Shown here piece by piece: positions 1-64,000 of a stretch of 64,000 bases of DNA. The notes beneath the pieces are model-generated. The model did not search any database, was not told where the DNA came from, and saw only the letters and a list, made by a program, of their open reading frames with translations. Each line of letters opens with the position of its first letter. The first letter of the stretch is position 1. The stretch lies in contig JAJYFL010000001.1 of NCBI GenBank assembly GCA_021790935.1, forward strand, positions 124,001 to 188,000, in the 5' to 3' direction. The stretch comes from a bacterium. Lineage in GTDB: Bacteria; Vulcanimicrobiota; Vulcanimicrobiia; Vulcanimicrobiales; Vulcanimicrobiaceae. The position numbers and the translations under genes are program-made.

Positions 1-841
1 TGCGCATCAAATCTTTTTCGTTCGTATAGCGGATCTCGACTCTCCCGCCCTTACCGCTACGGCGCAGCGCGACGTACGCGCCGAGTTTGATGCGCAGCCT
101 CGACTCGAAATCTTGTTGCTCTGGCGTGAGCGCTGGAGCCCGTGCTGCGGATCTCACCGCCGGCGCGGAGAGGCCCCCCGCGAGCCGCTCGAGCGCACGC
201 ACCGAGAGGCCCTCGTCTGCGGCCCGCCGCGCCAACGTCATGCGATGCTCTTCGGGAGCGGACAAAAGCGCTCGCGCGTGCCCGGCAGTGATGCGCCCGT
301 CGACGAGCATTGCCTTCACCGCCTCCGGCAACGAGAGCAGCCGCAGCGCGTTGGCGATCGCGGGCCGGCTGCGCCCCAGCCGGTGCGCGACCTGCTCTTG
401 CGTGTAGTCGTGCTCGTCGATCAGCTGCACGAAGCCGGCCGCCTCTTCGAGCGGATTGAGATCTTCGCGCTGCAGGTTTTCGACGATCGCAACTTCCAAG
501 CTGTCGCGGTCGTCGCTGCGGCGCACGATCGCCGGAATCCCCGCCATCTGCAGCGCGGCACAGGCGCGCCAGCGACGTTCGCCCGCAACGAGTTCGTAGC
601 CGTCGCCGCGCTCGCGCACGATGATCGGCACGAGCACCCCGTGCTCGGCTATCGACGTTTGCAGATCCGCAAGCGAGGCGCGGTCGAAGTTCTTGCGCGG
701 TTGAAACGGACTGGGCGTGATGCGGTCGACCGCAATCTCGCGTACGCTCGTGCCGCTCGCGGGCTCCGTAGCCTGAACCTGCCCGTCGCCCAGCAGCGCG
801 CCTAGCCCGCGCCCCAGGCCCCGCTTGGCGCGTTCGCTCAT
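1..841 (-). CDS. parB: Chromosome partitioning protein ParB (3' end cut by window edge)
   Basis: ParB binds parS sites near the origin, spreads as a CTP-dependent DNA clamp and works with ParA in chromosome segregation. The frame from the ATG at 841 stays open for 280 codons to the window edge. It shows an RGLGALLGDG start, an N-terminal ParB/Srx domain with the CTP-binding GERRWRA box (residues 87-93), the ENLQRE motif (121-126) and a helix-turn-helix around 146-170 (YTQEQVAHRLGRSRPAI). Near the edge the sequence reads like the usual C-terminal dimerisation tail, so only a few residues are probably missing. The start ATG overlaps the parA stop as ATGA, which indicates coupled translation. 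A matching parS site is present at 6579-6594. Confidence 0.95.
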   Translation of the reverse strand, partial: MSERAKRGLGRGLGALLGDGQVQATEPASGTSVREIAVDRITPSPFQPRKNFDRASLADLQTSIAEHGVLVPIIVRERGDGYELVAGERRWRACAALQMAGIPAIVRRSDDRDSLEVAIVENLQREDLNPLEEAAGFVQLIDEHDYTQEQVAHRLGRSRPAIANALRLLSLPEAVKAMLVDGRITAGHARALLSAPEEHRMTLARRAADEGLSVRALERLAGGLSAPAVRSAARAPALTPEQQDFESRLRIKLGAYVALRRSGKGGRVEIRYTNEKDLMR

Positions 842-1629
842 ACCGGTACCTCCGTCTGCTGCTCGAGCATCTCGCTCGCGAGAGCCATGTACGCCTGTGC
901 GCCGCGCGACTTCAAATCGAAGAGAATGACGGGCTTCCCAAACGACGGAGCCTCCGAGAGGCGCACGTTGCGCGGAATCTGCGTCTTGAACATCTGGCGC
1001 GGAAAGTACGCGTTGAGCTCCTCGAGCACGTCCATCGCGAGTTTCGTGCGGCCGTCGAACATCGTGACCAGCACGCCCGTCACGCGCAGCCGCGGATTGA
1101 GCGCCTCTTGCACCCGGCGCACGACGTTCGTCAGTTGCGAAAGCCCTTCGAGCGCGTAATACTCGGCCTGCACCGGGATGATGACTTCGCGCGTCGCGGT
1201 CAGGGCGTTGATCGTCAAGAGGCCGAGCGAAGGCGGGCAGTCTATCAACACGAAGTCGTAATCGTCTGAGATCGGACCGAGCACGCCTTTGAGGCGGTTC
1301 TCGCGCGAGAGCGCGGAGACCAGCTCGATCTCGGCGCCGGCAAGGTTGATCGTTGCCGGAATGATGTCGAGATTCTCCATCTCGGTGCGGCGAAGCACGT
1401 CCGCGATCGCGCACTGATGCAGCAACAGGTCGTAGACGTCGCGTTTTACCTGGCGCTTGTCGATTCCGAAACCGGTCGTGGTATTTCCCTGCGGGTCCAA
1501 GTCGACAACCAGCACGCGCTTGCCCAAGACGGCAAGCGCCGCACCGAGATTCACGGTCGTCGTGCTCTTGCCGACGCCGCCTTTCTGATTGACGAGCGCG
1601 ATGATCCGCGACAGTTGCGAGTCCCCCAT
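838..1629 (-). CDS. parA: Chromosome partitioning ATPase ParA/Soj
   Basis: ParA is a 263-residue P-loop ATPase that forms nucleoid-bound dimers and moves ParB-parS complexes; Soj proteins also influence DnaA. The deviant Walker A box KGGVGKST is at residues 16-23, followed by the Walker A' DLDPQGN and the Walker B region FVLIDCPPSLG. The ATG at 1629 has an AGGAG ribosome site about 10 bases upstream. The frame is open further upstream, but that extension has no family resemblance and lies inside the cca 3' end. The gene overlaps parB by four bases and follows cca closely, so cca-parA-parB may be one transcript. The length is normal for chromosomal ParA. Confidence 0.96.
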   Translation of the reverse strand: MGDSQLSRIIALVNQKGGVGKSTTTVNLGAALAVLGKRVLVVDLDPQGNTTTGFGIDKRQVKRDVYDLLLHQCAIADVLRRTEMENLDIIPATINLAGAEIELVSALSRENRLKGVLGPISDDYDFVLIDCPPSLGLLTINALTATREVIIPVQAEYYALEGLSQLTNVVRRVQEALNPRLRVTGVLVTMFDGRTKLAMDVLEELNAYFPRQMFKTQIPRNVRLSEAPSFGKPVILFDLKSRGAQAYMALASEMLEQQTEVPV

Positions 1630-1684
1630 GGGATACAAAGCGCTCCTACGACCGCCTTTCGAGATGCTCGGCCGTTCGGCCAGC

Positions 1685-3079
1685 TCACGCTGAAAGGGTG
1701 TCGAGATACCGCTCGAGGAGCGTCCGAAGCGACTCCGGCTCGTTACGCTCGGGCTGCTCCGTAACCTGCTCGAACAAGTGCGCCAGCGCCTCGCCCACGC
1801 GCCGGTCGCCGCGGAATCCCGGCTCCGCCAGACCCCTGCGCACCATCGCTTCGACGACTGCGGCACCGTCGATCCGCAGATCGGCGATCGAAAACGCCGG
1901 CTTGCGCTCCACCTCCGACCACGCCAGGCGCTCGAAACGTTCGTTGAAGCCGTCGCGCTTGGGGAGGCCGCTGCCCACGATATCGGCGTGGCGCAGCGCG
2001 AACTGGCGCGCCAGATGCGCGGGCCCGACGCGCCTGATGAAGCGCCGCAATGCCGAGCCGCTCTGCTCGGGGTCGGCGACGTACATGTGCTGGCGTACCA
2101 GATGCTCGACCGTCTCTACGATGTCGTTGGCGAACCGCAGCCGCCCGAGCATGCTGCGGACCATCTCGCCGCCCACCACCTCGTGACGATAGAAGTGCGG
2201 TCCGTCCTTCGTGCGCGGCTTCCCCACGTCGTGCAGGAGGGCCGCGAGGCGCAGCGTGAGGTCGCCCGGCGGCACGGCATCGAGCGTCGCCAGGCCGTGG
2301 CGCCATACGTCGTAGGCGTGCCACTCGTTCTGCTCCACCCCCACGCCCTCCACGAGCTCCGGCCAGATCTCGCGCAGCACGCCGGTCTGCAACAGCAGAT
2401 CGAAGCCGGTCGAGGGCGCCGGCGCGCGCGCGAGCAGTTTGGTGAACTCCTCGGCGATGCGCTCGGCCGAGACGCTGCGAACGAGCGGGGCCGCTGCACG
2501 CATCGCTTCGAGGGTCGCCGCTGTCGGGGCGTAGCCGAAGCGAGCCGCGAACTGCGCGGCCCGGAGCATCCGCAGCGGATCCTCTTCGAACGCATGGGGC
2601 GTCAGGATGTCGATGCGGCGCGCGCGGATATCCGCCGCACCACCGTATGGATCGACCAACTCGCCTGACGGGAGCGCGCGGGCGATCGCGTTCATGCGGA
2701 AGTCGCGGCGCGCCAAGTCGTCCTCAAGCGATACCTGCGGCCCGCTCTCGACGGCGAAGTCGCGATGCCCCACGCCGGTCGAGCGCTCGCGCCGCGGCAG
2801 CGCCACGTCGACCGTCGCACCGTCGAGGGTAAGCTTGAGCACCTCGAAGGAGGCGCCGACCAGGTCCACGCGTCCGAGCGCCGCCAACCGCTCGCGCACC
2901 CGCTCGAGCGGCAGGCCGGCGACCAGGTAATCGAGGTCTTTCGCGGGGAGATCGGCGCCCTCGGCCGCGCCGCGCAGATCGTCGCGCACGCGCCCGCCGA
3001 CCGCGTAGAGGCTGCCGGGCGGCAGTGCGGAGGCGATCTTGGCGTCGAGCGGGTGCGGTCGGTACGTCCGGTGCGGCAT
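1685..3079 (-). CDS. cca: CCA tRNA nucleotidyltransferase / poly(A) polymerase family with HD domain
   Basis: This is a 464-residue class II nucleotidyltransferase expected to add or repair the CCA end of tRNAs. The N-terminal domain has the GGRVRDDLRG flexible-loop motif (about residues 28-37), the catalytic carboxylates in KDLDYLV, and LARRDFRMNAIA, the RRDF.MNA signature. A C-terminal HD phosphohydrolase domain carries LLHDVGKP and downstream His residues (YRHE, RQHM). The ATG at 3079 was chosen because it begins the family-like region; the open frame upstream runs into the divergent gene's signal-peptide region. Only 40 bases separate it from the divergent gene at 3120. CCA-adding versus A-adding specificity cannot be settled from the sequence alone. 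Confidence 0.88.
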   Translation of the reverse strand: MPHRTYRPHPLDAKIASALPPGSLYAVGGRVRDDLRGAAEGADLPAKDLDYLVAGLPLERVRERLAALGRVDLVGASFEVLKLTLDGATVDVALPRRERSTGVGHRDFAVESGPQVSLEDDLARRDFRMNAIARALPSGELVDPYGGAADIRARRIDILTPHAFEEDPLRMLRAAQFAARFGYAPTAATLEAMRAAAPLVRSVSAERIAEEFTKLLARAPAPSTGFDLLLQTGVLREIWPELVEGVGVEQNEWHAYDVWRHGLATLDAVPPGDLTLRLAALLHDVGKPRTKDGPHFYRHEVVGGEMVRSMLGRLRFANDIVETVEHLVRQHMYVADPEQSGSALRRFIRRVGPAHLARQFALRHADIVGSGLPKRDGFNERFERLAWSEVERKPAFSIADLRIDGAAVVEAMVRRGLAEPGFRGDRRVGEALAHLFEQVTEQPERNEPESLRTLLERYLDTLSA

Positions 3080-3119
3080 GCGGGAAACTTTCTTCTCGAC
3101 TCGGCGTATGTGGAGAGCG

Positions 3120-5264
3120 ATGCTCTCACGCGTCTTTCCTCGTCTCCTTGCGCTTGCGCTGGCTTTCACCTTGGGAACGGTCGCCGCGCCGGCGGCCGCG
3201 TCCGTCGACAGCTCGCAGCACTTCGCGGCCGTCAAGACCGCGACACCCCCGCCCCTGGATGCCTCGCTCCCCGCCGCGGCTTGGCGCAAGGCGCTCGTCG
3301 CCACCGGGTTTTTCGATTTCACCACGCGCGAACCCGCCAAATACGCGACGACCGCCTATCTGCTCTACGACGACGTTAATCTCTACGTCGGCTTTCACTG
3401 CGTGCAAACCGGTACGCCGATCACGGCCGCTCAAACCGTCAACAACGCCGGCGTGGGCAGCGACGATCACGTCGCGATTTCACTCGACACCTCCGGGAAC
3501 GGATCGCGCGTCTACTCGTTCAAGGTCACGCCCAAAGGCATCCACGACGAATACTCCAGCGAAGACTCGCGCTACGCTCCGCCGTGGCAATCCGTAGGCA
3601 AGATCTTTCCGAACGGCGACTATAACGTGATGATGGTGATCCCGCTCGCGGATTTGCGCGCGCAGGGCAGCGCCGTCGCGCATTGGCGCGTGAACTTCGT
3701 GCGCTCTATCGCAGCGACCAACGAAGAATACACGTGGGCGTACGATCCGACCATGAACGACGTGGGCGCGTCGCAATTTTGGCCGTGGCTCGACGGCCTG
3801 CAGTTAGCCGCGCACGCGACGCAACCGCAGCCGCGCGCCGACGTCTACGCGCTCGCGAGCGCCGGTTCCGACCGCCGGCAATTTCAGAACGGCATCGGTA
3901 ACTTCGAGCAGACGAATCCGCGCGCGATCGGCCTCGACGCCACGTACCCGTTCACCAATACGCTCGCGCTGGTCGGGACGCTCAATCCTGACTTCTCGAA
4001 TATCGAACAGGACCAAACGACGATCGCCCCGCAAGAGTTTCAGCGCAACTACCAGGAATACCGCCCGTTCTTTTCCGAGGGATCGCATTTCATCAACGCT
4101 CTGCCGGGGATTAATATTAACGGTTACGAGACGCTGTTTTACACGCCTTCGATCGGCATCTTCAACCGCGGTTTGAAGCTCGAGGGCACGACCGGTAACA
4201 ACTCTATCGGCGCGCTCAACGTCTCCGGTTCGGGGTTTGACGATACCGCGTTGGGTTACAACTACACGCCTCCGAATAATGCGTTCGGCGTCTCGTTCGA
4301 AGACGTGCTCGCCAACCACACGGGCCTGCGCGACAACACTGAGGGTTTCGCGCTGGACCAGCGCAACGTGCATAGCGGGGAGCTCTCGATCGTGCGTTTC
4401 GAACAGGAGACTGGCACGAACGTCACCGCGCCGGGTGCGGCGCAATCGCTCGAGTTTGGGGCCGGCCTGCAGAGCGCGCGGCAATCAGCGTTTCTGGTCT
4501 ATAAGGACCTCGGCCCAGCGTTCGCGCCGGTCGACGGCTACACGCAGAGCAACGACATCGCCGGTCCGCAGCTGTTTTGGCAATACAACGGCGTCGGCCC
4601 GCACCGTGGCGGCGTGCAGTCCTACCAAGTGTTCCTGGTCGGAGACCGGTATTCGGACCGCAGCGGCGCCGTGCACCAGGCCGACGTGGACGCCAACGTC
4701 GACGTGACTCTGAGGAGTCTGCTTTCGTTCAACTATGGCACGGGTACGAGCGAGCTGCGCCTGTACGGCACTCCCTATCCGGTCTACGCTAATCCGCAAC
4801 AGCTCACATACAACCAGCAGTCGCTGGGCGTCGGGTACAAAGACGGTACGCCGAACCACGTAGATGCGTCGTATTCGTGGGGACCCTTCGGCGGCTCGTA
4901 CCTTCAACAGATCGACGCGTCGACGACGCGGCAATTCGGGGCCTACGGCATCTCGCTCGAGTTCGCGGGGAGCATCGAACACGCGTCAGCAGGCGCGCTG
5001 CCACGCTCGAACTCACAGTGGCTGCGCAGCGCTTCACTCAGCCGGTCGTTCGGGCGAGACGCCCTGCTGGCCATCGGCATCCGTTCGATCAACGGCACCG
5101 GCGGTTTCGCGGTTCCGGCAACCAACCTTGCGATCTCTTACCACCAACGCCTTCGCAACCAAGACGAACTCTACATCGACTACGGAACGCCGGCCGCGTA
5201 CCAGACGCTGCACCGGCTTCTCGTCAAGATCGTCTTCCACGTCGGGGGCGGCACCGGAACGTGA
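3120..5264 (+). CDS. DUF5916-type outer-membrane protein with N-terminal sugar-binding-like domain
   Basis: This predicted exported protein has about 714 residues. A signal peptide (LLALALAFTLGTVAAPAAAS) is followed by a CBM9/DOMON-like beta domain (about residues 40-230) and a long, aromatic-rich beta-barrel-like region. The junction carries the hallmark of the DUF5916 family: NPDFSNIEQDQ, then QEFQRNYQEYRPFFSEGSHF. Members sit in the outer membrane and their substrates are mostly unknown. The ATG at 3120 has a GGAG ribosome site five bases away; an ATG at 3108 is in frame but lacks one. It is transcribed divergently from cca, and nothing nearby suggests a substrate. Confidence 0.82.
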   Translation: MLSRVFPRLLALALAFTLGTVAAPAAASVDSSQHFAAVKTATPPPLDASLPAAAWRKALVATGFFDFTTREPAKYATTAYLLYDDVNLYVGFHCVQTGTPITAAQTVNNAGVGSDDHVAISLDTSGNGSRVYSFKVTPKGIHDEYSSEDSRYAPPWQSVGKIFPNGDYNVMMVIPLADLRAQGSAVAHWRVNFVRSIAATNEEYTWAYDPTMNDVGASQFWPWLDGLQLAAHATQPQPRADVYALASAGSDRRQFQNGIGNFEQTNPRAIGLDATYPFTNTLALVGTLNPDFSNIEQDQTTIAPQEFQRNYQEYRPFFSEGSHFINALPGININGYETLFYTPSIGIFNRGLKLEGTTGNNSIGALNVSGSGFDDTALGYNYTPPNNAFGVSFEDVLANHTGLRDNTEGFALDQRNVHSGELSIVRFEQETGTNVTAPGAAQSLEFGAGLQSARQSAFLVYKDLGPAFAPVDGYTQSNDIAGPQLFWQYNGVGPHRGGVQSYQVFLVGDRYSDRSGAVHQADVDANVDVTLRSLLSFNYGTGTSELRLYGTPYPVYANPQQLTYNQQSLGVGYKDGTPNHVDASYSWGPFGGSYLQQIDASTTRQFGAYGISLEFAGSIEHASAGALPRSNSQWLRSASLSRSFGRDALLAIGIRSINGTGGFAVPATNLAISYHQRLRNQDELYIDYGTPAAYQTLHRLLVKIVFHVGGGTGT

Positions 5265-5266
5265 GG

Positions 5267-5389
5267 TTAGCGCATTCTCATGGCGAGCAGCACCGAGGCG
5301 AGCACCGATAGGGACGCCACGGTGAACGCCAAGTGCCTCGCCCAAGGAGGCATGATCGGCTTGCGCGGCGGTTCGAAGGTTGAGTACAT
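5267..5389 (-). CDS. Possible 40-residue single-pass membrane protein
   Basis: The frame from the ATG at 5389 encodes a short Pro/Arg-rich N-terminus (MYSTFEPPRKP), one hydrophobic stretch (AFTVASLSVLASVLLAM) and a basic end (RMR). This is the layout of a small inner-membrane protein. It fills the convergent gap after the DUF5916 gene, and TACAAT lies upstream on the same strand as a possible -10. No convincing Shine-Dalgarno site is visible and no family was recognised, so it could be a chance frame. Confidence 0.35.
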   Translation of the reverse strand: MYSTFEPPRKPIMPPWARHLAFTVASLSVLASVLLAMRMR

Positions 5390-5479
5390 AGGCTGAACGT
5401 TTTCGTTCCCATTGTAGCGGGACGCGTAACGGAAGGCGTACCGGCATGGTCATAACCGCCGCCGTGGAAGAACGCGCGT

Positions 5480-6184
5480 ATGATTCGTATCGGCTTGAGT
5501 TATCGCGGTTCCGATTCCTACGAAGGATACAGCGCAGCATTGAAGCGAGCGGCCGCCGCTCGCAACATTCCGGTGGAGGTCGTTTGGCTCGGCGGCACGG
5601 AGCAGGCGCCGCTGCCGGCCGAAACGGTCGACGCCGTCTGTTTCACCGGCGGCGCGGACGTCGAGCCGAGTCGTTACGGCGCCGTCGACGTAGCAAACTG
5701 TTGCGAGATCGATTCGCTTCGCGACGCGATCGAATGGCGGATGCTCGAAGCGGCGACGCGCCTATCGATGCCGGTGCTCGGCATCTGCCGCGGCATGCAG
5801 ATCCTCAACGTCTTTCATGGCGGCACGCTCCTTCCCGATCTTCGCGATCGGAATGCGACGCACCGCGGCTCGCCGGACAAGATTCACGGCCTTCGTCTCG
5901 CAGACGACTCGCTGCTCGCGCCTCCCGCGAGCATGGCGGGTGAACGCAACGTCAACAGTTCGCATCACCAGGCCGTCGATAGGCTGGCAGAGCCGTTTCG
6001 GGCGACCGCTCACGCGCCCGATGGCACGATCGAGGCCTTCGAGTGGCGCCGCCCCGCCGGCAAGCCCTTCTTGCTAGCGGTCCAATGGCATCCCGAGCGG
6101 CTTCCGCACGACTCCTGGTTCGCGCAGGCTCCGTTCGGGCTCTTCATCGCATCCGCCGCCGCCCGCGTTCCCGCCTCACCCTGA
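5480..6184 (+). CDS. Class I glutamine amidotransferase-like hydrolase (peptidase C26 / PuuD-like)
   Basis: This 234-residue protein resembles gamma-glutamyl-GABA hydrolases, cytoplasmic enzymes that release glutamate from gamma-glutamyl amides. The nucleophile elbow GICRGMQ gives Cys103, and the rest of the triad is His204 and Glu206 in QWHPE. FTGGADVEPSRYG and SSHHQAVDRLA match the oxyanion and substrate regions of the C26 family. The ATG at 5480 begins directly with the family start MIRIGLSYR; the ribosome site is weak. It is a single gene between convergent or divergent neighbours, so the true substrate cannot be inferred from context. Confidence 0.85.
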   Translation: MIRIGLSYRGSDSYEGYSAALKRAAAARNIPVEVVWLGGTEQAPLPAETVDAVCFTGGADVEPSRYGAVDVANCCEIDSLRDAIEWRMLEAATRLSMPVLGICRGMQILNVFHGGTLLPDLRDRNATHRGSPDKIHGLRLADDSLLAPPASMAGERNVNSSHHQAVDRLAEPFRATAHAPDGTIEAFEWRRPAGKPFLLAVQWHPERLPHDSWFAQAPFGLFIASAAARVPASP

Positions 6185-6217
6185 GCCATAGTGCGCGTCA
6201 CGCGAACCCGCAATCTG

Positions 6218-6544
6218 TCAACGCGACTGGTTCGCCGCAGCCACCGTGACGTGCAGGCTCCCCGTCGTGCCTGGGCCCTTCGTTACGACGATCTCCACGT
6301 TATGGCCGAGACGGCAGAGCACGTCTATCAGGCGATCGGTCGAGAACCCCGAGTCCCTAATGTTTACGATGCGCGAGAGTTCGGGCTGCTTGAGGGCCGC
6401 CAGCATGGCGGCCTCCTGCTGGCGCAGACCCCGGCTCCGTACGTCGGAGGCGATTGCCGCCATGAGATGCCCTTTCAGTGAGAGCGCCCCGGCGGCCGGC
6501 ATTACCGGGGCCGGGCTCACGCTTGCGTTCGGTTCTTCCAACAT
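6218..6544 (-). CDS. Orphan XRE-family (HigA-like) DNA-binding protein
   Basis: This 108-residue protein has a disordered N-terminus followed by a helix-turn-helix of the HTH_37/HigA2 type (residues 24-86): KGHLMAAIASDVRSRGLRQQ, then SRIVNIRDSGFSTDRLIDVLCRLGHNVEI in two stretches. Such proteins are usually the antitoxin half of HigBA-type modules, but no toxin frame is adjacent; the neighbours are rsmG and the amidotransferase. A TATACT hexamer six bases before the ATG could make the mRNA leaderless. An upstream in-frame ATG at 6595 would place the parS site inside the gene. A domesticated regulator near the origin is the simplest reading. Confidence 0.7.
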   Translation of the reverse strand: MLEEPNASVSPAPVMPAAGALSLKGHLMAAIASDVRSRGLRQQEAAMLAALKQPELSRIVNIRDSGFSTDRLIDVLCRLGHNVEIVVTKGPGTTGSLHVTVAAANQSR

Positions 6545-6550
6545 GAACCC

Positions 6551-6556
6551 AGTATA
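6551..6556 (-). promoter_or_regulatory. Candidate -10 box of the HigA-like gene
   Basis: On the minus strand TATACT ends six bases before the ATG at 6544, in an AT-rich stretch that stands out from the GC-rich surroundings. Transcription would then begin at or next to the start codon, giving a leaderless message. No good -35 hexamer is visible. Confidence 0.4.
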
Positions 6557-6578
6557 ACATAATAGATATATCCCGATT

Positions 6579-6594
6579 GGTTTCACGTGAAACA
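6579..6594. promoter_or_regulatory. parS centromere-like site
   Basis: GGTTTCACGTGAAACA matches the bacterial parS consensus TGTTTCACGTGAAACA at 15 of 16 positions and is palindromic over its core. With parB and parA 5 kb away and oriC about 10 kb away, this is a very probable ParB loading site. It lies just upstream of the HigA-like gene. I saw no second copy of this quality in the window. Confidence 0.92.
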
Positions 6595-6699
6595 TCGAGG
6601 CCGCGTTGCTGGAGCGCCCCAAAAAAAGCAGGCGCCATAGCACGCGCGGCCGCCATAAAGGGCCAACGATCCGCTCCTGACAGAAAGCGATGCCAGCCG

Positions 6700-7383
6700 T
6701 CACGACCTGCATAGCGGGCGTTTGCTCGGGATCCCCGTCCGGCGCGGGAAGCGCGGGGGTGTGGGCCCCGTCTTGCGGAGGAGCGCGATGCAGCGCCCTC
6801 CGAGGTCGATCACCCGCTCGAGCTCGGCTGCGAGGACAAGGGCGGTATCGCCCAGTGCGTCGCGCTCCTTTGCGGTCATGGCGCCGCACTGAAGGAGCGC
6901 CACGCCGCCCGGCGCGATAAACGGGAGCAGGAGTTCGGCCGAGGCCGGCGCCCCGGCGACGGCCCGAATCGTGCCGCTCGCGAAGCGATCGCGATACGCG
7001 GGATCGTGCGCGACGACCTCTGCGCGTCCTCCCACCACCTCACCTGCAAGTTCGAGCCGCCGCAGCGTCTCTTGGAGAAACCGCACCTTCTTCGCGGTCG
7101 CCTCAATGAGCGTGACGCCGAGGCCGGCTGCAATCGCCAGCGGGATTGCCGGGAGGCCACCGCCCGAGCCGACGTCGACCAGAGGATCGACGACGAACGG
7201 CTCGAGGGTGAGGCTGTCGAGAATATGCGGAGCGAGCGCCTCGGGGGTCTTTGCGCCCGTTAGATTCGAGCGCCGGTTCCCTTCGAGGAGCATCCCGCCG
7301 TAGGCGGCTAGCCGCCCCGCAATCGGCGCCTCCAGATTCGCTGCCAACAGCAGGCGTTCCAGTGCGCAACGCTCCTCGTTCAT
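6700..7383 (-). CDS. rsmG: 16S rRNA (guanine-N7) methyltransferase RsmG (GidB)
   Basis: RsmG methylates G527 of 16S rRNA using S-adenosylmethionine. The 227-residue product has NRRSNLTGAKTPEA, the SAM-binding motif VDVGSGGGLPAIPLAI, the LIEATAKKVRFLQ segment and the usual Pro/Arg-rich tail ending RTGIPSKRPL. The ATG at 7383 has an excellent GGAAAGGAT ribosome site; the longer open frame lacks one. It belongs to the conserved origin-proximal set with mnmG and mnmE but is separated from mnmG here by an amidase gene on the other strand. Confidence 0.95.
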   Translation of the reverse strand: MNEERCALERLLLAANLEAPIAGRLAAYGGMLLEGNRRSNLTGAKTPEALAPHILDSLTLEPFVVDPLVDVGSGGGLPAIPLAIAAGLGVTLIEATAKKVRFLQETLRRLELAGEVVGGRAEVVAHDPAYRDRFASGTIRAVAGAPASAELLLPFIAPGGVALLQCGAMTAKERDALGDTALVLAAELERVIDLGGRCIALLRKTGPTPPRFPRRTGIPSKRPLCRS

Positions 7384-7622
7384 CCGCGTATCCTTTCCAC
7401 GTGCGCTAAGGCCGGGCGAGACTCGGCGATCTCTAATGCGGACCGCCAAGCGGATTGTGCGTTCGTAAGGCCGGCCCGAACACGCGTGGCCCTCTCATGG
7501 CTCTTCGGTTTCATTCCTCATTCCAAAAGCATCGGCATTGGACCGGCTTGACGGCAACGGAGCTCCTGCGGGGGGGTTTTGGCGCGCGGATGCGTACAAG
7601 GCTCGTGCGGATGGGAGGAAGC

Positions 7623-9113
7623 ATGGCTGAGTTCACTGAGTACGAGCGCTTCGACGCAATCGGGTTATCGCAGCTCGTTCGGGATCGGCAGGTTACGGCC
7701 TCGGAACTCCTCGAGGCGGCGATCCAGCGCGCGGAGACGGTGAATCCCCGGCTCAATGGGCTGGTCGCCCGGCGGTATGAAGCCGCGCGTCAGGACGCCG
7801 CCTCCGGTCTGCCCGAAGGGCCCTTTCAAGGCGTGCCGTTTCTCGTTAAAGATCTGGGGCCGGAGCTCGCCGGGACGCCCATGACGATGGGAAGCCGGTA
7901 CTTCCGTGCCTACGTCCCAGCCGCCGACCATCCGTTCGTCAAAAGCGTGAAGGCTGCCGGCCTCAACATCTTCGGCAAGACGAACACGCCCGAGTTCGGA
8001 TCGATGCCCTACACCGAGCCGGCGTTGTTCGGGCCATGCCGCAATCCATGGGATACCGCGCGCACGCCGGGTGGTTCGAGCGGCGGAAGCGCCGCATTGG
8101 TCGCGGCCGGGGTGGTCCCGATGGCGCACGCGAGCGATACGGGCGGATCGATCCGCATCCCAGCGAGTTGCGTCGGGCTCTTCGGCATGAAGCCGACCCG
8201 GGCTCGGATGCCGACGTCGGGCGGTACGATTGGCGACGCGAACGTGGACCTTTGCGTCTCGCGGAGCGTGCGCGATAGCGCGCTCTTGCTCGACTGCGTG
8301 GCGCAGGAGCGCGGCGCGCTCTATCAGGCCCCGCCCACCGATGGCAGCTTCCTCGCATGCACGAAGCGCGATCCCGGGCGGTTGCGGGTTGCGGTCGTGC
8401 GCGGGCCGATGCTTGGGCACGGGGTCGATCCCGAGGTCAGCAAGGCCCTCGATGCCGCTGCGGCGCTCTGCGAGTCGCTCGGCCACGATGTGGCCATCGA
8501 CGAGCCGCAAGGCATCGATTATTCGGCCATGTCGTATGCGCTGCTCATGCTGTTCGCAAGCCAAATCGGCTGGCATCTCGGCGCCGGAAACCCGCTCGCC
8601 GGAAAGCCGCTGCGAAGCGGCGATCTCGAACCGGCAACCCTCGCCTTGCTGATGATTGCCCGCCTTCTTAGCGCCGACGAGCTGACCACGGCCGTTGCGA
8701 ATCAGCGTTTGCTCGCAGGCGTATTCGATGCGTTCATGCAGCGATACGACGTGCTCCTCATGCCGACGTTGGCCGCTCCACCGGTTCGAATCGGCGAACT
8801 TGCGCTCACGAAAAAGGAAACCATGCAGATCGCCGTTCTCGCGCGGCTGCGCTCGAGGGCGTTGATTCGCAAAGCCGCGCGCGATATCGCATCGCGGATG
8901 TTCGACTGGTTGCCGTATACGCCCGTGTTCAATCTCACCGGCCAACCGGCGATGACGCTTCCACTCCATACGAGCGCCGGTGGACTACCGGTCGGCGTAC
9001 AGTTTGCCGCTCGTCTGGGCGAGGAGGGGCGGCTTTTCTCGCTCGCCGCGCAGATCGAATCGGCCGCCCCGTGGGCCGGCCGCCGCCCGCCGAGTGGTGC
9101 GGCGCTCGGCTGA
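7623..9113 (+). CDS. Amidase-signature family amidase
   Basis: This 496-residue cytoplasmic hydrolase of the amidase-signature superfamily has a Ser-cisSer-Lys catalytic triad: Lys76 in FLVKDLG, the cis-Ser in [11 protein letters not shown] (152/153) and nucleophile Ser176 in [11 protein letters not shown]. The C-terminal [13 protein letters not shown] and [10 protein letters not shown] motifs are also typical. It is not a convincing GatA, because no gatC or gatB is nearby. The ATG at 7623 follows a strong GGGAGGAA site. The gene is monocistronic on the strand opposite to rsmG and mnmG, and its substrate is unknown. Confidence 0.9.
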
Positions 9114-9141
9114 AATACGGCCAACGCCGCGTCGTCGCCGA

Positions 9142-11010
9142 TCAGCAAGAAGCGGCTGAGCGGTCGCGGTGGACGAAGACGCTCAAGATCGCAACGTCCG
9201 AGGGAGTCACACCGGGGATGCGTCCAGCCGCACCGAGCGTTCGTGGGCGACGCTTTGCGAGCTTCTCGCGGGCTTCGAGCGAGAGCGCCCGGATCGAATC
9301 GTAGTCGAACCGCTCCGGGATCGCTACTCCCTCCGTGCGCGCCGCCTTCTCGATGGCAAGGCGTTGGCGGCTGACGTACCCTTCGCATTTGATCTCGATC
9401 GCCACCCGCTCGCCGATCTCTGCCGGGAGCGGATCCGGAAACCGGTTCGCAATATCATCAAACACTATTTCTGGGCGCCGCAGGGCCTCGGCGATCGTCG
9501 CCCCTCCCGCGAAAGACTCCCCGCCGGCCTCTCGTACGCCCAGGCTCGTGGACGATGCCTGCGCGAGGCCACGCTCCAGGCGCGCCCGGCGCTCGCAGAA
9601 CGCCTCCCAGTCGGCATCGTTTACGAGGCCGATCTCGCGGCCAACCGGCGTGAGGCGAAGATCGGCATTATCGTGCCGCAGGAGAATCCGGTGCTCGGCG
9701 CGCGAGGTAAGCATGCGATACGGCTCGTCGACGCCTTTGGTCACGAGATCGTCGATCATCACGCCCGCGTACGCTTGGCTGCGGCCCAGGCAAAGCTGCC
9801 CCTTGCCCAGTGCCGCGCGCGCGGCGTTGACCCCAGCCAGGAGCCCCTGAGCCGCCGCTTCCTCGTATCCGGAGGTACCGTTGATCTGCCCGCAGTGATA
9901 GAGCCCGCGAATGCGGCGCGTCTCGAGCGTCTCGTGCAGCTCCGTCGGCGGCACGGCATCGTATTCGACCGCGTATCCCGCGCGCAGCATCGCGCACGCT
10001 TCCAAGCCCGGCAGCGTGTGCAGCATCTCCAACTGCACTTCGGCCGGCAGGGACGTCGAGAACCCGCCCACGTACCACGTCGGCTCGTCCCAGCCCTCGG
10101 GTTCGATGAAGATCTGATGCGACGGGTTGTGCGCGAATTTCACGACTTTGTCTTCTATCGACGGGCAGTAGCGCGGTCCGATTCCCTCGATGAGATCGAG
10201 CCCGTAGAGCGGCGAGCGGTGCAGGTTTTCGCGCACCAGCCGGTGCGTTCGCTCGTTGGTCGTCGTGATGTAACACGGTAGTTGCGGCCCCGCGAACCCA
10301 GCCGCTCCACGATAGGAAAACGCCAGCGGCACGTCGCTCGGCGGCTGCACTTTCATGGCGCCGGCGTTCACGGTCGCGCGATCGATGCGCGGCGGCGTTC
10401 CGGTCTTGAGCCGTTGCGTCGGAAAACCGAGCTCGCGCAGAGCCCGCGCCAACCCAACGGCCGGCGCCTCGCCGAAACGGCCCGCCTCTTCGACGACGCC
10501 ACCCCGAAACGTCTTTCCGCCGAGGAACGTACCGGTCGCAAGCACGACCCGGCGTGCGTAGTAGCGCTCGCCCCCGGCACACCACACGCCGCGAATCTCG
10601 CCGGCCACGACCACGAGTCCCTCGACCATTGCGCGCACGATCTGCATGTGCGGTTGGGCGCGCAGGGCGGCGGCCGCCAGCCGCGCGTAAGCCGGTTTGT
10701 CGGCCTGGGCCCGTAACGCGCGCACCGCCGGACCCTTCGACTCGTTGAGGAAGCGCGCGTGTACGGAACAGCCGTCGATGAGCCGGCCCATCTCGCCGCC
10801 CAGCGCGTCGATCTCGCGGACGAGTTGCCCCTTCGCGCTGCCCCCGATCGAGGGGTTGCACGGCAGCGTGCAGATGCGTTCCGGATCGCCGGTCACGAGC
10901 ATGGTGGGCACGCCCAGCCGCGCGGCGGCCAGAGCCGCCTCGACCCCGGCGTGGCCGCCGCCCACGACGATGACGCCCGCGTCCGCGGAGCGCAGAGCGC
11001 TCTCTCTCAC
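9142..11010 (-). CDS. mnmG: tRNA uridine 5-carboxymethylaminomethyl modification enzyme MnmG (GidA)
   Basis: MnmG is the FAD-dependent partner of MnmE in modifying wobble uridine 34 of certain tRNAs. The 622-residue product has the dinucleotide-binding motif [14 protein letters not shown] at about 13-26, [22 protein letters not shown], and the C-terminal [16 protein letters not shown] signature. The GTG at 11010 was chosen because it overlaps the stop of the upstream HdeD-like gene as GTGA and places the Rossmann motif at its usual distance. The C-terminus meets the convergent amidase after 28 bases. Confidence 0.94.
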
Positions 11011-11546
11011 CGGGCCAGCGAGCTGCGTAGCCGAAGCCCAAGAGCCACGAGCGCCGCGCCGAAGAGAATCGCGTAAACGGCGAGGATCCACAACACGGCG
11101 AGCACGCCGCCGCCGGGAAACGCGACGATCAAGATCCCGAAGGCGATCGAGAGAACGCCGCTGACGACGAGCCAGATCTCTCCGGCCAGCTCGCGGCGCA
11201 ACTGCAACGCCGCAGCGATTTCGAGAATGCCCGTCAACACCGCCCAGGCGGCGATCAGAAAGAGCAGCGCCATCGCCGTGATGCCGGGGTAGAAGAACGT
11301 GGCCAGCCCGATGACGCTGCCGACGATTCCCTCGACGGCGAGCGGCCAGAAGCGCGTATGTGCCTCGGCCGCGCGGACCGCCGCTACGAGCGCGAAGACG
11401 CCGTCGACTAGCGCGTAGGCCCCGAAGAGCATGACGAGCACGAAGAGCGTCGTTCCCGGCAGCGCAAACGCCAAGATACCGAAGAGGATCGCCGCGATCC
11501 CGCGGACGAGCAGCGCCCACCAGTTACGCGCCAAGACCTGAAGCAT
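11007..11546 (-). CDS. HdeD-like (DUF308) multi-pass membrane protein
   Basis: This 179-residue protein consists almost wholly of about six hydrophobic helices in the HdeD/DUF308 pattern of paired helices ([20 protein letters not shown] near the start, with a similar [20 protein letters not shown] later). In E. coli HdeD is linked to acid resistance; the biochemical role of the family is unclear. The ATG at 11546 has a near-perfect AAGGAGGG ribosome site. Its stop overlaps the mnmG start, so both are probably translated from one message, which is an unusual partner for mnmG. Confidence 0.85.
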
Positions 11547-11632
11547 CGATCCCTCCTTGGCCTCCACCGGCCGGAGTCGAAGGTTCTACGCCGTACCCAA
11601 AACGGCTCTACAATAGGGCGCGTTGAAACGGT

Positions 11633-11974
11633 ATGACCATGCTACGCCGCTCTCTCCCCACGCTCGCAGCGCTCGCGATCGCTCTGCTCGCAGGCCGCAT
11701 CACCGACAAGACCACCGGGCAGCCGCTAGCCGGCGTACGCGTTCGGGCCACGGGGGCGTACGCTACGCGCACCGCGGTCACCGATCGCCACGGCCGTTAC
11801 GCGATACCGGGCCTGCACCCCGGACGTTACCGGATCCGCATCTCCTCGAACGACGTGCCGCCACAGACTTTCCACGTTACCGTGGGGCGTGCGCCGCGGA
11901 AGTACGACATCACCGCCTGCAGTACGACGCTCGACTACGAGTGCGATCCCGGCTCGCCGTTCGGCGGCGGATAA
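11633..11974 (+). CDS. Small exported protein with a carboxypeptidase-regulatory-like (Ig-type) domain
   Basis: The 113-residue product begins with a short hydrophobic signal (LPTLAALAIALLA), followed by one CarboxypepD_reg-like domain: GRITDKTTGQPLAGVRVRATG, split by DRHGRYAIPGLHPGRYRIRI, the usual Gly-Tyr pattern. Two C-terminal cysteines (CSTTLDYEC) may form a disulphide. Such domains occur in secreted and outer-membrane proteins as beta-sandwich modules; no enzyme domain is attached. A second ATG lies two codons downstream. The gene is divergent from the HdeD-like gene and converges with mnmE four bases away. Confidence 0.72.
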   Translation: MTMLRRSLPTLAALAIALLAGRITDKTTGQPLAGVRVRATGAYATRTAVTDRHGRYAIPGLHPGRYRIRISSNDVPPQTFHVTVGRAPRKYDITACSTTLDYECDPGSPFGGG

Positions 11975-11978
11975 CGCC

Positions 11979-13331
11979 TTACTTCCCGATGCAAAACCGC
12001 GCGAAGATCCCTTCGAGAATCTCTTCGTTCGCCGCGTCCGCGCTCGCATGACCGAGTTCTGCGAACGCGCACTGCAGTTCTCCGACGATCATATCCACGG
12101 GATCGCCGGCGCTTAGCGTCGCTACCGCGCGCGAGAGTGCGTGCAGCGCCGCGCCGACCGCCTCGAACTCGCGCGCCGACGCGAGATGCGGCCGTTCCAA
12201 ATCCGGCATCTCGCCCCCCCAACCCACGCGCGCGATCGCATCGGTCAGCGCGCGCAGCGTGGCGCCGTCGCGCGTCGAGCCGACGACGACCTCACCGGGA
12301 GACGGTTCCCGCGCGCCCGCGTCGCCGAGGTCGGCCTTGTTGTAGAAGACCACGCGTACTCGATCCTCCGTTTCCCGAAGAACCGCACGCGCTTGCCGCG
12401 AGAGCGGCTGCGAACCGTCGACGACGACCAGCACGACGCGTGCGCCCGCTAACGCGCGGCGCGTACGTTCGATGCCAGCCGCCTCCAAACGGTCGGCGTG
12501 CGCGCGGATCCCCGCGGTGTCGACCAGCCGCACGACCGCGCCGCGCACGACGATCGACTCCTCGATCGTATCGCGCGTCGTGCCTGGAACCTCGGAGACC
12601 AGCGCTCGCTCCTCGCCGAGCAACGCATTGAGCAGCGAGGACTTCCCCGCGTTGGGCGGGCCCACGATCGCCACGCGCACGCCCTCGCGGACCAGCCGGC
12701 CGGTCTCGCCGTCGCGCTGCAGCTGCCGTAACTCGCTCGCAATCGTTTCGACTCCGTGGCGCAAGGCCGTGGGATCGGGGCCCGGGACCTCGTCCGGAAA
12801 GTCGATGGCGGCGGCCAGCTCCTCCACGATGGCGGCGAGCCGCGCGCGGAGCGCGCGCACGTGCTCCGCCAGCCCGCCGCCGAGGTTTGCCAGCGCCGCG
12901 CGCGCTGCCGAACGGCTCTCCGCGTCGATCAAATCCGCGACGGCCGCCGCCGCCGTCAGATCGAGCTTGCCGTTTAGGAAGGCGCGGCGCGTGAACTCGC
13001 CGGGCCGCGCGGCGCGCGCCCCCGCTGCGATCAGCGCGCGCACGACTTCGCGCGCGACGACGGGCGAGCCGTGCAGATGGAGTTCGAGGGCGTCTTCGCC
13101 CGTGTATCCGTGCGGCGCGTCGTACCAAAGCGCGAGCCCCCGGTCGATAGCGACGCCGCACTCGTCGACGATCGTCCCGTACGCCGCGTACCGGTTTCGC
13201 AACGGCCGGCGCGAACGAAAAAGGCGCGATGCGAGCGCTCGCGCCTGCGGGCCGCTTACCCGCACGATCGCGATCGCTCCCTTTCCGGGAGGCGTCGCGA
13301 TCGCGGCGATCGTATCGCTGCGATCGTTCAT
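11979..13331 (-). CDS. mnmE: tRNA modification GTPase MnmE (TrmE)
   Basis: MnmE is a potassium-activated GTPase that works with MnmG on U34 of tRNA. The 450-residue product starts with the folate-binding TrmE-N region (DTIAAIATPPGKGAIAIVRVSG) and has PGEFTRRAFLNGKLDL. The inserted G domain has G1 GPPNAGKSS, the GTTRDTIEE switch and DTAGIR, and NKAD for guanine recognition. The invariant C-terminal CxGK is present as FCIGK at the very end. The ATG at 13331 was chosen by family alignment; its ribosome site is weak. It lies directly downstream of jag. Confidence 0.95.
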   Translation of the reverse strand: MNDRSDTIAAIATPPGKGAIAIVRVSGPQARALASRLFRSRRPLRNRYAAYGTIVDECGVAIDRGLALWYDAPHGYTGEDALELHLHGSPVVAREVVRALIAAGARAARPGEFTRRAFLNGKLDLTAAAAVADLIDAESRSAARAALANLGGGLAEHVRALRARLAAIVEELAAAIDFPDEVPGPDPTALRHGVETIASELRQLQRDGETGRLVREGVRVAIVGPPNAGKSSLLNALLGEERALVSEVPGTTRDTIEESIVVRGAVVRLVDTAGIRAHADRLEAAGIERTRRALAGARVVLVVVDGSQPLSRQARAVLRETEDRVRVVFYNKADLGDAGAREPSPGEVVVGSTRDGATLRALTDAIARVGWGGEMPDLERPHLASAREFEAVGAALHALSRAVATLSAGDPVDMIVGELQCAFAELGHASADAANEEILEGIFARFCIGK

Positions 13332-13353
13332 CGAAGAGCGCGCACGGCGAACT

Positions 13354-13938
13354 CTATTTTGGGAACAGGACCACGCGCCGTTCCGGTTCGACTCCTTCGG
13401 ACTCGGTGCGAACGAATTCATTCTCGGCTAGCGCGATATGGACGATCTTTCGCTCGGAGGGGAGCATCGGCTCTAGACGCTGCGGTTTCTTCTCGCGTAT
13501 ACAGCGCTCGAGCGTCATGAGCGCAAGGCTCTTCAATTGGTCGGCACGCCGCGCGCGATACCCTTCGGCGTCGACGGTGTAGTACCGGCGGTTGTTGCGC
13601 ACGCCCGCGTTCAAAATATTGTTGAAGACGAGGTTGAGCGCTTCGAGCGTGTTGCCGTGCCGGCCGATCAGCATCGCGAGATCCGGACCGGCGATCTCGA
13701 AGTACTCGCCCTCGGGGCGCGGAACGTACTCGATGTCGACGTGCCCCAGACCCATCTTGGCTAGGATCTCGCTCAAGAGATCGCGCGCCGGCTTCGCCTC
13801 GTCGGGCATGCCGTTCTTCTTGCGCGGAGCGCGGGCGGTCGCCGGTCGACGCGCCGGTCGCCGCGCGCCGGCGCGCCCGGGGAGCGCGCGATCGCTGATG
13901 TCGGCGGGCTGCGGTTCCAAGTCGTAATCGTCGTGCAT
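13354..13938 (-). CDS. jag: Jag/KhpB-type RNA-binding protein (KH and R3H domains)
   Basis: This 194-residue protein has a basic, disordered first 50 residues in place of the usual Jag_N domain, then a KH domain (about 77-125) with the GRHGNTLEALNLVFN loop and an R3H domain (about 130-192) with SERKIVHIAL. KhpB proteins bind many small RNAs and mRNAs, often with KhpA, and affect cell division and envelope growth. The gene follows yidC by two bases, the standard arrangement, and belongs to the rpmH transcription unit. Confidence 0.92.
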   Translation of the reverse strand: MHDDYDLEPQPADISDRALPGRAGARRPARRPATARAPRKKNGMPDEAKPARDLLSEILAKMGLGHVDIEYVPRPEGEYFEIAGPDLAMLIGRHGNTLEALNLVFNNILNAGVRNNRRYYTVDAEGYRARRADQLKSLALMTLERCIREKKPQRLEPMLPSERKIVHIALAENEFVRTESEGVEPERRVVLFPK

Positions 13939-13940
13939 CG

Positions 13941-14792
13941 CTACTTTTTCGTGCCTTTCTTTTTTTTCTTAGCAGTAGGAGCGCCGCTCTGGCCGTTCGT
14001 GCTCGGCTTGGCTGCGGGAATCGCCACGACTTCGGGGATGTCGGTAACGGCGTGCTCGGAGTCGAGCACCGAGAGCGGCTGGTGGTACTTGCGCAGGAGA
14101 TAAAATTGCTGTCCCATCGTGAACGCGTTGTAGGAGAACCAGTACAGCACCATGGCCGACGGCCAGTGATATTTGAAGCCGAAGAAGCCGAGCATCAGCG
14201 GCGACATGATCGCCATCATTTTTTGCGTCTGGGCCTGCTGCGGATCCGTCGACGGCATCGTCGCATAGCGCGAATAGAAATACATCGAGAGCATGTAGAG
14301 CGCGAGCAGCACGAGGTCGGTCCCCGCCAAACTCGTCGCCAGAATGGTGGTTCCCCAGAGCAGCGGAAGATGGTGCGTGAACGGCGCGCCGATCCAGAGC
14401 CAATGCGCCTTCGCGTAGAGCTTTTCGTTCGAGGTTACCGCATAAAAGACGCTGATGATGATCGGGTACTGGACGAGCATCGGCCAGCAGCCCGCGAGCG
14501 GGTTGACGCCGTGCTCTTTGTAGAGCGCCATCGTCTCTTGCTGGTACTTCTGCGGATCGCTCTTGCCGTATTTCGCCTGCAGCGCTTTCAGCTTCGGAGC
14601 GATCTTCTGCATGTTCATCATCGCCATGAACTGCTTGGTGTTCAGCGGCCAGAACGCTATCTTGAACAGCAGCGCGAAGATGACCAGGCTCCAGCCGCGG
14701 TTGCGGACCACCACGTCGATCGCATCGACGATCTGCGTGATGACGTTTACGATCGGGTCGAGGAACCAGTTGGCCGCCAGTATGAGGTGCAA
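13941..14792 (-). CDS. yidC: Membrane protein insertase YidC (short form)
   Basis: YidC inserts and folds inner-membrane proteins, alone or with SecYEG. The 283-residue product has the five-helix 60KD_IMP core: WSLVIFALLFKIAFWPLNTKQF with the conserved hydrophilic-groove region, the coiled helical hairpin MQKIAPKLKALQAKYGKSDP, and NPLAGCWPMLVQYPIIISVFYAV in the second helix region. It lacks the large periplasmic domain of proteobacterial YidC and any lipobox, so it resembles the Gram-positive form although the organism is diderm. The tail is lysine-rich (AKKKKKGTKK), as in ribosome-binding C-termini. Confidence 0.94.
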   Translation of the reverse strand: MHLILAANWFLDPIVNVITQIVDAIDVVVRNRGWSLVIFALLFKIAFWPLNTKQFMAMMNMQKIAPKLKALQAKYGKSDPQKYQQETMALYKEHGVNPLAGCWPMLVQYPIIISVFYAVTSNEKLYAKAHWLWIGAPFTHHLPLLWGTTILATSLAGTDLVLLALYMLSMYFYSRYATMPSTDPQQAQTQKMMAIMSPLMLGFFGFKYHWPSAMVLYWFSYNAFTMGQQFYLLRKYHQPLSVLDSEHAVTDIPEVVAIPAAKPSTNGQSGAPTAKKKKKGTKK

Positions 14793-14933
14793 GGCTTACC
14801 TTTCAGTCTGAGGTGAAAATGGCGCATCCGCGCTGCGCGCTGCGCGCCCCCCGTCGGCAAAGCCGCCGGGGCCCCCGGCCTTCGGCCCTCGCGCATTTGC
14901 ATCCGCTTCCATGTGGCCGCTACGAGCCATGGC

Positions 14934-15161
14934 CTACTGTCGCTTCGGTGGTAAGGGTACCGGATCGACGCCGCCCGGGTGCCACGGGTGGCAGCGAGCG
15001 AGGCGTTTCGCCGCCAGAACGCCGCCTCGCAGCGCCCCATGTTTCGCGATAGCCTCGGCCGCATACTCCGAACAGGTCGGATAGAAGCGGCAGGCCGGGG
15101 GCAGCAGCGGCGAGACCCACCGCTTGTAGAACCGCAACAGCAGCACGAGGAGGTCCCGCAC
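14934..15161 (-). CDS. yidD: Membrane protein insertion efficiency factor YidD
   Basis: YidD is a small, membrane-associated protein that helps YidC-dependent insertion. The 75-residue product has the family core [24 protein letters not shown] with Cys24 and Cys30, then [14 protein letters not shown] at residues 56-69. The start overlaps the rnpA stop by one base, the usual arrangement. The 141 bases between yidD and yidC contain GC-rich short inverted repeats but no gene that I can support. Confidence 0.93.
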
Positions 15162-15520
15162 TAGCGCGTTCCCCCGCCCGCCGGCTCTGGGAGGCGGCCT
15201 CCGAGAGCCAGCTCGACCTCCTGCTGCAGGATGGCATACGGGAGCGCCGCTGCGACCGGCCGGGTGACGATCAACAGCCGCATGCGGGCGCCGTTTGCGA
15301 GCGTTTCGTGTACGATCGCCGCTAGCCGGCGGCGCAGCCGGTTGCGGACGACTGCCTTCCCGACCGCCTTGGAGACGACGATTCCGACCAAAGCGCGCTC
15401 GTCGCCAGGTGCAGGAGCCTCTCGATAGAGGGTGAGGCTCGGCGTAGCGGTGCGCCGCCCGCGACGGCGCAGGCGGCTAAAGTCGGCGCGCCGCCGCAAG
15501 CCGGCAAAACGGCGCATCAC
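15161..15520 (-). CDS. rnpA: Ribonuclease P protein component
   Basis: RnpA is the protein subunit of RNase P, which matures the 5' ends of tRNAs. The 119-residue product is highly basic and carries the RNR signature in [13 protein letters not shown] (residues 54-66) and the [14 protein letters not shown] start typical of the family. The GTG at 15520 overlaps the rpmH stop as GTGA; an ATG follows immediately as codon 2 and could equally be used. Confidence 0.95.
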
Positions 15521-15651
15521 GCCGCCAGGCGCTTGCGACCCTTTTTGCGGCGCGCGGCTATGACGCGGCGGCCGTTCTTCGTCGACATCCGCTCGAGGAA
15601 GCCGTGCACGCGCTTGCGCCGGCGGTTGTGCGGCTGGTACGTCCGCTTCAT
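15517..15651 (-). CDS. rpmH: 50S ribosomal protein L34
   Basis: The 44-residue product starts [20 protein letters not shown] and continues [22 protein letters not shown], the nearly invariant L34 sequence. It is the first gene of the leftward unit rpmH-rnpA-yidD-yidC-jag and has a well-placed promoter at 15708-15737. L34 is a small basic protein of the large ribosomal subunit. Confidence 0.98.
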
Positions 15652-15707
15652 GACTTTATCGATCTCCCAGGCAAAAACAGCCGCCGAACGGCGGCATACA
15701 GCCTCTT

Positions 15708-15737
15708 AGTATAGAGCCACCTCCGCGGGACCGTCAA
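15708..15737 (-). promoter_or_regulatory. Sigma70-type promoter of the rpmH-rnpA-yidD-yidC-jag unit
   Basis: On the minus strand a TTGACG -35 (15737-15732) and a TATACT -10 (15713-15708) are separated by 18 bases and lie about 57 bases upstream of the rpmH ATG. Both hexamers are one mismatch from consensus. It sits on the edge of the origin DnaA-box cluster. Confidence 0.75.
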
Positions 15738-15779
15738 GCGTAGGTTGCCGCAGAGCGTGCGGGCGCGCCGGCAAGGGCG

Positions 15780-15955
15780 TTCTCCACACGTGTGGACAAC
15801 CTTGTGGAGAACGCACCGTACTTCGCGCCCTTGGATGCGGCGGAACGCTCCATTCCATGGGGGTTTTCGGTCTGCCGGGTGTTGCGGCCGGTCTATCGTA
15901 ATGGTCGATTTCAGGCCGAAAACACGTTGGTTTTTGCCTGTGGATAAGTGGATAA
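15780..15955. other. oriC, upstream DnaA-box cluster (rpmH-dnaA intergenic)
   Basis: This part of the origin contains a perfect DnaA box TTATCCACA on the minus strand (15939-15947) and an adjoining one-mismatch box (15947-15955). Three one-mismatch boxes lie at 15780-15788 (TTCTCCACA), 15791-15799 (TTGTCCACA, minus) and 15803-15811 (TTCTCCACA, minus); the first and third form an inverted pair. It is one half of a bipartite origin; the other half follows dnaA. These boxes also lie in the dnaA leader, so DnaA may control its own gene here. Confidence 0.85.
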
Positions 15956-16088
15956 GATTTGCGCGTTTTTCCGCAGGATACAAGGCTGATTAAGCCAACA
16001 CCAGCGCCTCCATGCTCGGCCTCAAGCGCGGACTTTTGTCGACGCTGCTTGCGGCCGAGATACGGTGGCGTAAGGACGGAAAGAGCGA

Positions 16089-17465
16089 ATGGTGCTTGCT
16101 GCTGGCAACCCCGACATATCGACCGATCTTTGGCAAGCGGCCCTTGACGCACTCGAGCGAAAGTTCTCCAAGCCGATCTTCGAGATGTGGATCAAGCCGC
16201 TTCGTTTGGTCTCCTTTACGGGCAACGAACTCTTGCTCGCCGTGCATAACAACTTTGCCCGCGATTGGGTTGAAAACCGGCTCAGAGCGCAGATCGCCGA
16301 GATCTTGAGCGACGTCCTTGGAAGCGAGGTCAGGATCGCCTTTACCGTGGCGAACGAGAGTGCCCTCTCCGCGCCGTCGCCGGCGGGGGTTGCGGGGGGG
16401 GCGCCGGCGCCTGGCGCTCGGGCGGGGGACGAGTTTCGTGCGGGCAACTTGAACTCTCGCTACACCTTCGAAGAGTTCGTCGTCGGAAACTCCAACCGAT
16501 TCGCGCACGCGGCTTCGCAGGCGGTAGCGGGCGCGCCGGCTCGTGCGTATAACCCGCTCTTCCTCTACGGCGGCGTCGGATTGGGGAAGACCCATCTCAT
16601 GCATGCCATCGGCCACCGCGTGATGTTGGATAACCCCACGGCCAACGTGGTGTACGTGTCGAGCGAAAAATTCACCAACGAGTTCATCATCGCCATCAAG
16701 AACAATCAAACGCTTGAATTCCGAAACAAATACCGCCACGTCGACCTGCTCCTCATCGACGACATTCAATTTCTCGAAGGCAAGGAACAGACGCAAGAAG
16801 AGTTCTTCCACACGTTTAATTCCCTGCACGAGTCCGGGCGCCAACTGGTTATCTCGAGCGATCGCCCGCCAAAAGAGATACAAACCCTTGAAAGCCGTCT
16901 TCGCTCGCGTTTTGAATGGGGGCTCCTCACCGACATCCAGTCGCCGGATCTCGAGACGCGCGAAGCCATACTTCGTAAGAAGGCCGAATCGGAGAAGATC
17001 CCCGTCCCCGACGAAGTGACCTCGTTCATCGCCAAAGTCATCCCCTCAAACATCCGCGAGCTGGAGGGGGCCCTCATCCGCGTCGTTGCGTTCGCGTCGC
17101 TCACCAAGTCGCAGATCACCGTCGATCTGGCGGCCGAGGTGCTCAAGAATGCCGTCGCGCAGGTGCCGTTACGCCGCGTAACGGTTGCGTCCATTAAAGA
17201 GAAGGTGGCGAAAGCCCACGGCTTGACCGTCAAGGAGTTGGACACGCAACGCCGGGATCAGCGCCTGGCGGCGCCGCGACAGATCGCCATGTACGTCTGC
17301 ACCAAACTCACCGATTGCTCCTTACCCCAGATCGCGCGCGAATTCAACAAGAAGGACCATACGACGGTTATGTACGCGCGCGACAAGGTCGCCGATCAGA
17401 TGCAGCGCGACGAGGCCTATCGGAACAAGATTCGATCGATGCTGGCCCTGTGTCAGACCGACTAA
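16089..17465 (+). CDS. dnaA: Chromosomal replication initiator DnaA
   Basis: DnaA binds DnaA boxes at oriC and, as an ATP-bound filament, opens the duplex for DnaB loading. The 458-residue product has domain I (1-85, DLWQAALDALERK), a short Ala/Gly/Pro linker domain II (about 90-118), and the AAA+ domain III with Walker A GGVGLGKTH (161-169) and Walker B LLIDD (221-225). The C-terminal domain IV has a helix-turn-helix and DnaA signature (CSLPQIAREFNKKDHTTVMYA). The ATG at 16089 follows GGAAAGAG. The length is normal. Confidence 0.98.
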   Translation: MVLAAGNPDISTDLWQAALDALERKFSKPIFEMWIKPLRLVSFTGNELLLAVHNNFARDWVENRLRAQIAEILSDVLGSEVRIAFTVANESALSAPSPAGVAGGAPAPGARAGDEFRAGNLNSRYTFEEFVVGNSNRFAHAASQAVAGAPARAYNPLFLYGGVGLGKTHLMHAIGHRVMLDNPTANVVYVSSEKFTNEFIIAIKNNQTLEFRNKYRHVDLLLIDDIQFLEGKEQTQEEFFHTFNSLHESGRQLVISSDRPPKEIQTLESRLRSRFEWGLLTDIQSPDLETREAILRKKAESEKIPVPDEVTSFIAKVIPSNIRELEGALIRVVAFASLTKSQITVDLAAEVLKNAVAQVPLRRVTVASIKEKVAKAHGLTVKELDTQRRDQRLAAPRQIAMYVCTKLTDCSLPQIAREFNKKDHTTVMYARDKVADQMQRDEAYRNKIRSMLALCQTD

Positions 17466-17484
17466 CGAACCGGCCGTCTCGCCA

Positions 17485-17532
17485 TCCGTACGAAAACGGC
17501 CCGAGGTTCGCAGCGGGCCGTTTTCGTACGGA
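17485..17532. terminator. Perfect 19-bp inverted repeat, probable dnaA terminator
   Basis: TCCGTACGAAAACGGCCCG (17485-17503) is perfectly complementary to 17514-17532, with a 10-base loop. The centre has AAAACGGCCCG on one arm and CGGGCCGTTTT on the other, the shape of a bidirectional intrinsic terminator, starting about 20 bases after the dnaA stop. It may also isolate the origin unwinding region from dnaA transcription. Confidence 0.75.
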
Positions 17533-17583
17533 AAGGCGCCGTTCGCCGATTCCACGGCATACTACACAGGGCGCGCGAACGCG

Positions 17584-17752
17584 CGTGGATAACCTCCTGG
17601 CTGCGGTGCGCCCGTGGAAACGTGGATTAACCGGCGGCAATCCTACACAGGTTATTCCAGGCGGAAAACCTTGGCCCGGCTGATCTGCCCGCCCTTCTCC
17701 ACATAATGCACCGCGTTACTACTACTACGACTATCTTACTTTAATAAAACTA
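17584..17752. other. oriC, unwinding region with DnaA box and DnaA-trios (dnaA-dnaN intergenic)
   Basis: A one-mismatch DnaA box on the minus strand (CGTGGATAA, 17584-17592) is followed by a box TTCTCCACA at 17695-17703. After a short GC spacer come triplets TTA-CTA-CTA-CTA-CGA-CTA at 17716-17733, then an AT-rich stretch to 17752. This box, spacer, trio and AT-tract order matches the basal unwinding system described for B. subtilis oriC, where DnaA filaments grow on repeating trinucleotides. It identifies the strand-opening site with good confidence. Confidence 0.85.
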
Positions 17753-17784
17753 GACACTCCCGAGATTCAGAAACCGGTGGATGA

Positions 17785-18900
17785 ATGAAATTCACATGTA
17801 ACACCAAAGACATCGCCACCGCCGTCGGAGCGGCGAGCAAGATCGTCAACGCGCATACGACGGTGCCGATTCTTTCGAACGTCTTGCTCTCGACGGAAGA
17901 CGGCCGGATCGTCGTTCGAGCGACCGATCTCGAGTTAACGCTGGAACACGCCTTTACGGCGGAGATCGCCGAACCGGGAAGCGTGACGATACCGGCGAAA
18001 CTCTTCGGTAGTTATCTTGCAAATCTCCCCGCCGGCACGCTCGAACTTACGGGAACGCCGACGCGTGCGGGAGTGAAGTGCGAGCGCAGCAATTACGATT
18101 TTCATGCGTTGCCGGCGGACGAATATCCGCCATTGCCGAGCGCCTCGCACGGACAGAAGTTCAACCTCAGCGCCAGGCGCTTCCGGGATGGCGTCAACGC
18201 GACGATCTTTGCGGCATCGGGCGAGGAAGCGCGTGGCGCCGTTCTCATGGGAACGTTACTGGAAGTCGAGGGCGATAGCCTAACGATGGTGGCGACCGAC
18301 GGGTATCGCCTTGCGAAATGGCAGACGACGCTCGAGAACGGGATCTCCGGCAGCGAGCGCTACATCGTGCCGTCGCGAGCGCTGGCCGAGGCGGCGCGGA
18401 ATCTCGGTAGTGCCGAAACGATCTCAATTTCGGCCCTCGGCGCGCAGAACAACCAATTAATGCTTTCGGCCGGGAGCACGTCGATCGTCGTCCGCCTCGT
18501 AGACGGTCAGTACCCGAACTACGGGCAAGTTATTCCAGCGAAATTCGACCGCTCGATCACGGCGAATACGCAAGCGCTGGCCGGCAGCCTACGCCGCGCC
18601 GAGTTGGTCGCCGGAGACCGCGCCAGCATGGTGAAGATCGCCGTAGCGAATCAGACGCTGATCGTCACCGCGAGTTCGGACGTCTCCGGGAGCGCCTACG
18701 AAGAACTTGAGGTCGAGCAGACCGGCGAGGACTTGACCATCGCATTCAATGCCCGGTATCTAATCGAGATACTCAATCACGTCGAAGGCGAGCGGACGGT
18801 GCTCGAATTCTTAGGGCCGCTCTCTCCTGCGGCGATTCGCCCGCTGCAGGGCGCCGAGGGCGCGCAACAACTCTATGTCCTCATGCCGCTGCGCCAATGA
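17785..18900 (+). CDS. dnaN: DNA polymerase III beta subunit (sliding clamp)
   Basis: The 371-residue product is a normal-length beta clamp, the ring that tethers the replicative polymerase to DNA. Recognisable segments are the start MKFTCNTKDIATAVGAASKIV, VPILSNVLLSTEDGRI, the VATDGYRLA motif in the middle domain, VRLVDGQYPNYGQVIP, and the C-terminal YVLMPLR that forms part of the hydrophobic client-binding pocket. The ATG at 17785 begins the family N-terminus; a nearby ATG at 17781 is out of frame. recF follows after 36 bases. Confidence 0.97.
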   Translation: MKFTCNTKDIATAVGAASKIVNAHTTVPILSNVLLSTEDGRIVVRATDLELTLEHAFTAEIAEPGSVTIPAKLFGSYLANLPAGTLELTGTPTRAGVKCERSNYDFHALPADEYPPLPSASHGQKFNLSARRFRDGVNATIFAASGEEARGAVLMGTLLEVEGDSLTMVATDGYRLAKWQTTLENGISGSERYIVPSRALAEAARNLGSAETISISALGAQNNQLMLSAGSTSIVVRLVDGQYPNYGQVIPAKFDRSITANTQALAGSLRRAELVAGDRASMVKIAVANQTLIVTASSDVSGSAYEELEVEQTGEDLTIAFNARYLIEILNHVEGERTVLEFLGPLSPAAIRPLQGAEGAQQLYVLMPLRQ

Positions 18901-18936
18901 ACGCCGGGCTTTAACGATGGCGGCCGCAGCGCCGCA

Positions 18937-20064
18937 ATGAGGCTTTCGTGGCTCGCGCTCTCCAACGTGCGGAACTACGCGGCGCTCGATTTCCACCCGG
19001 CTCCCGGATTAAACGTCTTTATCGGAGCGAACGCACAAGGGAAGAGCAATCTCCTCGAAGCGATCTCGCTGCTCGGCACCGGTAAGTCGTTCCGCACGAA
19101 CCGAGAGGCGGATCTCATCGCTTCCGGCTTTCAAAGCGCGAGCGTCTCCGGGGGCGCGCACGTGCGAGCGGGGAGCGTGAACTTGAGTTGCACCGTAACG
19201 GCGACCTCGCGAGGGACGCGTAAAGCGTACAGCGCCAACGGGCGGCCGGTGCGCTACGCGGCCTTTCTCGGGACCTTGAACGTGGTGACGTTCGTGCCCG
19301 CCGATCTGCAATTGATCGCGGGAGCGCCGAGCGGGCGACGGCGCGTCCTCAACGGCGCACTCGCGCAGGAGCAGCCGCTCTACTACCGGGATCTGGTGCG
19401 CTACCAAAAGGCCCTTGCACAGAAATCCGCGTTGCTGCGCTCGGCAGACGAACCGGATGCGGACCTCATGGCCGTCTACAACGAAACGCTCGTTGCAGCA
19501 GGCACGGCGCTGATGCTCGCGCGCGACCGGTTCGTCACGGCCGCCAACGCCGAGGCCGGGCGCGCGCACGCCGCTTGGAGCGGCGGGCGCGAGACCCTCG
19601 AACTGCGCTACGAGCCCAACGTCCCTTACGAAATTCCGACCGGCGAAGCGATCGGCGCGGCACTCGCGCAGCGGCTGCGTGCCGCTGCCGCGGCCGAACG
19701 AGCTCGCCGCATCCCGCTGGCGGGACCCCACCGCGACGACCTCGGGCTGCTCTTGGACGGCCGGTCCCTGGCCGCCTACGGCTCGCAAGGGCAGCAGCGT
19801 ACGGCGGTGCTCGCCCTGAAGGTCGCCGAATATACGGTGATGCACCAACGCACGGGCGAAGCGCCGCTGCTGCTGCTCGACGACGTGCTCTCCGAGCTCG
19901 ATGCCGACCGCGCCCGAGCCTTTCTGGAAGGCGTCGAGGCCTACGAGCAGGCGTTCGTCACGGCGACGCACCTGCCGCACGACCTTCCGCAGTCGCGCGT
20001 CTTTACGATCGAAGCCGCCGTCCTGCGCGAGATCGCATCGACGGCGCGCGCGAGGGCGTGCTGA
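18937..20064 (+). CDS. recF: DNA replication and repair ATPase RecF
   Basis: RecF is an SMC-like ABC ATPase that helps load RecA at gaps with RecO and RecR. The 375-residue product has the N-terminal LSNVRNY motif, Walker A GANAQGKSN (30-38), the ABC signature region YGSQGQQRT and Walker B with D-loop LLLLDDVLSELD. The ATG at 18937 gives the canonical start MRLSWLALSNVRNY. The stop overlaps the next start as TGATG. A recR gene is present at 52993. Confidence 0.96.
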   Translation: MRLSWLALSNVRNYAALDFHPAPGLNVFIGANAQGKSNLLEAISLLGTGKSFRTNREADLIASGFQSASVSGGAHVRAGSVNLSCTVTATSRGTRKAYSANGRPVRYAAFLGTLNVVTFVPADLQLIAGAPSGRRRVLNGALAQEQPLYYRDLVRYQKALAQKSALLRSADEPDADLMAVYNETLVAAGTALMLARDRFVTAANAEAGRAHAAWSGGRETLELRYEPNVPYEIPTGEAIGAALAQRLRAAAAAERARRIPLAGPHRDDLGLLLDGRSLAAYGSQGQQRTAVLALKVAEYTVMHQRTGEAPLLLLDDVLSELDADRARAFLEGVEAYEQAFVTATHLPHDLPQSRVFTIEAAVLREIASTARARAC

Positions 20065-20903
20065 TGCTGCGTCCCTTGCGGTCGGCGGTCGCCTCGTGGA
20101 AACCCGGTCGTGAGGTGGCCGCCGACCCACTCGTCGCGGTGCGCGAAGCCTGGGCAGCGGTGGCCGGCACCGACGTCGCGGCCCATTCGCGCCCGGTCGA
20201 GATCGCCCACGGGGTGCTGCTGGTCGTTACGCGCTCGAGCGCATGGAGCCAGCAGCTCGGTTTCATGAGCGAGCGCATCGTGGCCGCGGTCAACGAGGCG
20301 ATCGGCCGGCCGGAGGTCGAGCGCGTGCGTTTCCGCGTCGGCCGCCTGGACGCCGCGTCCACACGCGGCCGCGCGCTGCCGGGCCGGCTCTCCGTGCGGC
20401 CGCGACCCGAGCGCCTCGACCCGGCGCCGACGCTCGAAGCGGCGGTGGAGCGCTTTCGCAGCAGCGTGACCGCAGCGCAGCGGGCCAAAGCGGCCGCCGG
20501 GTGGAAGGAGTGCGTTCAGTGTGGAGCCTGGGTCGCACCGGCTGCCGGACGGCGTTGCGTATCGTGCGAAAACGCCGAGACGGCACGCCGCGCCGAGTCC
20601 GTCGCGCGGCTGCTCTACGAAGTTCCGTGGATCGGATACGCCGGCATCGCGGAGATCGTCGAGGGCCTCACACAGCAAGAGTATCAATCCATCCGCAGGC
20701 GGTTGCTGGGGCGCTGGTGGGATGTTTTGTGCCGCGCGCGCCGTTCCGGGCGCCGCGCGCTGACGCAGCGCGAACGGCTCGTCGCGAGCTCGTACGTCCT
20801 GCTGAAGAGCGAACTCGATCCGGAACGCATCGCTCCCGCCGTCGTGCGCGATCTGCTCGGAGACGAGCTGCACGAAATGCTGAATGTAAACGAGAATTAC
20901 TAA
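20064..20903 (+). CDS. dciA: DciA-type (DUF721) protein with zinc ribbon and helical extension
   Basis: Its position between recF and gyrB and its N-terminal DUF721 domain (about 15-95, ADPLVAVREAWAAVAG and LLVVTRSSAWSQQLGFMSERI) identify a DciA homologue. DciA is the helicase-loading factor of bacteria lacking DnaC/DnaI. The 279-residue product is longer than simple DciA. A zinc-ribbon-like segment CVQC...CVSC (Cys150, 153, 165, 168) is followed by a helical region of about 110 residues of no recognised family. The ATG at 20064 overlaps the recF stop. The function of the extension is unknown. Confidence 0.82.
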   Translation: MLRPLRSAVASWKPGREVAADPLVAVREAWAAVAGTDVAAHSRPVEIAHGVLLVVTRSSAWSQQLGFMSERIVAAVNEAIGRPEVERVRFRVGRLDAASTRGRALPGRLSVRPRPERLDPAPTLEAAVERFRSSVTAAQRAKAAAGWKECVQCGAWVAPAAGRRCVSCENAETARRAESVARLLYEVPWIGYAGIAEIVEGLTQQEYQSIRRRLLGRWWDVLCRARRSGRRALTQRERLVASSYVLLKSELDPERIAPAVVRDLLGDELHEMLNVNENY

Positions 20904-22892
<1,989 letters not shown>

Positions 22893-22921
22893 CCCGGTGA
22901 CGCGAGTGCGATACCACCGGG
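22893..22921. terminator. Hairpin after gyrB, possible terminator
   Basis: CCCGGTG (22893-22899) pairs perfectly with CACCGGG (22915-22921) across a 15-base loop, directly after the repeat copy and before the tamB start. There is no T-run, so termination would not be of the classic intrinsic type. It could instead be an RNA-processing or repeat-derived hairpin. Confidence 0.4.
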
Positions 22922-22955
22922 CCCGCTTGGGTAGAAGCAAACGTCGGAGGAGTGT

Positions 22956-25900
22956 TTGCGCAGGAAGATCGGAGCCGGCTTAGCCGTCCTCGCCGTACTC
23001 GCCGCCGCCGCGGTCATCTGGCATCACGCCTTGGCCCGTTTCGCGGTAGCGTCGGCGATTGGTCTAGCCACCGGTTACCGAGTCCAGATCGGCGAGATGC
23101 GCCTGGAACGCGACCACGGCGCTTTCATCGACGCTCGCGTCTCGCGAGACGGGGAACCGGTTCTCACCGCGCGGCGCATCGACATCTACTATCACCTGCG
23201 CGACCTCTTGCCGGGCAGCACGCGCCGCTTCGGGCTGGTCGGCGTCACGATCGATCGCCCGCAGCTGACGGTGGTCCATCATCGCGACGGCACGACCAAC
23301 ATCCGGCCGCCGTCGTTCGCGGCGCCGGCGGCGGGAGGGCCGCCGGTCCCGGTCGTGCCTTTGCGGTTCTACGTCCGCATCCGCGACGGCACCGCGGCGC
23401 TGCTCGACCAGCACCGCTACTACAAAGAGACGCGCCGCCAGCGCGTGCACCGCATCGACGCGAAGATCTCGGTAGATACGGCCGCCCGGACGCACTACGT
23501 TGTGACCGGGGCCTTCGCCGGAGCGCGCGACGAAGCGTTTCGAGCCGTAGGGACCATCGACGCGGCGAAGGGTTACGCGATGAACCGCATCACGGCGAGC
23601 GCGATTCCGGTCGCGACGATAGCCAACTACGCTATCGACTCGTCGGCGGCGAAAATTCTTTCCGGTACGGCGAAGAACGTCGTCGCGGAGGTTTACGCTC
23701 TTTCGGATGGACCGGGGAAGGTGCTGCAGTATCATCTCGGCGCGAGCGCGGAGTTCTCGGGCGTAAGGCTCTACGTACGGGGACTCTCCGAACCGATCGC
23801 AGCGATACGCGGCCATGCCCGGATCTTCGACGGCGGCTTCACGGCCCGATTGCTCGAGGCGACCGTCGGCGGCATGCCCGTGAGAATCTCCGGCGGGATA
23901 TTTAACTTCAAGAATCCGCAATTCCGTTTCGGTTTCGCGGGAACGGGGCGCCTCTCGCGCCTGCGCCGCACGCTTGCGTTTGCAGCGGATCAGCCGTTGC
24001 ACGGCCGCGCGCGCGTCACCGCACTGATCGAAGGCCCGCTCGACAAACCGCTGCTGATCGTAGGCCTCGCCTCGCCGCATCTAAGATATGGCGCGCTCCC
24101 CTTCGACGGCGTGCGGGGCACGGCCGCGCTCTACGGCAGCAGCCTCTCGATCTTGGGCGCGCACGCGCGCTACGACGGTATCGGAATCGCCGTGCGAGGC
24201 AACCTCGAACTCGGCCGCCGCGTTACGAGCGAGCTCGCCGTGCATATCGCCGGCTCGTCGTCGCGCATTCCGTATTTGGGGGCCGTCCTCCCCGGAGAAC
24301 CGGTCGGCGGCGAGGCGGTGCTGCGCGGTACGGACGTCGCGTTCGACGCACGCGGTTTCGTCGCGTCGAACGCGCGTCCCGGCACCCTGCGCGGCTTCTT
24401 CGATATCGCGCATAACGGCGTCGGCACGATCGGCCCGGTCGTGTTACAGGTGCCCGGCGGAGGCTCGTTCGTGGGCGCCTACAGCATCGATCGGCCGCAC
24501 CACACGAGCGCCTTTTGGGGCTCGGCGCTGAACCTCACGGTCGATCAGCCGCGGCCGATCGCGTTTCCGGGCGTCGCGATCCCCGCGTTCCCGATGGCGC
24601 GCGGCCAGATTATCGATACCGAGGTCGCCGGCATCGGACCCGGCACCGATCTCGTGCTCGCGGGCCGGTTCATCGCCGGCGGCGCGACGATTGCGGGCGT
24701 CCCGTTTAACAATCTCGCCGCGAAGTTCGCCGGCAATGCGAACGACGTCGGCATGAGCCTGGTGCATGCGGACGGCCCGTGGGGCACCTTCGACGGGCAA
24801 GGGTCGTTCTCGTCGACGGAACTGATCGCACGCGGCAATTACGCCGGGCGCCTCGAACGGCTGCGTCCATTCACCGGTGACATCGGCGCGCGCGGCTCGA
24901 TAAGCGGTCCCGTGGCTGTAGCGATCTCCCCGGCCGGGGTCGTCGTGCAGGCGCGCGGCGCGCAGCTGCGCGGCGCGACCGTTCGCGGCGTGCCGGTCGA
25001 ATCGGTATCCGGTACGCTCGGCATCCGCGGCAGCGCGCTTCGCCTCTACGCCGCTCGCGCCCGCGTCGCCGGCGGCGAGGTCGACGCCGCCGGGACCTAC
25101 GGTGCCGGCGCGGGCGGCATTGGGCTCGTCTCGCGGCAGATCGACGGTGCCGGGCTGCGAGGTCTCGGCATCCCGTTGCAGCGTGGCCGGGTAAGCGCGA
25201 GCGGCATCGTCTCCACCGGAACGCACCTGCCGGAGTTCCGGGGCACCGTGGTCGTGCGCGGCGGCCAGGCTGCGGGCTATCCCGTGAGCGGCAGCGCCCG
25301 GATTGCCATGGCGGGCGATGCGCTGCATCTCCGCAACGCCGTCGGGTCCCTGGGAACGACGTACGCGCGCGGCAGCGGCACCGTCGGCGCCCTCTCCTCC
25401 GGCGCGCCGGTCTACGCGCTACAGGCCATGGTCCCAATGGGTGATGTCCGTGCGATCGCCGCCGCCTTGCGGCTTCCCAACTACGAAACCGAGGGCAGCT
25501 TCAGCGGAACGTTCGATCTCCGCGGCCGTGGAGTGCAGCCATCGCTGACCGGAGCGCTCGCCCTGCCCGTCGGAGATGTGAACGGCTTGGGTTTCGCCGA
25601 CGCCAGAGCCCGCATCTCCGCCGACCCACGCGGGGTGACGGCACGCGCGGGGCACGTGCTCATCGGTTCGACCGCCACCGGCTTCTACGCGATGCTTCGC
25701 CGCCACGTTGCCGCTCTGGCGGTTCAGGCTCCGCGCGCCCGGCTCTCCGACTTCAACGATTTCTTCGATACCGGCGACACGCTCTCGGGCCGGGGCTCCG
25801 CGGTCTTCTCGATACTGCGCACCCATCGCCGTTTCGTGACGAGCGGAAAGGTTGACGTGCGCGGCTTCCGGTACCGGAGCCTCCCCATCGGCGACACGAG

Positions 25901-28169
25901 GGCTTTGTGGTCGAGCCGGCGCGCCGAGGTTACCGGAAGCCTCGCGGTAGGCGGTCCGCAGGGCCGCCTGCATGCGACCGGCTCGATCCAGCTCGCGCCC
26001 TCACGCTCCTTGCGCGGGACGATCGAGCACTCGCGCTACGACGTGAGAACGAGCCTGAGCGATCTCGATCTCTCCACGTGGCTGCCCGCCTTCGGCTTTC
26101 CGACCATCCCGCTTACGGGGCGGGTCGACGGCAGCGCGCGCATCTTGGGGCGTTATCCGCATATTGGAATCGGCGGAGCTGCAACGCTGAGTGACGGCAC
26201 GATCGGGCCGGTGCCGATCTCGCACGCCGAGATCGAGGCGCGGGCCGCCGGCTCGCGCATCGATGTGACGAACCTGGCGCTGAACCTTCCCGCGCTCGCT
26301 GCGACCGGAAGCGGCAGCGTGGGCCTGTCGTCCTCCGATCCGCTCGCCTTTACCGTTCACCTGCAGAGCGACGACGTGCGCAGGCTCGTCGCCGAACTCA
26401 CGAAAAAGACCATCGGCGTGAGCGGCCACTTTGAATCGACCGTCACGATCGGCGGCACGCTTGCGGCACCGAAGTTCGTCGCCGCCGTATACGGAACCGG
26501 CGCAAACGCCTACGGCGTGGCGATCCCCTCGGTGCTCGCTTCGGTTACGCTGCGCGGGCGCGACGTCGTGATCCGCAACGCGGAACTCTCGTTCGCGCAC
26601 GGGAGCTCGTCATTTGCCGGCGAGCTTCCGCTGCAGTTGCAGCCGTTTTCGATCGGTCCGGCCGGGGCGCCGATCTCCGTGGATATCGCGGCGAAGGCGC
26701 TGGACCTCGGCGCCTTCGATCCGCTCTTCGGGCATGCGACGATCCTGGGAGGGACGATCGACGGGCACGTGGGCCTGAACGGAACGGTCGCAAACCCGAA
26801 AGTTTACGGCGCGCTCCATCTGGCCGCCGCAAGATATTCCAGCGCGCTGGAGACGATCCCGATAGCGGCAACGGTCGCAGACCTGACCTTCTCCGGCGAC
26901 CGCGTGACCCTCGTTCGCCTTCACGCGCAACCGGGGCGTGGCACCCTCGACGCAACGGGCGCGCTGAGCTTGAAGGGCGGGGCCAGCAACGGCGCGATCG
27001 CCTACGATGCCGCGATCCGGATGAGCGGCGCGCAGTTCAACCTGCCGGCCTACGGGCAGGGGACGGTAGACTCGACGCTGCGGCTCGTGAAGAGACCGGC
27101 CAAGACCGCGGTGCTTTCGGGGAACGCCACGGTGCGCGACGCGATCATCCCGTTCTCCGCGTTCTTGGGCGGCGGCTCGAATTCGCGCAGCGGCGGGCCG
27201 GGGCGCCCGCTTCCGAACTTGGCTTTCGACCTGGGCGTTACGGCGGGCCGGAACGTGCGGGTTCGCAGCGGAGGGTTCGCCGCCGGACTCGACATCTCGG
27301 GGAAGGGGAGGGTGATGCTTGGCGGCACGCTAGCCGATCCGACGCTCGACGGGCGTTTCGAATCGACGGGCGGAACGCTCACCTACGTGGACCACGCCTT
27401 TCGCGTGCAGTCGGGCAGCGTCGTCTTCAAACCGCAGTACGGCGTCATCCCGGATATCCAGGCAGTAGGAGTCACGCACGTCCTCAACCCCGACCCCAAC
27501 ACCGCGCGCAATCCGACGGGCTCGACGGACATCACGATCGACGTCTCGGGCGCGCTGACCAACCCGCATGTAACCTTCTCCTCCAACCCGGGCGGCTATA
27601 CGCGCGATCAGCTCGTAGCGCTCCTGCTTCCGCTCGGCGGCTTTGTCGGCGGTATTGCCTTCACCACGGGCGGCCAGATCTTGCCTACGGGAGAGATCGC
27701 GGGGGCCCCGCTGGCGGGGACCGGGGCGCCGCTCCCCGGGGTCTTCGTGCAGCGCGAAAACGGCACGCTCACGGTCGGCCAGGAAGCCTTTAACGTCCTC
27801 AACGCGCAGTTTGCGACCGGGCTTCTGGCGCCCATCGAATCGGCGCTGGGGTCGAGCCTGGGGCTTTCGGACGTGAACCTCACCCTCGACTATAATGGTG
27901 ACTTCGGCATCAACTTCCGGCGGCTCTTGGCGCGGAACTTCTACGCGGTCTACGCGACGACGATCGGCGTCCCGCTGCGGCAGACCTTCGGTTTCCAGTA
28001 CCAACCAAATGCCTTCACCGCGGTCCAATTCAGCATGTTCTTCCAGCCGAGCGCCGAGTCGTCGTTCCTCTCCCCGTCGGGCATCCTCTCGACCAACCCT
28101 CGCGTGACGGCCGGTCAGGCCCTGGGCGGGCAGAGCGGCTTCACCTTCACGTTCCAGCGGCTATTTTGA
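22956..28169 (+). CDS. tamB: TamB-family (DUF490) envelope protein
   Basis: At 1737 residues this is a very long, single-anchor periplasmic protein of the TamB/AsmA-like family, thought to form a lipid-conducting bridge between inner and outer membranes. An N-terminal membrane anchor (AGLAVLAVLAAAAVIWHH) is followed by repetitive Gly/Ala-rich beta strands and, in the last 350 residues, the DUF490/TamB_C region (TGGTLTYVDHAFRVQSGSVVF, then SNPGGYTRDQLVALLLP, ending TFQRLF). The TTG at 22956 follows GGAGGAG; no ATG fits better. The neighbouring bamA supports a role in outer-membrane biogenesis. Confidence 0.9.
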   Translation: MRRKIGAGLAVLAVLAAAAVIWHHALARFAVASAIGLATGYRVQIGEMRLERDHGAFIDARVSRDGEPVLTARRIDIYYHLRDLLPGSTRRFGLVGVTIDRPQLTVVHHRDGTTNIRPPSFAAPAAGGPPVPVVPLRFYVRIRDGTAALLDQHRYYKETRRQRVHRIDAKISVDTAARTHYVVTGAFAGARDEAFRAVGTIDAAKGYAMNRITASAIPVATIANYAIDSSAAKILSGTAKNVVAEVYALSDGPGKVLQYHLGASAEFSGVRLYVRGLSEPIAAIRGHARIFDGGFTARLLEATVGGMPVRISGGIFNFKNPQFRFGFAGTGRLSRLRRTLAFAADQPLHGRARVTALIEGPLDKPLLIVGLASPHLRYGALPFDGVRGTAALYGSSLSILGAHARYDGIGIAVRGNLELGRRVTSELAVHIAGSSSRIPYLGAVLPGEPVGGEAVLRGTDVAFDARGFVASNARPGTLRGFFDIAHNGVGTIGPVVLQVPGGGSFVGAYSIDRPHHTSAFWGSALNLTVDQPRPIAFPGVAIPAFPMARGQIIDTEVAGIGPGTDLVLAGRFIAGGATIAGVPFNNLAAKFAGNANDVGMSLVHADGPWGTFDGQGSFSSTELIARGNYAGRLERLRPFTGDIGARGSISGPVAVAISPAGVVVQARGAQLRGATVRGVPVESVSGTLGIRGSALRLYAARARVAGGEVDAAGTYGAGAGGIGLVSRQIDGAGLRGLGIPLQRGRVSASGIVSTGTHLPEFRGTVVVRGGQAAGYPVSGSARIAMAGDALHLRNAVGSLGTTYARGSGTVGALSSGAPVYALQAMVPMGDVRAIAAALRLPNYETEGSFSGTFDLRGRGVQPSLTGALALPVGDVNGLGFADARARISADPRGVTARAGHVLIGSTATGFYAMLRRHVAALAVQAPRARLSDFNDFFDTGDTLSGRGSAVFSILRTHRRFVTSGKVDVRGFRYRSLPIGDTRALWSSRRAEVTGSLAVGGPQGRLHATGSIQLAPSRSLRGTIEHSRYDVRTSLSDLDLSTWLPAFGFPTIPLTGRVDGSARILGRYPHIGIGGAATLSDGTIGPVPISHAEIEARAAGSRIDVTNLALNLPALAATGSGSVGLSSSDPLAFTVHLQSDDVRRLVAELTKKTIGVSGHFESTVTIGGTLAAPKFVAAVYGTGANAYGVAIPSVLASVTLRGRDVVIRNAELSFAHGSSSFAGELPLQLQPFSIGPAGAPISVDIAAKALDLGAFDPLFGHATILGGTIDGHVGLNGTVANPKVYGALHLAAARYSSALETIPIAATVADLTFSGDRVTLVRLHAQPGRGTLDATGALSLKGGASNGAIAYDAAIRMSGAQFNLPAYGQGTVDSTLRLVKRPAKTAVLSGNATVRDAIIPFSAFLGGGSNSRSGGPGRPLPNLAFDLGVTAGRNVRVRSGGFAAGLDISGKGRVMLGGTLADPTLDGRFESTGGTLTYVDHAFRVQSGSVVFKPQYGVIPDIQAVGVTHVLNPDPNTARNPTGSTDITIDVSGALTNPHVTFSSNPGGYTRDQLVALLLPLGGFVGGIAFTTGGQILPTGEIAGAPLAGTGAPLPGVFVQRENGTLTVGQEAFNVLNAQFATGLLAPIESALGSSLGLSDVNLTLDYNGDFGINFRRLLARNFYAVYATTIGVPLRQTFGFQYQPNAFTAVQFSMFFQPSAESSFLSPSGILSTNPRVTAGQALGGQSGFTFTFQRLF

Positions 28170-28322
28170 GCGGGCGTCGCGGCGGTTTGCCCGCTTGCAA
28201 GGACCCGCCGTTCGGTTCGCGAACAGGCGCACCGGGTCGAAACGACGCGCGCTCCGGGCGCGTTACACTGCCGGTTTTAAGAAATGCCGGCTAGCGTACT
28301 CTCAAATGAAAGAACATTTTCG

Positions 28323-30572
28323 ATGACCTCAAGCCTCCGGCGTGCTCGCGGCGCGCTTGTCCGGTGTGTAGGCCTCGCCCTCGCACTCACCTGCGCGGCG
28401 ACGCTGGCCTTCCCCCTTCCGGCGTCCTCGGCAACCGCGCCGAAGATCGTCAGCGTCGACATCTCCGGAAACGTGCACGTGCCCACCAGCGAGATCATGG
28501 CGGTCATTGCGGCCAAGCCCGGCATGACCTACGATCCAAAGATCGTGCAGGGCGACTTGCAGCGGATCTTCGCTCTGGGATACTTTGCAAACCAGGCTCC
28601 TCCGTTGATCCGCCCGCGTCCGGGCGGCATCGCGATCACCTACAGGGTCATCGAAAACCCGGTCATCAGCAAGATCGTCTTCTCGGGTAATACCCACGTG
28701 CCCAGCGACACGCTGCTGGCGCTCATGGATACGTCCGTCGGCCAGGTGCTCAATACCAATACCCTTCACGAAGATTTCATCAAAATCAACTCCTATTACG
28801 ATCGCATCGGGTACGGCGGACAGCTGCCGACGCACGTTACCAACGTCGACATCAACCCCACGACCGACGCGCTGACCATCGACATCCGCGAAGGGCTGAC
28901 GATCTCAAAGATCGAGATCGGCGGCGACCCGCTGCTGCCGCCGAGCGTCATCCTTCCCGCGCTCAACGTCAAACCGGGCCTCGAGTACTCGAGCGCGATG
29001 CGGAATAAAGACTATTCGGCGCTCGACAAGTTGTACGGCAAGTACGACCTCGTGCTGGGCGCCTTCGACGGCGGCATCGATCCCGCTACCATCGATCTCA
29101 AAGCCGGTACGGCTGCGGTGAAATACGACATTTACGTGGCGCGGGTCGCCGGCGTGATGATCACCGGCAACACCAAGACCAAAGACCAGGTGATCCGCCG
29201 CTACTTGAGCTTGCGCCCGGGGATGATCATCACCAAGAGCGCGATCCGGCGCGACCAGGAACGCCTAAATAACACCGGGTTCTTCGCCAAGGTCAATCTC
29301 ATCCCCAAGCCCGCTCCGAATCCCAAGACCGACCCGGGCGGCGTCGTGCTGGATTGGCAGGTCACCGAACAGCGGACCGCTCAAGCCAATATCGGTTTCG
29401 GGTATAGCGGCGGCATCGCCGGCCAGGGGCTCTACGGCACGCTCGGATACTCCGACAACAACCTTCACGGCACGGGCAACTCGGTTGGCCTGCAGTTCCA
29501 ACGCGGCGCCCGTACGTACCTGACGCAGGCGTCGGTCTCGATCCCCTACGTCGGCAATACGACGCAGTCGCAGAAGTACAGCCTCGCCGCCACGATTTTC
29601 GGGAACGGCTATACCTACTATTACCCGGTCTACGCAACGAGCACCGGCCCGAACCAGAAGACCATCCCGGTCACGCTGCTGCAGACCGGCAGCTCGCAGC
29701 TCATCAACGGCGTGGCGGCGACCAGCACCGCGAAGTCGGCAGGCATCTCGCTGACCATCGGGCGCCGCTTGACCGACTGGACGCAAGTGAGCGTGGGCCT
29801 CAACGCGCAGAACGTTTCGAACAGCACGACCGTGCCTTCGCCGTACTACTTCCAGAGTTCGCAACCCAACGTCTTACCGGGTCCGACGCCCGGGCCGCTG
29901 CAGAGCACGATCGCGACGACGGGCGGCTTCGGCATCAACGCCACCTCGATCGCGAACATCAATACGGGCGCGCCCTACCGCTTGAACTCCGTCACCATCG
30001 GCATCGGGACCAATCCCCAAGCGACGCTCGACGACATCTTCAACCCGCGGCGCGGCGGCAACGTATCGCTGTACGAAACCGTCAGCACGCCGTCGCTGGG
30101 CTCGGATTTCTCGTTCACCCAGACGAGTTTCGACGTGACGAAATTCCTGCCGGTGCTCAAGGACGCGACGCTCGGCTTCCACGCCCAGGTCCGGACCAGC
30201 AGCGGCGCCATTCCGCCGAGCATGCTCTATACCTTCGACGACCAGCAACTGCGTGGCTACGCGAACATCTACTACGGTACGGACACGACGCTCGGGCAGA
30301 TCGAGTTGCGGCAACCGGTGACACCCGACGGGAAGTTCGCGATCGCGTTGTTCGTCGACGAAGGTGGATTCCGCGTGCGCGGCGCCCAACCGCTACTCGA
30401 TCCCTACACAAACCGGATCACGGCCTACCCCGGTAACTGGGCGTACCGTGGCGACTATGGCATCGGCTTGCGTTTCGACGTTCCGCAGCTCGGTCTGCAC
30501 ACGATACGCATCGACTTCGCTCGCGGGGCCAACGGCATGCACACGAGTTTCGGCATCGGCCAGAGTTTCTAA
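28323..30572 (+). CDS. bamA: Outer membrane protein assembly factor BamA (Omp85)
   Basis: BamA inserts beta-barrel proteins into the outer membrane. After a signal peptide (VGLALALTCAATLAFPLPASSATA) come about four POTRA domains, recognisable by repeats such as ISGNVHVPTSEI, FSGNTHVPSDTL and ITGNTKTKDQVIRRYLSL. From about residue 340 a 16-strand-type barrel begins (ANIGFGYSGGIAGQG), ending GIGQSF with the terminal Phe signature. The ATG at 28323 was preferred because it gives a normal signal peptide; an ATG at 28284 adds 13 residues. Upstream, TACACT may be a -10 box. The ompH genes follow directly. Confidence 0.95.
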   Translation: MTSSLRRARGALVRCVGLALALTCAATLAFPLPASSATAPKIVSVDISGNVHVPTSEIMAVIAAKPGMTYDPKIVQGDLQRIFALGYFANQAPPLIRPRPGGIAITYRVIENPVISKIVFSGNTHVPSDTLLALMDTSVGQVLNTNTLHEDFIKINSYYDRIGYGGQLPTHVTNVDINPTTDALTIDIREGLTISKIEIGGDPLLPPSVILPALNVKPGLEYSSAMRNKDYSALDKLYGKYDLVLGAFDGGIDPATIDLKAGTAAVKYDIYVARVAGVMITGNTKTKDQVIRRYLSLRPGMIITKSAIRRDQERLNNTGFFAKVNLIPKPAPNPKTDPGGVVLDWQVTEQRTAQANIGFGYSGGIAGQGLYGTLGYSDNNLHGTGNSVGLQFQRGARTYLTQASVSIPYVGNTTQSQKYSLAATIFGNGYTYYYPVYATSTGPNQKTIPVTLLQTGSSQLINGVAATSTAKSAGISLTIGRRLTDWTQVSVGLNAQNVSNSTTVPSPYYFQSSQPNVLPGPTPGPLQSTIATTGGFGINATSIANINTGAPYRLNSVTIGIGTNPQATLDDIFNPRRGGNVSLYETVSTPSLGSDFSFTQTSFDVTKFLPVLKDATLGFHAQVRTSSGAIPPSMLYTFDDQQLRGYANIYYGTDTTLGQIELRQPVTPDGKFAIALFVDEGGFRVRGAQPLLDPYTNRITAYPGNWAYRGDYGIGLRFDVPQLGLHTIRIDFARGANGMHTSFGIGQSF

Positions 30573-30578
30573 GGAGCT

Positions 30579-31382
30579 ATGAATATTCGCAAGAAATTTG
30601 CAGTGCTGGGCGCGGCCGCGGCTCTCGCGTTCGCCTTCGCCCCCGTAGCGCTGGCTACGGACCTCACCGACGTCGGCTACATCGATCAAGCCGCGGTCGG
30701 CTCGCTCCCACAGTTCCAGAAGGCCAACGCCGAGATCGCGCAATACAAAGCGCAGCTCGATCAGCAGTTCTCGGCGGCGTCGAAGAGCGCCAAGTCGGAT
30801 GCAGACCGGGCGCGCATCGCACAGCAGTTCCAAAAGCGCTTTCTCGACGAGCAGCGCCGGGTGCTCGGGCCGCTCTTTGCGCGCGCTCAAACGGCGATCG
30901 CGCAGGTCAGCTCGAACAAGGGCCTTTCGGTCGTCGTTGACAAGCGCATCGTGATCTATGGCGGCCAGAATATCACCGCGAGCGTCATAAGCCTGATCCA
31001 GAGCCCGGGCCCCGTCGTGCCGCCCGTCAATACGCCGCCGCCCTCCGAGATCGGTTTCGTCGATCAGCTGCAGATCGATCAGGTCGCGAAGATCAAACAG
31101 GCCAACGACGCATTTCTCAAGTTTGCGAACGACCAGAAGCAGCAAACCGAAGCGCAGCTGGCGAAGGCGAAGACGCCGGCCGAGCGCGAGCAGATCGTCA
31201 AGACCTATCAGAGCACCATCAACGGCGAGCAGAAAAAGGTGCTGCAGCCGCTGGTCGACGAGACGAAACGCGCCATGGCCGATATCGCAAAGAAGAAGAA
31301 CCTGATACTCGTCATCGACCGGTCCGACGTCATCTACGGGGGCACGGACATCACCGCGGATGTCCAAAATGCGCTCAAGTAA
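30579..31382 (+). CDS. OmpH/Skp-like periplasmic chaperone with two tandem Skp modules
   Basis: The 267-residue product has a signal peptide ending near ALA, then two homologous Skp-like modules: about 30-140 (VGYIDQAAVGSL to VVVDKRIVIYGGQNITASV) and about 155-267 (IGFVDQLQIDQV to LVIDRSDVIYGGTDITADV), joined by a Pro-rich linker. Skp/OmpH chaperones hold unfolded outer-membrane proteins before BamA, and each Skp chain normally has one module and trimerises. The duplication is visible in the repeated IYGG-IT motif. The gene starts seven bases after bamA. Confidence 0.88.
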   Translation: MNIRKKFAVLGAAAALAFAFAPVALATDLTDVGYIDQAAVGSLPQFQKANAEIAQYKAQLDQQFSAASKSAKSDADRARIAQQFQKRFLDEQRRVLGPLFARAQTAIAQVSSNKGLSVVVDKRIVIYGGQNITASVISLIQSPGPVVPPVNTPPPSEIGFVDQLQIDQVAKIKQANDAFLKFANDQKQQTEAQLAKAKTPAEREQIVKTYQSTINGEQKKVLQPLVDETKRAMADIAKKKNLILVIDRSDVIYGGTDITADVQNALK

Positions 31383-32670
31383 CCTGCCCGCAGCCGCGCT
31401 GGCGCTTGCGCTGGTGCTCCTCTCAGGCTGCAGCCGCCCGCTCGACGTCAACGCGCCGAACGTGCGCGGCATCGGCTACGTGCGGCTGGCGGAGGTCGTA
31501 AAGGCGCACCCGCTCTATCCGCAACTCTCACAAATCAACGACGACATCGCAGCGCTGCGGCTGCAGCCCATCGCGCCGTCCCTTCCCAAGACCGGCGCGG
31601 AGATCGCGGCGCAAAGCAAGCAGCTGGACCGCGAACTGAAGGCCGCACAGGACCGGGCGACGGCGCTACTGCAGAGCAAGGAGCAGACGTATTCAAGTCG
31701 CGAGCAGGCCGCGATTCACGCCGCGCTGGTCGCGGCGGGCGAAGCCGGCGCCGGCGCGCAATCGGCGCGCTCCATGCAGACGGTTACCGCGCAGCAGGCG
31801 GGCGAGGTAACCGCGCAAGCCAATCGAGACTTCGAGGCCTACCAGCAGAGCGTCATCGCCCAGGATCAAGCGGCGGTAACGGCGATCGGGCATCAGCTTT
31901 CCGTAGAGGCGGACCGTAAGTATCGATTGCGCGCACAGCAATTGCAGGAAAAAGAATCGCAGCTCTCTCTCGAGCTCTCGCAGCGCCATGCCGCCGAGCG
32001 GCTGGATCTACGGACGAAACTCTCGAATCTCGTGCTCGACAGCGCCACGCGCAAGAAGTACCAGTCGGAGCTGGCTGCGCTCGACCGCAAGGAATCGGCC
32101 GTTCTCGGTGCGCAGCGCGTCCGCGATCAGCGAGTGCTGGCGGCGTACCGGCAGCGATTGCAGGGGGAGACGCAGGCCGCCATCGCCCGGCAGGCCGCCG
32201 CAATCCACGCACAGACGCGAGCCAAGATCGCCGCCCGCCGCAGCGAAGTCGGCGCGAAGATCGCCTCGCGGATTCAAGGGCTGGCGCCGCAGCCTCTGCC
32301 GTCAGATCTTCCGGCGGCGACGCGCGCGAAGATCGCGCAGATCGACAAGATGTTCAAAACGAAGTTTCAGGCCGACGCGCAAAAAACGATCGCGGATTAC
32401 GAAACCACCAAAGCGGATTTGGACGCGCGCTACGCGGCGCTGCACGGCGCCGCCGGCGGCATCAGCGGCGCGGCGGCCGCGCAAATCTATCAACTGAACC
32501 AACAGCGAGCAAAACTCTACGCGCAGATCGTCGCGCAGGTTCGGCGCGAGGCTGCGCGCGTCGCCGCCGAGCGTGGCCTGAAAATCGTCTTCGTCAACGT
32601 CGAGGCGGCGCCGGGCGGCGTCGATCTCACCGGCGCCGTCAAAAAGGATATAGAGAGCGTACACCAGTGA
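31369..32670 (+). CDS. Long OmpH/Skp-like lipoprotein with extended coiled coil
   Basis: The 433-residue product begins with a lipoprotein signal (LALVLLSGC, lipidation at Cys21). An OmpH-like start (IGYVRLAEVVKAHPLY), about 300 residues of Ala/Gln/Arg-rich coiled coil and an OmpH-like end (GLKIVFVNVEAAPGGVDLTGAV) follow. It is two to three times the length of normal Skp, so it may form a long tentacle or spacer anchored in a membrane. It overlaps the upstream gene by 14 bases; an ATG at 31360 is an alternative start. Confidence 0.78.
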   Translation: MRSSNLPAAALALALVLLSGCSRPLDVNAPNVRGIGYVRLAEVVKAHPLYPQLSQINDDIAALRLQPIAPSLPKTGAEIAAQSKQLDRELKAAQDRATALLQSKEQTYSSREQAAIHAALVAAGEAGAGAQSARSMQTVTAQQAGEVTAQANRDFEAYQQSVIAQDQAAVTAIGHQLSVEADRKYRLRAQQLQEKESQLSLELSQRHAAERLDLRTKLSNLVLDSATRKKYQSELAALDRKESAVLGAQRVRDQRVLAAYRQRLQGETQAAIARQAAAIHAQTRAKIAARRSEVGAKIASRIQGLAPQPLPSDLPAATRAKIAQIDKMFKTKFQADAQKTIADYETTKADLDARYAALHGAAGGISGAAAAQIYQLNQQRAKLYAQIVAQVRREAARVAAERGLKIVFVNVEAAPGGVDLTGAVKKDIESVHQ

Positions 32671-33074
32671 AATTACGAACGATACTTCTTACGGTCGCGG
32701 CAGCGGCCGTGCTCGCCGGATGCTCCGGCGGCTCGCGCAGCCCCATCGGACTCGTCGACGTTCAACGCCTGACCTCCAACTGGCCGAAATACATCAACTA
32801 TCAAAACCAGTTGGTTGCCGACGAGCAGGCCATCTCCTCGAGCAAGGCATCGGTCTCGCAGAAGCGCCTGCAGGCAATGCAGTTAGAGAAGCGTTATGCG
32901 GGAATACAGAACGAACTCGTCAAGGAAGTGCGCGATGCGGCCACGCAAGTCGCCCACGAAGAAAACATGAAACTCGTGGTAACGCGCGAGTTCGTCGGGT
33001 ACGGCGGGACCGATATAACGCCGGAGGTCGAGAAGATCCTCGGAATTACCGAGAAGGCAACGCCGTCGCCGTAA
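32667..33074 (+). CDS. OmpH/Skp-like lipoprotein
   Basis: The 135-residue product has a lipoprotein signal (LAGC, Cys19) and one OmpH/Skp module: IGLVDVQRLTSNWPKY, a helical arm, then LVVTREFVGYGGTDITPEVEKIL. The end closely resembles both modules of the gene at 30579. The GTG start overlaps the upstream stop as GTGA. It is the third consecutive Skp-like gene between bamA and lpxD, a position where most bacteria have one. Confidence 0.85.
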   Translation: MKLRTILLTVAAAAVLAGCSGGSRSPIGLVDVQRLTSNWPKYINYQNQLVADEQAISSSKASVSQKRLQAMQLEKRYAGIQNELVKEVRDAATQVAHEENMKLVVTREFVGYGGTDITPEVEKILGITEKATPSP

Positions 33075-33081
33075 CGCGGTG

Positions 33082-33209
33082 CTAGGAGGCTGTCGAAGTT
33101 GAGCCGTTTTCGGATTTGGTGCCGAATTTTGTTCGGAGACGAGCAACGAAGTATTCGGGCAAAAGGCGGCCCAAAGGCGGAAACGTGCTTAACTCCGACA
33201 GCCTCCTAG
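33082..33209. repeat. Dispersed inverted-repeat element, copy 2 (complete, 128 bp)
   Basis: The left end CTAGGAGGCTGTCGAAGTT is matched by the right end (complement of AACTCCGACAGCCTCCTAG) with one mismatch over 19 bases, giving terminal inverted repeats on a 128-base unit with no coding capacity of its own. The first 88 bases align to 22805-22892. The right terminal repeat contains the probable lpxD start region, so the element contributes the first LpxD residues. No clear target-site duplication was seen. Confidence 0.75.
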
Positions 33210-34228
33210 GTACGCTGCAGGAGCTCGCGGCTCTCGTCGACGGCCGCGTCGTCGGCGACGGCGCCACGCCGGTCTCGCGCATCGGCGCCGTGGACGAAGC
33301 GGACGCCGGCACGCTGACCTTTGCGACCAGCGAGGCCTACCTCGGAGCGGCGCTGGCGTCGAAGGCCGCCGCGGTGCTCGTCGACGAAGCGCTGCTCACC
33401 GGCGAGCCGCGGGAGAAACCGCTGCTAGCCGTTCGCTCCGCCCGCGTCGCGCTCGCCCGGCTCCTGCGGGCGTTCGACCGGCCGCGCTCGAGCGGTCCCT
33501 TTCGTCACCCAAGCGCCGTCGTGGATCCCAGCGCGGTCATCGGCGACGAAGTCTACATCGGTGCGAACGTCTACGTCGGACCCGGCGCTCGCGTGGGAGC
33601 GCGTAGCGTTCTGGAGGCCGGTGCGCACGTCGGCGCCGCGGCGAGCCTCGGCGAAGCGGCGCTGTTGTCCCCGCGCGCCATGCTGCTCGACGGCTGCACG
33701 GCGGGCGACCGCGTGATCCTTCACCCGGGTGCCGTGGTCGGCAGCGACGGGTTCGGGTACGTCTTTCTCGACGGACACTTCGAGCGGATTCCACAGGTCG
33801 GCAACGTCGTGCTGGAAGACGACGTGGAGATCGGCGCGAACAGCTGCGTGGACCGCGCGCAGACCGGAAGCACGCGCATCGGGCGGGGAACCAAGGTCGA
33901 CAACCTCTGCCACATCGGCCACAACTGCCGGATCGGCTCGCACAGCGCCTTTGCCGCGCTGGTCGGCCTCGCCGGGAGCACGATCGTCGGCGACTTCGTA
34001 CAGGTCGGCGGCCAAGCCGGCTTCAAAGGGCATATCACCATCGGATCGCGTGCGAAAATCGCCGGCCAGAGCGCCGTCTGGGGCGACGTGCCCGACGACG
34101 CGTTTGTCGGCGGCCACCCCGCGCGCCCGCAGCGCGAGACGCTTCGGCGAGAGGTCATGGTCAGAAACCTGCCTAAGCTGGTTGCCCGTGTGGATGCTCT
34201 CGAAGCCGACAAAAAAAAGCCCGGCTAG
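33185..34228 (+). CDS. lpxD: UDP-3-O-acylglucosamine N-acyltransferase LpxD
   Basis: LpxD adds the second acyl chain (N-linked) in lipid A synthesis. After an N-terminal uridine-binding domain (LQELAALVDGRVVGDG), a left-handed parallel beta-helix of hexapeptide repeats begins near VDPSAVIGDEVYIGANVYVG. The catalytic region HPGAVVGSDGFGYVF and DNLCHIGHNCRIG are conserved. The GTG at 33185 was chosen because the family N-terminus follows at once; it lies in the right terminal repeat of the element at 33082-33209. A TTG at 33116 would add 23 element-derived residues. The product has 347 residues. Confidence 0.93.
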   Translation: MLNSDSLLGTLQELAALVDGRVVGDGATPVSRIGAVDEADAGTLTFATSEAYLGAALASKAAAVLVDEALLTGEPREKPLLAVRSARVALARLLRAFDRPRSSGPFRHPSAVVDPSAVIGDEVYIGANVYVGPGARVGARSVLEAGAHVGAAASLGEAALLSPRAMLLDGCTAGDRVILHPGAVVGSDGFGYVFLDGHFERIPQVGNVVLEDDVEIGANSCVDRAQTGSTRIGRGTKVDNLCHIGHNCRIGSHSAFAALVGLAGSTIVGDFVQVGGQAGFKGHITIGSRAKIAGQSAVWGDVPDDAFVGGHPARPQRETLRREVMVRNLPKLVARVDALEADKKKPG

Positions 34229-34249
34229 GCGGGCGCCGGTCTCCGGCGC

Positions 34250-35095
34250 GTGATACGCTACCAGTCGACGCTACGCGACGCCATCGTCATCGAGGGCGCT
34301 GGGCTCCACACCGGAGTGCCGTGCCGAATCGAGATGCGGCCGGCGCCTCCCGATACGGGCTTGCTCTTCCGATTGGACGGAGGCGCCCGCTTCCCGGCCA
34401 CCGCTGAGTACGTTGTCGAAACGGCGCGCGCAACCGTTCTCGGCTACGACGGCGCGACGGTATCGACGGTCGAACACCTGCTGGCGGCCCTCTTCGGCAT
34501 GGGCGTTTCGAACGCGTATCTCGACGTATCCGGGCCGGAGATCCCGGTTGCCGACGGCAGCGCCAAGACCTTCGCCGACGCCATCGCGCAGAGCGGCATC
34601 GCCTCGCAGCGCGAGCCGCGCGAGCGCTTCACCATCGCCGAGCCCACGTTCGTTCGCGACGGCGACCGCGCGATCGTCATCTTGCCCGCCTCGAAGTTTC
34701 GCGTAAAGTTCGTCGCCGATTTCGCGCCGCCGGTAGGCACGCAATACTTCGACTCCGAGATTACCCCCGAGATCTTTCATCGGGAAGTCGCCGCGGCGCG
34801 CACTTTCGGCTACCTCCACGAAGTGGAGGCGCTCCGCCGGCGCGGCCTGGCGCGCGGCGGAACCATGGAGAACGCCGTCGTCTTCGATGCCGGCGGGCCG
34901 ATGCAGCCGCTGCGCTGGCCCAACGAAATCGTGCGGCATAAGGTGCTCGATCTTCTCGGCGACTTCGCGCTGCTCGGTGCCTTTCCGCAGTTCGAGGTTA
35001 TCGCGATCAAGAGCGGACACAAATTGCACTGCATCGCCACCCGCGAACTGCGCAAACGGATCGGGAGCGCGCTGCTCTCCACGAAGGTACGCTGA
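34250..35095 (+). CDS. lpxC: UDP-3-O-acyl-N-acetylglucosamine deacetylase LpxC
   Basis: LpxC is the zinc enzyme that commits UDP-acyl-GlcNAc to lipid A. Zinc ligands are visible as His76 in STVEHLLAAL and His230 and Asp234 in RHKVLDLLGD, with the catalytic His257 in SGHKLH. The start EGAGLHTGVP is canonical. The product has 281 residues, within the normal range, with a GTG start. The unit here is a stand-alone LpxC, not the LpxC-FabZ fusion of Bacteroidetes, although fabZ overlaps its stop as TGATG. Confidence 0.95.
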   Translation: MIRYQSTLRDAIVIEGAGLHTGVPCRIEMRPAPPDTGLLFRLDGGARFPATAEYVVETARATVLGYDGATVSTVEHLLAALFGMGVSNAYLDVSGPEIPVADGSAKTFADAIAQSGIASQREPRERFTIAEPTFVRDGDRAIVILPASKFRVKFVADFAPPVGTQYFDSEITPEIFHREVAAARTFGYLHEVEALRRRGLARGGTMENAVVFDAGGPMQPLRWPNEIVRHKVLDLLGDFALLGAFPQFEVIAIKSGHKLHCIATRELRKRIGSALLSTKVR

Positions 35096-35568
35096 TGCCT
35101 CAGCTCGACATCCGGCAGATTATGGAGATCCTGCCCCACCGCTATCCGATTCTGCTGGTGGATCGCATCGTCGAGCTCGAGCCCGGCGTGCGGGCGCTCG
35201 GATATAAGAACGTAACGAACAACGAGCCCGTCTTTACGGGGCATTTCCCCGGGAATCCGCTCTTGCCCGGCGTCTACATGATCGAGGCGCTCGCGCAGCT
35301 CGGCGGCTGCGTCGTACTCGAACCGGGCGAATTCTCGCGGAAGACGCCGTATCTGGCCGGCATCGAGCGCGCGAAATTTCGCCGCCCCGTCGTGCCCGGC
35401 GACAAACTCATGATGGAAGTGACGCTGGTCAAACACAAGCGCAACATCGGTTGGGTGAACGCCGAGGCGCGAGTCGACGGTCAGCTCGTATGCTCGGCCG
35501 ACCTGATGTTCTCGATCGCCTCCGACCCGCGCATGTTCGGCGCGGATAGCACCGTCTTGCACGCCTGA
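35095..35568 (+). CDS. fabZ: 3-hydroxyacyl-ACP dehydratase FabZ
   Basis: FabZ dehydrates 3-hydroxyacyl-ACP in fatty-acid elongation and competes with LpxA for the same acyl donor, which explains its place here. The 157-residue hotdog-fold product has LPHRYPILLVDRI, the catalytic His50 in FTGHFPGNPLLPGV and Glu64 in YMIEALAQLGG. It overlaps lpxC and lpxA by one base on each side, so the three products are probably made in balanced amounts. Confidence 0.95.
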   Translation: MPQLDIRQIMEILPHRYPILLVDRIVELEPGVRALGYKNVTNNEPVFTGHFPGNPLLPGVYMIEALAQLGGCVVLEPGEFSRKTPYLAGIERAKFRRPVVPGDKLMMEVTLVKHKRNIGWVNAEARVDGQLVCSADLMFSIASDPRMFGADSTVLHA

Positions 35569-36338
35569 TGATCCATCCGACCGCCATCGTTCATCCAAAC
35601 GCCAGGATCGACCGCGGCGTCGAGATCGGCCCGTACTGCATCGTAGGCGAACACGTGAGCGTGGGTACGGGGACGGTCCTGCAGGCGCACGTCGTCATCA
35701 ACGGATGGACCGAGATCGGCGAGGGCTGCGAGATCTATCCGTTCGCCTCTATCGGCGCCGCCTCGCAGGATCGCAAATACGAGGGCGAGCGCGCCTGCAC
35801 CAGGATCGGAGACCGCACCACCGTGCGCGAGTACGTGAGCATCCAGCGTGCGACCGGCGAAAATCAAGTCACCGCCGTAGGCGACGACTGCCTGCTGCTC
35901 GCCTACGTGCATATCGCGCATAACTGTCTGGTCGGCAACGGGGTCACGATGAGCAATCTCGCGCAGCTCGCCGGGCACTGCGTCATAGGCGACAACGCGA
36001 CCGTCGGCGGCATGGCCGGGCTGCATCAGTTCACGCGGATCGGCCGGCATGCGTTCGTCGGCGGCGACAGCAAGTTGACGCGCGACCTGCCGCCGTTTTT
36101 TTTGTGCGACGGCAATCCGGCGCAGACGCGCGGAGTCAATAGCGTGGGGCTGCGCCGCGCCGGCTTCCCCGCCGAAGACCGTGCCGAGATCAAGAGATTC
36201 TACAAACTCTTGTATCGATCGAACCTGAACTTGTCCCAAGCCATCGAAGCGATGAAGGCCGAGGTCCAAACGGATTCGGGGCGCGAGATCGTTGCGTTTC
36301 TCGAGGCGGAGTCGCAACTAGGCGTTTTACTGAAGTAG
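35568..36338 (+). CDS. lpxA: UDP-N-acetylglucosamine acyltransferase LpxA
   Basis: LpxA carries out the first step of lipid A synthesis, the O-acylation of UDP-GlcNAc by 3-hydroxyacyl-ACP. The 256-residue product starts with HPTAIVHPNARID, continues as hexapeptide repeats of the beta-helix and has the catalytic His118 in YVHIAHNCLVGN. The helical C-terminus (KRFYKLLYRSNLNLSQAIEAM) is typical. It is followed six bases later by lpxB. Confidence 0.96.
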   Translation: MIHPTAIVHPNARIDRGVEIGPYCIVGEHVSVGTGTVLQAHVVINGWTEIGEGCEIYPFASIGAASQDRKYEGERACTRIGDRTTVREYVSIQRATGENQVTAVGDDCLLLAYVHIAHNCLVGNGVTMSNLAQLAGHCVIGDNATVGGMAGLHQFTRIGRHAFVGGDSKLTRDLPPFFLCDGNPAQTRGVNSVGLRRAGFPAEDRAEIKRFYKLLYRSNLNLSQAIEAMKAEVQTDSGREIVAFLEAESQLGVLLK

Positions 36339-36344
36339 CCGCCG

Positions 36345-37460
36345 ATGCGCTATTTTCTCTCGACCGGCGAGGCGTCGGGCGAGCTCGCCGCAACGCTTCT
36401 CGCACGGGCGATCGCGGCGATCGACGGCGACGCGGCGTTCGAGGGTATCGGGTCGAACCGCATGCGGGAAGCGGGCGTCGATCTGTGGCGCGATAATGCG
36501 GGCTGGGCAAGCATGGGACCGCTGGCCGCGATCCCGCGCATTCCGGCGCTCCTCGCGACGATGTACCGGACGGCAGCGCACGTCCGGCGCACGCAGCCCG
36601 ATGCGGTCGTGCTGGTCGATTTCGGGGCGTTCAATCTGCGATTGGCCAAGCGGCTGCGCCGCCTCGGGTATGCCAAGCCGATCCTGGACCTCTATCCGCC
36701 TGCAACGTGGCTGGACGACCCGAAGCGCGCCCGCGAGGTCGCCGGCGTTGCCACGGCGATAACCGCCTTCGAACACCAGCGAGATTTTTACCGGTCGCTC
36801 GGGCTGCCGGTCCAATACTTCGGGCACCCGCTCGCCGGGCGCTACGAGATGCGGCCGCCGCGGGCGGCACCGGCCGCCGACGGCGGCACCGTGGCGCTGC
36901 TCCCGGGGAGCCGTTCGGGGGAGCTGCACTATCATGTGCCCGTCCTGCTCGAGGCCTACGCGCGCCTGAAGGCCCGGCGCCCGGCGCTGCGAGGAGTCGC
37001 CGGCGCCGCCGACGATCGCAGCGAGCGCTCGCTGCGAGCCGCGATCGCGCGCTTCGGCTCCGCCGATATCGAAGTCGCGCGCGGAGCCATCGCAGCGTTG
37101 CGCGATGCGGACGCGGCCTGGGTCGCTTCGGGCACGGCGGTTCTGGAGACCGCGCTCAGCGGGGTGCCGGCCGCCGTGCTCTACGTTATCTCGCCCCTGC
37201 TGGCCGGCCATGCGCGCCGCGTCTACCCCGGGAGGCATATCGCGCTGCCCAACCTGGTGCTCGGACGCGAGGTGGTGCCGGAGTTCTTGCAGGAGCGCGC
37301 CACAGCAGAGAACTTAGAGCGCGTGATGGAGGGACTGCTGCGCGACCCGTTCGGGCAATACGCCGGGCTCGTGGATCTGCGAACGGCGCTGGGCCCGCCC
37401 GACGCGCTCGCGCGCTGCGCGGCATTCGCCGTCGCTCTGGCGAAGAGCCATCGCGCGTGA
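36345..37460 (+). CDS. lpxB: Lipid-A-disaccharide synthase LpxB
   Basis: LpxB is a family GT19 glycosyltransferase that joins UDP-diacylglucosamine to lipid X. The 371-residue product has the family start FLSTGEASGELAATLLA, FEGIGSNRMREAG, VLVDFGAFNLRLA, HPLAGRY and the donor-site LLPGSRSGEL. The usual Pro is present in PATWLDDPKR, where many LpxB have a Trp-rich segment. The stop overlaps the next start as GTGA. A second, more distant relative follows at 38221. Confidence 0.92.
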   Translation: MRYFLSTGEASGELAATLLARAIAAIDGDAAFEGIGSNRMREAGVDLWRDNAGWASMGPLAAIPRIPALLATMYRTAAHVRRTQPDAVVLVDFGAFNLRLAKRLRRLGYAKPILDLYPPATWLDDPKRAREVAGVATAITAFEHQRDFYRSLGLPVQYFGHPLAGRYEMRPPRAAPAADGGTVALLPGSRSGELHYHVPVLLEAYARLKARRPALRGVAGAADDRSERSLRAAIARFGSADIEVARGAIAALRDADAAWVASGTAVLETALSGVPAAVLYVISPLLAGHARRVYPGRHIALPNLVLGREVVPEFLQERATAENLERVMEGLLRDPFGQYAGLVDLRTALGPPDALARCAAFAVALAKSHRA

Positions 37461-38224
37461 TTCGCATATACCACACTTCGGATCTGCACGACCATCGCGG
37501 CATCGCACCGCGCCTGCGAGCGTTGCGGGCGGAACGCCCCGGCCTCCTCGTCGACTGCGGCGACTCCTTGCGCGGCAGCCAAACGGTCTACCATCGCGAC
37601 GAGCCGATCGTAGCCGAGATCGATCGCGCGGGTTACGACGCGCAAGCGATCGGCAACCGCGAGTTCCATTATCTCTTCGCGTGTCTGCGGGCACGGGCGG
37701 CAACGATGAGCCATCCGCTCGTCTGCACGAACCTCGTCGACGTCAAGAAGCGTCCGCTGCCGTTCGCACGCGCGCTCGTTCTCGAGCGTCCCGCTGCCGG
37801 CGAAGCGAGCTCGGTGCGCGTGCACCTGCTCGGGCTGCTGGTCGTCCAGTATCCTTCGGGCAGCCCGTGGGAGCGCGCGTTCGGCTGGCGGTTTCTCGAT
37901 CCGCTCGACGCTGCGGCGGAGTACGTGCGAACCGTAGAGGATGGCGATCTCGTGGTCGCGCTCTCGCATCTCGGGCTTTCGCGAGACCGCGAGCTGGCCG
38001 CCCGCGTGCCGCGCATCGATCTGCTCCTGGGTGGCCACAGTCATGATACGCTGCACGATCCGGAGTACGGCGGCGAGGTGCCGATCGTCCATGCGGGGGC
38101 GTACGGGCGCTACGTCTCGCGGACCGAGCTGCGCTACGATGCGGGCCGCAGCCGTTTCGTCATCGACGATTTTGCGCTCCTTCCGTTGCTGGAAGCCGGC
38201 GGTGCGGAGAGGCCGGTAGCGTGA
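37457..38224 (+). CDS. Calcineurin-like metallophosphoesterase in the lipid A cluster
   Basis: The 255-residue product has all metal-binding motifs of the calcineurin-like fold: Asp9-x-His11 (SDLHDH), Asp36 (DCGDS), Asn67 (GNRE), His171 (SHLGL) and His194-x-His196 (GGHSH). The motifs most resemble the 5'-nucleotidase/UshA type, but no signal peptide or C-terminal nucleotidase domain is present, so it should act in the cytoplasm. It lies between lpxB and an LpxB-like gene with overlaps on both sides. Context suggests hydrolysis of UDP-2,3-diacylglucosamine (the LpxH/LpxI/LpxG step), which otherwise has no enzyme in this cluster. Confidence 0.8.
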   Translation: MIRIYHTSDLHDHRGIAPRLRALRAERPGLLVDCGDSLRGSQTVYHRDEPIVAEIDRAGYDAQAIGNREFHYLFACLRARAATMSHPLVCTNLVDVKKRPLPFARALVLERPAAGEASSVRVHLLGLLVVQYPSGSPWERAFGWRFLDPLDAAAEYVRTVEDGDLVVALSHLGLSRDRELAARVPRIDLLLGGHSHDTLHDPEYGGEVPIVHAGAYGRYVSRTELRYDAGRSRFVIDDFALLPLLEAGGAERPVA

Positions 38225-39390
38225 AGCGCGTGCTGTTCGTGAGCAACGGGCACGGAGAGGAGGCGATCGCTGCGTGCATCGCCGAGGAGGTGCACGGGTT
38301 CGCCGCGGTGGACTGCGATCATCTCGCGCTCGTGGGCGACTTCGCGCACGATCGTTCGATGCAGGAGGTCGGGCCGCGGCGCCGGATGCCCAGCGGCGGC
38401 CTCGTCGCGATGGGCAACCTGCGCAATATTCTGCGCGACGCCGCTGCGGGGCTAATCGGTCTCACGCTGGCGCAGCGGCGCTTCCTGCGAAGCGCCCGCG
38501 GGCGGTATGGCGCGGCCGTAGCCGTCGGAGACACGTACGCATTGCTGATGACGCTGCAGGCGCGTGCGGCGACGGTCTACGTCGGAACGGCGAAGAGCGT
38601 TTACGTGGCACCGTACGGGCGCGGCGAGGAACGGGTGCTGAGGCGTGCGGCCGCAATCTTCGTACGCGATGCTGCGACCGCACGGCGGCTGCGCGAACGC
38701 GGCGTCGCTGCGGAGGCGCCCGGCAACGTAATCGTCGATCTTTACGCGCGCCAAACGCACGACGAGCGCGTCGATGTCGCGGCGGGCCTCTTCGCTCCGT
38801 TGCTCGCGCTCTTCCCCGGCAGCCGCGAATCGGCGTACGAGAACGGCGCGTTCCTCTGCCGCGTCCTGCGCGAGATCGCGCGCTCGTATCCGGGGCTCGG
38901 CGGCATCATGTCGCTCGCGCCGTCGATCGACGAAGCGCGCTTCGTTCCGCTGCTCGTTGCGGACGGCTGGCGCGTCGCCGAGACCGGCGACGCGGCGGTG
39001 CCGCTTTCGTTGCGCGACGGAGAACGAGAGGTGATTCGTGCGATGCGCGCGCCCATCGGCGCGATGATCGCGCGTGCGGTCATGGTCCTCGGCCAAGCCG
39101 GAACCGCCAACGAAGCTGCCGCCGCGGGCGGCCTCCCGGTGATCGCATTCGAACGGACGCACGACCGGAAGACGTCGTGGTACCGCATGCGCCAAAGCGG
39201 TCTGCTCGGCGAAGCCGCGATCGTCGGCAGCGGCGATCCGGTACGTGCCGCCGGGGAGGTGCGCGCGCTGCTCGAAGATCCGCAGCGGCGCGCGCGCATG
39301 GGAGAGATCGGGCGCGCGCGCATGGGACCCGCGGGCGGGGCGCGCGCGATCGCCCAGCGGATCGTAGAACTGTGTGGGGCCGCCGGCTGA
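38221..39390 (+). CDS. Lipid-A-disaccharide-synthase-related glycosyltransferase (TIGR03492-like)
   Basis: This 389-residue protein has an LpxB-like two-domain layout, with a start (VLFVSNGHGEEAIAACIA) and donor-domain motifs (LALFPGSRESAYENG, GQAGTANEAAAAGGLPVIAFE) typical of the lipid-A-disaccharide-synthase-related family. Members occur in cyanobacteria and other deep lineages, and their acceptor is not established. It overlaps the phosphoesterase start-to-stop as GTGA and the following ligase as TGATG. It could glycosylate a lipid A precursor or an unrelated lipid. Confidence 0.82.
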   Translation: MKRVLFVSNGHGEEAIAACIAEEVHGFAAVDCDHLALVGDFAHDRSMQEVGPRRRMPSGGLVAMGNLRNILRDAAAGLIGLTLAQRRFLRSARGRYGAAVAVGDTYALLMTLQARAATVYVGTAKSVYVAPYGRGEERVLRRAAAIFVRDAATARRLRERGVAAEAPGNVIVDLYARQTHDERVDVAAGLFAPLLALFPGSRESAYENGAFLCRVLREIARSYPGLGGIMSLAPSIDEARFVPLLVADGWRVAETGDAAVPLSLRDGEREVIRAMRAPIGAMIARAVMVLGQAGTANEAAAAGGLPVIAFERTHDRKTSWYRMRQSGLLGEAAIVGSGDPVRAAGEVRALLEDPQRRARMGEIGRARMGPAGGARAIAQRIVELCGAAG

Positions 39391-40589
39391 TGCGGCGCTG
39401 GCTGCCGGCGGCGTTTGCGTTTACGTATTTCGTCATACCGCTCTTCCCGCCGTTCATCACGCTTACGGCCGTGACGATCCCCGGCGTCTCGCTGCTGCCC
39501 CGCGCCGCGGCGCTGGCTTTGCTCGCCATCGTCGGTGCGATCGCGGTCTATGCATTGCTGCTGCTGCTCCAGCCTCCGCGCGAGAAGCCGGCGACGCTCG
39601 TGCCGTTGCTGCTGTGGCTGGGCGCGGCGGTGCTGGCCGCAATGCTGGGTTTCGATCCGGCCGGCGGACTGCTGTTCGTTGCCATCTTCGGGCTGGCCGT
39701 GATCTGGCATTTGACCCTGCTGCGCTACTACCGCGATCCCGGAGTCAGCCGGGCGATCGTCTGGAGTTACTTGAGTTCGGGAGCGCTGGCGTCGCTCGCT
39801 GCGATCGTCATGGTGCTCGCCCGCGTGCCGGCCGCGCAGTACACGATCGGGCATGGCCGCGCGATCGGCACCTTCATCTTGCCGGGCGAGTTGGCCGGCT
39901 ACCTGATCGTCTTCCTGCCGATCGCCGGCGCGATCGCCGCCTGTTCGCGCGTGGGCGCGGTGCGCGCGCTCGCGGGTGCGGGCGTTGCGCTCGGGGGTGC
40001 GGCGCTGCTGCTTTCGTTCTCGCGAGCCGGCTGGGTGGGCTTGGCCGCCGGCATCGCATTCTACGTTCTTGCGCGCCGGAGAGCTCGACGCCGGTACGCT
40101 GCGGCGATCCTCTTCGCGGGTTTCGCAGCCGTGCTGCTGGTCTTCAACGCGCATCACAACCCTTCGGAAAACTACACGCGCCTCTCGATCTGGCAAGCGG
40201 GCCTCGAGATCGTGCGCCGCTTCCCGCTGACGGGCGTGGGACCGTTCGATTTTGCCCGCATCTACGCGCTCGTGCGCCTGCCCGACGGTGACGCGACCGC
40301 GTTTCACGCGCACGATTTCCTACTGACCTTCTTTGCGGAGACGGGGCTGATCGGCGTGCTGGCCGTGCTCTACGCGTGGTATCGTTTCGGCATCGAACTG
40401 TTCGCACGGCTGCGGGAGGCGGCCCCCGCCAACAAGACCCTCGCGCTGGCGGTGGCGGCGGGACTCGTGGGGACGCTGGTGCAAGGCTCGATCGATACCG
40501 TGAGCGTCGTTATTTTCGGGCTATGGCTGCCGTCGATGGCGTTGGCGCTGGTCTTCGCGCGGCATGGCCTCGCCGAGGAGCCGGCATGA
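39390..40589 (+). CDS. O-antigen ligase/polymerase-like membrane protein
   Basis: The 399-residue product has about ten hydrophobic segments and a large hydrophilic loop before the last ones. The loop holds LSIWQAGLEIVRRFPLTGVGPFDF and HAHDFLLTFFAETGLIG, a pattern typical of the Wzy_C/WaaL O-antigen ligase family. Such proteins attach or polymerise glycans on lipid carriers at the periplasmic face. The placement inside the Lpx-Lpt block favours a ligase for lipid A-core. The ATG at 39390 overlaps the upstream stop; the longer open frame upstream is spurious. Confidence 0.82.
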   Translation: MRRWLPAAFAFTYFVIPLFPPFITLTAVTIPGVSLLPRAAALALLAIVGAIAVYALLLLLQPPREKPATLVPLLLWLGAAVLAAMLGFDPAGGLLFVAIFGLAVIWHLTLLRYYRDPGVSRAIVWSYLSSGALASLAAIVMVLARVPAAQYTIGHGRAIGTFILPGELAGYLIVFLPIAGAIAACSRVGAVRALAGAGVALGGAALLLSFSRAGWVGLAAGIAFYVLARRRARRRYAAAILFAGFAAVLLVFNAHHNPSENYTRLSIWQAGLEIVRRFPLTGVGPFDFARIYALVRLPDGDATAFHAHDFLLTFFAETGLIGVLAVLYAWYRFGIELFARLREAAPANKTLALAVAAGLVGTLVQGSIDTVSVVIFGLWLPSMALALVFARHGLAEEPA

Positions 40590-41152
40590 GCAGGCCATGG
40601 CCGCCGGCGGCTGCGGCGCTGATCCTGCTGGCCGTAACCGGCGGATGCAATCCGCGCCCGCACCGGCTCTCGTCGCCCGGAGCCTCGGCCACGCCCTTGG
40701 CGGCCGGCAACCCGGTGCCGCCGCTGCGCATCATCGGGCGCGGAACCGCGCACCATCCGGTCCGGATCGTCGAGCAACGGGGCAACCGTAAGCTCTACCA
40801 ACTTTTAGCCGCCTCCTACGACAGCCGCTCCTCGGCGAGCGTGACCCAAGCCACGTTTCACGACGCACGCGTAACGTTTTACGCGCGAAACGGCCAGACG
40901 CTGCTCGCGCGGGCGCCCATTGCAACCGTCGACGATCGCCGCGAGCAGGTGAACCTCAGCGGTGGGGTACATGGCAGGAGCAGCAGCGGAGAGACGCTGA
41001 CGTGCGATCGCCTTACGTACGATCGCAAGACGGGTTTGCTCCACGGAGAGGGGAACGTGCGGATCACGGGCGCGCAAGGCGGATCGAAGACGACGCTCAG
41101 CGGCAACAGTTTCGAATCCGACGTCACGTTGACGCAGATGCGGATGAGATGA
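40586..41152 (+). CDS. lptC: LptC-like LPS transport lipoprotein
   Basis: The 188-residue product begins with a lipoprotein-like signal ([10 protein letters not shown], Cys21), then about 120 residues of beta-strand pattern typical of LptC/LptA ([45 protein letters not shown] split here by residues not shown). LptC passes LPS from the LptB2FG extractor to the periplasmic bridge. E. coli LptC has a membrane helix instead of a lipid anchor. ATGA overlaps tie it to the ligase-like gene and to lptB. Confidence 0.75.
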
Positions 41153-41898
41153 ACACGACGCAACGACGGCAGATTCAATTACGCAAGCTCGTCAAGCGAT
41201 ACGGCGAACGCACGGTCGTCGACGGGGTGAGCGCCGAAGTCGGGACCGGCGAGATCGTCGGGTTGCTCGGCCCCAACGGCGCCGGGAAGACGACGACCTT
41301 TTACATGGTCGTCGGGCTGGTGAAACCCGACGGCGGGACCGTGGTGTTGCGCGAGGCCGATCGCGAGATCGATCTGACGGCCGCGCCGATGTACGCGCGC
41401 GCGCGTAGCGGCATCGGTTACCTCTCTCAGGAGAATTCGATCTTTCGCAAGCTCTCGGTCGGCGACAACATACGGTTGATCTGGGAGATGACCGGCGTCC
41501 CGGTCGAACGGCAGAACGAACGCCTTCCGGAGCTGCTCGAAGAGTTCGGCCTCTTGAACTTCATCGACGCGCGCGGCGATAGCCTCTCGGGCGGCGAACG
41601 CCGGCGCGTCGAGATCGCGCGGGCGATCGCGATCGAACCCGCATTCCTGCTTCTGGACGAGCCGTTCACCGGCATCGATCCGATCGCCGTGGCCGACATT
41701 CAAGCGATGATCCGCCAGTTGCGCGACCGCGGCTTGGGCGTCTTGATCACCGACCATCAGGTCCGCGAGACGCTCGCCATCGTCGATCGCGCCTATATCC
41801 TCAACGAGGGGCGGATCGAGGTCTCGGGAACGGCGCACGAAGTCCTCGAGAGCCCGGTCGCACGCAAGTTCTATCTCGGCGAAGGGTTTCGCTTGTGA
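41149..41898 (+). CDS. lptB: LPS export ABC transporter ATPase LptB
   Basis: LptB powers extraction of LPS from the inner membrane. The 249-residue product has Walker [10 protein letters not shown] (41-49), the Q-loop region [16 protein letters not shown] typical of LptB, the ABC signature LSGGERRR and Walker [14 protein letters not shown], followed by the H-loop ITDHQVRE. The C-terminal [13 protein letters not shown] matches the LptB ending. The ATG at 41149 overlaps lptC, and the stop overlaps the permease gene as GTGA. Confidence 0.95.
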
Positions 41899-43025
41899 GC
41901 GAGCCGGCGGTGCTGCGGCGGTTGCGCCTCACGATCCTGGACCGCTACATGCTCGTGGAGCTGGCGGGTCCGGCCGCGTTCGGCCTCTCGGCCTTCACGA
42001 TGATCTTCGCGGCGACGCAGATTCTGGCCATCGGCCGCGAGCTGGCCGATACGCACGCTCCATTGTGGGCGGCGATCGAAGCCTTCGTCTGGCAACTGCC
42101 AAGCGTCGTCGTCTTGGTCATTCCGATGGCGCTTCTGCTCGGGACGCTGCTCGCGATCCAGCGCCTCTCCGGCGATAGTGAGATTACGGCGATGAAGGCC
42201 GGAGGCATTACCTTCATCCGCATCATTGCCCCGGTGCTCGCCGCGGGACTCGTCCTCTCGTTCGTGACGCTCTTTCTGCAGGAAGAGGTCGTGCCGTACG
42301 CACAGTCTCAGTTCACCCGCATCCAGGACGACGTGATCAACCATTCCAGCGTCTTCAACCGCGACCTGACCGTAGCGGCGCCGCTCCCCGGCGGCGGACG
42401 CCAAATTACGATGGCGCTGGGGTACGAACCGCACACGCAGGCGCTCCTGCACGTGACGCTGGTTCAGTACGACCGCAAGGGCGTGCAGACCCGCGTCGTC
42501 TTTGCCGACCGTGCCGTATTTTTGGCCGACCGGTGGACGCTCGACAACGTGAGCACCTACGCATTCAATCCCGACGGAACCGTAACGGTCGCGCCGAAGA
42601 CGCCCACCCTGCAGGTCGAGATCGGCGAGAGTCCAACCGAGATCGTCAAGCGCATGCAACTCGACAATCCGGAGGATATGAGCCGCGCGCAGATCGCCGA
42701 GATCATTAGGTCGGGACAGCTCACGCAGAACGAACTGCGCAAGTACGTCGCGACCTACCAAGAGAAGCTCGCGCGGCCGTTCGCGTGCTTCGTCTTTACC
42801 TTGATCGCGATTCCGTTCGGCATTAGCTCGGTGCGCGGAGGCGGCAGCACGAGCATCGGATTCGGCCTGGCGGTCGCTCTCATCTTCGTCTACTACGTCG
42901 TGTCGACGGTGTTTTCGTACATCGGCGAGGCGATGCTGCCGCTGGCGGCGCCGGCCGCCTGGATGCCCAACCTCATCTTCACGTATATCGGCGTTGTGCG
43001 CTTGCGCAAGGCGGCATCGGTCTGA
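41895..43025 (+). CDS. LPS export permease of the LptF/LptG (YjgP/YjgQ) family
   Basis: The 376-residue product has the LptF/G layout: three N-terminal membrane segments (starting [20 protein letters not shown]), the coupling-helix region [14 protein letters not shown], a periplasmic beta-jellyroll (about 115-280) and three C-terminal membrane segments. Two different permeases, F and G, normally pair with LptB. Only one is found here, so either a partner lies elsewhere or the protein acts as a homodimer. The GTG at 41895 overlaps lptB. Confidence 0.92.
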
Positions 43026-43978
43026 TGAGCGCAACAGATCTCCTGCGCGGTATCGGAATCGTGCTCTTCATTACGGCGCTGGCCGGCGCAATCGCCTACG
43101 TCGGCGACCGCGTCGGCCATCAAATCGGCCGCAAACGGTTGACGCTATTCGGCATACGCCCGCGTTACACGTCGACGATCATCGCCATAGCTACGGGCAT
43201 GGTTATCGCGCTGGCCGTGACGCTCGGCGCGATCGCCATGTCGCAAGAGGTGAAACTGGCGTTCTTCCAGCTCAACGCGATCAACAGCCAGATCGAAGAA
43301 CTGCGCGCGAAAGCAGCGAACCTCGAAAAGAAAGTGAATACGGGGCGTTTGATCATCAACACCAATACGCCCATCACGCCAACGCTCGCGCTCATTCCGC
43401 GCAACGCACCGCCGAAGCATCGCCTGGAGATCGTCGCGCGCTACTTTCACGATACCGTGCAGTTCGTAGATCAGCGATACGCCGGGAAGGGCGGACCGCT
43501 CAAACCGTTCGTCGTGCCGGGCGATATCGGCAAGCGGCTCGGCGCGCTGGCCAACGGGCTTCCGATGCGCGCGGACGTAGCGCAGGGGAACGTGCTCTTG
43601 CTCGCGGTCGCGGATCAGAACCTCTACTTGCACGACCAAATCCATTTCGGACTGACGATCATTCCGGATAAGCTCGTCTATCCGGCGCGCTCGCCGATCC
43701 AGTCGCTGCGCATCCCCGCGAGCAAGAACGTGAACGTTCAGCTGGCGGTCGCGGAGCTCGAACAGCTCGTCGCCGCGCAAGCCGCGAAGGACGGTCTGCC
43801 GCCGTACTTCGCAATCTTCGTTCAGCCGGTCCAGTACCTCCCAAGCCTCGCGCAGATGCAGGCGATCGTCGGGAAAGGTACGGGGAAGTATATTATGACC
43901 GCGTTTGCGGCCGAAGACGTCTACCCGCATACGGCGGGCGTTCCCGTCATCGTGACGCTCGAGCCTTCACCGAGATGA
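43025..43978 (+). CDS. DUF3084-like membrane protein with coiled coil
   Basis: The 317-residue product has two N-terminal membrane segments (IGIVLFITALAGAIAYVGD and STIIAIATGMVIALAVTLGAI) and a basic connector (IGRKRLTLFGIRPRYTS). A coiled coil (about 70-105) and a long soluble domain follow. This matches DUF3084 proteins, best known from cyanobacteria and of unknown function. It overlaps the LptF/G-like stop and the next start, so it may assist the envelope functions encoded upstream; that is inference from position only. Confidence 0.78.
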   Translation: MSATDLLRGIGIVLFITALAGAIAYVGDRVGHQIGRKRLTLFGIRPRYTSTIIAIATGMVIALAVTLGAIAMSQEVKLAFFQLNAINSQIEELRAKAANLEKKVNTGRLIINTNTPITPTLALIPRNAPPKHRLEIVARYFHDTVQFVDQRYAGKGGPLKPFVVPGDIGKRLGALANGLPMRADVAQGNVLLLAVADQNLYLHDQIHFGLTIIPDKLVYPARSPIQSLRIPASKNVNVQLAVAELEQLVAAQAAKDGLPPYFAIFVQPVQYLPSLAQMQAIVGKGTGKYIMTAFAAEDVYPHTAGVPVIVTLEPSPR

Positions 43979-44382
43979 CGAGCGATGCCGTCCTCGGGGT
44001 AGACCCGGGGACGCGCAAAGCGGGATACGCGGTCGTGGCCGGTACCGGGGCCGGACCTCCGCTGGCGCTGGGGGTCGAGGGGCTCGACACGCTGCTCGAG
44101 CGCCTCAGACCGCTGGTCCCGCAGTATGGGATCCGGGCGGTGGCGCTGGGACGTGGGACCAACGCCGCCGCGATAGCCGCGCTGCTGGGCTGCCTGGAAC
44201 TCCCGATCCACCTGGTCGATGAGAGGGGGACGACGCTCTTCGCCCGGGCCCTCTACTTTGCCGACCACCCGCCGCGAGGCTGGCGGCGCCTGGTGCCGAT
44301 CGGGCTCCAGCTGCCCCCCCGGCCCATCGACGACTACGCCGCCCTCTTGATCGCCCGGCGATTCACCGAACGCGGGGGGTAG
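43975..44382 (+). CDS. YqgF/RuvX-like RNase H-fold nuclease
   Basis: The 135-residue product has the RuvC/YqgF-type motifs in the right order: LGVDPGTRKAGYAV with the first Asp, VDERGTT with the Glu (RuvX has DERLTT), and PIDDYAALLIARRF with the last acidic pair. RuvX/YqgF finishes 16S rRNA 5'-end maturation in E. coli. The sequence is divergent enough that a different RNA or DNA substrate is possible. The ATG overlaps the DUF3084 stop; it ends the long co-directional envelope block. Confidence 0.75.
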   Translation: MTSDAVLGVDPGTRKAGYAVVAGTGAGPPLALGVEGLDTLLERLRPLVPQYGIRAVALGRGTNAAAIAALLGCLELPIHLVDERGTTLFARALYFADHPPRGWRRLVPIGLQLPPRPIDDYAALLIARRFTERGG

Positions 44383-44463
44383 GCACCGCCGCGTCGTATA
44401 TATAACGACTGGCGGAAAGTGTCGATGTATGCTACAGGCTCCCTCGGAGCCGGGAAGGGTATG

Positions 44464-45801
44464 ATGGCTCGCCTCGGTCGCCTCGTGACCTCGGCCGCGC
44501 TGCTCGCAGCGCTGGCGTGTGGCGCGCGCGCGCAAGCGGCCTACCCGAGCGCCGGCTTCCTCGGACCGATGCATCCGCCGCGGGCGACGCTCGCGGCGCA
44601 GGCGAGCGTGGGTCGCCTGCTCTTCGCGACGGTTACCAGCACGGCGTACGTTCCGAGCGCAGTCCCCGCTCCCGCAAGCGTTCGGGCGAATCGTTTGGCA
44701 TACGACCGCATCTTCGACGCGAACCGGAGGCACGACGCCGTTCTCGCGTTCGGCAACGCGGCGCCCGCACCGAGCCGAAACCTCGTAAGCGATAGCATCT
44801 TCAATATCGACGTGCAACTGCCGCTCTTCGTGCGTACCTCGGTGAGCCCGGTCCTTTATTCGATACCGCAGCGCAGCGTTGCGCAGGCGCAGCGATACCA
44901 GGGAGGCTTTGCCGCCGCGGGTTCGACCCTCGTTACCGGCGTCACGTTCCGCCTGCACGGCGCGAAGCTGCAGATGCAGTTCCAAACGTTCGACCCGAAT
45001 CTGCCGGTCGCGTCGTCGGTACCGAGTTCGGTTGCCGACGTGCCGTCGCTCCTCGAACCGGGCGTGCCCCTCGTCGCATTCACCGGTACGGGCAGTGCGG
45101 CCGGCGCAGCGCCGTTTGCCGGCATTCTGACGAGCGACCTGCCGTCGTACGTGCCGGATGTGCGGCTGGCGGGCTCTGCGTTGCCGCGCCCGATTCGCAT
45201 CGGCGGCGTGCGCTTCTCCGCGTGGCTGCAGCCAGGAGCGATTGCGGGCCTGCCGGGCACGGCGGCCGGAGGCTTTGCTGCCACCGGCGTATCCCCGGCG
45301 CAGCTCGCCGCGAGCGCCAGTTTTCACGTGCGCGCGGGTGCCCGGCGCCTCAACGTCGCGCTCTCCGATACGTACGAACGCCTGCTGCGCAACGATACGG
45401 CCGCCATGCGCTACGCGCCGTCGAATCTCGATACGCCGAACTTCGATTTGGCGGCGCAGACGGCGTTCACCAACGGGCAGAGCCCGGTTATCTACTATCC
45501 AAGCCCCGTCGATGGCGCGAAGCATGCGCTGAACGCACGCGTTGCGGTTCCGCTCACGCACGACGTGACGTTGAACTTGCAGTACGGTACGCAGCACTTC
45601 CAAGAGATGTACGGCGCGTCCACGATGCCGGCGATCGACGCGACCAAGAGCTCGTATCTGGGGAACGTCACCTACCGGATTCCCCATACTTCGAGCGCGA
45701 TTACGTTGTCGGCGCGTCGATACCGGTATCAGGATAATTTCGTTCCGACGTACGATCTGACGCAGACCCGGGCGGATCTCGACTTCACGGTGAAATTCTG
45801 A
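44464..45801 (+). CDS. Exported protein of unknown function, possible outer-membrane beta barrel
   Basis: The 445-residue product starts with a signal peptide (LVTSAALLAALACGARAQA) and is otherwise strand-rich, Ser/Thr/Ala-rich and free of long helices. Alternating segments such as HDVTLNLQYGTQHF and SAITLSARRYRYQDNF and a terminal Phe (LDFTVKF) suggest a barrel. I do not recognise a family. An adjacent in-frame ATG at 44461 is possible; GGGAAGGG lies just upstream, and a GGCTCC-CTC-GGAGCC hairpin (44437-44451) precedes it. A TPR protein and a glycosyltransferase follow at once, so the three probably act together. Confidence 0.7.
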   Translation: MARLGRLVTSAALLAALACGARAQAAYPSAGFLGPMHPPRATLAAQASVGRLLFATVTSTAYVPSAVPAPASVRANRLAYDRIFDANRRHDAVLAFGNAAPAPSRNLVSDSIFNIDVQLPLFVRTSVSPVLYSIPQRSVAQAQRYQGGFAAAGSTLVTGVTFRLHGAKLQMQFQTFDPNLPVASSVPSSVADVPSLLEPGVPLVAFTGTGSAAGAAPFAGILTSDLPSYVPDVRLAGSALPRPIRIGGVRFSAWLQPGAIAGLPGTAAGGFAATGVSPAQLAASASFHVRAGARRLNVALSDTYERLLRNDTAAMRYAPSNLDTPNFDLAAQTAFTNGQSPVIYYPSPVDGAKHALNARVAVPLTHDVTLNLQYGTQHFQEMYGASTMPAIDATKSSYLGNVTYRIPHTSSAITLSARRYRYQDNFVPTYDLTQTRADLDFTVKF

Positions 45802-45836
45802 CCGACGCCCGGCGGAGCGCCTGGGTTTACGGGGTT

Positions 45837-46664
45837 TTGGCGTTCCTTGCGTTTGCGCTTGCGTTCTGCCTTGGAGCGGTTCAGCTCGGCTCCGACGCGA
45901 TTCTTTCAAACGTCGGCGCTCCGTACTCGCTGCCCGCACGGCTGCCGCCGGCCCTTGGCGTACGGATCTATCGTTTCGTCGCGACCTTCGCTCCGGCTTC
46001 GTTCGTCGAAGAGATGCTCGCACGCGCCGCCTTTTCGCGCGGCGACCTTGCCGCGGCGCACGCTCGCGTCTTGCGCATGCCGCGCGGCCCCGTGCGCAGC
46101 GACTACCTCGCTCGGATCGCGGAAGCACGCGGCGACGATGCGGCGGCTCAACGCTATCTGCTGGCGGCCGCCGACTTCCGTGCGGTTCAACGGGAAGTGG
46201 AGCGAATTCAAATCCACCACCCGGGCGCGGCCTGGAACCTCGAGATGCGCCTCAAAGCTCGGCTCGAACACCTCGCGACCCATCCCGATGCGGTTGCGGA
46301 ATCGAACTGGCATCTCGGGATAATCGCTACGCGGCGGGCGTGGCGAGACTCGGCCCGCCGGACGTACTGGTACGCCATCGGACTGCGCTACTACCGGCGC
46401 GCGATTGCGCTCGCGCCTCTCGACGAAAAGTACCTGCTCTCGGCGGCCGCGCAGGAGCTGGCGCTCAAGAACCTGCCCGGCGCCCGGCGCTACTACCTCT
46501 GGGCGCTCGGCGTAAACCCCGCCAGCGCGAACGCTTACGCCGGCTTGGGCGTCGTCGCGTTTCACCAAGGCGATCGCGCGGCGGCGCGGCGTTATGCCGC
46601 GCGCAGCCGAGCGATCGATCCCCGCGCCTTGATGCTGCGCGCCCTCGACCGCGACCTGCGATGA
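45837..46664 (+). CDS. Membrane-anchored TPR-repeat protein
   Basis: The 275-residue product starts with a membrane segment (FLAFALAFCLGAVQLG) and continues with helical repeats of TPR type, clearest at the end (YYRRAIALAPLDEKYL, ARRYYLWALGVNPASANAYAGLGVVAFHQGD). The start is uncertain: TTG at 45837 lacks a basic N-terminus, whereas the frame is open back to a CTG at 45798 that overlaps the upstream stop as CTGA and would add MTDARRSAWVYGV. TPR proteins usually scaffold complexes; the partner is unknown. The stop overlaps the glycosyltransferase start. Confidence 0.75.
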   Translation: MAFLAFALAFCLGAVQLGSDAILSNVGAPYSLPARLPPALGVRIYRFVATFAPASFVEEMLARAAFSRGDLAAAHARVLRMPRGPVRSDYLARIAEARGDDAAAQRYLLAAADFRAVQREVERIQIHHPGAAWNLEMRLKARLEHLATHPDAVAESNWHLGIIATRRAWRDSARRTYWYAIGLRYYRRAIALAPLDEKYLLSAAAQELALKNLPGARRYYLWALGVNPASANAYAGLGVVAFHQGDRAAARRYAARSRAIDPRALMLRALDRDLR

Positions 46665-47692
46665 GGGTCGCCGTCGACGCGCAACTCGCCGCCGGCACGG
46701 CGACCGGCATCGGCGAGTATGCGAGTGGATTGATCGCGGCGGTACGCAGCTGCGGTGCCGACGTGGTGGAACTCTCGGAGAAGAACCTGGACCCGTGGCG
46801 TTTCGACCGCCGCGTCTACTGGGATCAGCTCCTCCTGCCGCGCCGCGCGCGCGCGAGCCATGCCGATCTCCTGCACTGCACGGCCGGTACGATGCCTCTG
46901 CGGTTGCCGCTTCCGACCATCGTGACCGTGCACGACGTGGCTTGGCTCAAAGTACAGCGCCACGCACGGTGGTACGCGCGCTACTACTTCGGCACGTTCT
47001 CGCTGCGGCGCTATCGCGACGCGCGCCGCATTCTGGTCGATTCGCAGTTTTCGCGCAACGAACTCTTGGACGTCTTGGACGTCGCGCCCGAAAAGATCGA
47101 GGTCGTCTATCCCGGCGTCGCGGACGATTTCTGCGCGATTCGCCGCGAGCGGCTAGAGGAGCGGATCGTCCTCATCCCCGGAACGGTCGAGCGCCGCAAG
47201 AACGTCGAGATCGCGATCCGCGCGCTCGCATACGTGCCGGATGCGCAGCTGGTCTCGGTCGGGCCGTTCACGGCGTACCGCGACGAGTGCGCGCGGCTCG
47301 CGCGGCGGTTGGGCGTTGAAGACCGCGTGCAGTTTCGCGGCTACGTCCCGCGAAGCACGTTGCTGCACCTCTACGCGACCTGTGCCCTGGTCGCGGTGCC
47401 ATCGCGATACGAAGGCTTCGGGTACGCGGCCGCGCAAGCGTTGTGCGCCGGAGCCCCGGTCCTCGCTGCAGCCAGCAGTTCGCTGCCGGAGGTGGTCGGC
47501 GCGGCCGCGCCGCTGATCGATCCGTACGACGTCGATGCGTGGGCGCAAGCTTTTCGCGTGGTCCTCGACGGGCGCGAAGCTGCCGAAGATCGCGCGCGGA
47601 GCGCTCGCGCCAGCGCAATCGAACGTTTCTCGTGGCGCTCCATCGGCCGCACGATGCTCGGCGCATACGAGCGGGCGCTCGCAGACCGTTGA
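46661..47692 (+). CDS. Family GT4-like glycosyltransferase
   Basis: The 343-residue product has the GT-B layout of retaining family 4 enzymes: an N-terminal domain starting VAVDAQLAAGTATGIGEY, TVHDVAW, SQFSRNELLDVLDVAPEKIEVVYPGV, and a C-terminal donor domain with VPSRYEGFGYAAAQALCAGAPVLAAASSSLPEVVG (the E(x7)E motif). GT4 enzymes transfer sugars from nucleotide donors to lipids or glycans. The ATG at 46661 overlaps the TPR stop as ATGA. With the exported and TPR proteins it may serve a surface glycan. Confidence 0.9.
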   Translation: MRVAVDAQLAAGTATGIGEYASGLIAAVRSCGADVVELSEKNLDPWRFDRRVYWDQLLLPRRARASHADLLHCTAGTMPLRLPLPTIVTVHDVAWLKVQRHARWYARYYFGTFSLRRYRDARRILVDSQFSRNELLDVLDVAPEKIEVVYPGVADDFCAIRRERLEERIVLIPGTVERRKNVEIAIRALAYVPDAQLVSVGPFTAYRDECARLARRLGVEDRVQFRGYVPRSTLLHLYATCALVAVPSRYEGFGYAAAQALCAGAPVLAAASSSLPEVVGAAAPLIDPYDVDAWAQAFRVVLDGREAAEDRARSARASAIERFSWRSIGRTMLGAYERALADR

Positions 47693-47704
47693 ACGGCGGA
47701 GCGG

Positions 47705-49360
47705 CTAATAAACCGGCGAGCCGGGGGCGCCGGGGGGGACGCTGCCGTCGTCCGGCGCGAGGATGAGTCGGAGCGGATAGCTCGACCCGCCCTCGGGAAT
47801 CGTCTCGATCGTTACGCGAACGAAACCTTTGGCGGGAACGACGTACTGCCGGATCTTGTAACGCGAGAACGGCGGCACTTGGTGCGACTGAACGAGCACG
47901 CCGTCGATCAGGTAGGTTCCGGTCGCGTATCCGCCGCGCGGGTTTTCGTAGATCGCGATCGGCTGCGGTACGGCCGTCGGGTTCTCCACCATGACGACGA
48001 ACGACTGTAGGACGCCGTAATCGCCCGATAGCGCTTCGCCCCGCATGAGATTCGGCAGCGGGATCTGGCCGATCGGGAGTTCGAGATAGGGATCGGTCAC
48101 GCTCCACAGCGCGCTGTAGTGAAACTCCGGGATCGCATAGATGCCCCGCGCGTGCCGTTGCGTTCCATGCAGCAGCTCGCCGCCGGCCGCCGGGACGACG
48201 TGCGATGCGCTTGCGTTCTCTGCAAAGAGCGTAAGACGTACGACGCTGCCGTTGAGGACGCGTAGTTGCAACAGGTTGCAGACGACGTTCTTTGCGGGGA
48301 GTTCTTGCTCGCTGAGGTTCATCGTGCCGTAACCCGGAATCTCGATGATCCTGCCCTCGTTCTGCACCAAGCGCACCAAGAACCGGCGGGTCGAGTCGTG
48401 CCCGACCTCCATCTCGTTTTTCCCGGGGCCACCGGCTCCGCTGATAAACTGGACGATCGCCGGCTCGGGCGACCGATTGACCGCCTGCAGCACGATGCGG
48501 CGGTCCGGCTCGCCCGGCGGATTGTAATGAAAGTATAAGAAACGCGATGGCTGCTCGCGCTTGAGATCCGCGGTGAAGAGCACGCCGTCGGCCTCGAGCT
48601 TCTCGGGGTAGTCGCTAACCATGAGCGATCTCGGCCGAATCTTCGGCGCGGCCATATTTGTAACGCGCACCGCAGTCGTAGCCCGAACGCCGAAATACCC
48701 TTTTCCTTGAATCAGAATCGGAACGTTCAGCGTAGCCACGTCGTCTTGAGCGAGCGGGGTGTCGAACGAGACGTCCTCCACGCCCGTGACGACCTGCGCC
48801 CCCGGCCGCAATCGGGCGAGCGCGGTCGCCGCGGCGACGGCCTGGCGCTTCACGAACAGCGAACTCGCCGGATCTCCCGTAATGCGTATCGACGCCGTGG
48901 CGACGACGCTTCCCGCCTTGTATGCGACGCGGACGGGGATGTTCGCGGTCATGCCGCGCTGATCGGTGACCGTAACGACGGTCGTGCCGGGCGCCTTTCC
49001 CGTTAGCGTGACCGTCAGCGCCACCTGGTCCACGCGCACGCCGACGAGCGTTGGATCGGCAGCCGCAGCCGTGATGGTTCCGAGTACCGAGCCGGCCTGA
49101 ACGACCCGCTCCGAACCGACGGGGACCTCGGCCGCTGCGGGGTTGACGACGATGGGCGGCTGCGTCGCGGTGGCGGCCGGCGATGGGCTAGGTGATGGAC
49201 TCGACGATGGGCTCCCCGCGGGGGTTGCCGCTACCGAAGGTGAGGGGAACGGCGAAGGCGAGGGCGGCGGTGCCGTGGCGGGCCCGGCAGCGGACGCGAC
49301 GACAACGCCGGCCGCAAAGATCGCGGCAGCGAGAAACGCCCGAACGGCGGCGCCTCGCAC
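47705..49360 (-). CDS. Secreted Pro/Ser-rich protein with pilus/secretin N-like domain
   Basis: The 551-residue product has a signal peptide (FLAAAIFAAGVVVASA), a Pro/Ser/Ala-rich linker (about 27-70) and an Ig-like module (about 72-145). The module has the VTLTGKAPGTTVVTVTDQRG pattern of the secretin/pilus N-terminal domain (T2SS-T3SS_pil_N type). The remaining 400 residues are strand-rich and of no recognised family, with only one Cys. It begins 14 bases after recQ and may share its transcript, but no functional link to recQ is apparent. It converges with the glycosyltransferase gene. Confidence 0.7.
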   Translation of the reverse strand: MRGAAVRAFLAAAIFAAGVVVASAAGPATAPPPSPSPFPSPSVAATPAGSPSSSPSPSPSPAATATQPPIVVNPAAAEVPVGSERVVQAGSVLGTITAAAADPTLVGVRVDQVALTVTLTGKAPGTTVVTVTDQRGMTANIPVRVAYKAGSVVATASIRITGDPASSLFVKRQAVAAATALARLRPGAQVVTGVEDVSFDTPLAQDDVATLNVPILIQGKGYFGVRATTAVRVTNMAAPKIRPRSLMVSDYPEKLEADGVLFTADLKREQPSRFLYFHYNPPGEPDRRIVLQAVNRSPEPAIVQFISGAGGPGKNEMEVGHDSTRRFLVRLVQNEGRIIEIPGYGTMNLSEQELPAKNVVCNLLQLRVLNGSVVRLTLFAENASASHVVPAAGGELLHGTQRHARGIYAIPEFHYSALWSVTDPYLELPIGQIPLPNLMRGEALSGDYGVLQSFVVMVENPTAVPQPIAIYENPRGGYATGTYLIDGVLVQSHQVPPFSRYKIRQYVVPAKGFVRVTIETIPEGGSSYPLRLILAPDDGSVPPGAPGSPVY

Positions 49361-49374
49361 GGGTGGTATCCGGT

Positions 49375-51006
49375 TCAGGCGATCTTTGCCTCGTCGCGGC
49401 GAACCGCCGAAGCGAGCAGCGTCTTATACCCTACGCTTGGAAACAGCACGGTGACGAAGTCTTTCTCAGCGCGCTCCACGGTGCCCTGTCCCCATTTGGG
49501 ATGATACACGACGTCGGCGATGCGATACCCGAGCGGATCGACGGCTGCCGAATGGCCAACGGCCCGCAGGCAGTTGTCGCACGCGCCGCAGTTGCCGCGT
49601 TCGTAGTCCTCGCCGAAGTAGTTCAAGATGAATTTACGCCGGCACGCCGAGGTTTCGGCGTACTGCATGATCATCGCAAGTTTGCTCTGGTCGTACGACT
49701 TCTTGGTGTCGTAGTTTGCGAGGTTCAGCGCCATATCGCGGTTCTGATGTGCCGCTTGCGTGAGCGCGTACCGCGAGGGCCCCGGCATCTGGATGTAGCC
49801 GCCCTTCTTGAGCAGCGCGAGGATGACTTTGAGTTTCGTGAGCGGCAACTGCAGGATCTTGCGCAGATCGGTCGTCGAAACGCCGCCGTCTTGCCCGCCG
49901 AAGATCTCGAGCGTACCGAAGACGCGCTGCACGTCTTCGACGTCCGGGTACTTTCCGGTGAGGAAGTAGTGCTGAACCCGCGTGTCGCCGCTGCGATAGA
50001 TGAGGATGCAGTTTGCAGGCAGTCCGTCGCGCCCGGCGCGCCCCGCCTCCTGCGTGTACGCCTCGACCGAGCCCGGCAGATCGTAGTGCACGACGAAGCG
50101 GATGTTCGGTTTGTCGATGCCTAGGCCGAACGCGTTGGTTGCGACCACGGCGCGGATATGCTCGGCCATAAAAAGTTCGTGTACGGAGGTGCGATCGTGT
50201 TTGTGCATCTTTGAGTGGTAGACCGCGGTCGGGATTCCGAGCCGGTCCTGCAGGTAACCCTGCACCTCGAGTGCGTTCTTAATAGTAGCCGTGTAGACGA
50301 TGCCGGTGCCGGCGAGCCCGTCGCCTTGCGTGAAGAGCGCCTTCAACGTCTTGAACTTGTCGGCTTCCTTCTCGGCCCGGCGCACGCCGTAGATGAGGTT
50401 CGGCCGGTCGAATCCTTTCACGACGGGTTTCACCAGCGGAATGCCGAGTTGGTTCAAGACATCCTCGCGCACCGCCGGCGTTGCCGTTGCCGTCAGCGCG
50501 AGGACGGTTGGATGACCGAGGCGTTCGATGACCTGGCCGAGAGCCAGGTACGCTGGGCGGAAATCGTGTCCCCATTGACTGATGCAGTGCGCTTCGTCGA
50601 CGACGAAGAGCGGAATCGGGATCGACTCCAACAGACTGAGGAACCGCTCGTCCTCGAGTTTCTCGGGCGTTACGAAGACGATCTTTAGCCGGCCGCTGCG
50701 AACGCGGTCGAGCGCGGCGGCCTCCTGCTCCTCCGAGAGCGTCGAGTTGAGCGCGATCACGTCTTCGATACCGTGCTCCCGCAGCATGTCGAGCTGGTCC
50801 TTCATCAGTGCGATGAGCGGGCTGACCACGACCGTCGTTCCGCCAAGCAAGAGCGCCGGCAGCTGGTAGGTGAGGCTCTTGCCGGCGCCGGTCGCCAAGA
50901 TCGCAAGCGTATCCTGCCCGCTGACGACGCGACGAACGACCTCTTCCTGACCCTGGAAGAAGGAATCGAAACCGAACTTCTCGCGAAGCGCAGCTCGTAG
51001 ATCCAC
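49375..51006 (-). CDS. recQ: RecQ-family ATP-dependent DNA helicase with a DUF3553-like tail
   Basis: The product has about 543 residues. The RecQ core has the Q motif (FFQGQEEVV), Walker A TGAGKS, DEAH as [21 protein letters not shown] and the C-terminal helicase motifs [17 protein letters not shown] and [11 protein letters not shown] four-Cys zinc site (C...C..C..C, ending CGACDNC) follows. There is no clear HRDC domain; instead the last 50 residues ([31 protein letters not shown]) look like the Tudor-like DUF3553/UvrD tail. The GTG at 51006 has GGAGAGG upstream; an ATG at 51060 is in frame without a ribosome site. Confidence 0.9.
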
Positions 51007-51137
51007 GCTGATGTCCTCTCCGGCCGAGCGCAGCGGCAAGGCCAAGACGCTCCCCTTCATAACGCAGAAGGAGGCGGCTTCGAATCAAGTATACCCCACG
51101 GCAGGCGCTGCGAAACGCGAAAAAGTACCAACGAGGG

Positions 51138-52673
51138 GTGTCTCTTTATCGTACCTGGCGCCCGAGGACCTTCGCCGGCCTGGTCGGCCAAGATGCCGTC
51201 GTCCGCACGCTCGCCAGTGCCGTCGAAGGCGGCAAGCTGGCCCACGCCTATCTCTTCTCGGGGCCTCGCGGTTCGGGCAAGACTTCCGCAGCCAAGATTC
51301 TCGCCCGCTGCATAAACTGCGCGGCCGGTCCGACCGCCGAGCCCGACAACACCTGCGAGAACTGCACGGCGATGCTGGCTGGGACCGCGCTCGACGTCCT
51401 GGAGATCGATGCGGCGAGCAATCGCGGCATCGAGGACATTCGCGCGCTGCGCGAGGCCGTCAAGTTCGCACCGTCGACGATGCGCATGAAAGTCTACATT
51501 ATCGACGAGGCGCACATGCTGACAAAAGAAGGGGCCAACGCGTTTCTCAAGACGCTCGAAGAACCACCGCCGCACGCCGTCTTCATCCTCGCGACGACCG
51601 AGCCGGAGAAACTCCCGGTGACGATTCTTTCGCGCTGCCAGCGCTATGCGTTCGGGCGCATCGCGATCCCGGTGATGATCGGCCGGATGCGCGAGATCGC
51701 GATCGCCGAACGCATCGCGATCGACGACGGCGCGCTCTCGGCGATCGCCTATCGTGCCGACGGCGGCTTGCGCGACGCACTTACGATGCTCGAACAGGCG
51801 GCATCGTTCGTCACCGAGGGCGAGACCATCTCGGTCGAGACGATCGACCTGGCCTTCGGCGCGACCGGCCGCGAGGTTGCGCGCGCGTTGCTGGACCACG
51901 CGATCGAGCGCGACGCGGCCGCCGTGCTGCGGAGCATCGACGAGGCCGGCGACGCCGGAGCCGACATGCAGGTATTGATTCGCAGTTTAATCGGTGAGTT
52001 TCGCAACCTGTTGGTGGCGCGCGTCGATCCCGGCCTGCTCTCGCGCGATCTCGCGCCGGAAGATGCGCGGCGGGCGGCCGAACGCGCCGGCGCGCTTACT
52101 CAAGCGCAGATCGTCCGCGCGCTGCACCTGCTGACCGAAGCCCTCGCCATGGCGCGCAGCTCGGGCCATCCGCGCCTCGAGCTCGAAACGGCGATGCTGC
52201 GCTACGTGCTTGCGGGAGAGGATCAGACGCTGGAAACGCTCGGCGCGCGCGTGAGCGCGCTCGAGGGGCGCGCGGCGGCTCCCGCAGCGAAGGCGGCTCC
52301 CGCGGCGAAGACGGCTACGGCGCCGAAAGCCGGCGGCCCGATAACGATTCAGAGAGTGCGGGCTGCGTGGCAATCGATACGAACGAAGGTCGAGAGCGAG
52401 CGCGCGACCCTGCGCGTACAGCTCTCGCGGGCGATGCCCGAAGCGGTCGAAGGCCACGCGCTGATCGTGAGGCTTGCCGACGCGTGGATGGTCGATACCC
52501 TCCGGGAGCACGCCGCGCTGATCGAAAGCGCGGTTGCCGACGTTCTAGGAGCGCCGCTGCGCGTCACCTTCAAAGCCGATGCGCGCGGCAAGGGCGGCGC
52601 AGCGCCGGCTCCGCTCGCCGAAGAGAATCCCGACGTGCTCTTTCAATACGCCAACGAACGGATAAAGCCATGA
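51138..52673 (+). CDS. dnaX: DNA polymerase III gamma/tau subunit
   Basis: DnaX forms the clamp-loader core. The 511-residue product starts SLYRTWRPRTFAGLVGQD, with Walker A GPRGSGKTS (42-50), the zinc module C-x8-C-x2-C-type around CINCAAG to TCENC, Walker B region IIDEAHMLTKEGANAFLKTLEEPP, and the sensor ATTEPEKLPVTILSRCQR. The C-terminal third has an Ala-rich linker and a polymerase-binding-like domain. No programmed-frameshift slippery run was seen, so a separate gamma form is not indicated. The GTG start lies in a short divergent region with recQ. Confidence 0.95.
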   Translation: MSLYRTWRPRTFAGLVGQDAVVRTLASAVEGGKLAHAYLFSGPRGSGKTSAAKILARCINCAAGPTAEPDNTCENCTAMLAGTALDVLEIDAASNRGIEDIRALREAVKFAPSTMRMKVYIIDEAHMLTKEGANAFLKTLEEPPPHAVFILATTEPEKLPVTILSRCQRYAFGRIAIPVMIGRMREIAIAERIAIDDGALSAIAYRADGGLRDALTMLEQAASFVTEGETISVETIDLAFGATGREVARALLDHAIERDAAAVLRSIDEAGDAGADMQVLIRSLIGEFRNLLVARVDPGLLSRDLAPEDARRAAERAGALTQAQIVRALHLLTEALAMARSSGHPRLELETAMLRYVLAGEDQTLETLGARVSALEGRAAAPAAKAAPAAKTATAPKAGGPITIQRVRAAWQSIRTKVESERATLRVQLSRAMPEAVEGHALIVRLADAWMVDTLREHAALIESAVADVLGAPLRVTFKADARGKGGAAPAPLAEENPDVLFQYANERIKP

Positions 52674-52981
52674 TGAATCAGGCCCAGTTGATGGCCCAGA
52701 TGCGCAAGATGCAGACCGAGATGGCCAAGGCGCAAGAAGAACTCGCAGGAACGGTCGTCACCGGCGCGGCCGCCGGCGGGAGCGTCAAGATCGAGATGAC
52801 CTGCGACCACCGCGTCAAGAGCGTCTTGATCGCCAAAGAGGCGCTCGACCCGGAGAACGTGGAGATGCTCGAAGACCTCTTGGTAATCGCGTGTAACGCC
52901 GCGCTTCAAAATGTCGAAGAGACGGCCCAGCGGCGCATGGGCGCCTTGACGGGCGGCATGCGCATCCCCGGCCTGACGTAG
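52670..52981 (+). CDS. ybaB: YbaB/EbfC-family nucleoid-associated protein
   Basis: The 103-residue product is helical at the start (QLMAQMRKMQTEMAKAQEEL) and contains the YbaB core GTVVTGAAAGGSVKIEMTCDHRVKSVLI. YbaB forms dimers that bind DNA with little specificity and is nearly always between dnaX and recR, as here. The start overlaps the dnaX stop; the ATG at 52673 (codon 2) is an alternative. Confidence 0.95.
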   Translation: MMNQAQLMAQMRKMQTEMAKAQEELAGTVVTGAAAGGSVKIEMTCDHRVKSVLIAKEALDPENVEMLEDLLVIACNAALQNVEETAQRRMGALTGGMRIPGLT

Positions 52982-52992
52982 ATCGCAACGGC

Positions 52993-53601
52993 GTGCCGAA
53001 TCCCGGTTCGATCGCGGGTCCCGTAGCATCCCTGATCAACGAGTTCAGCAAACTCCCGACGGTCGGTCCGAAGACGGCGGCACGGCTGGTCTTCTACCTG
53101 CTCAATCGTCCGCGAAGCGAAGCGCAGTCGCTGGCGGAGGCGATTCTCGCGGTCAAGGACCGCGTGCGCCTTTGCTCGATCTGCTTTTCGATAACCGAGG
53201 AAGACCCGTGTCCGCTCTGCACCGACGAGCGCCGCGACCGCAGTCTCCTCTGCGTCGTCGCCGAGGCGAAAGACATCTACTCGCTCGAGCGGACGTCGGC
53301 ATACAAGGGCCGCTACCACGTGCTTGGGGGGCTCATCTCGCCGATGGACGGCATCGGCCCCGGGCAACTGCGGGTCAAACAGTTGGTCGATCGCGTCGGC
53401 TCGGAACGGCCCCAGGAGATCGTCATCGCCACCAACCCGAACGCGGAAGGCGAGGCCACCGCGCTCTACCTCTCCCGCCTGCTCGTACCGCTCGGCGTGA
53501 CCGTGACGCGGCTGGCGTACGGCCTGCCGATCGGCGGCGATCTCGACTACGCGGACGAAGTGACGCTCGCGAAGGCGCTCGAAGGCCGCCGCACCCTGTA
53601 A
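52993..53601 (+). CDS. recR: Recombination mediator RecR
   Basis: RecR acts with RecF and RecO in gap repair. The 202-residue product has an N-terminal helix-hairpin-helix (SKLPTVGPKTAARLVFYLL), a zinc finger C-x2-C-x8-C-x2-C (CSICFSITEEDPCPLC) and a TOPRIM domain (LLCVVAEAKDIYSLERT, IATNPNAEGEATALYL), ending with the Walker-like YGLPIGGDLDYAD. The GTG start follows ybaB by 11 bases. recF is at 18937. Confidence 0.96.
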   Translation: MPNPGSIAGPVASLINEFSKLPTVGPKTAARLVFYLLNRPRSEAQSLAEAILAVKDRVRLCSICFSITEEDPCPLCTDERRDRSLLCVVAEAKDIYSLERTSAYKGRYHVLGGLISPMDGIGPGQLRVKQLVDRVGSERPQEIVIATNPNAEGEATALYLSRLLVPLGVTVTRLAYGLPIGGDLDYADEVTLAKALEGRRTL

Positions 53602-53617
53602 GCTTGCCCCGGCTCCG

Positions 53618-53636
53618 TACTTTGTGATACAAAGTA
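53618..53636. promoter_or_regulatory. Perfect palindromic operator upstream of the membrane protein/wHTH pair
   Basis: TACTTTGT-GAT-ACAAAGTA is a perfect 8-bp inverted repeat around a 3-base centre, ending four bases before the first ATG. It contains the -10-like GATACA and leaves no room for a ribosome site, so transcription probably starts near the ATG and binding of a dimeric regulator here would block it. The winged-helix protein at 54246 is the obvious candidate ligand. Confidence 0.75.
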
Positions 53637-53640
53637 ATGG

Positions 53641-54249
53641 ATGATGAGCGATCTGGAACGCGCGCTCGCCGACATCGCCGAAGTGCGCGAGCGGTTGGCG
53701 ACGGTGCAACGCTTCAAGGGGTACTCCGGGATCGCGGCGGCGCTCTCAGGCGTCTTCGCGGGCGTCGCCGGGGTCGTGCAGTGGCTCCTCGTTCCGGTGC
53801 CGCGCACCGTTCCCGAAGGCCATCTCTACTTCGCGATTTGGCTCGTCTGCTGTTCCGCCGCCGTCGCGATCAACTACGGCGCCATCGCACATTGGTTCGT
53901 GAACGACGCAACGGCGCGCGACCGCTGGCAGACCGCCACGGTCGGCTTCTCGATCCTGCCCGCGGTCGCGATCAGCGCGGCGCTCTCGTTCGCGCTGCTG
54001 CGGGCGGATTCGTTCGGCTTACTGCCCGGACTGTGGTACGGCTGTTACGGCGTCGGGCTCTTCGCATCGCGCACGATGGTTCCGCGCGGCGTGGTGCCGA
54101 TCGCCGCGGCGTTCCTGCTGATCGGCATCGGCTTGCTCTTCGTTCCGGCTCGCATCGCGCTCGCATGGTGGACGCTTCCGCTGGGCTTCGGGCTCGGGCA
54201 GCTGGCCATCGGTTATTTCGTGATGCGCGAACGAACGGTGCGCGCGTGA
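53641..54249 (+). CDS. Multi-pass membrane protein paired with a winged-helix regulator
   Basis: The 202-residue product has a short soluble helical N-terminus (DLERALADIAEVRERLATVQ) and then about six hydrophobic segments. I recognise no transport signature. Its stop overlaps the next gene's GTG as GTGA. Membrane protein/winged-helix pairs behind one operator occur widely in bacteria, and the membrane partner is often of unknown role. ATGs at 53637 (other frame), 53641 and 53644 lie in a row without a Shine-Dalgarno site, which fits a leaderless message. Confidence 0.72.
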   Translation: MMSDLERALADIAEVRERLATVQRFKGYSGIAAALSGVFAGVAGVVQWLLVPVPRTVPEGHLYFAIWLVCCSAAVAINYGAIAHWFVNDATARDRWQTATVGFSILPAVAISAALSFALLRADSFGLLPGLWYGCYGVGLFASRTMVPRGVVPIAAAFLLIGIGLLFVPARIALAWWTLPLGFGLGQLAIGYFVMRERTVRA

Positions 54250-54611
54250 GCGGCACGCTCCCCGCCTTCTCGGCACTCGACCGCGTCTTTCACGAGCGCG
54301 GCCGGCTCGCGATCTGCAGTACGCTGGTCGCGCACCCGGACGGCGTCTCGTTTACGCAACTGCAGGACGCCTGCGACCTGACGGACGGGAACCTCAACCG
54401 CCACCTGCACGCCCTCGCGGAGATGGCGATCGTCGAGATGCGCCGCGTCAAGGGTATAGGCCGCCCGCAGACGATCGTGCGCATCACCGACGGCGGGCGC
54501 GAGCGGTTCCTCGAATACATCGATGCGCTCGAGGCCGTCGTGCGCGACGTTCAGCGCGCCCGCCGGCGCGGCGGCTCGCCGGCGCAGACGGTCCCGGCCA
54601 GCACGACGTAG
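54246..54611 (+). CDS. Winged-helix DNA-binding regulator (MarR/PF13601-like)
   Basis: The 121-residue product has a compact winged helix: FHERGRLAICSTLVAHPDGVSF in two parts, the recognition region LTDGNLNRHLHALAEMAIVEM, and the wing GIGRPQTIVRITDGGRERFLEYIDALE. This pattern matches the transcriptional regulators with the winged-helix domain PF13601, which act as dimers. It probably represses its own operon through the palindrome at 53618-53636. The GTG start overlaps the membrane-protein stop. Confidence 0.85.
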   Translation: MSGTLPAFSALDRVFHERGRLAICSTLVAHPDGVSFTQLQDACDLTDGNLNRHLHALAEMAIVEMRRVKGIGRPQTIVRITDGGRERFLEYIDALEAVVRDVQRARRRGGSPAQTVPASTT

Positions 54612-54931
54612 CGCGGTACCCGATCTTGGTCACTGGCGCCGATCGGGTCGCCCTCCGCGGGCGCTCGGCTTTGCTGTGTGCGGTTGCCAACGGGAATCGA
54701 ATCTGATTCCGATGATCCCGACGAGTAACGCGAAGTGCTAAAGAGTGTTGTGGTGTCAGGTCTTTCGGCCATTCGGTGCCCCGGCCGTTACCGCGCAAAG
54801 CTAGCGGGTGGCATCGGGTCCGTGCCACATCGGTGCCACGGAACGTTGAAAACGACCGGTTACCCGTCCGGCTTGATCCGGGAAGTTCGTGCAAGCACGG
54901 CGCCAAGCCGTGCGCAGCTAGAGTCGGGTGT
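54612..54931. other. Gene-free stretch at the edge of the accessory island
   Basis: No convincing gene was found in these 320 bases. They contain a short hairpin (GGAATC and GATTCC, 54693-54710) and a short direct repeat GTGCCAC-TCGGTGCCAC around 54820-54840. This is the junction between the high-GC chromosomal backbone and the lower-GC restriction-modification cluster, so a former insertion boundary may lie here, but no att-like duplication was identified. Confidence 0.5.
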
Positions 54932-56074
54932 CTAAGCGGTGCCCCATGGCTTTCCGTTTGAGTTGTTGACACAAAGAGATCGATAGTATGCGTACCCTGC
55001 GTCAGCTGGCGCCACGATCGTCAACTCGTAGCTGGCGAGAGGGTTTGAAACTCTAGAGAATACCACCAGATCTCCGCCTCCCGGGTTTGCGAGGTCAAGC
55101 GTAGCGTGGTTCATTCTGAGGCGGTTCTCTGTCCTAACTGGATATATCCAGAGGCGGTAATCGTGGAGTTGTGGACCAAGTGGATCATTCAAGATCACGT
55201 TCACCTTGGTATCGGGATACATTCTGGCGCCCTGCGTTGGCGCAGGGAAAAATGGCATCGCGTCGTTTGGTATCAGCACCTCCGGGGTGCCGCGCACCCC
55301 GCTACGGTGGGAGGAGTCGAAAGCCGACAGTTCCATCACAAATATCGTCGCCGCTGTCGAAGGGAGCGGATTCTGCTGAATAACCGATGTCGCAGACCTC
55401 CTCGTTACTCTCGGAGGCGGCGCCGGTAGCACCATTGGCGGAAACAGTGGGTTGGCACCAGTACGCGAACGCTTGCGGCGTGGTGCGCCGTTCGGATCAG
55501 TCGACGCATTTTCACGTAGTACCCGCGACTCAGTTTCGAGCCGACGTAGCAACGCGAGATCAAGAGGAAAGGCGTTGCTTCCCGGTGTTAAAAGGCCGTC
55601 TATATCCAACTGAAAGGCGGAGAACTCCGCCGCCTCGTGAGCCACCGAGAAGTCGAACGCCAATTCTACGCCATACTCTATGTTGCGATACAGACCATCC
55701 CGCGTCACGTTTGCGCTTCCGACGATTACGAGGCCATCGGTAGCGCCTGAGAACACGAACATCTTAAGGTGAACAATCGGCCCTATATCCGAGTGCACGA
55801 CCGTCGAGGTGGCAGATAGTCTTATCAGCTCCTCCAGCGCATCAGCCGAGGTGATGTGATCGTCGATACCAACGGCTCCGGAAACCACTCCTCCTCGATT
55901 CAAGAGCGCTTCGATTCCGGGCATAAGTCGGTCCAAGCCAGATAATCGCATGTATGCTGTTGCGAACTTGAAGACTGAAAAGCGCGTATCGAAAAGCGCG
56001 CCGCTAACATGATCACCAAATCGCTTGATGGGATTACCCCCGAGGACCCACTGCGAAATGGTTTGATGCCTCAC
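54932..56074 (-). CDS. Phospholipase-D-fold restriction endonuclease (BfiI-like)
   Basis: The 380-residue product has a PLD nuclease domain (about 1-175) with one HxK...N...E active site: His102, Lys104, Asn122 and Glu133 (VHLKMFVFSG, VGSANVTRDG, NIEYG). From memory, the metal-independent enzyme BfiI uses His105, Lys107, Asn125 and Glu136, the same spacing. A Pro/Arg-rich linker (about 195-235) leads to a strand-rich C-terminal domain (HDYRLWIYPV ... GDLVVFSRVSN ... YELTIV) like the B3-fold DNA-recognition domain of BfiI. The GTG start overlaps the upstream methyltransferase stop by one base. GC is lower than in the backbone. Confidence 0.8.
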   Translation of the reverse strand: MRHQTISQWVLGGNPIKRFGDHVSGALFDTRFSVFKFATAYMRLSGLDRLMPGIEALLNRGGVVSGAVGIDDHITSADALEELIRLSATSTVVHSDIGPIVHLKMFVFSGATDGLVIVGSANVTRDGLYRNIEYGVELAFDFSVAHEAAEFSAFQLDIDGLLTPGSNAFPLDLALLRRLETESRVLRENASTDPNGAPRRKRSRTGANPLFPPMVLPAPPPRVTRRSATSVIQQNPLPSTAATIFVMELSAFDSSHRSGVRGTPEVLIPNDAMPFFPAPTQGARMYPDTKVNVILNDPLGPQLHDYRLWIYPVRTENRLRMNHATLDLANPGGGDLVVFSRVSNPLASYELTIVAPADAGYAYYRSLCVNNSNGKPWGTA

Positions 56075-57621
56075 TAGGAGGTCCTTAACAAGACAAGCGA
56101 TTCTGCGCGAATTCCATTGGCTGCATGCAGTCCGAATCGCTGATAAGCATCCAGAGCCAGTATGTCGACAAGCGAATAGCCAACGCTTTCGCCAATTATA
56201 GCCAGCAACTCTGGTGTATCTATCGTCCGGCGCCTACCGCCGATTGTCGTCTCGTTCTTGCCGACAACCAGTGCGAGGTGCCCGCCTGTGCGAAGGCATG
56301 ATCTCGCAGTGGTCATGAAGGCTTGCATATCGAGAAAATAGCGAAACAATAGCGACGGTAGGTTTCGGCGCCGAAATCCATCATTCTTATCCAGGCCACG
56401 CAAAAGACGACGACACAAGCGTAGAGGCTTATCAGGCAGAACGGTACTGTTGCCATCGATCTGCGCCTCAAACCCTCGTCGCTCACGCACCGTGATATCG
56501 CGGCTGCCAATCAGCTCCCGTTCAAGCCGTGCTAGAGCATCCGACGAAACAAGACCGAGCGCCGAAAGGCTGAGGCGTTGAGTATCAATATAAGGGAGGG
56601 CCATCGCGTACGGCGGGCTCGTAATTATCGCATCAACAGGGCCAGCTACGCGCCTGAGTGAGTCACGGGCATCGAGTAAGCCTATGCCTGTCTTCGCTTT
56701 TACCTCGTTCTTCAGAACGGACTCGACCGCGGCGATTTCACCGATCTTAGCTCCCGCTGCTTCAATAAAGCGCGCTATAAGCGGCGCATTAGTGATTTCT
56801 TGCTTTCGACGCCGGATTCGGAGATCTGCTTCATCCTGCTGCGAAACTGAGCGTAAGTGGTCGCTCAGCAGAACGCGGAAGATACGCTCGATCGCAGTAT
56901 CGCCTACTCTCCCGATTACATGCTCTATCATTTCCAGTTGCAATAGCACTGACGGCGGGAACCATCTGGACAAGTAGTCGTCGCCTCGCAGGTTGCCACG
57001 CAGGCAAAAGGTGCGCCCAATCTGCTGCTCGGTGGTTCGGTCGATTGACCTGTCCGAGGCGCCCAAATGGCGCCATGGCAGCAACGCCTCAGCAACAAAA
57101 CGAAACGTCGACGTTAGCGAGGATGCAGGCATGCGCAGGGCGCCGGTCTTCGCAGTCGCGATCTCAACAGCCATTGGATTGATATCAGCGCCGTAGGCGT
57201 CCCAACCGTTATGGATCGCCTCTACGAGCACGGTGCCGCTTCCGCAAAATGGGTCAAGTACTGTACTCCCAGGGCGCAGCCCGATTATGTTTCCAATGGC
57301 GCGGACGACCTGAGGATTAAATTTTCCCTTATATTCGTGGAGACCGTGCGATGAATAGCGGGTGCGCTGACGGCTCTTTACGCGCGCACTAGATGCGCGC
57401 TCGAGTTGGGTTTGGATCGGCGTTATCTGGCGGTGTCTATTTGTCACAAACTCGCAGTAAGTAGCGCGGCTTCCCAAGTGGTCCCAACGTGGAAAGCCCG
57501 GCGTGGAGATCTTTCCGATCGCGAGCTCCGTCTTCCGACGAGCGAGCGCCGCAATCTCCATCTGAGCAAGTGTGACTTCGTATGGGAACAAGTTGTATGA
57601 CGACAGATGAAAATCAATCAC
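56074..57621 (-). CDS. DNA methyltransferase (m4C/m6A type), second of a pair
   Basis: The 515-residue product has SAM-binding motif I DPFCGSGT (123-130) and the amino-methyltransferase catalytic motif TSPPYA (SPPYA 335-339), preceded by a motif X-like HEYKGKFNPQVVRAIG. The approximately 200 residues between the motifs probably include target recognition. It shares the HxY...F, DPFCGSGT and TSPPY arrangement with the upstream methyltransferase, so the two are paralogous. The GTG start overlaps the upstream stop as GTGA. It most likely protects one strand of the site cut by the PLD nuclease. Low GC suggests transfer. Confidence 0.85.
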   Translation of the reverse strand: MIDFHLSSYNLFPYEVTLAQMEIAALARRKTELAIGKISTPGFPRWDHLGSRATYCEFVTNRHRQITPIQTQLERASSARVKSRQRTRYSSHGLHEYKGKFNPQVVRAIGNIIGLRPGSTVLDPFCGSGTVLVEAIHNGWDAYGADINPMAVEIATAKTGALRMPASSLTSTFRFVAEALLPWRHLGASDRSIDRTTEQQIGRTFCLRGNLRGDDYLSRWFPPSVLLQLEMIEHVIGRVGDTAIERIFRVLLSDHLRSVSQQDEADLRIRRRKQEITNAPLIARFIEAAGAKIGEIAAVESVLKNEVKAKTGIGLLDARDSLRRVAGPVDAIITSPPYAMALPYIDTQRLSLSALGLVSSDALARLERELIGSRDITVRERRGFEAQIDGNSTVLPDKPLRLCRRLLRGLDKNDGFRRRNLPSLLFRYFLDMQAFMTTARSCLRTGGHLALVVGKNETTIGGRRRTIDTPELLAIIGESVGYSLVDILALDAYQRFGLHAANGIRAESLVLLRTS

Positions 57622-58754
57622 GACGCCACACCTCGCTCAAAAACTAACACGTGCTCGCTATTTCGCGGACTGACGCGCGGATTAAAGGCTTTTCTTGTGT
57701 AGGGAATACGCCTTAGTGTCGCCTCCTTTAATCGGTAGCCATGCCCTGCGGCTGCGCGACCCATCAAAGCTCGATTATCCACGGTGACCCCGTGAATAAT
57801 GGAATCCGAAATCACAAAACACAAGGGAGCCTCGGGCGTGGTGACAGCCTTAAGCAAGCCGAACAAGTGGTGCATCTGACGTTCGAAGTCTTCCGCGGTT
57901 TGATGATTTTTTTTAAAATAGTGTGGGCGGGCACCGATCTCTCGTTCACGGACAAAGAGTGGATCGTAGCCGAGCCAGTACATCCGATACTTATGATAGA
58001 GCCAGTATTCGTAGGCATTTGGATAAGGCGGCGAGGTGATTACAAGGTCGAATGGGCCACGAAGATCCGACGGTTCGATACCGAGGATGTCACGATTTAG
58101 GATCATCGCCTCTGGTCCTGCTGGAATACGGCCCGCAAAAAGCGAGGAGCAAAGGTCGGCTACGCTGCGTCTGAACTGAGCAATGACGTCATCGTACGCG
58201 ATGCTCTTCTCAATAGCCGCATACCGCGTATCACTTTCTTGCCGAGAAACCCGTACGATGATGCGCGAAAGCGCGCACATCAACGCCTCGCGCTCGTTTA
58301 GGCTTTCACAAAGTTCTATGTGAAGAACGATATCCCGAAGCGCCTGCTGCACCTCCAGGCCAAACCAATGATCGACTTTCGGAATTGCGCTAACTAGATC
58401 GCGACTAACGACCTGCGAAGCGATAGGCATGCCTGCGTGCGCCCGGATGTTGTGCAACTCATCATCGCCGTATGATCGAGTCTTGACGCGACTTATCAGA
58501 CAAGCAATCGGGTGAAGGTCAATCCCCGTAGCGCTGCATCCTGCGCGCAGAGCACTGGTTAGCGTTGTACCCGATCCACAGAACGGATCAAGCACATTCA
58601 TGCCAGGCTTACTAAATTGACCTAACAATGAATCCGGAATAAGGGAAATAAAGCGCGCAGGATAGGGGTGGATAGTAGCCAGCGGCTCAACACCCTCTGA
58701 TGCGCCATCCCAATCGATTTCTGCAAAAGCGAGATTCGGCTGCGAACGAGTCAA
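57618..58754 (-). CDS. DNA methyltransferase (m4C/m6A type), first of a pair
   Basis: The 378-residue product has a motif X-like HPYPARFISLIPDSLL, motif I DPFCGSGTT from residue 56, and catalytic motif TSPPYPNAYEYW (SPPYP 241-245), followed by FVISDSIIHG. It belongs to the exocyclic-amine DNA methyltransferases. The TTG start has a strong AGGAGG site eight bases upstream, so this is probably the first gene of the three-gene operon. Two methyltransferases plus one endonuclease are expected for an asymmetric (type IIS-like) recognition site, where each strand needs its own enzyme. Confidence 0.87.
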   Translation of the reverse strand: MTRSQPNLAFAEIDWDGASEGVEPLATIHPYPARFISLIPDSLLGQFSKPGMNVLDPFCGSGTTLTSALRAGCSATGIDLHPIACLISRVKTRSYGDDELHNIRAHAGMPIASQVVSRDLVSAIPKVDHWFGLEVQQALRDIVLHIELCESLNEREALMCALSRIIVRVSRQESDTRYAAIEKSIAYDDVIAQFRRSVADLCSSLFAGRIPAGPEAMILNRDILGIEPSDLRGPFDLVITSPPYPNAYEYWLYHKYRMYWLGYDPLFVREREIGARPHYFKKNHQTAEDFERQMHHLFGLLKAVTTPEAPLCFVISDSIIHGVTVDNRALMGRAAAGHGYRLKEATLRRIPYTRKAFNPRVSPRNSEHVLVFERGVAS

Positions 58755-59404
58755 ACTATTAGCCTCCTACGTGTATGCACCAAGGCACGCTAATCCCAAA
58801 GCCGTAGCAAAGCGCGCGAGTTCGGGGGTTGCTTAGCACAAGTCATCGACTCCGCGGGAAAGGCTGACGGACGAGCGCATCGCCATGGAGCGCCTAAGAG
58901 CCTAGTTCAGTGATATGCCAGCAGTCTGGCACTATGATTCTAGACTCATCGGTTCGATGGACAACAAGGAATCTCGCTTTCCGCACCAAGGTCTCGGGCA
59001 AAAGAGCCCGCGATGCGGCATTGTAGTTCTTCTTCGCTTCTCTCGACAGGCTATCCCCGACAATCCCCAAGATTTTGGGTACGAACGACCGTTCGCCACT
59101 AGACCTTCCGGTGCCCTCATGAGACTAGAAAGCAACGGCGCGCCAATGCCGTCTCCCTTATCAGCGGGTGCCAGCCGTCTTAGTGGCCCGCGGGTTCCAA
59201 TTATTGAGAACCGACGGGTATCGCTGGGCCTCCTAGCAGGGCCGCTAGCGGCAAGGAGATTCATCAGATGGGGCCGCACCCGGGCCTCGGCAACCTCCAC
59301 TCCTCGCAAACTTCGGGGGCTCATCGTCGAGGCAGATTGGGGGCAGCTTTAGCCGAACGAGCAATGGTCTACGTAGACCCCGTGGCGACGAAGGGGCATT
59401 CGCC
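58755..59404. other. Gene-poor stretch upstream of the restriction-modification operon
   Basis: Open frames of 130-145 codons exist on both strands, but they overlap each other, lack ribosome sites and have no recognisable domains, so none is annotated. The operon promoter must lie in the first hundred bases. The rest may be decayed mobile-element sequence; no terminal repeats or transposase motifs could be identified. Confidence 0.5.
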
Positions 59405-59948
59405 TTGACCATTGGCGCGGTTGCCGGCGTCGCGATAGATCGCGAGCGTGCCGTTTGGCTCGCGGAGCGGTCTGCTGAAGCGGTGCCGACCGTCTCGTCC
59501 CGGTGGGGCGTTGGGCAACGCAGACGGGCACGCGCGTTTCTCAATGAGGCGTTAGCGTTTACGGCCTCCGACGTTTCGCGCGCTGCGGAACTCGGCATTG
59601 CGGCGGCGGACGATTTCGAGTGTCGTGGGATTCTATTGGCGCGCTGGGAGGCTTGCGGCGCATCTCTATTTTCTGACGGGGCACGTTGGTTATCGAACGC
59701 GCGCTCGCCGATTGCTCGAACTCTACAGCGATCGGCCGCTCGCGTTTTCGGAGGACAAGCCCGAGAGTATGCCGCCTCGACAGAGGGAGGTGGTGGAGCG
59801 AGTGCTCGCCGGAGGCGGGTCCGAGACATCGCAACGGCGGCGGGTCTGAGTGAAAGCGCCGTACTCAAGACGATCATGCGTCTCTAAGCGTCTTGGCGTC
59901 CACGGCCGCGCCGAACTGTTGGCATTAATGCTTCAGCGTGCGGGCTGA
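59405..59948 (+). pseudogene. LuxR-type regulator remnant with several frameshifts
   Basis: The C-terminal part of a LuxR-family regulator can be read only by switching frames. First comes RARAFLNEALAF and AAELGIAAADDFECRG in one frame, then GYRTRARRLLELYSDRPLAFSED and MPPRQREVVERVLAG in a second. DIATAAGLSESAVLKTIMRL follows in the first frame, and KRLGVHGRAELLALMLQRAG in the second, to the stop at 59946-59948. At least three small indels, near 59652, 59815 and 59885, are needed. Loss of the last join breaks the DNA-binding helix-turn-helix, so no functional regulator is made. The N-terminal part is missing. Confidence 0.75.
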
Positions 59949-60336
59949 GCAGGCCGAAGGACTGCGACCCCGCCGCGTGTCGTTCTGGCAAGCTGAACGG
60001 GGCCGCAGCCTCGCGACCCGCTCTCTGGTTGCGCGTTTGTACGCACACACACACTCACCGGCTTGCGTCGTGAAAAATCAAAAATCGGTGCGGTCCTTGC
60101 GTATCAGCCATCTGATCGCCGAAAAGCGGCCGTCAAGTATGGGGTCAGACGCTGTTGAAGACGGCTTCTAGCGGCATGATGTACGAAGATTGGTTGTTGA
60201 CAGACGACCCGTTTGATTTGGGACGCGCCGCGCGCGGTCGAACCGAGTGCCTCGCCCCGTAGGCTCTTGGCCGGATAACGCCAGATCGCCGGCGAGCGTA
60301 GGAACGTAGCGGGCTACTCAAGAAGCGCTGGCCACC
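59949..60336. other. Gene-free stretch before the MoxR operon
   Basis: No gene is supported in these 388 bases. An ACACACAC run lies near 60045 and a TTGACA hexamer near 60196, without a matching -10 at normal spacing. The MoxR-operon promoter should be in the last part. It forms the right edge of the gene-poor, accessory stretch. Confidence 0.45.
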
Positions 60337-61305
60337 ATGAGCGTTTCGCTGGATTCATTCCCGTTGCGGCCGCTCGGCTTGGGCGAGATCTTCGATCGCG
60401 CCGTGACGCTGCATGTGCGCAACTTCGTCGCGTTCTCCATTATCGCGCTCTTCTTGGTCGTCCCCGTGAGCGTCGGCGGGTATTTTGTGACCGCCAATTT
60501 CTCCGGCGTTTACAGCCAAGCGATCTATCAGATGGAGCATCCGGCGAAGGCCTCGGACGCTAAGCCGCCGATCGGCCTCGGCGAGGCGCTGCGCATCGAC
60601 GAAGTAGCCGGGTTGCAGATGCTGCTGCTGGGGTTGCTCGGGCCGTTTGCGACCGTCGCGATAGCATTCGGCGTCGCACGTCGTTACGCCGGCCAGCGCA
60701 TCGATTGGCGTTCCGCCTACCTCGCCGCTCTGCGGCGATGGCCCGCGGTCCTTGCGATCGTCGTGGTCGAGGCGTGCAGCGTAAGCGGCGCCGGTTTCAT
60801 GGGTGTCATCGCCATAGCGGTGCTCGCGGTGATCGGCGTGCTGGTGCTCAAGGCCTCCGCAGTGCTCGGCGTCGCGGTTATCGTGCTCTCCGTGCTGTTG
60901 TATCTTGCGCTCATCGGCTTGATTCTGATGCTGCTCGTTGCGGTGGCGTTCATGTTTTACGCGGTGGCGGTCGAAGATGCCGGGATCGGCGAAGCCATCG
61001 TCAGCGGCTTCGCGCGCATCTTCAACCGCTCGGAGTTTTGGCGCGCGGTGCTCGTCTGTCTGGCGCTCTTTGCGGTGCAACTCGGGATCGCGATCGTTGC
61101 GCTGGGGTTCTTCGGCCTCTTCGAGTTCGTCATGCACTCCGCTCTGCTCTACGCCTTCGCAGAGGGGGCGCTCCAACTTCTTGAGACGACGTTCGTGACG
61201 ATCCTGCTGGCGGTCTACTACTTCGACGTGCGGGTGCGTCGCGAAGGACTCGATCTCGAAGCGAGCCTGGAGCGGCTGGCGAACGTACCCGCCCCATCGG
61301 CGTGA
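60337..61305 (+). CDS. Multi-pass membrane protein heading the MoxR operon
   Basis: The 322-residue product has a conserved-looking start (FPLRPLGLGEIFDRAVTLHVRNF) followed by about six membrane segments. This start is common in integral membrane proteins of the glycerophosphodiester-phosphodiesterase membrane-domain type, often called YckC-like or DUF7544-like. No catalytic motif is visible. It overlaps the DUF4129 gene, so it belongs to the MoxR cluster and may be part of the membrane complex assembled by the ATPase. Confidence 0.72.
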   Translation: MSVSLDSFPLRPLGLGEIFDRAVTLHVRNFVAFSIIALFLVVPVSVGGYFVTANFSGVYSQAIYQMEHPAKASDAKPPIGLGEALRIDEVAGLQMLLLGLLGPFATVAIAFGVARRYAGQRIDWRSAYLAALRRWPAVLAIVVVEACSVSGAGFMGVIAIAVLAVIGVLVLKASAVLGVAVIVLSVLLYLALIGLILMLLVAVAFMFYAVAVEDAGIGEAIVSGFARIFNRSEFWRAVLVCLALFAVQLGIAIVALGFFGLFEFVMHSALLYAFAEGALQLLETTFVTILLAVYYFDVRVRREGLDLEASLERLANVPAPSA

Positions 61306-61970
61306 CGCCGTATGCGGTGCCGCCGTCGCCGCCGGTCGATCCCAAGACGCTGGCGCGTACGATTCTCTCGGATACCCGGCGCTATCGGCTGACGCGGCCG
61401 CACGCGGTGCCGCACGCCGAGTCGTGGTTGGAGCGGGTGCTGGACTGGGTGAATGGGTTCTGGGAGCGTTTGATCCGCGCGCTGGCAGCGCACGTGCACG
61501 TCTCCAAGGGTGCGAGCCTCGCCGTCGGCCACGTCGTGCTCGCGCTCTTCGCGGTGGCGTTCGTCGTTCTGGCCGCGCGTCTGCTTGCATCGCTCCTGAG
61601 CGGTACCGGCAGCGCAGCCGCGCCCGGCGGTGCAACGGAAACGTCGCCCGATGCGAACGCCCTCTATCGTTCGAGCCTGGATGCCGCCGCGCGCGGCGAT
61701 CTCGCCCGGGCGGCCGCGTTGCTCTTCGCATCGGCGGTGGCCGCGCTCGATCTGCGCGGCGTCGTGCGCGAAGACGCCGGCACGACCGTCGGTGAGTTTC
61801 GTCGCGAACTGCGGGCACGCGATGCACGGCTCCTCCCGGCGTTCGACGAGATCGCCCGTCCCTTTACGGCAGCTGCCTATGCGGAGCGCCGCATAACGCG
61901 CGAAGAGTGGGAAGGCGGCCGTCGCGCGCTCCTCGCGTTGCTTCCGGCGGAGCAGTCGAAGCGTGCGTAA
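61302..61970 (+). CDS. DUF4129-domain membrane protein
   Basis: The 222-residue product has one central membrane segment (GHVVLALFAVAFVVLAARLLASLL) and a C-terminal helical domain (ANALYRSSLDAAARGDLARAAALLF, then VREDAGTTVGEFRREL and FTAAAYAERRITREEWE). This matches DUF4129, usually found with MoxR, DUF4350 and DUF58 genes. The start codon overlaps the upstream stop and the end overlaps the DUF4350 gene by eight bases. The family has no established biochemical role. Confidence 0.85.
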   Translation: MTPYAVPPSPPVDPKTLARTILSDTRRYRLTRPHAVPHAESWLERVLDWVNGFWERLIRALAAHVHVSKGASLAVGHVVLALFAVAFVVLAARLLASLLSGTGSAAAPGGATETSPDANALYRSSLDAAARGDLARAAALLFASAVAALDLRGVVREDAGTTVGEFRRELRARDARLLPAFDEIARPFTAAAYAERRITREEWEGGRRALLALLPAEQSKRA

Positions 61971-63048
61971 CCGCTTGGGCGAGGCCGTTGGCGTGGTGAT
62001 CGCGTTTGCCGGGGTCGTGCTGCTCGCGCTGCTGAGCCTGCCGAACGCCGGCAAGGGGTCCGTCTTTTCGAGCTACGATACCGGCCGCAACGGGTACCGC
62101 GCGCTCTATGCATTGCTGCGCCGCGAGCGCGTCGCCATCACCCGTATGGAGTATCCGCTGGGGCTCCTCACTCCGGGCGTTCGAACGCTCGTAATCTCCC
62201 AGTCGCGTTCGGGAATCGATCGCAACGAGGTCTTGGCGCTTCGGCAGTGGGTTCGCGGCGGAGGGAGGATGATCGCGCTCGACACGTCGTTCAATGCAGC
62301 GGACAAGAAGTATTTTGGTATTCCGCAACAGAGGCGCGCCGTCCCGAAAGAGCGCATCGCATCGCCGCCGGCGCCGCGGGCCGATCTGCCCGGTGTCCGC
62401 CGCGTCGCTGGAAATTTCGCGTCCGTCTTCGCACGCGGACGGCATCCTCACGGCGAACCGCTGCTCGTTACCCGAAGTGGTACGGTCGCGCTCGCTATCG
62501 CTCTCGGCAAGGGTGAGGTCGTTGCGATCTTGGATCCAAGCGTGTTCAGCAACGTGCGGCTGCGCGATGCCGGCAACGCGCGCTTTGCCTACGATCTGCT
62601 GGCAGGCGGGCCGGTCGCTTTCGACGAGCGCATCCACGGGTACGCGCGCGAGCGCGGCTTTTGGCAGGCGTTGCCCCCGCCCGTGCGCGCGGCGGTCTTC
62701 ATCGTCGCCGCGGTGATCGTGCTCGGGCTCGTGGGGGAGAACGTTCGTTTCGCCCCGGCGCTGACGCCGCCGGCAGAAGACGACCGCGACTCCTCTGCCT
62801 ACATCGATTCGATGGCGCGCCTGTTCGAACGCGGGCGCGCGGTGAAGTACGCGATCGCCGCCTGCGCGGATGCGGCGACGCGTTCCGCGCGCGTTCGTTA
62901 CGGCGGCGCCGGCGAACGCATCGACGATCCGGTGCTGCGCGATGGCATGACGGAGCTTCTGCGCTTGCGTGGCCTGGAACGGCCGGCGCCAGCGGATCTC
63001 TTGCGCGCGGGCGTCTTGGCCGCGCGCCTACGAAAGGAACGAGGATGA
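61963..63048 (+). CDS. DUF4350-domain membrane protein
   Basis: The 361-residue product has an N-terminal membrane helix (VIAFAGVVLLALLSLP) and a DUF4350-type alpha/beta domain (SSYDTGRNGYRALYALLRRERV, VLALRQWVRGGGRMIALD, VVAILDPSVFSNVRL). A second membrane helix (AAVFIVAAVIVLGLVGENVRF) and a cytoplasmic helical tail follow. DUF4350 proteins accompany MoxR ATPases and resemble ThuA/GATase-like folds without catalytic residues. The stop overlaps the moxR start as ATGA. Confidence 0.85.
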   Translation: MRNRLGEAVGVVIAFAGVVLLALLSLPNAGKGSVFSSYDTGRNGYRALYALLRRERVAITRMEYPLGLLTPGVRTLVISQSRSGIDRNEVLALRQWVRGGGRMIALDTSFNAADKKYFGIPQQRRAVPKERIASPPAPRADLPGVRRVAGNFASVFARGRHPHGEPLLVTRSGTVALAIALGKGEVVAILDPSVFSNVRLRDAGNARFAYDLLAGGPVAFDERIHGYARERGFWQALPPPVRAAVFIVAAVIVLGLVGENVRFAPALTPPAEDDRDSSAYIDSMARLFERGRAVKYAIAACADAATRSARVRYGGAGERIDDPVLRDGMTELLRLRGLERPAPADLLRAGVLAARLRKERG

Positions 63049-64000
63049 CGGATTCGACGCACGCGCTCGCCGAGCGGTTGACCGAGGCAATGGAGACGAT
63101 CGTGGTCGGCGGGGAGCGCACGACTTTCGCGTTGCTCACGGGCCTCTTCGGGCGCGGCCACGTGTTGATCGAAGGGGTGCCCGGAACCGGGAAGACGCTG
63201 GCCGTTCGCGCTCTGGCGCTCTTCGTCGGCCTCGATTTCCGGCGCATCCAGTTCACGCCCGACCTGATGCCGGCCGATGTCGTCGGAACGACCGTCTTCA
63301 ACCCGCAGACCGCGCAGTTCAGCACGCGCCCGGGACCCATTCTCTGCAACGTCGTCCTGGCCGACGAGATCAACCGTACGCCTCCGAAGACGCAGTCGGC
63401 GCTGCTCGAAGCGATGGAGGAGGGGCGGGTTACCATCGACGGCGTCTCGATCGATCTACCGCGCCCGTTCCTCGTTTGCGCGACGCAAAACCCGATCGAG
63501 TACGAAGGAACCTATCCATTGCCGGAGGCGCAGGTCGATCGCTTCATGGTGAAGATCGATTCCACGTATCCCGGCCGGGAGCAAGAGCTCGAGTTGCTCG
63601 CTCGCGCGGCGGGCGGCTTCGACGCGCGCGACTTGGAGACGTCCGGCCTGCGTGCGGTCGCAACTGCGGAGGAGATCGTCGCAGCACAGGGCGAGGTTCG
63701 GCGCGTCCATCTGGCAGCCGGCGTGCGGGAGTACGTCTATGAGATCGTTGCCGCTACGCGCGAGCACGCGCAGCTCACGCTCGGCGCTAGTCCGCGCGCG
63801 GCGATCGCGCTGCTCGTCGCCTCGCAATGCGCCGCCGCGATAGCGGGCCGCGCATTCGTGACGCCGGACGACGTGAAGGACGTGGCCGGGCTCGTCCTCG
63901 CGCATCGGCTCATCGTGCAGCCTCATGCGGAGATCGAAGGCGTGCGGGCCGCGGCGGTAGTGGAAGGAATCTTGCGCTCCGTACCGGTTCCGCGTGACGC
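63045..64000 (+). CDS. MoxR-family AAA+ ATPase (3' end cut by window edge)
   Basis: At least 318 residues are present. The AAA+ core has Walker A EGVPGTGKT (43-51), FTPDLMPADVVGT, Walker B VVLADEINRTPPKTQSALLEAMEEG, sensor 1 ATQNPIEYEGTYPLPEAQVDRFM, and the sensor 2 region LGASPRAAIALL. MoxR ATPases act as chaperones that mature metalloenzymes or surface complexes, usually with a DUF58 (VWA-like) protein that would be expected just beyond the window. Only the last few residues appear to be missing. Confidence 0.94.
   Translation, partial: MTDSTHALAERLTEAMETIVVGGERTTFALLTGLFGRGHVLIEGVPGTGKTLAVRALALFVGLDFRRIQFTPDLMPADVVGTTVFNPQTAQFSTRPGPILCNVVLADEINRTPPKTQSALLEAMEEGRVTIDGVSIDLPRPFLVCATQNPIEYEGTYPLPEAQVDRFMVKIDSTYPGREQELELLARAAGGFDARDLETSGLRAVATAEEIVAAQGEVRRVHLAAGVREYVYEIVAATREHAQLTLGASPRAAIALLVASQCAAAIAGRAFVTPDDVKDVAGLVLAHRLIVQPHAEIEGVRAAAVVEGILRSVPVPRD

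What the first reader, a model, noticed from the sequence alone, without database searches (positions are those of the whole stretch)
54932..58754. Horizontally acquired BfiI-like restriction-modification cassette with two paralogous methyltransferases
A lower-GC, overlapping three-gene operon encodes two related methyltransferases with N-terminal DPFCGSGT and distal TSPPY motifs, and a PLD-fold nuclease. The nuclease's His-Lys-Asn-Glu spacing (2, 18, 11) equals that of BfiI as I recall it, and it has a B3-like C-terminal half. BfiI-type enzymes are rare: metal-independent and using one active site for both strands. A divergent member in this lineage may have a new asymmetric target. The alternative, a DNA-defence nuclease that is not a simple restriction enzyme, is also open.
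Basis: partly seen in the sequence, partly recalled or inferred. Interest (0 to 1): 0.75.

Follow-up and report, generated by a model that had tools for sequence, protein, structure and literature searches.

The report
Divergent BfiI-type restriction-modification cassette
This is a three-gene bacterial defence cassette, two DNA-marking enzymes plus a DNA-cutting enzyme of the rare metal-independent BfiI type, inserted as foreign DNA; its marking enzymes are clear cousins of those in known BfiI-type cassettes, but its cutting enzyme belongs to a different, barely described branch.

Summary
Window 58754→54932 (minus strand) is an overlapping M1-M2-R operon at 55% GC in a 65% GC window. It lies in a roughly 5.5 kb insert that a same-genus genome lacks. 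M1 and M2 are 40-47% identical to the methyltransferases of plasmid and chromosomal cassettes whose nuclease is a true BfiI orthologue (E 4e-150 to solved BfiI), and they fall in the same well-supported clades. The nuclease carries the PLD residues H102/K104/N122/E133 and a C-terminal B3-like domain, supported by a profile search and by a modest AlphaFold/Foldseek model whose top PDB match is BfiI. So the 'BfiI-type restriction-modification' reading is largely right.

Two corrections. The 2/18/11 spacing is not BfiI-specific: 19 of 20 non-BfiI PLD relatives share it. The nuclease is also not a BfiI orthologue: it scores 82 bits end to end against a different PLD-B3 branch (usually convergent with a related MTase pair) and only 14 bits against BfiI. 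The pair is BfiI-clade while the nuclease is of another type. Whether it was replaced or diverged fast is unresolved. Target, methylation type, metal independence and cleavage are inferred, not shown.

The parts
57618..58754 (-). M1: DNA methyltransferase (378 aa, TTG start), motif I DPFCGSGT at 58589-58566, motif IV TSPPY at 58037-58023; predicted m4C
   Evidence: PDLC03364 MTase_II E 1.5e-95; 44% to L015_M1; BfiI-cassette clade 100/100
56074..57621 (-). M2: second, paralogous DNA methyltransferase (515 aa, GTG start), motif I at 57255-57232, motif IV at 56622-56608; predicted m4C
   Evidence: PDLC03377 MTase_II E 1.4e-87; 41-42% to L015/L016 M2; BfiI-cassette clade 98/94
54932..56074 (-). 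R: PLD-B3 nuclease, predicted restriction endonuclease (380 aa, GTG start)
   Evidence: profile of its family: BfiI 2c1l is the top PDB hit, 8e-14, both domains; 82 bits to the L004-type profile over residues 17-372; Foldseek top hit BfiI, E 7e-14
55676..55771 (-). PLD active-site segment H102-x-K104 ... N122 ... E133
   Evidence: BfiI residues from PMC4081073
54935..55348 (-). C-terminal B3-like DNA-binding domain of R (residues 243-380)
   Evidence: matches the CTD profile built without it, 36-39 bits; reversed sequence none; family CTD to BfiI CTD 3zi5, E 9.6e-4; 3zi5 E 2.3e-6; plant B3 VAL1/RAV1 E ~2e-3
54621..60103 (.). Maximum extent of the inserted DNA; flanks resume at 91-94% identity (short blocks 89%) in a same-genus genome that lacks the cassette

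Best explanation
A horizontally acquired Type IIS-like restriction-modification system of the BfiI kind. M1 and M2 each methylate one strand of an asymmetric target, which protects the host. R is a dimeric PLD nuclease: two N-terminal domains build one metal-independent active site, and the C-terminal B3-like domains recognise the unmethylated target so that DNA is cut a fixed distance away. Shown here: gene content and order, homology of both MTases to those of true BfiI cassettes, homology of R to BfiI in both domains at family-profile level, intact catalytic residues, and recent insertion. Inferred: m4C chemistry, one strand per MTase, dimerisation, metal independence, asymmetric target and shifted cleavage. 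R is not a BfiI orthologue. It belongs to a wider PLD-B3 branch that serves related twin-MTase cassettes, so the window and one Chloroflexota cassette (L022) join BfiI-clade MTases to a non-BfiI nuclease.
For: Same order and overlap (M1-M2-PLD) in the Roseibium L015 and Methylobacterium L016 plasmid cassettes, where the nuclease matches BfiI at E 4.3e-150. MTase identities are 40-48% within this clade, with starred clade support and the same best PADLOC MTase models, PDLC03364 and PDLC03377, as a true BfiI cassette. Homologous MTase pairs with PLD-B3 nucleases occur in Chloroflexota, Planctomycetota, Bacillota and Pseudomonadota. R family profile: BfiI top hit in the PDB with both domains. Fold: BfiI top match of 350,542 chains. 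Empty site in a same-genus genome, and flanking genes ~630 bp apart in several family members. No Z1-type N-protein in the host genome, so an ATP-coupled CglI/NgoAVII arrangement is unlikely.
Against: Pairwise, R is barely recognisable as BfiI (phmmer E 0.96; BfiI HMM 14 bits). The AlphaFold model is modest (pLDDT 69, pTM 0.49; two of nine alignment rows were BfiI orthologues), and a fold of the C-terminal domain alone without an alignment failed. L020 carries the MTase pair with no PLD nuclease nearby, so the pair can exist without one. No methylation or cleavage data.
Confidence: 0.85

Rival explanations
1. The nuclease is a direct, fast-diverged descendant of the BfiI nuclease, not a replacement; the cassette is simply an old BfiI system.
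For: Co-directional M1-M2-R order as in BfiI cassettes; AU tests do not reject a clade of window R (with or without L022 R) and the BfiI nucleases, p 0.11-0.36.
Against: Inside BfiI cassettes R is conserved as well as or better than the MTases (54-70% vs 44-56%), and in L004-type cassettes about equally, whereas window vs BfiI cassettes shows MTases at 40-47% and no detectable R alignment. Window R scores 82 bits end to end to the L004-type profile against 14 bits (PLD part only) to the BfiI profile.
Confidence: 0.35
2. ATP-dependent PLD-B3 restriction of the CglI/NgoAVII kind, needing a separate helicase subunit.
For: Same R domain plan (PLD + B3); NgoAVII is a profile and fold hit.
Against: No helicase in the insert; no Z1-domain protein (PF10593) in the 98.8%-complete host genome, with C. 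glutamicum ringing as control; those systems carry one m5C MTase, not a pair with TSPPY motifs (PMC4267653).
Confidence: 0.05
3. A defence nuclease that is not a site-specific restriction enzyme (DrmC/DISARM-like or Type IV), with unrelated MTases beside it.
For: Weak PLD-level matches to DrmC, DpdK and SauUSI-type proteins.
Against: Matches cover the PLD part only; the same MTase pair plus PLD-B3 nuclease recurs across phyla; no DISARM partners are in the cassette.
Confidence: 0.06
4. A decayed or inactive cassette kept only for methylation.
For: TTG/GTG starts; a related MTase pair (L020) has no nuclease; no clear promoter above background.
Against: All three ORFs are intact, with all catalytic motifs and couplings preserved.
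Confidence: 0.08

Closest known systems
BfiI (and isoschizomer BmrI) restriction-modification system, ACTGGG 5/4
   Same: Twin MTases homologous at 40-47% to those of true BfiI cassettes; same gene order and overlap in L015/L016; PLD N-terminal and B3-like C-terminal domains; H/K/N/E catalytic set.
   Different: The nuclease is not an orthologue (no blastp hit; BfiI HMM only 14 bits); a different PLD-B3 branch with a low-confidence, probably disordered linker (about residues 191-240); target unknown.
Rhizobium anhuiense pRA_T24_3-type cassettes (L004, L026, L032, L212): uncharacterised twin-MTase + PLD cassettes
   Same: Nuclease homologous end to end (24-27% by blastp, 82-bit profile match); MTase pair homologous at 33-38%.
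   Different: Nuclease gene convergent to the MTases; M1 of L004 has an N-terminal MerR-type HTH; MTases in a separate clade.
CglI / NgoAVII (GCCGC), ATP-dependent PLD-B3 systems
   Same: PLD + B3 R protein.
   Different: One m5C MTase and a DEAD/Z1 ATPase subunit required (PMC4267653); neither is present here.
SauUSI Type IV ATP-dependent endonuclease
   Same: PLD nuclease domain (fold hit).
   Different: Large helicase fusion acting on modified DNA; no MTase pair.

Membership tests
BfiI-type RM system | PLD-superfamily N-terminal nuclease with HxK...N...E | tested here: met
   (spacing 2/18/11, not family-specific)
BfiI-type RM system | C-terminal B3-like DNA-recognition domain | tested here: met
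   caveat: modest model, two BfiI orthologues in its alignment
BfiI-type RM system | Two MTases of the M1/M2 families found with the BfiI nuclease | tested here: met
BfiI-type RM system | Nuclease orthologous to BfiI (as in L015, L016, L021, L023, L190) | tested here: not met
   no significant pairwise hit; AU test leaves descent open
BfiI-type RM system | Recognition of ACTGGG and cut at +5/+4 | not testable with these tools
   needs methylome and cleavage assay
BfiI-type RM system | Metal-independent cleavage through one dimeric active site | not testable with these tools
   inferred from the PLD fold only
Type IIS restriction-modification (separate strand-specific MTases) | Two MTases each modifying one strand of an asymmetric site | tested here: inconclusive
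   two paralogous MTases present; strand assignment untested
CglI/NgoAVII system | DEAD/Z1 ATPase (N) subunit | tested here: not met
   none in genome; control positive
DISARM | DrmA/DrmB partners and a full DrmC match | tested here: not met
   only weak PLD-level DrmC matches, no DrmA/DrmB in the cassette

The most novel reading that the evidence does not exclude
Nuclease exchange under a conserved methyltransferase pair. In the BfiI MTase clade the restriction gene has been swapped between two non-orthologous PLD-B3 types (BfiI-type in L015, L016, L021, L023, L024/L190; the other in the window and L022). Either the two different B3 domains recognise the same target, or the exchange carried a change of specificity that the MTases had to follow.
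Probability: 0.4. Interest if true: 0.55.

Novelty: new variant of a known kind. Interest (0 to 1): 0.4.

Why it matters
Only BfiI/BmrI and the ATP-dependent CglI/NgoAVII group represent well-characterised PLD-B3 restriction enzymes in the papers read here. This cassette and its kin define a second, sequence-divergent nuclease branch that works with BfiI-clade methyltransferases and that the PADLOC restriction-enzyme models do not recognise. It makes a concrete question testable: do two different B3 nucleases paired with homologous MTases read the same site, or did specificity move with the nuclease? It may also supply new metal-independent Type IIS enzymes.

Tried and rejected
Catalytic spacing as a BfiI marker: rejected, since nearly all non-BfiI PLD relatives share it. 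A viral-contig scan with M1 gave only weak, mostly domain-level MTase hits and none of them was followed. The nuclease trees do not place window R (long branches; AU p 0.11-0.36), so a swap is not claimed as shown. Folding the C-terminal domain alone as a single sequence failed (pLDDT 31). Pairwise identity over forced global alignments of R is not informative (shuffled sequences reach similar values); profile scores were used instead. No tRNA, Rfam family, integrase-like repeat pair or clear promoter marks the insert. DISARM, Type IV and CglI-like readings: see rivals. The MTase target could not be inferred from sequence.

Full report
WHAT IS THERE. Three intact minus-strand genes overlap at 58754-54932: M1 (378 aa), M2 (515 aa) and R (380 aa). 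M1 ends and M2 starts in GTGA, M2 ends and R starts in TAGTG, and M1 is preceded by AGGAGG, so the three are probably translated together. The cassette has 54.6% GC, while segments of the same length elsewhere in the window average 65.7% with a minimum of 60.5%.

INSERTION. In several genomes of the same family the winged-helix gene on the left (PF13601) and the membrane-protein-like gene on the right lie about 630 bp apart. In the window they are 5.7 kb apart. In a same-genus genome whose flanks are 91-94% identical, the cassette is absent and about 1 kb of other DNA stands there. The insert is at most 54621-60103. M1 and R have no counterpart in any of the other 148 genomes searched of the phylum, apart from two weak PLD-only matches to R. 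No tRNA, Rfam element or clear flanking repeats were found. The acquisition is therefore recent and local, not part of an evident defence island.

METHYLTRANSFERASES. Both carry motif I (DPFCGSGT) before motif IV (TSPPY) and match Pfam N6_N4_Mtase. TSPPY suggests N4-cytosine methylation (established motif knowledge, not tested here). They are distant paralogues (27%, E ~4e-12). In plasmids the best relatives sit in Roseibium (L015) and Methylobacterium (L016) as the same overlapping or abutting M1-M2-PLD operon. The nuclease there is a true BfiI orthologue: E 4.3e-150 over the full length of the solved BfiI structure 2c1l. A genome scan with M1 added further cassettes from several phyla, and genome searches added more. 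In a joint tree window M1 and M2 each fall in the clade of BfiI-nuclease cassettes (M1 100/100, M2 98/94), apart from the Rhizobium-type (L004) and fused-MTase (L031, L050, L209) clades. The PADLOC models that fit best are the same for window and BfiI-cassette MTases.

NUCLEASE. R has H102, K104, N122 and E133. The spacing equals BfiI's (residue numbers from PMC4081073), but nearly all non-BfiI PLD relatives share it. Pairwise, R hits BfiI only at E 0.96. A profile of R with seven cassette nucleases finds BfiI as the top PDB sequence (8e-14) with both PLD and C-terminal parts, and the isolated BfiI recognition domain 3zi5 at 9.6e-4. Window R's C-terminal part matches the family C-terminal profile built without it at 36-39 bits, and its reversed sequence does not. 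An AlphaFold model from a nine-row alignment (pLDDT 69, pTM 0.49) has BfiI as first Foldseek match (E 7e-14), then SauUSI, NgoAVII and the BfiI recognition domain (2.3e-6), with plant B3 domains VAL1 and RAV1 near 2e-3. Two of the nine rows were BfiI orthologues, which may favour that fold. The B3-like reading is well supported but rests on prediction.

WHICH BRANCH. Against a profile of Rhizobium-type nucleases R scores 82 bits over residues 17-372; against a profile of BfiI orthologues it scores 14 bits, PLD part only. BfiI orthologues match PADLOC's REase_II model PDLC03425, whereas window R, L004 R and L022 R match no REase_II model. Within BfiI cassettes the nuclease is conserved as well as or better than the MTases (54-70% vs 44-56%), and in Rhizobium-type cassettes about equally, but between window and BfiI cassettes the MTases keep 40-47% while R gives no alignment. 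The Dehalococcoidia cassette L022, sister to window M2 (95/85), also has a non-BfiI nuclease, though in convergent orientation. Replacement of the nuclease under a conserved MTase pair is a plausible reading. The nuclease trees do not settle it: window R sits on a long branch and a clade with BfiI is not rejected (AU p 0.11-0.36).

MECHANISM. Most likely M1 and M2 protect the two strands of an asymmetric site, and R, a dimer with one metal-independent PLD active site and two B3-like readers, cuts beside unprotected copies, as BfiI does (PMC4081073). The steps from homology to chemistry are inferred. The ATP-dependent CglI/NgoAVII variant needs a DEAD/Z1 partner (PMC4267653). None is in the genome, and the control genome rang.

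VERDICT. A real, horizontally acquired, divergent BfiI-type restriction-modification cassette: BfiI-clade methyltransferases with a nuclease of another PLD-B3 branch. PLD-type restriction enzymes are known to be more numerous than BfiI alone (PMC4081073), so the kind is known; the combination and the nuclease branch are the new part. REBASE could not be searched and may already list relatives as putative.

Noticed in passing
L020:5953-8589: Oscillibacter genome carries the M1-M2 pair with no PLD nuclease next to it; the following ORF (8582-9028) looks PIN-like by eye, not tested.
   Followed up: partly
L021:5989-9720 and L212:6081-10452 (same genome, G150): One Anaerolineae genome carries both a true BfiI cassette and a Rhizobium-type twin-MTase/PLD cassette, suggesting that the two types have different targets.
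   Followed up: partly
L031:5758-8691, L050:5857-8676, L209:4287-7043: M1 and M2 fused into one protein of about 920-980 aa, each with a convergent PLD-B3 nuclease gene.
   Followed up: partly
L004:8789-10183: The M1 homologue in the Rhizobium anhuiense plasmid cassette has an N-terminal MerR-type helix-turn-helix (Pfam 6.6e-9), a possible built-in autoregulator.
   Followed up: no
L005, L006, L008, L012, L013: PLD relatives of R next to single N-6 or Eco57I-type methylases on plasmids, suggesting that the PLD nuclease module pairs with several kinds of MTase.
   Followed up: no
window 58755-60103: Between M1 and the right flank lies DNA of 61% GC with no convincing gene; its overlapping ORFs give no Pfam family above cut-off.
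   Followed up: partly
L233:100-1460: At the same site the same-genus genome carries two tandem, similar short stretches of other DNA, so the locus may be a small insertion hot spot.
   Followed up: no
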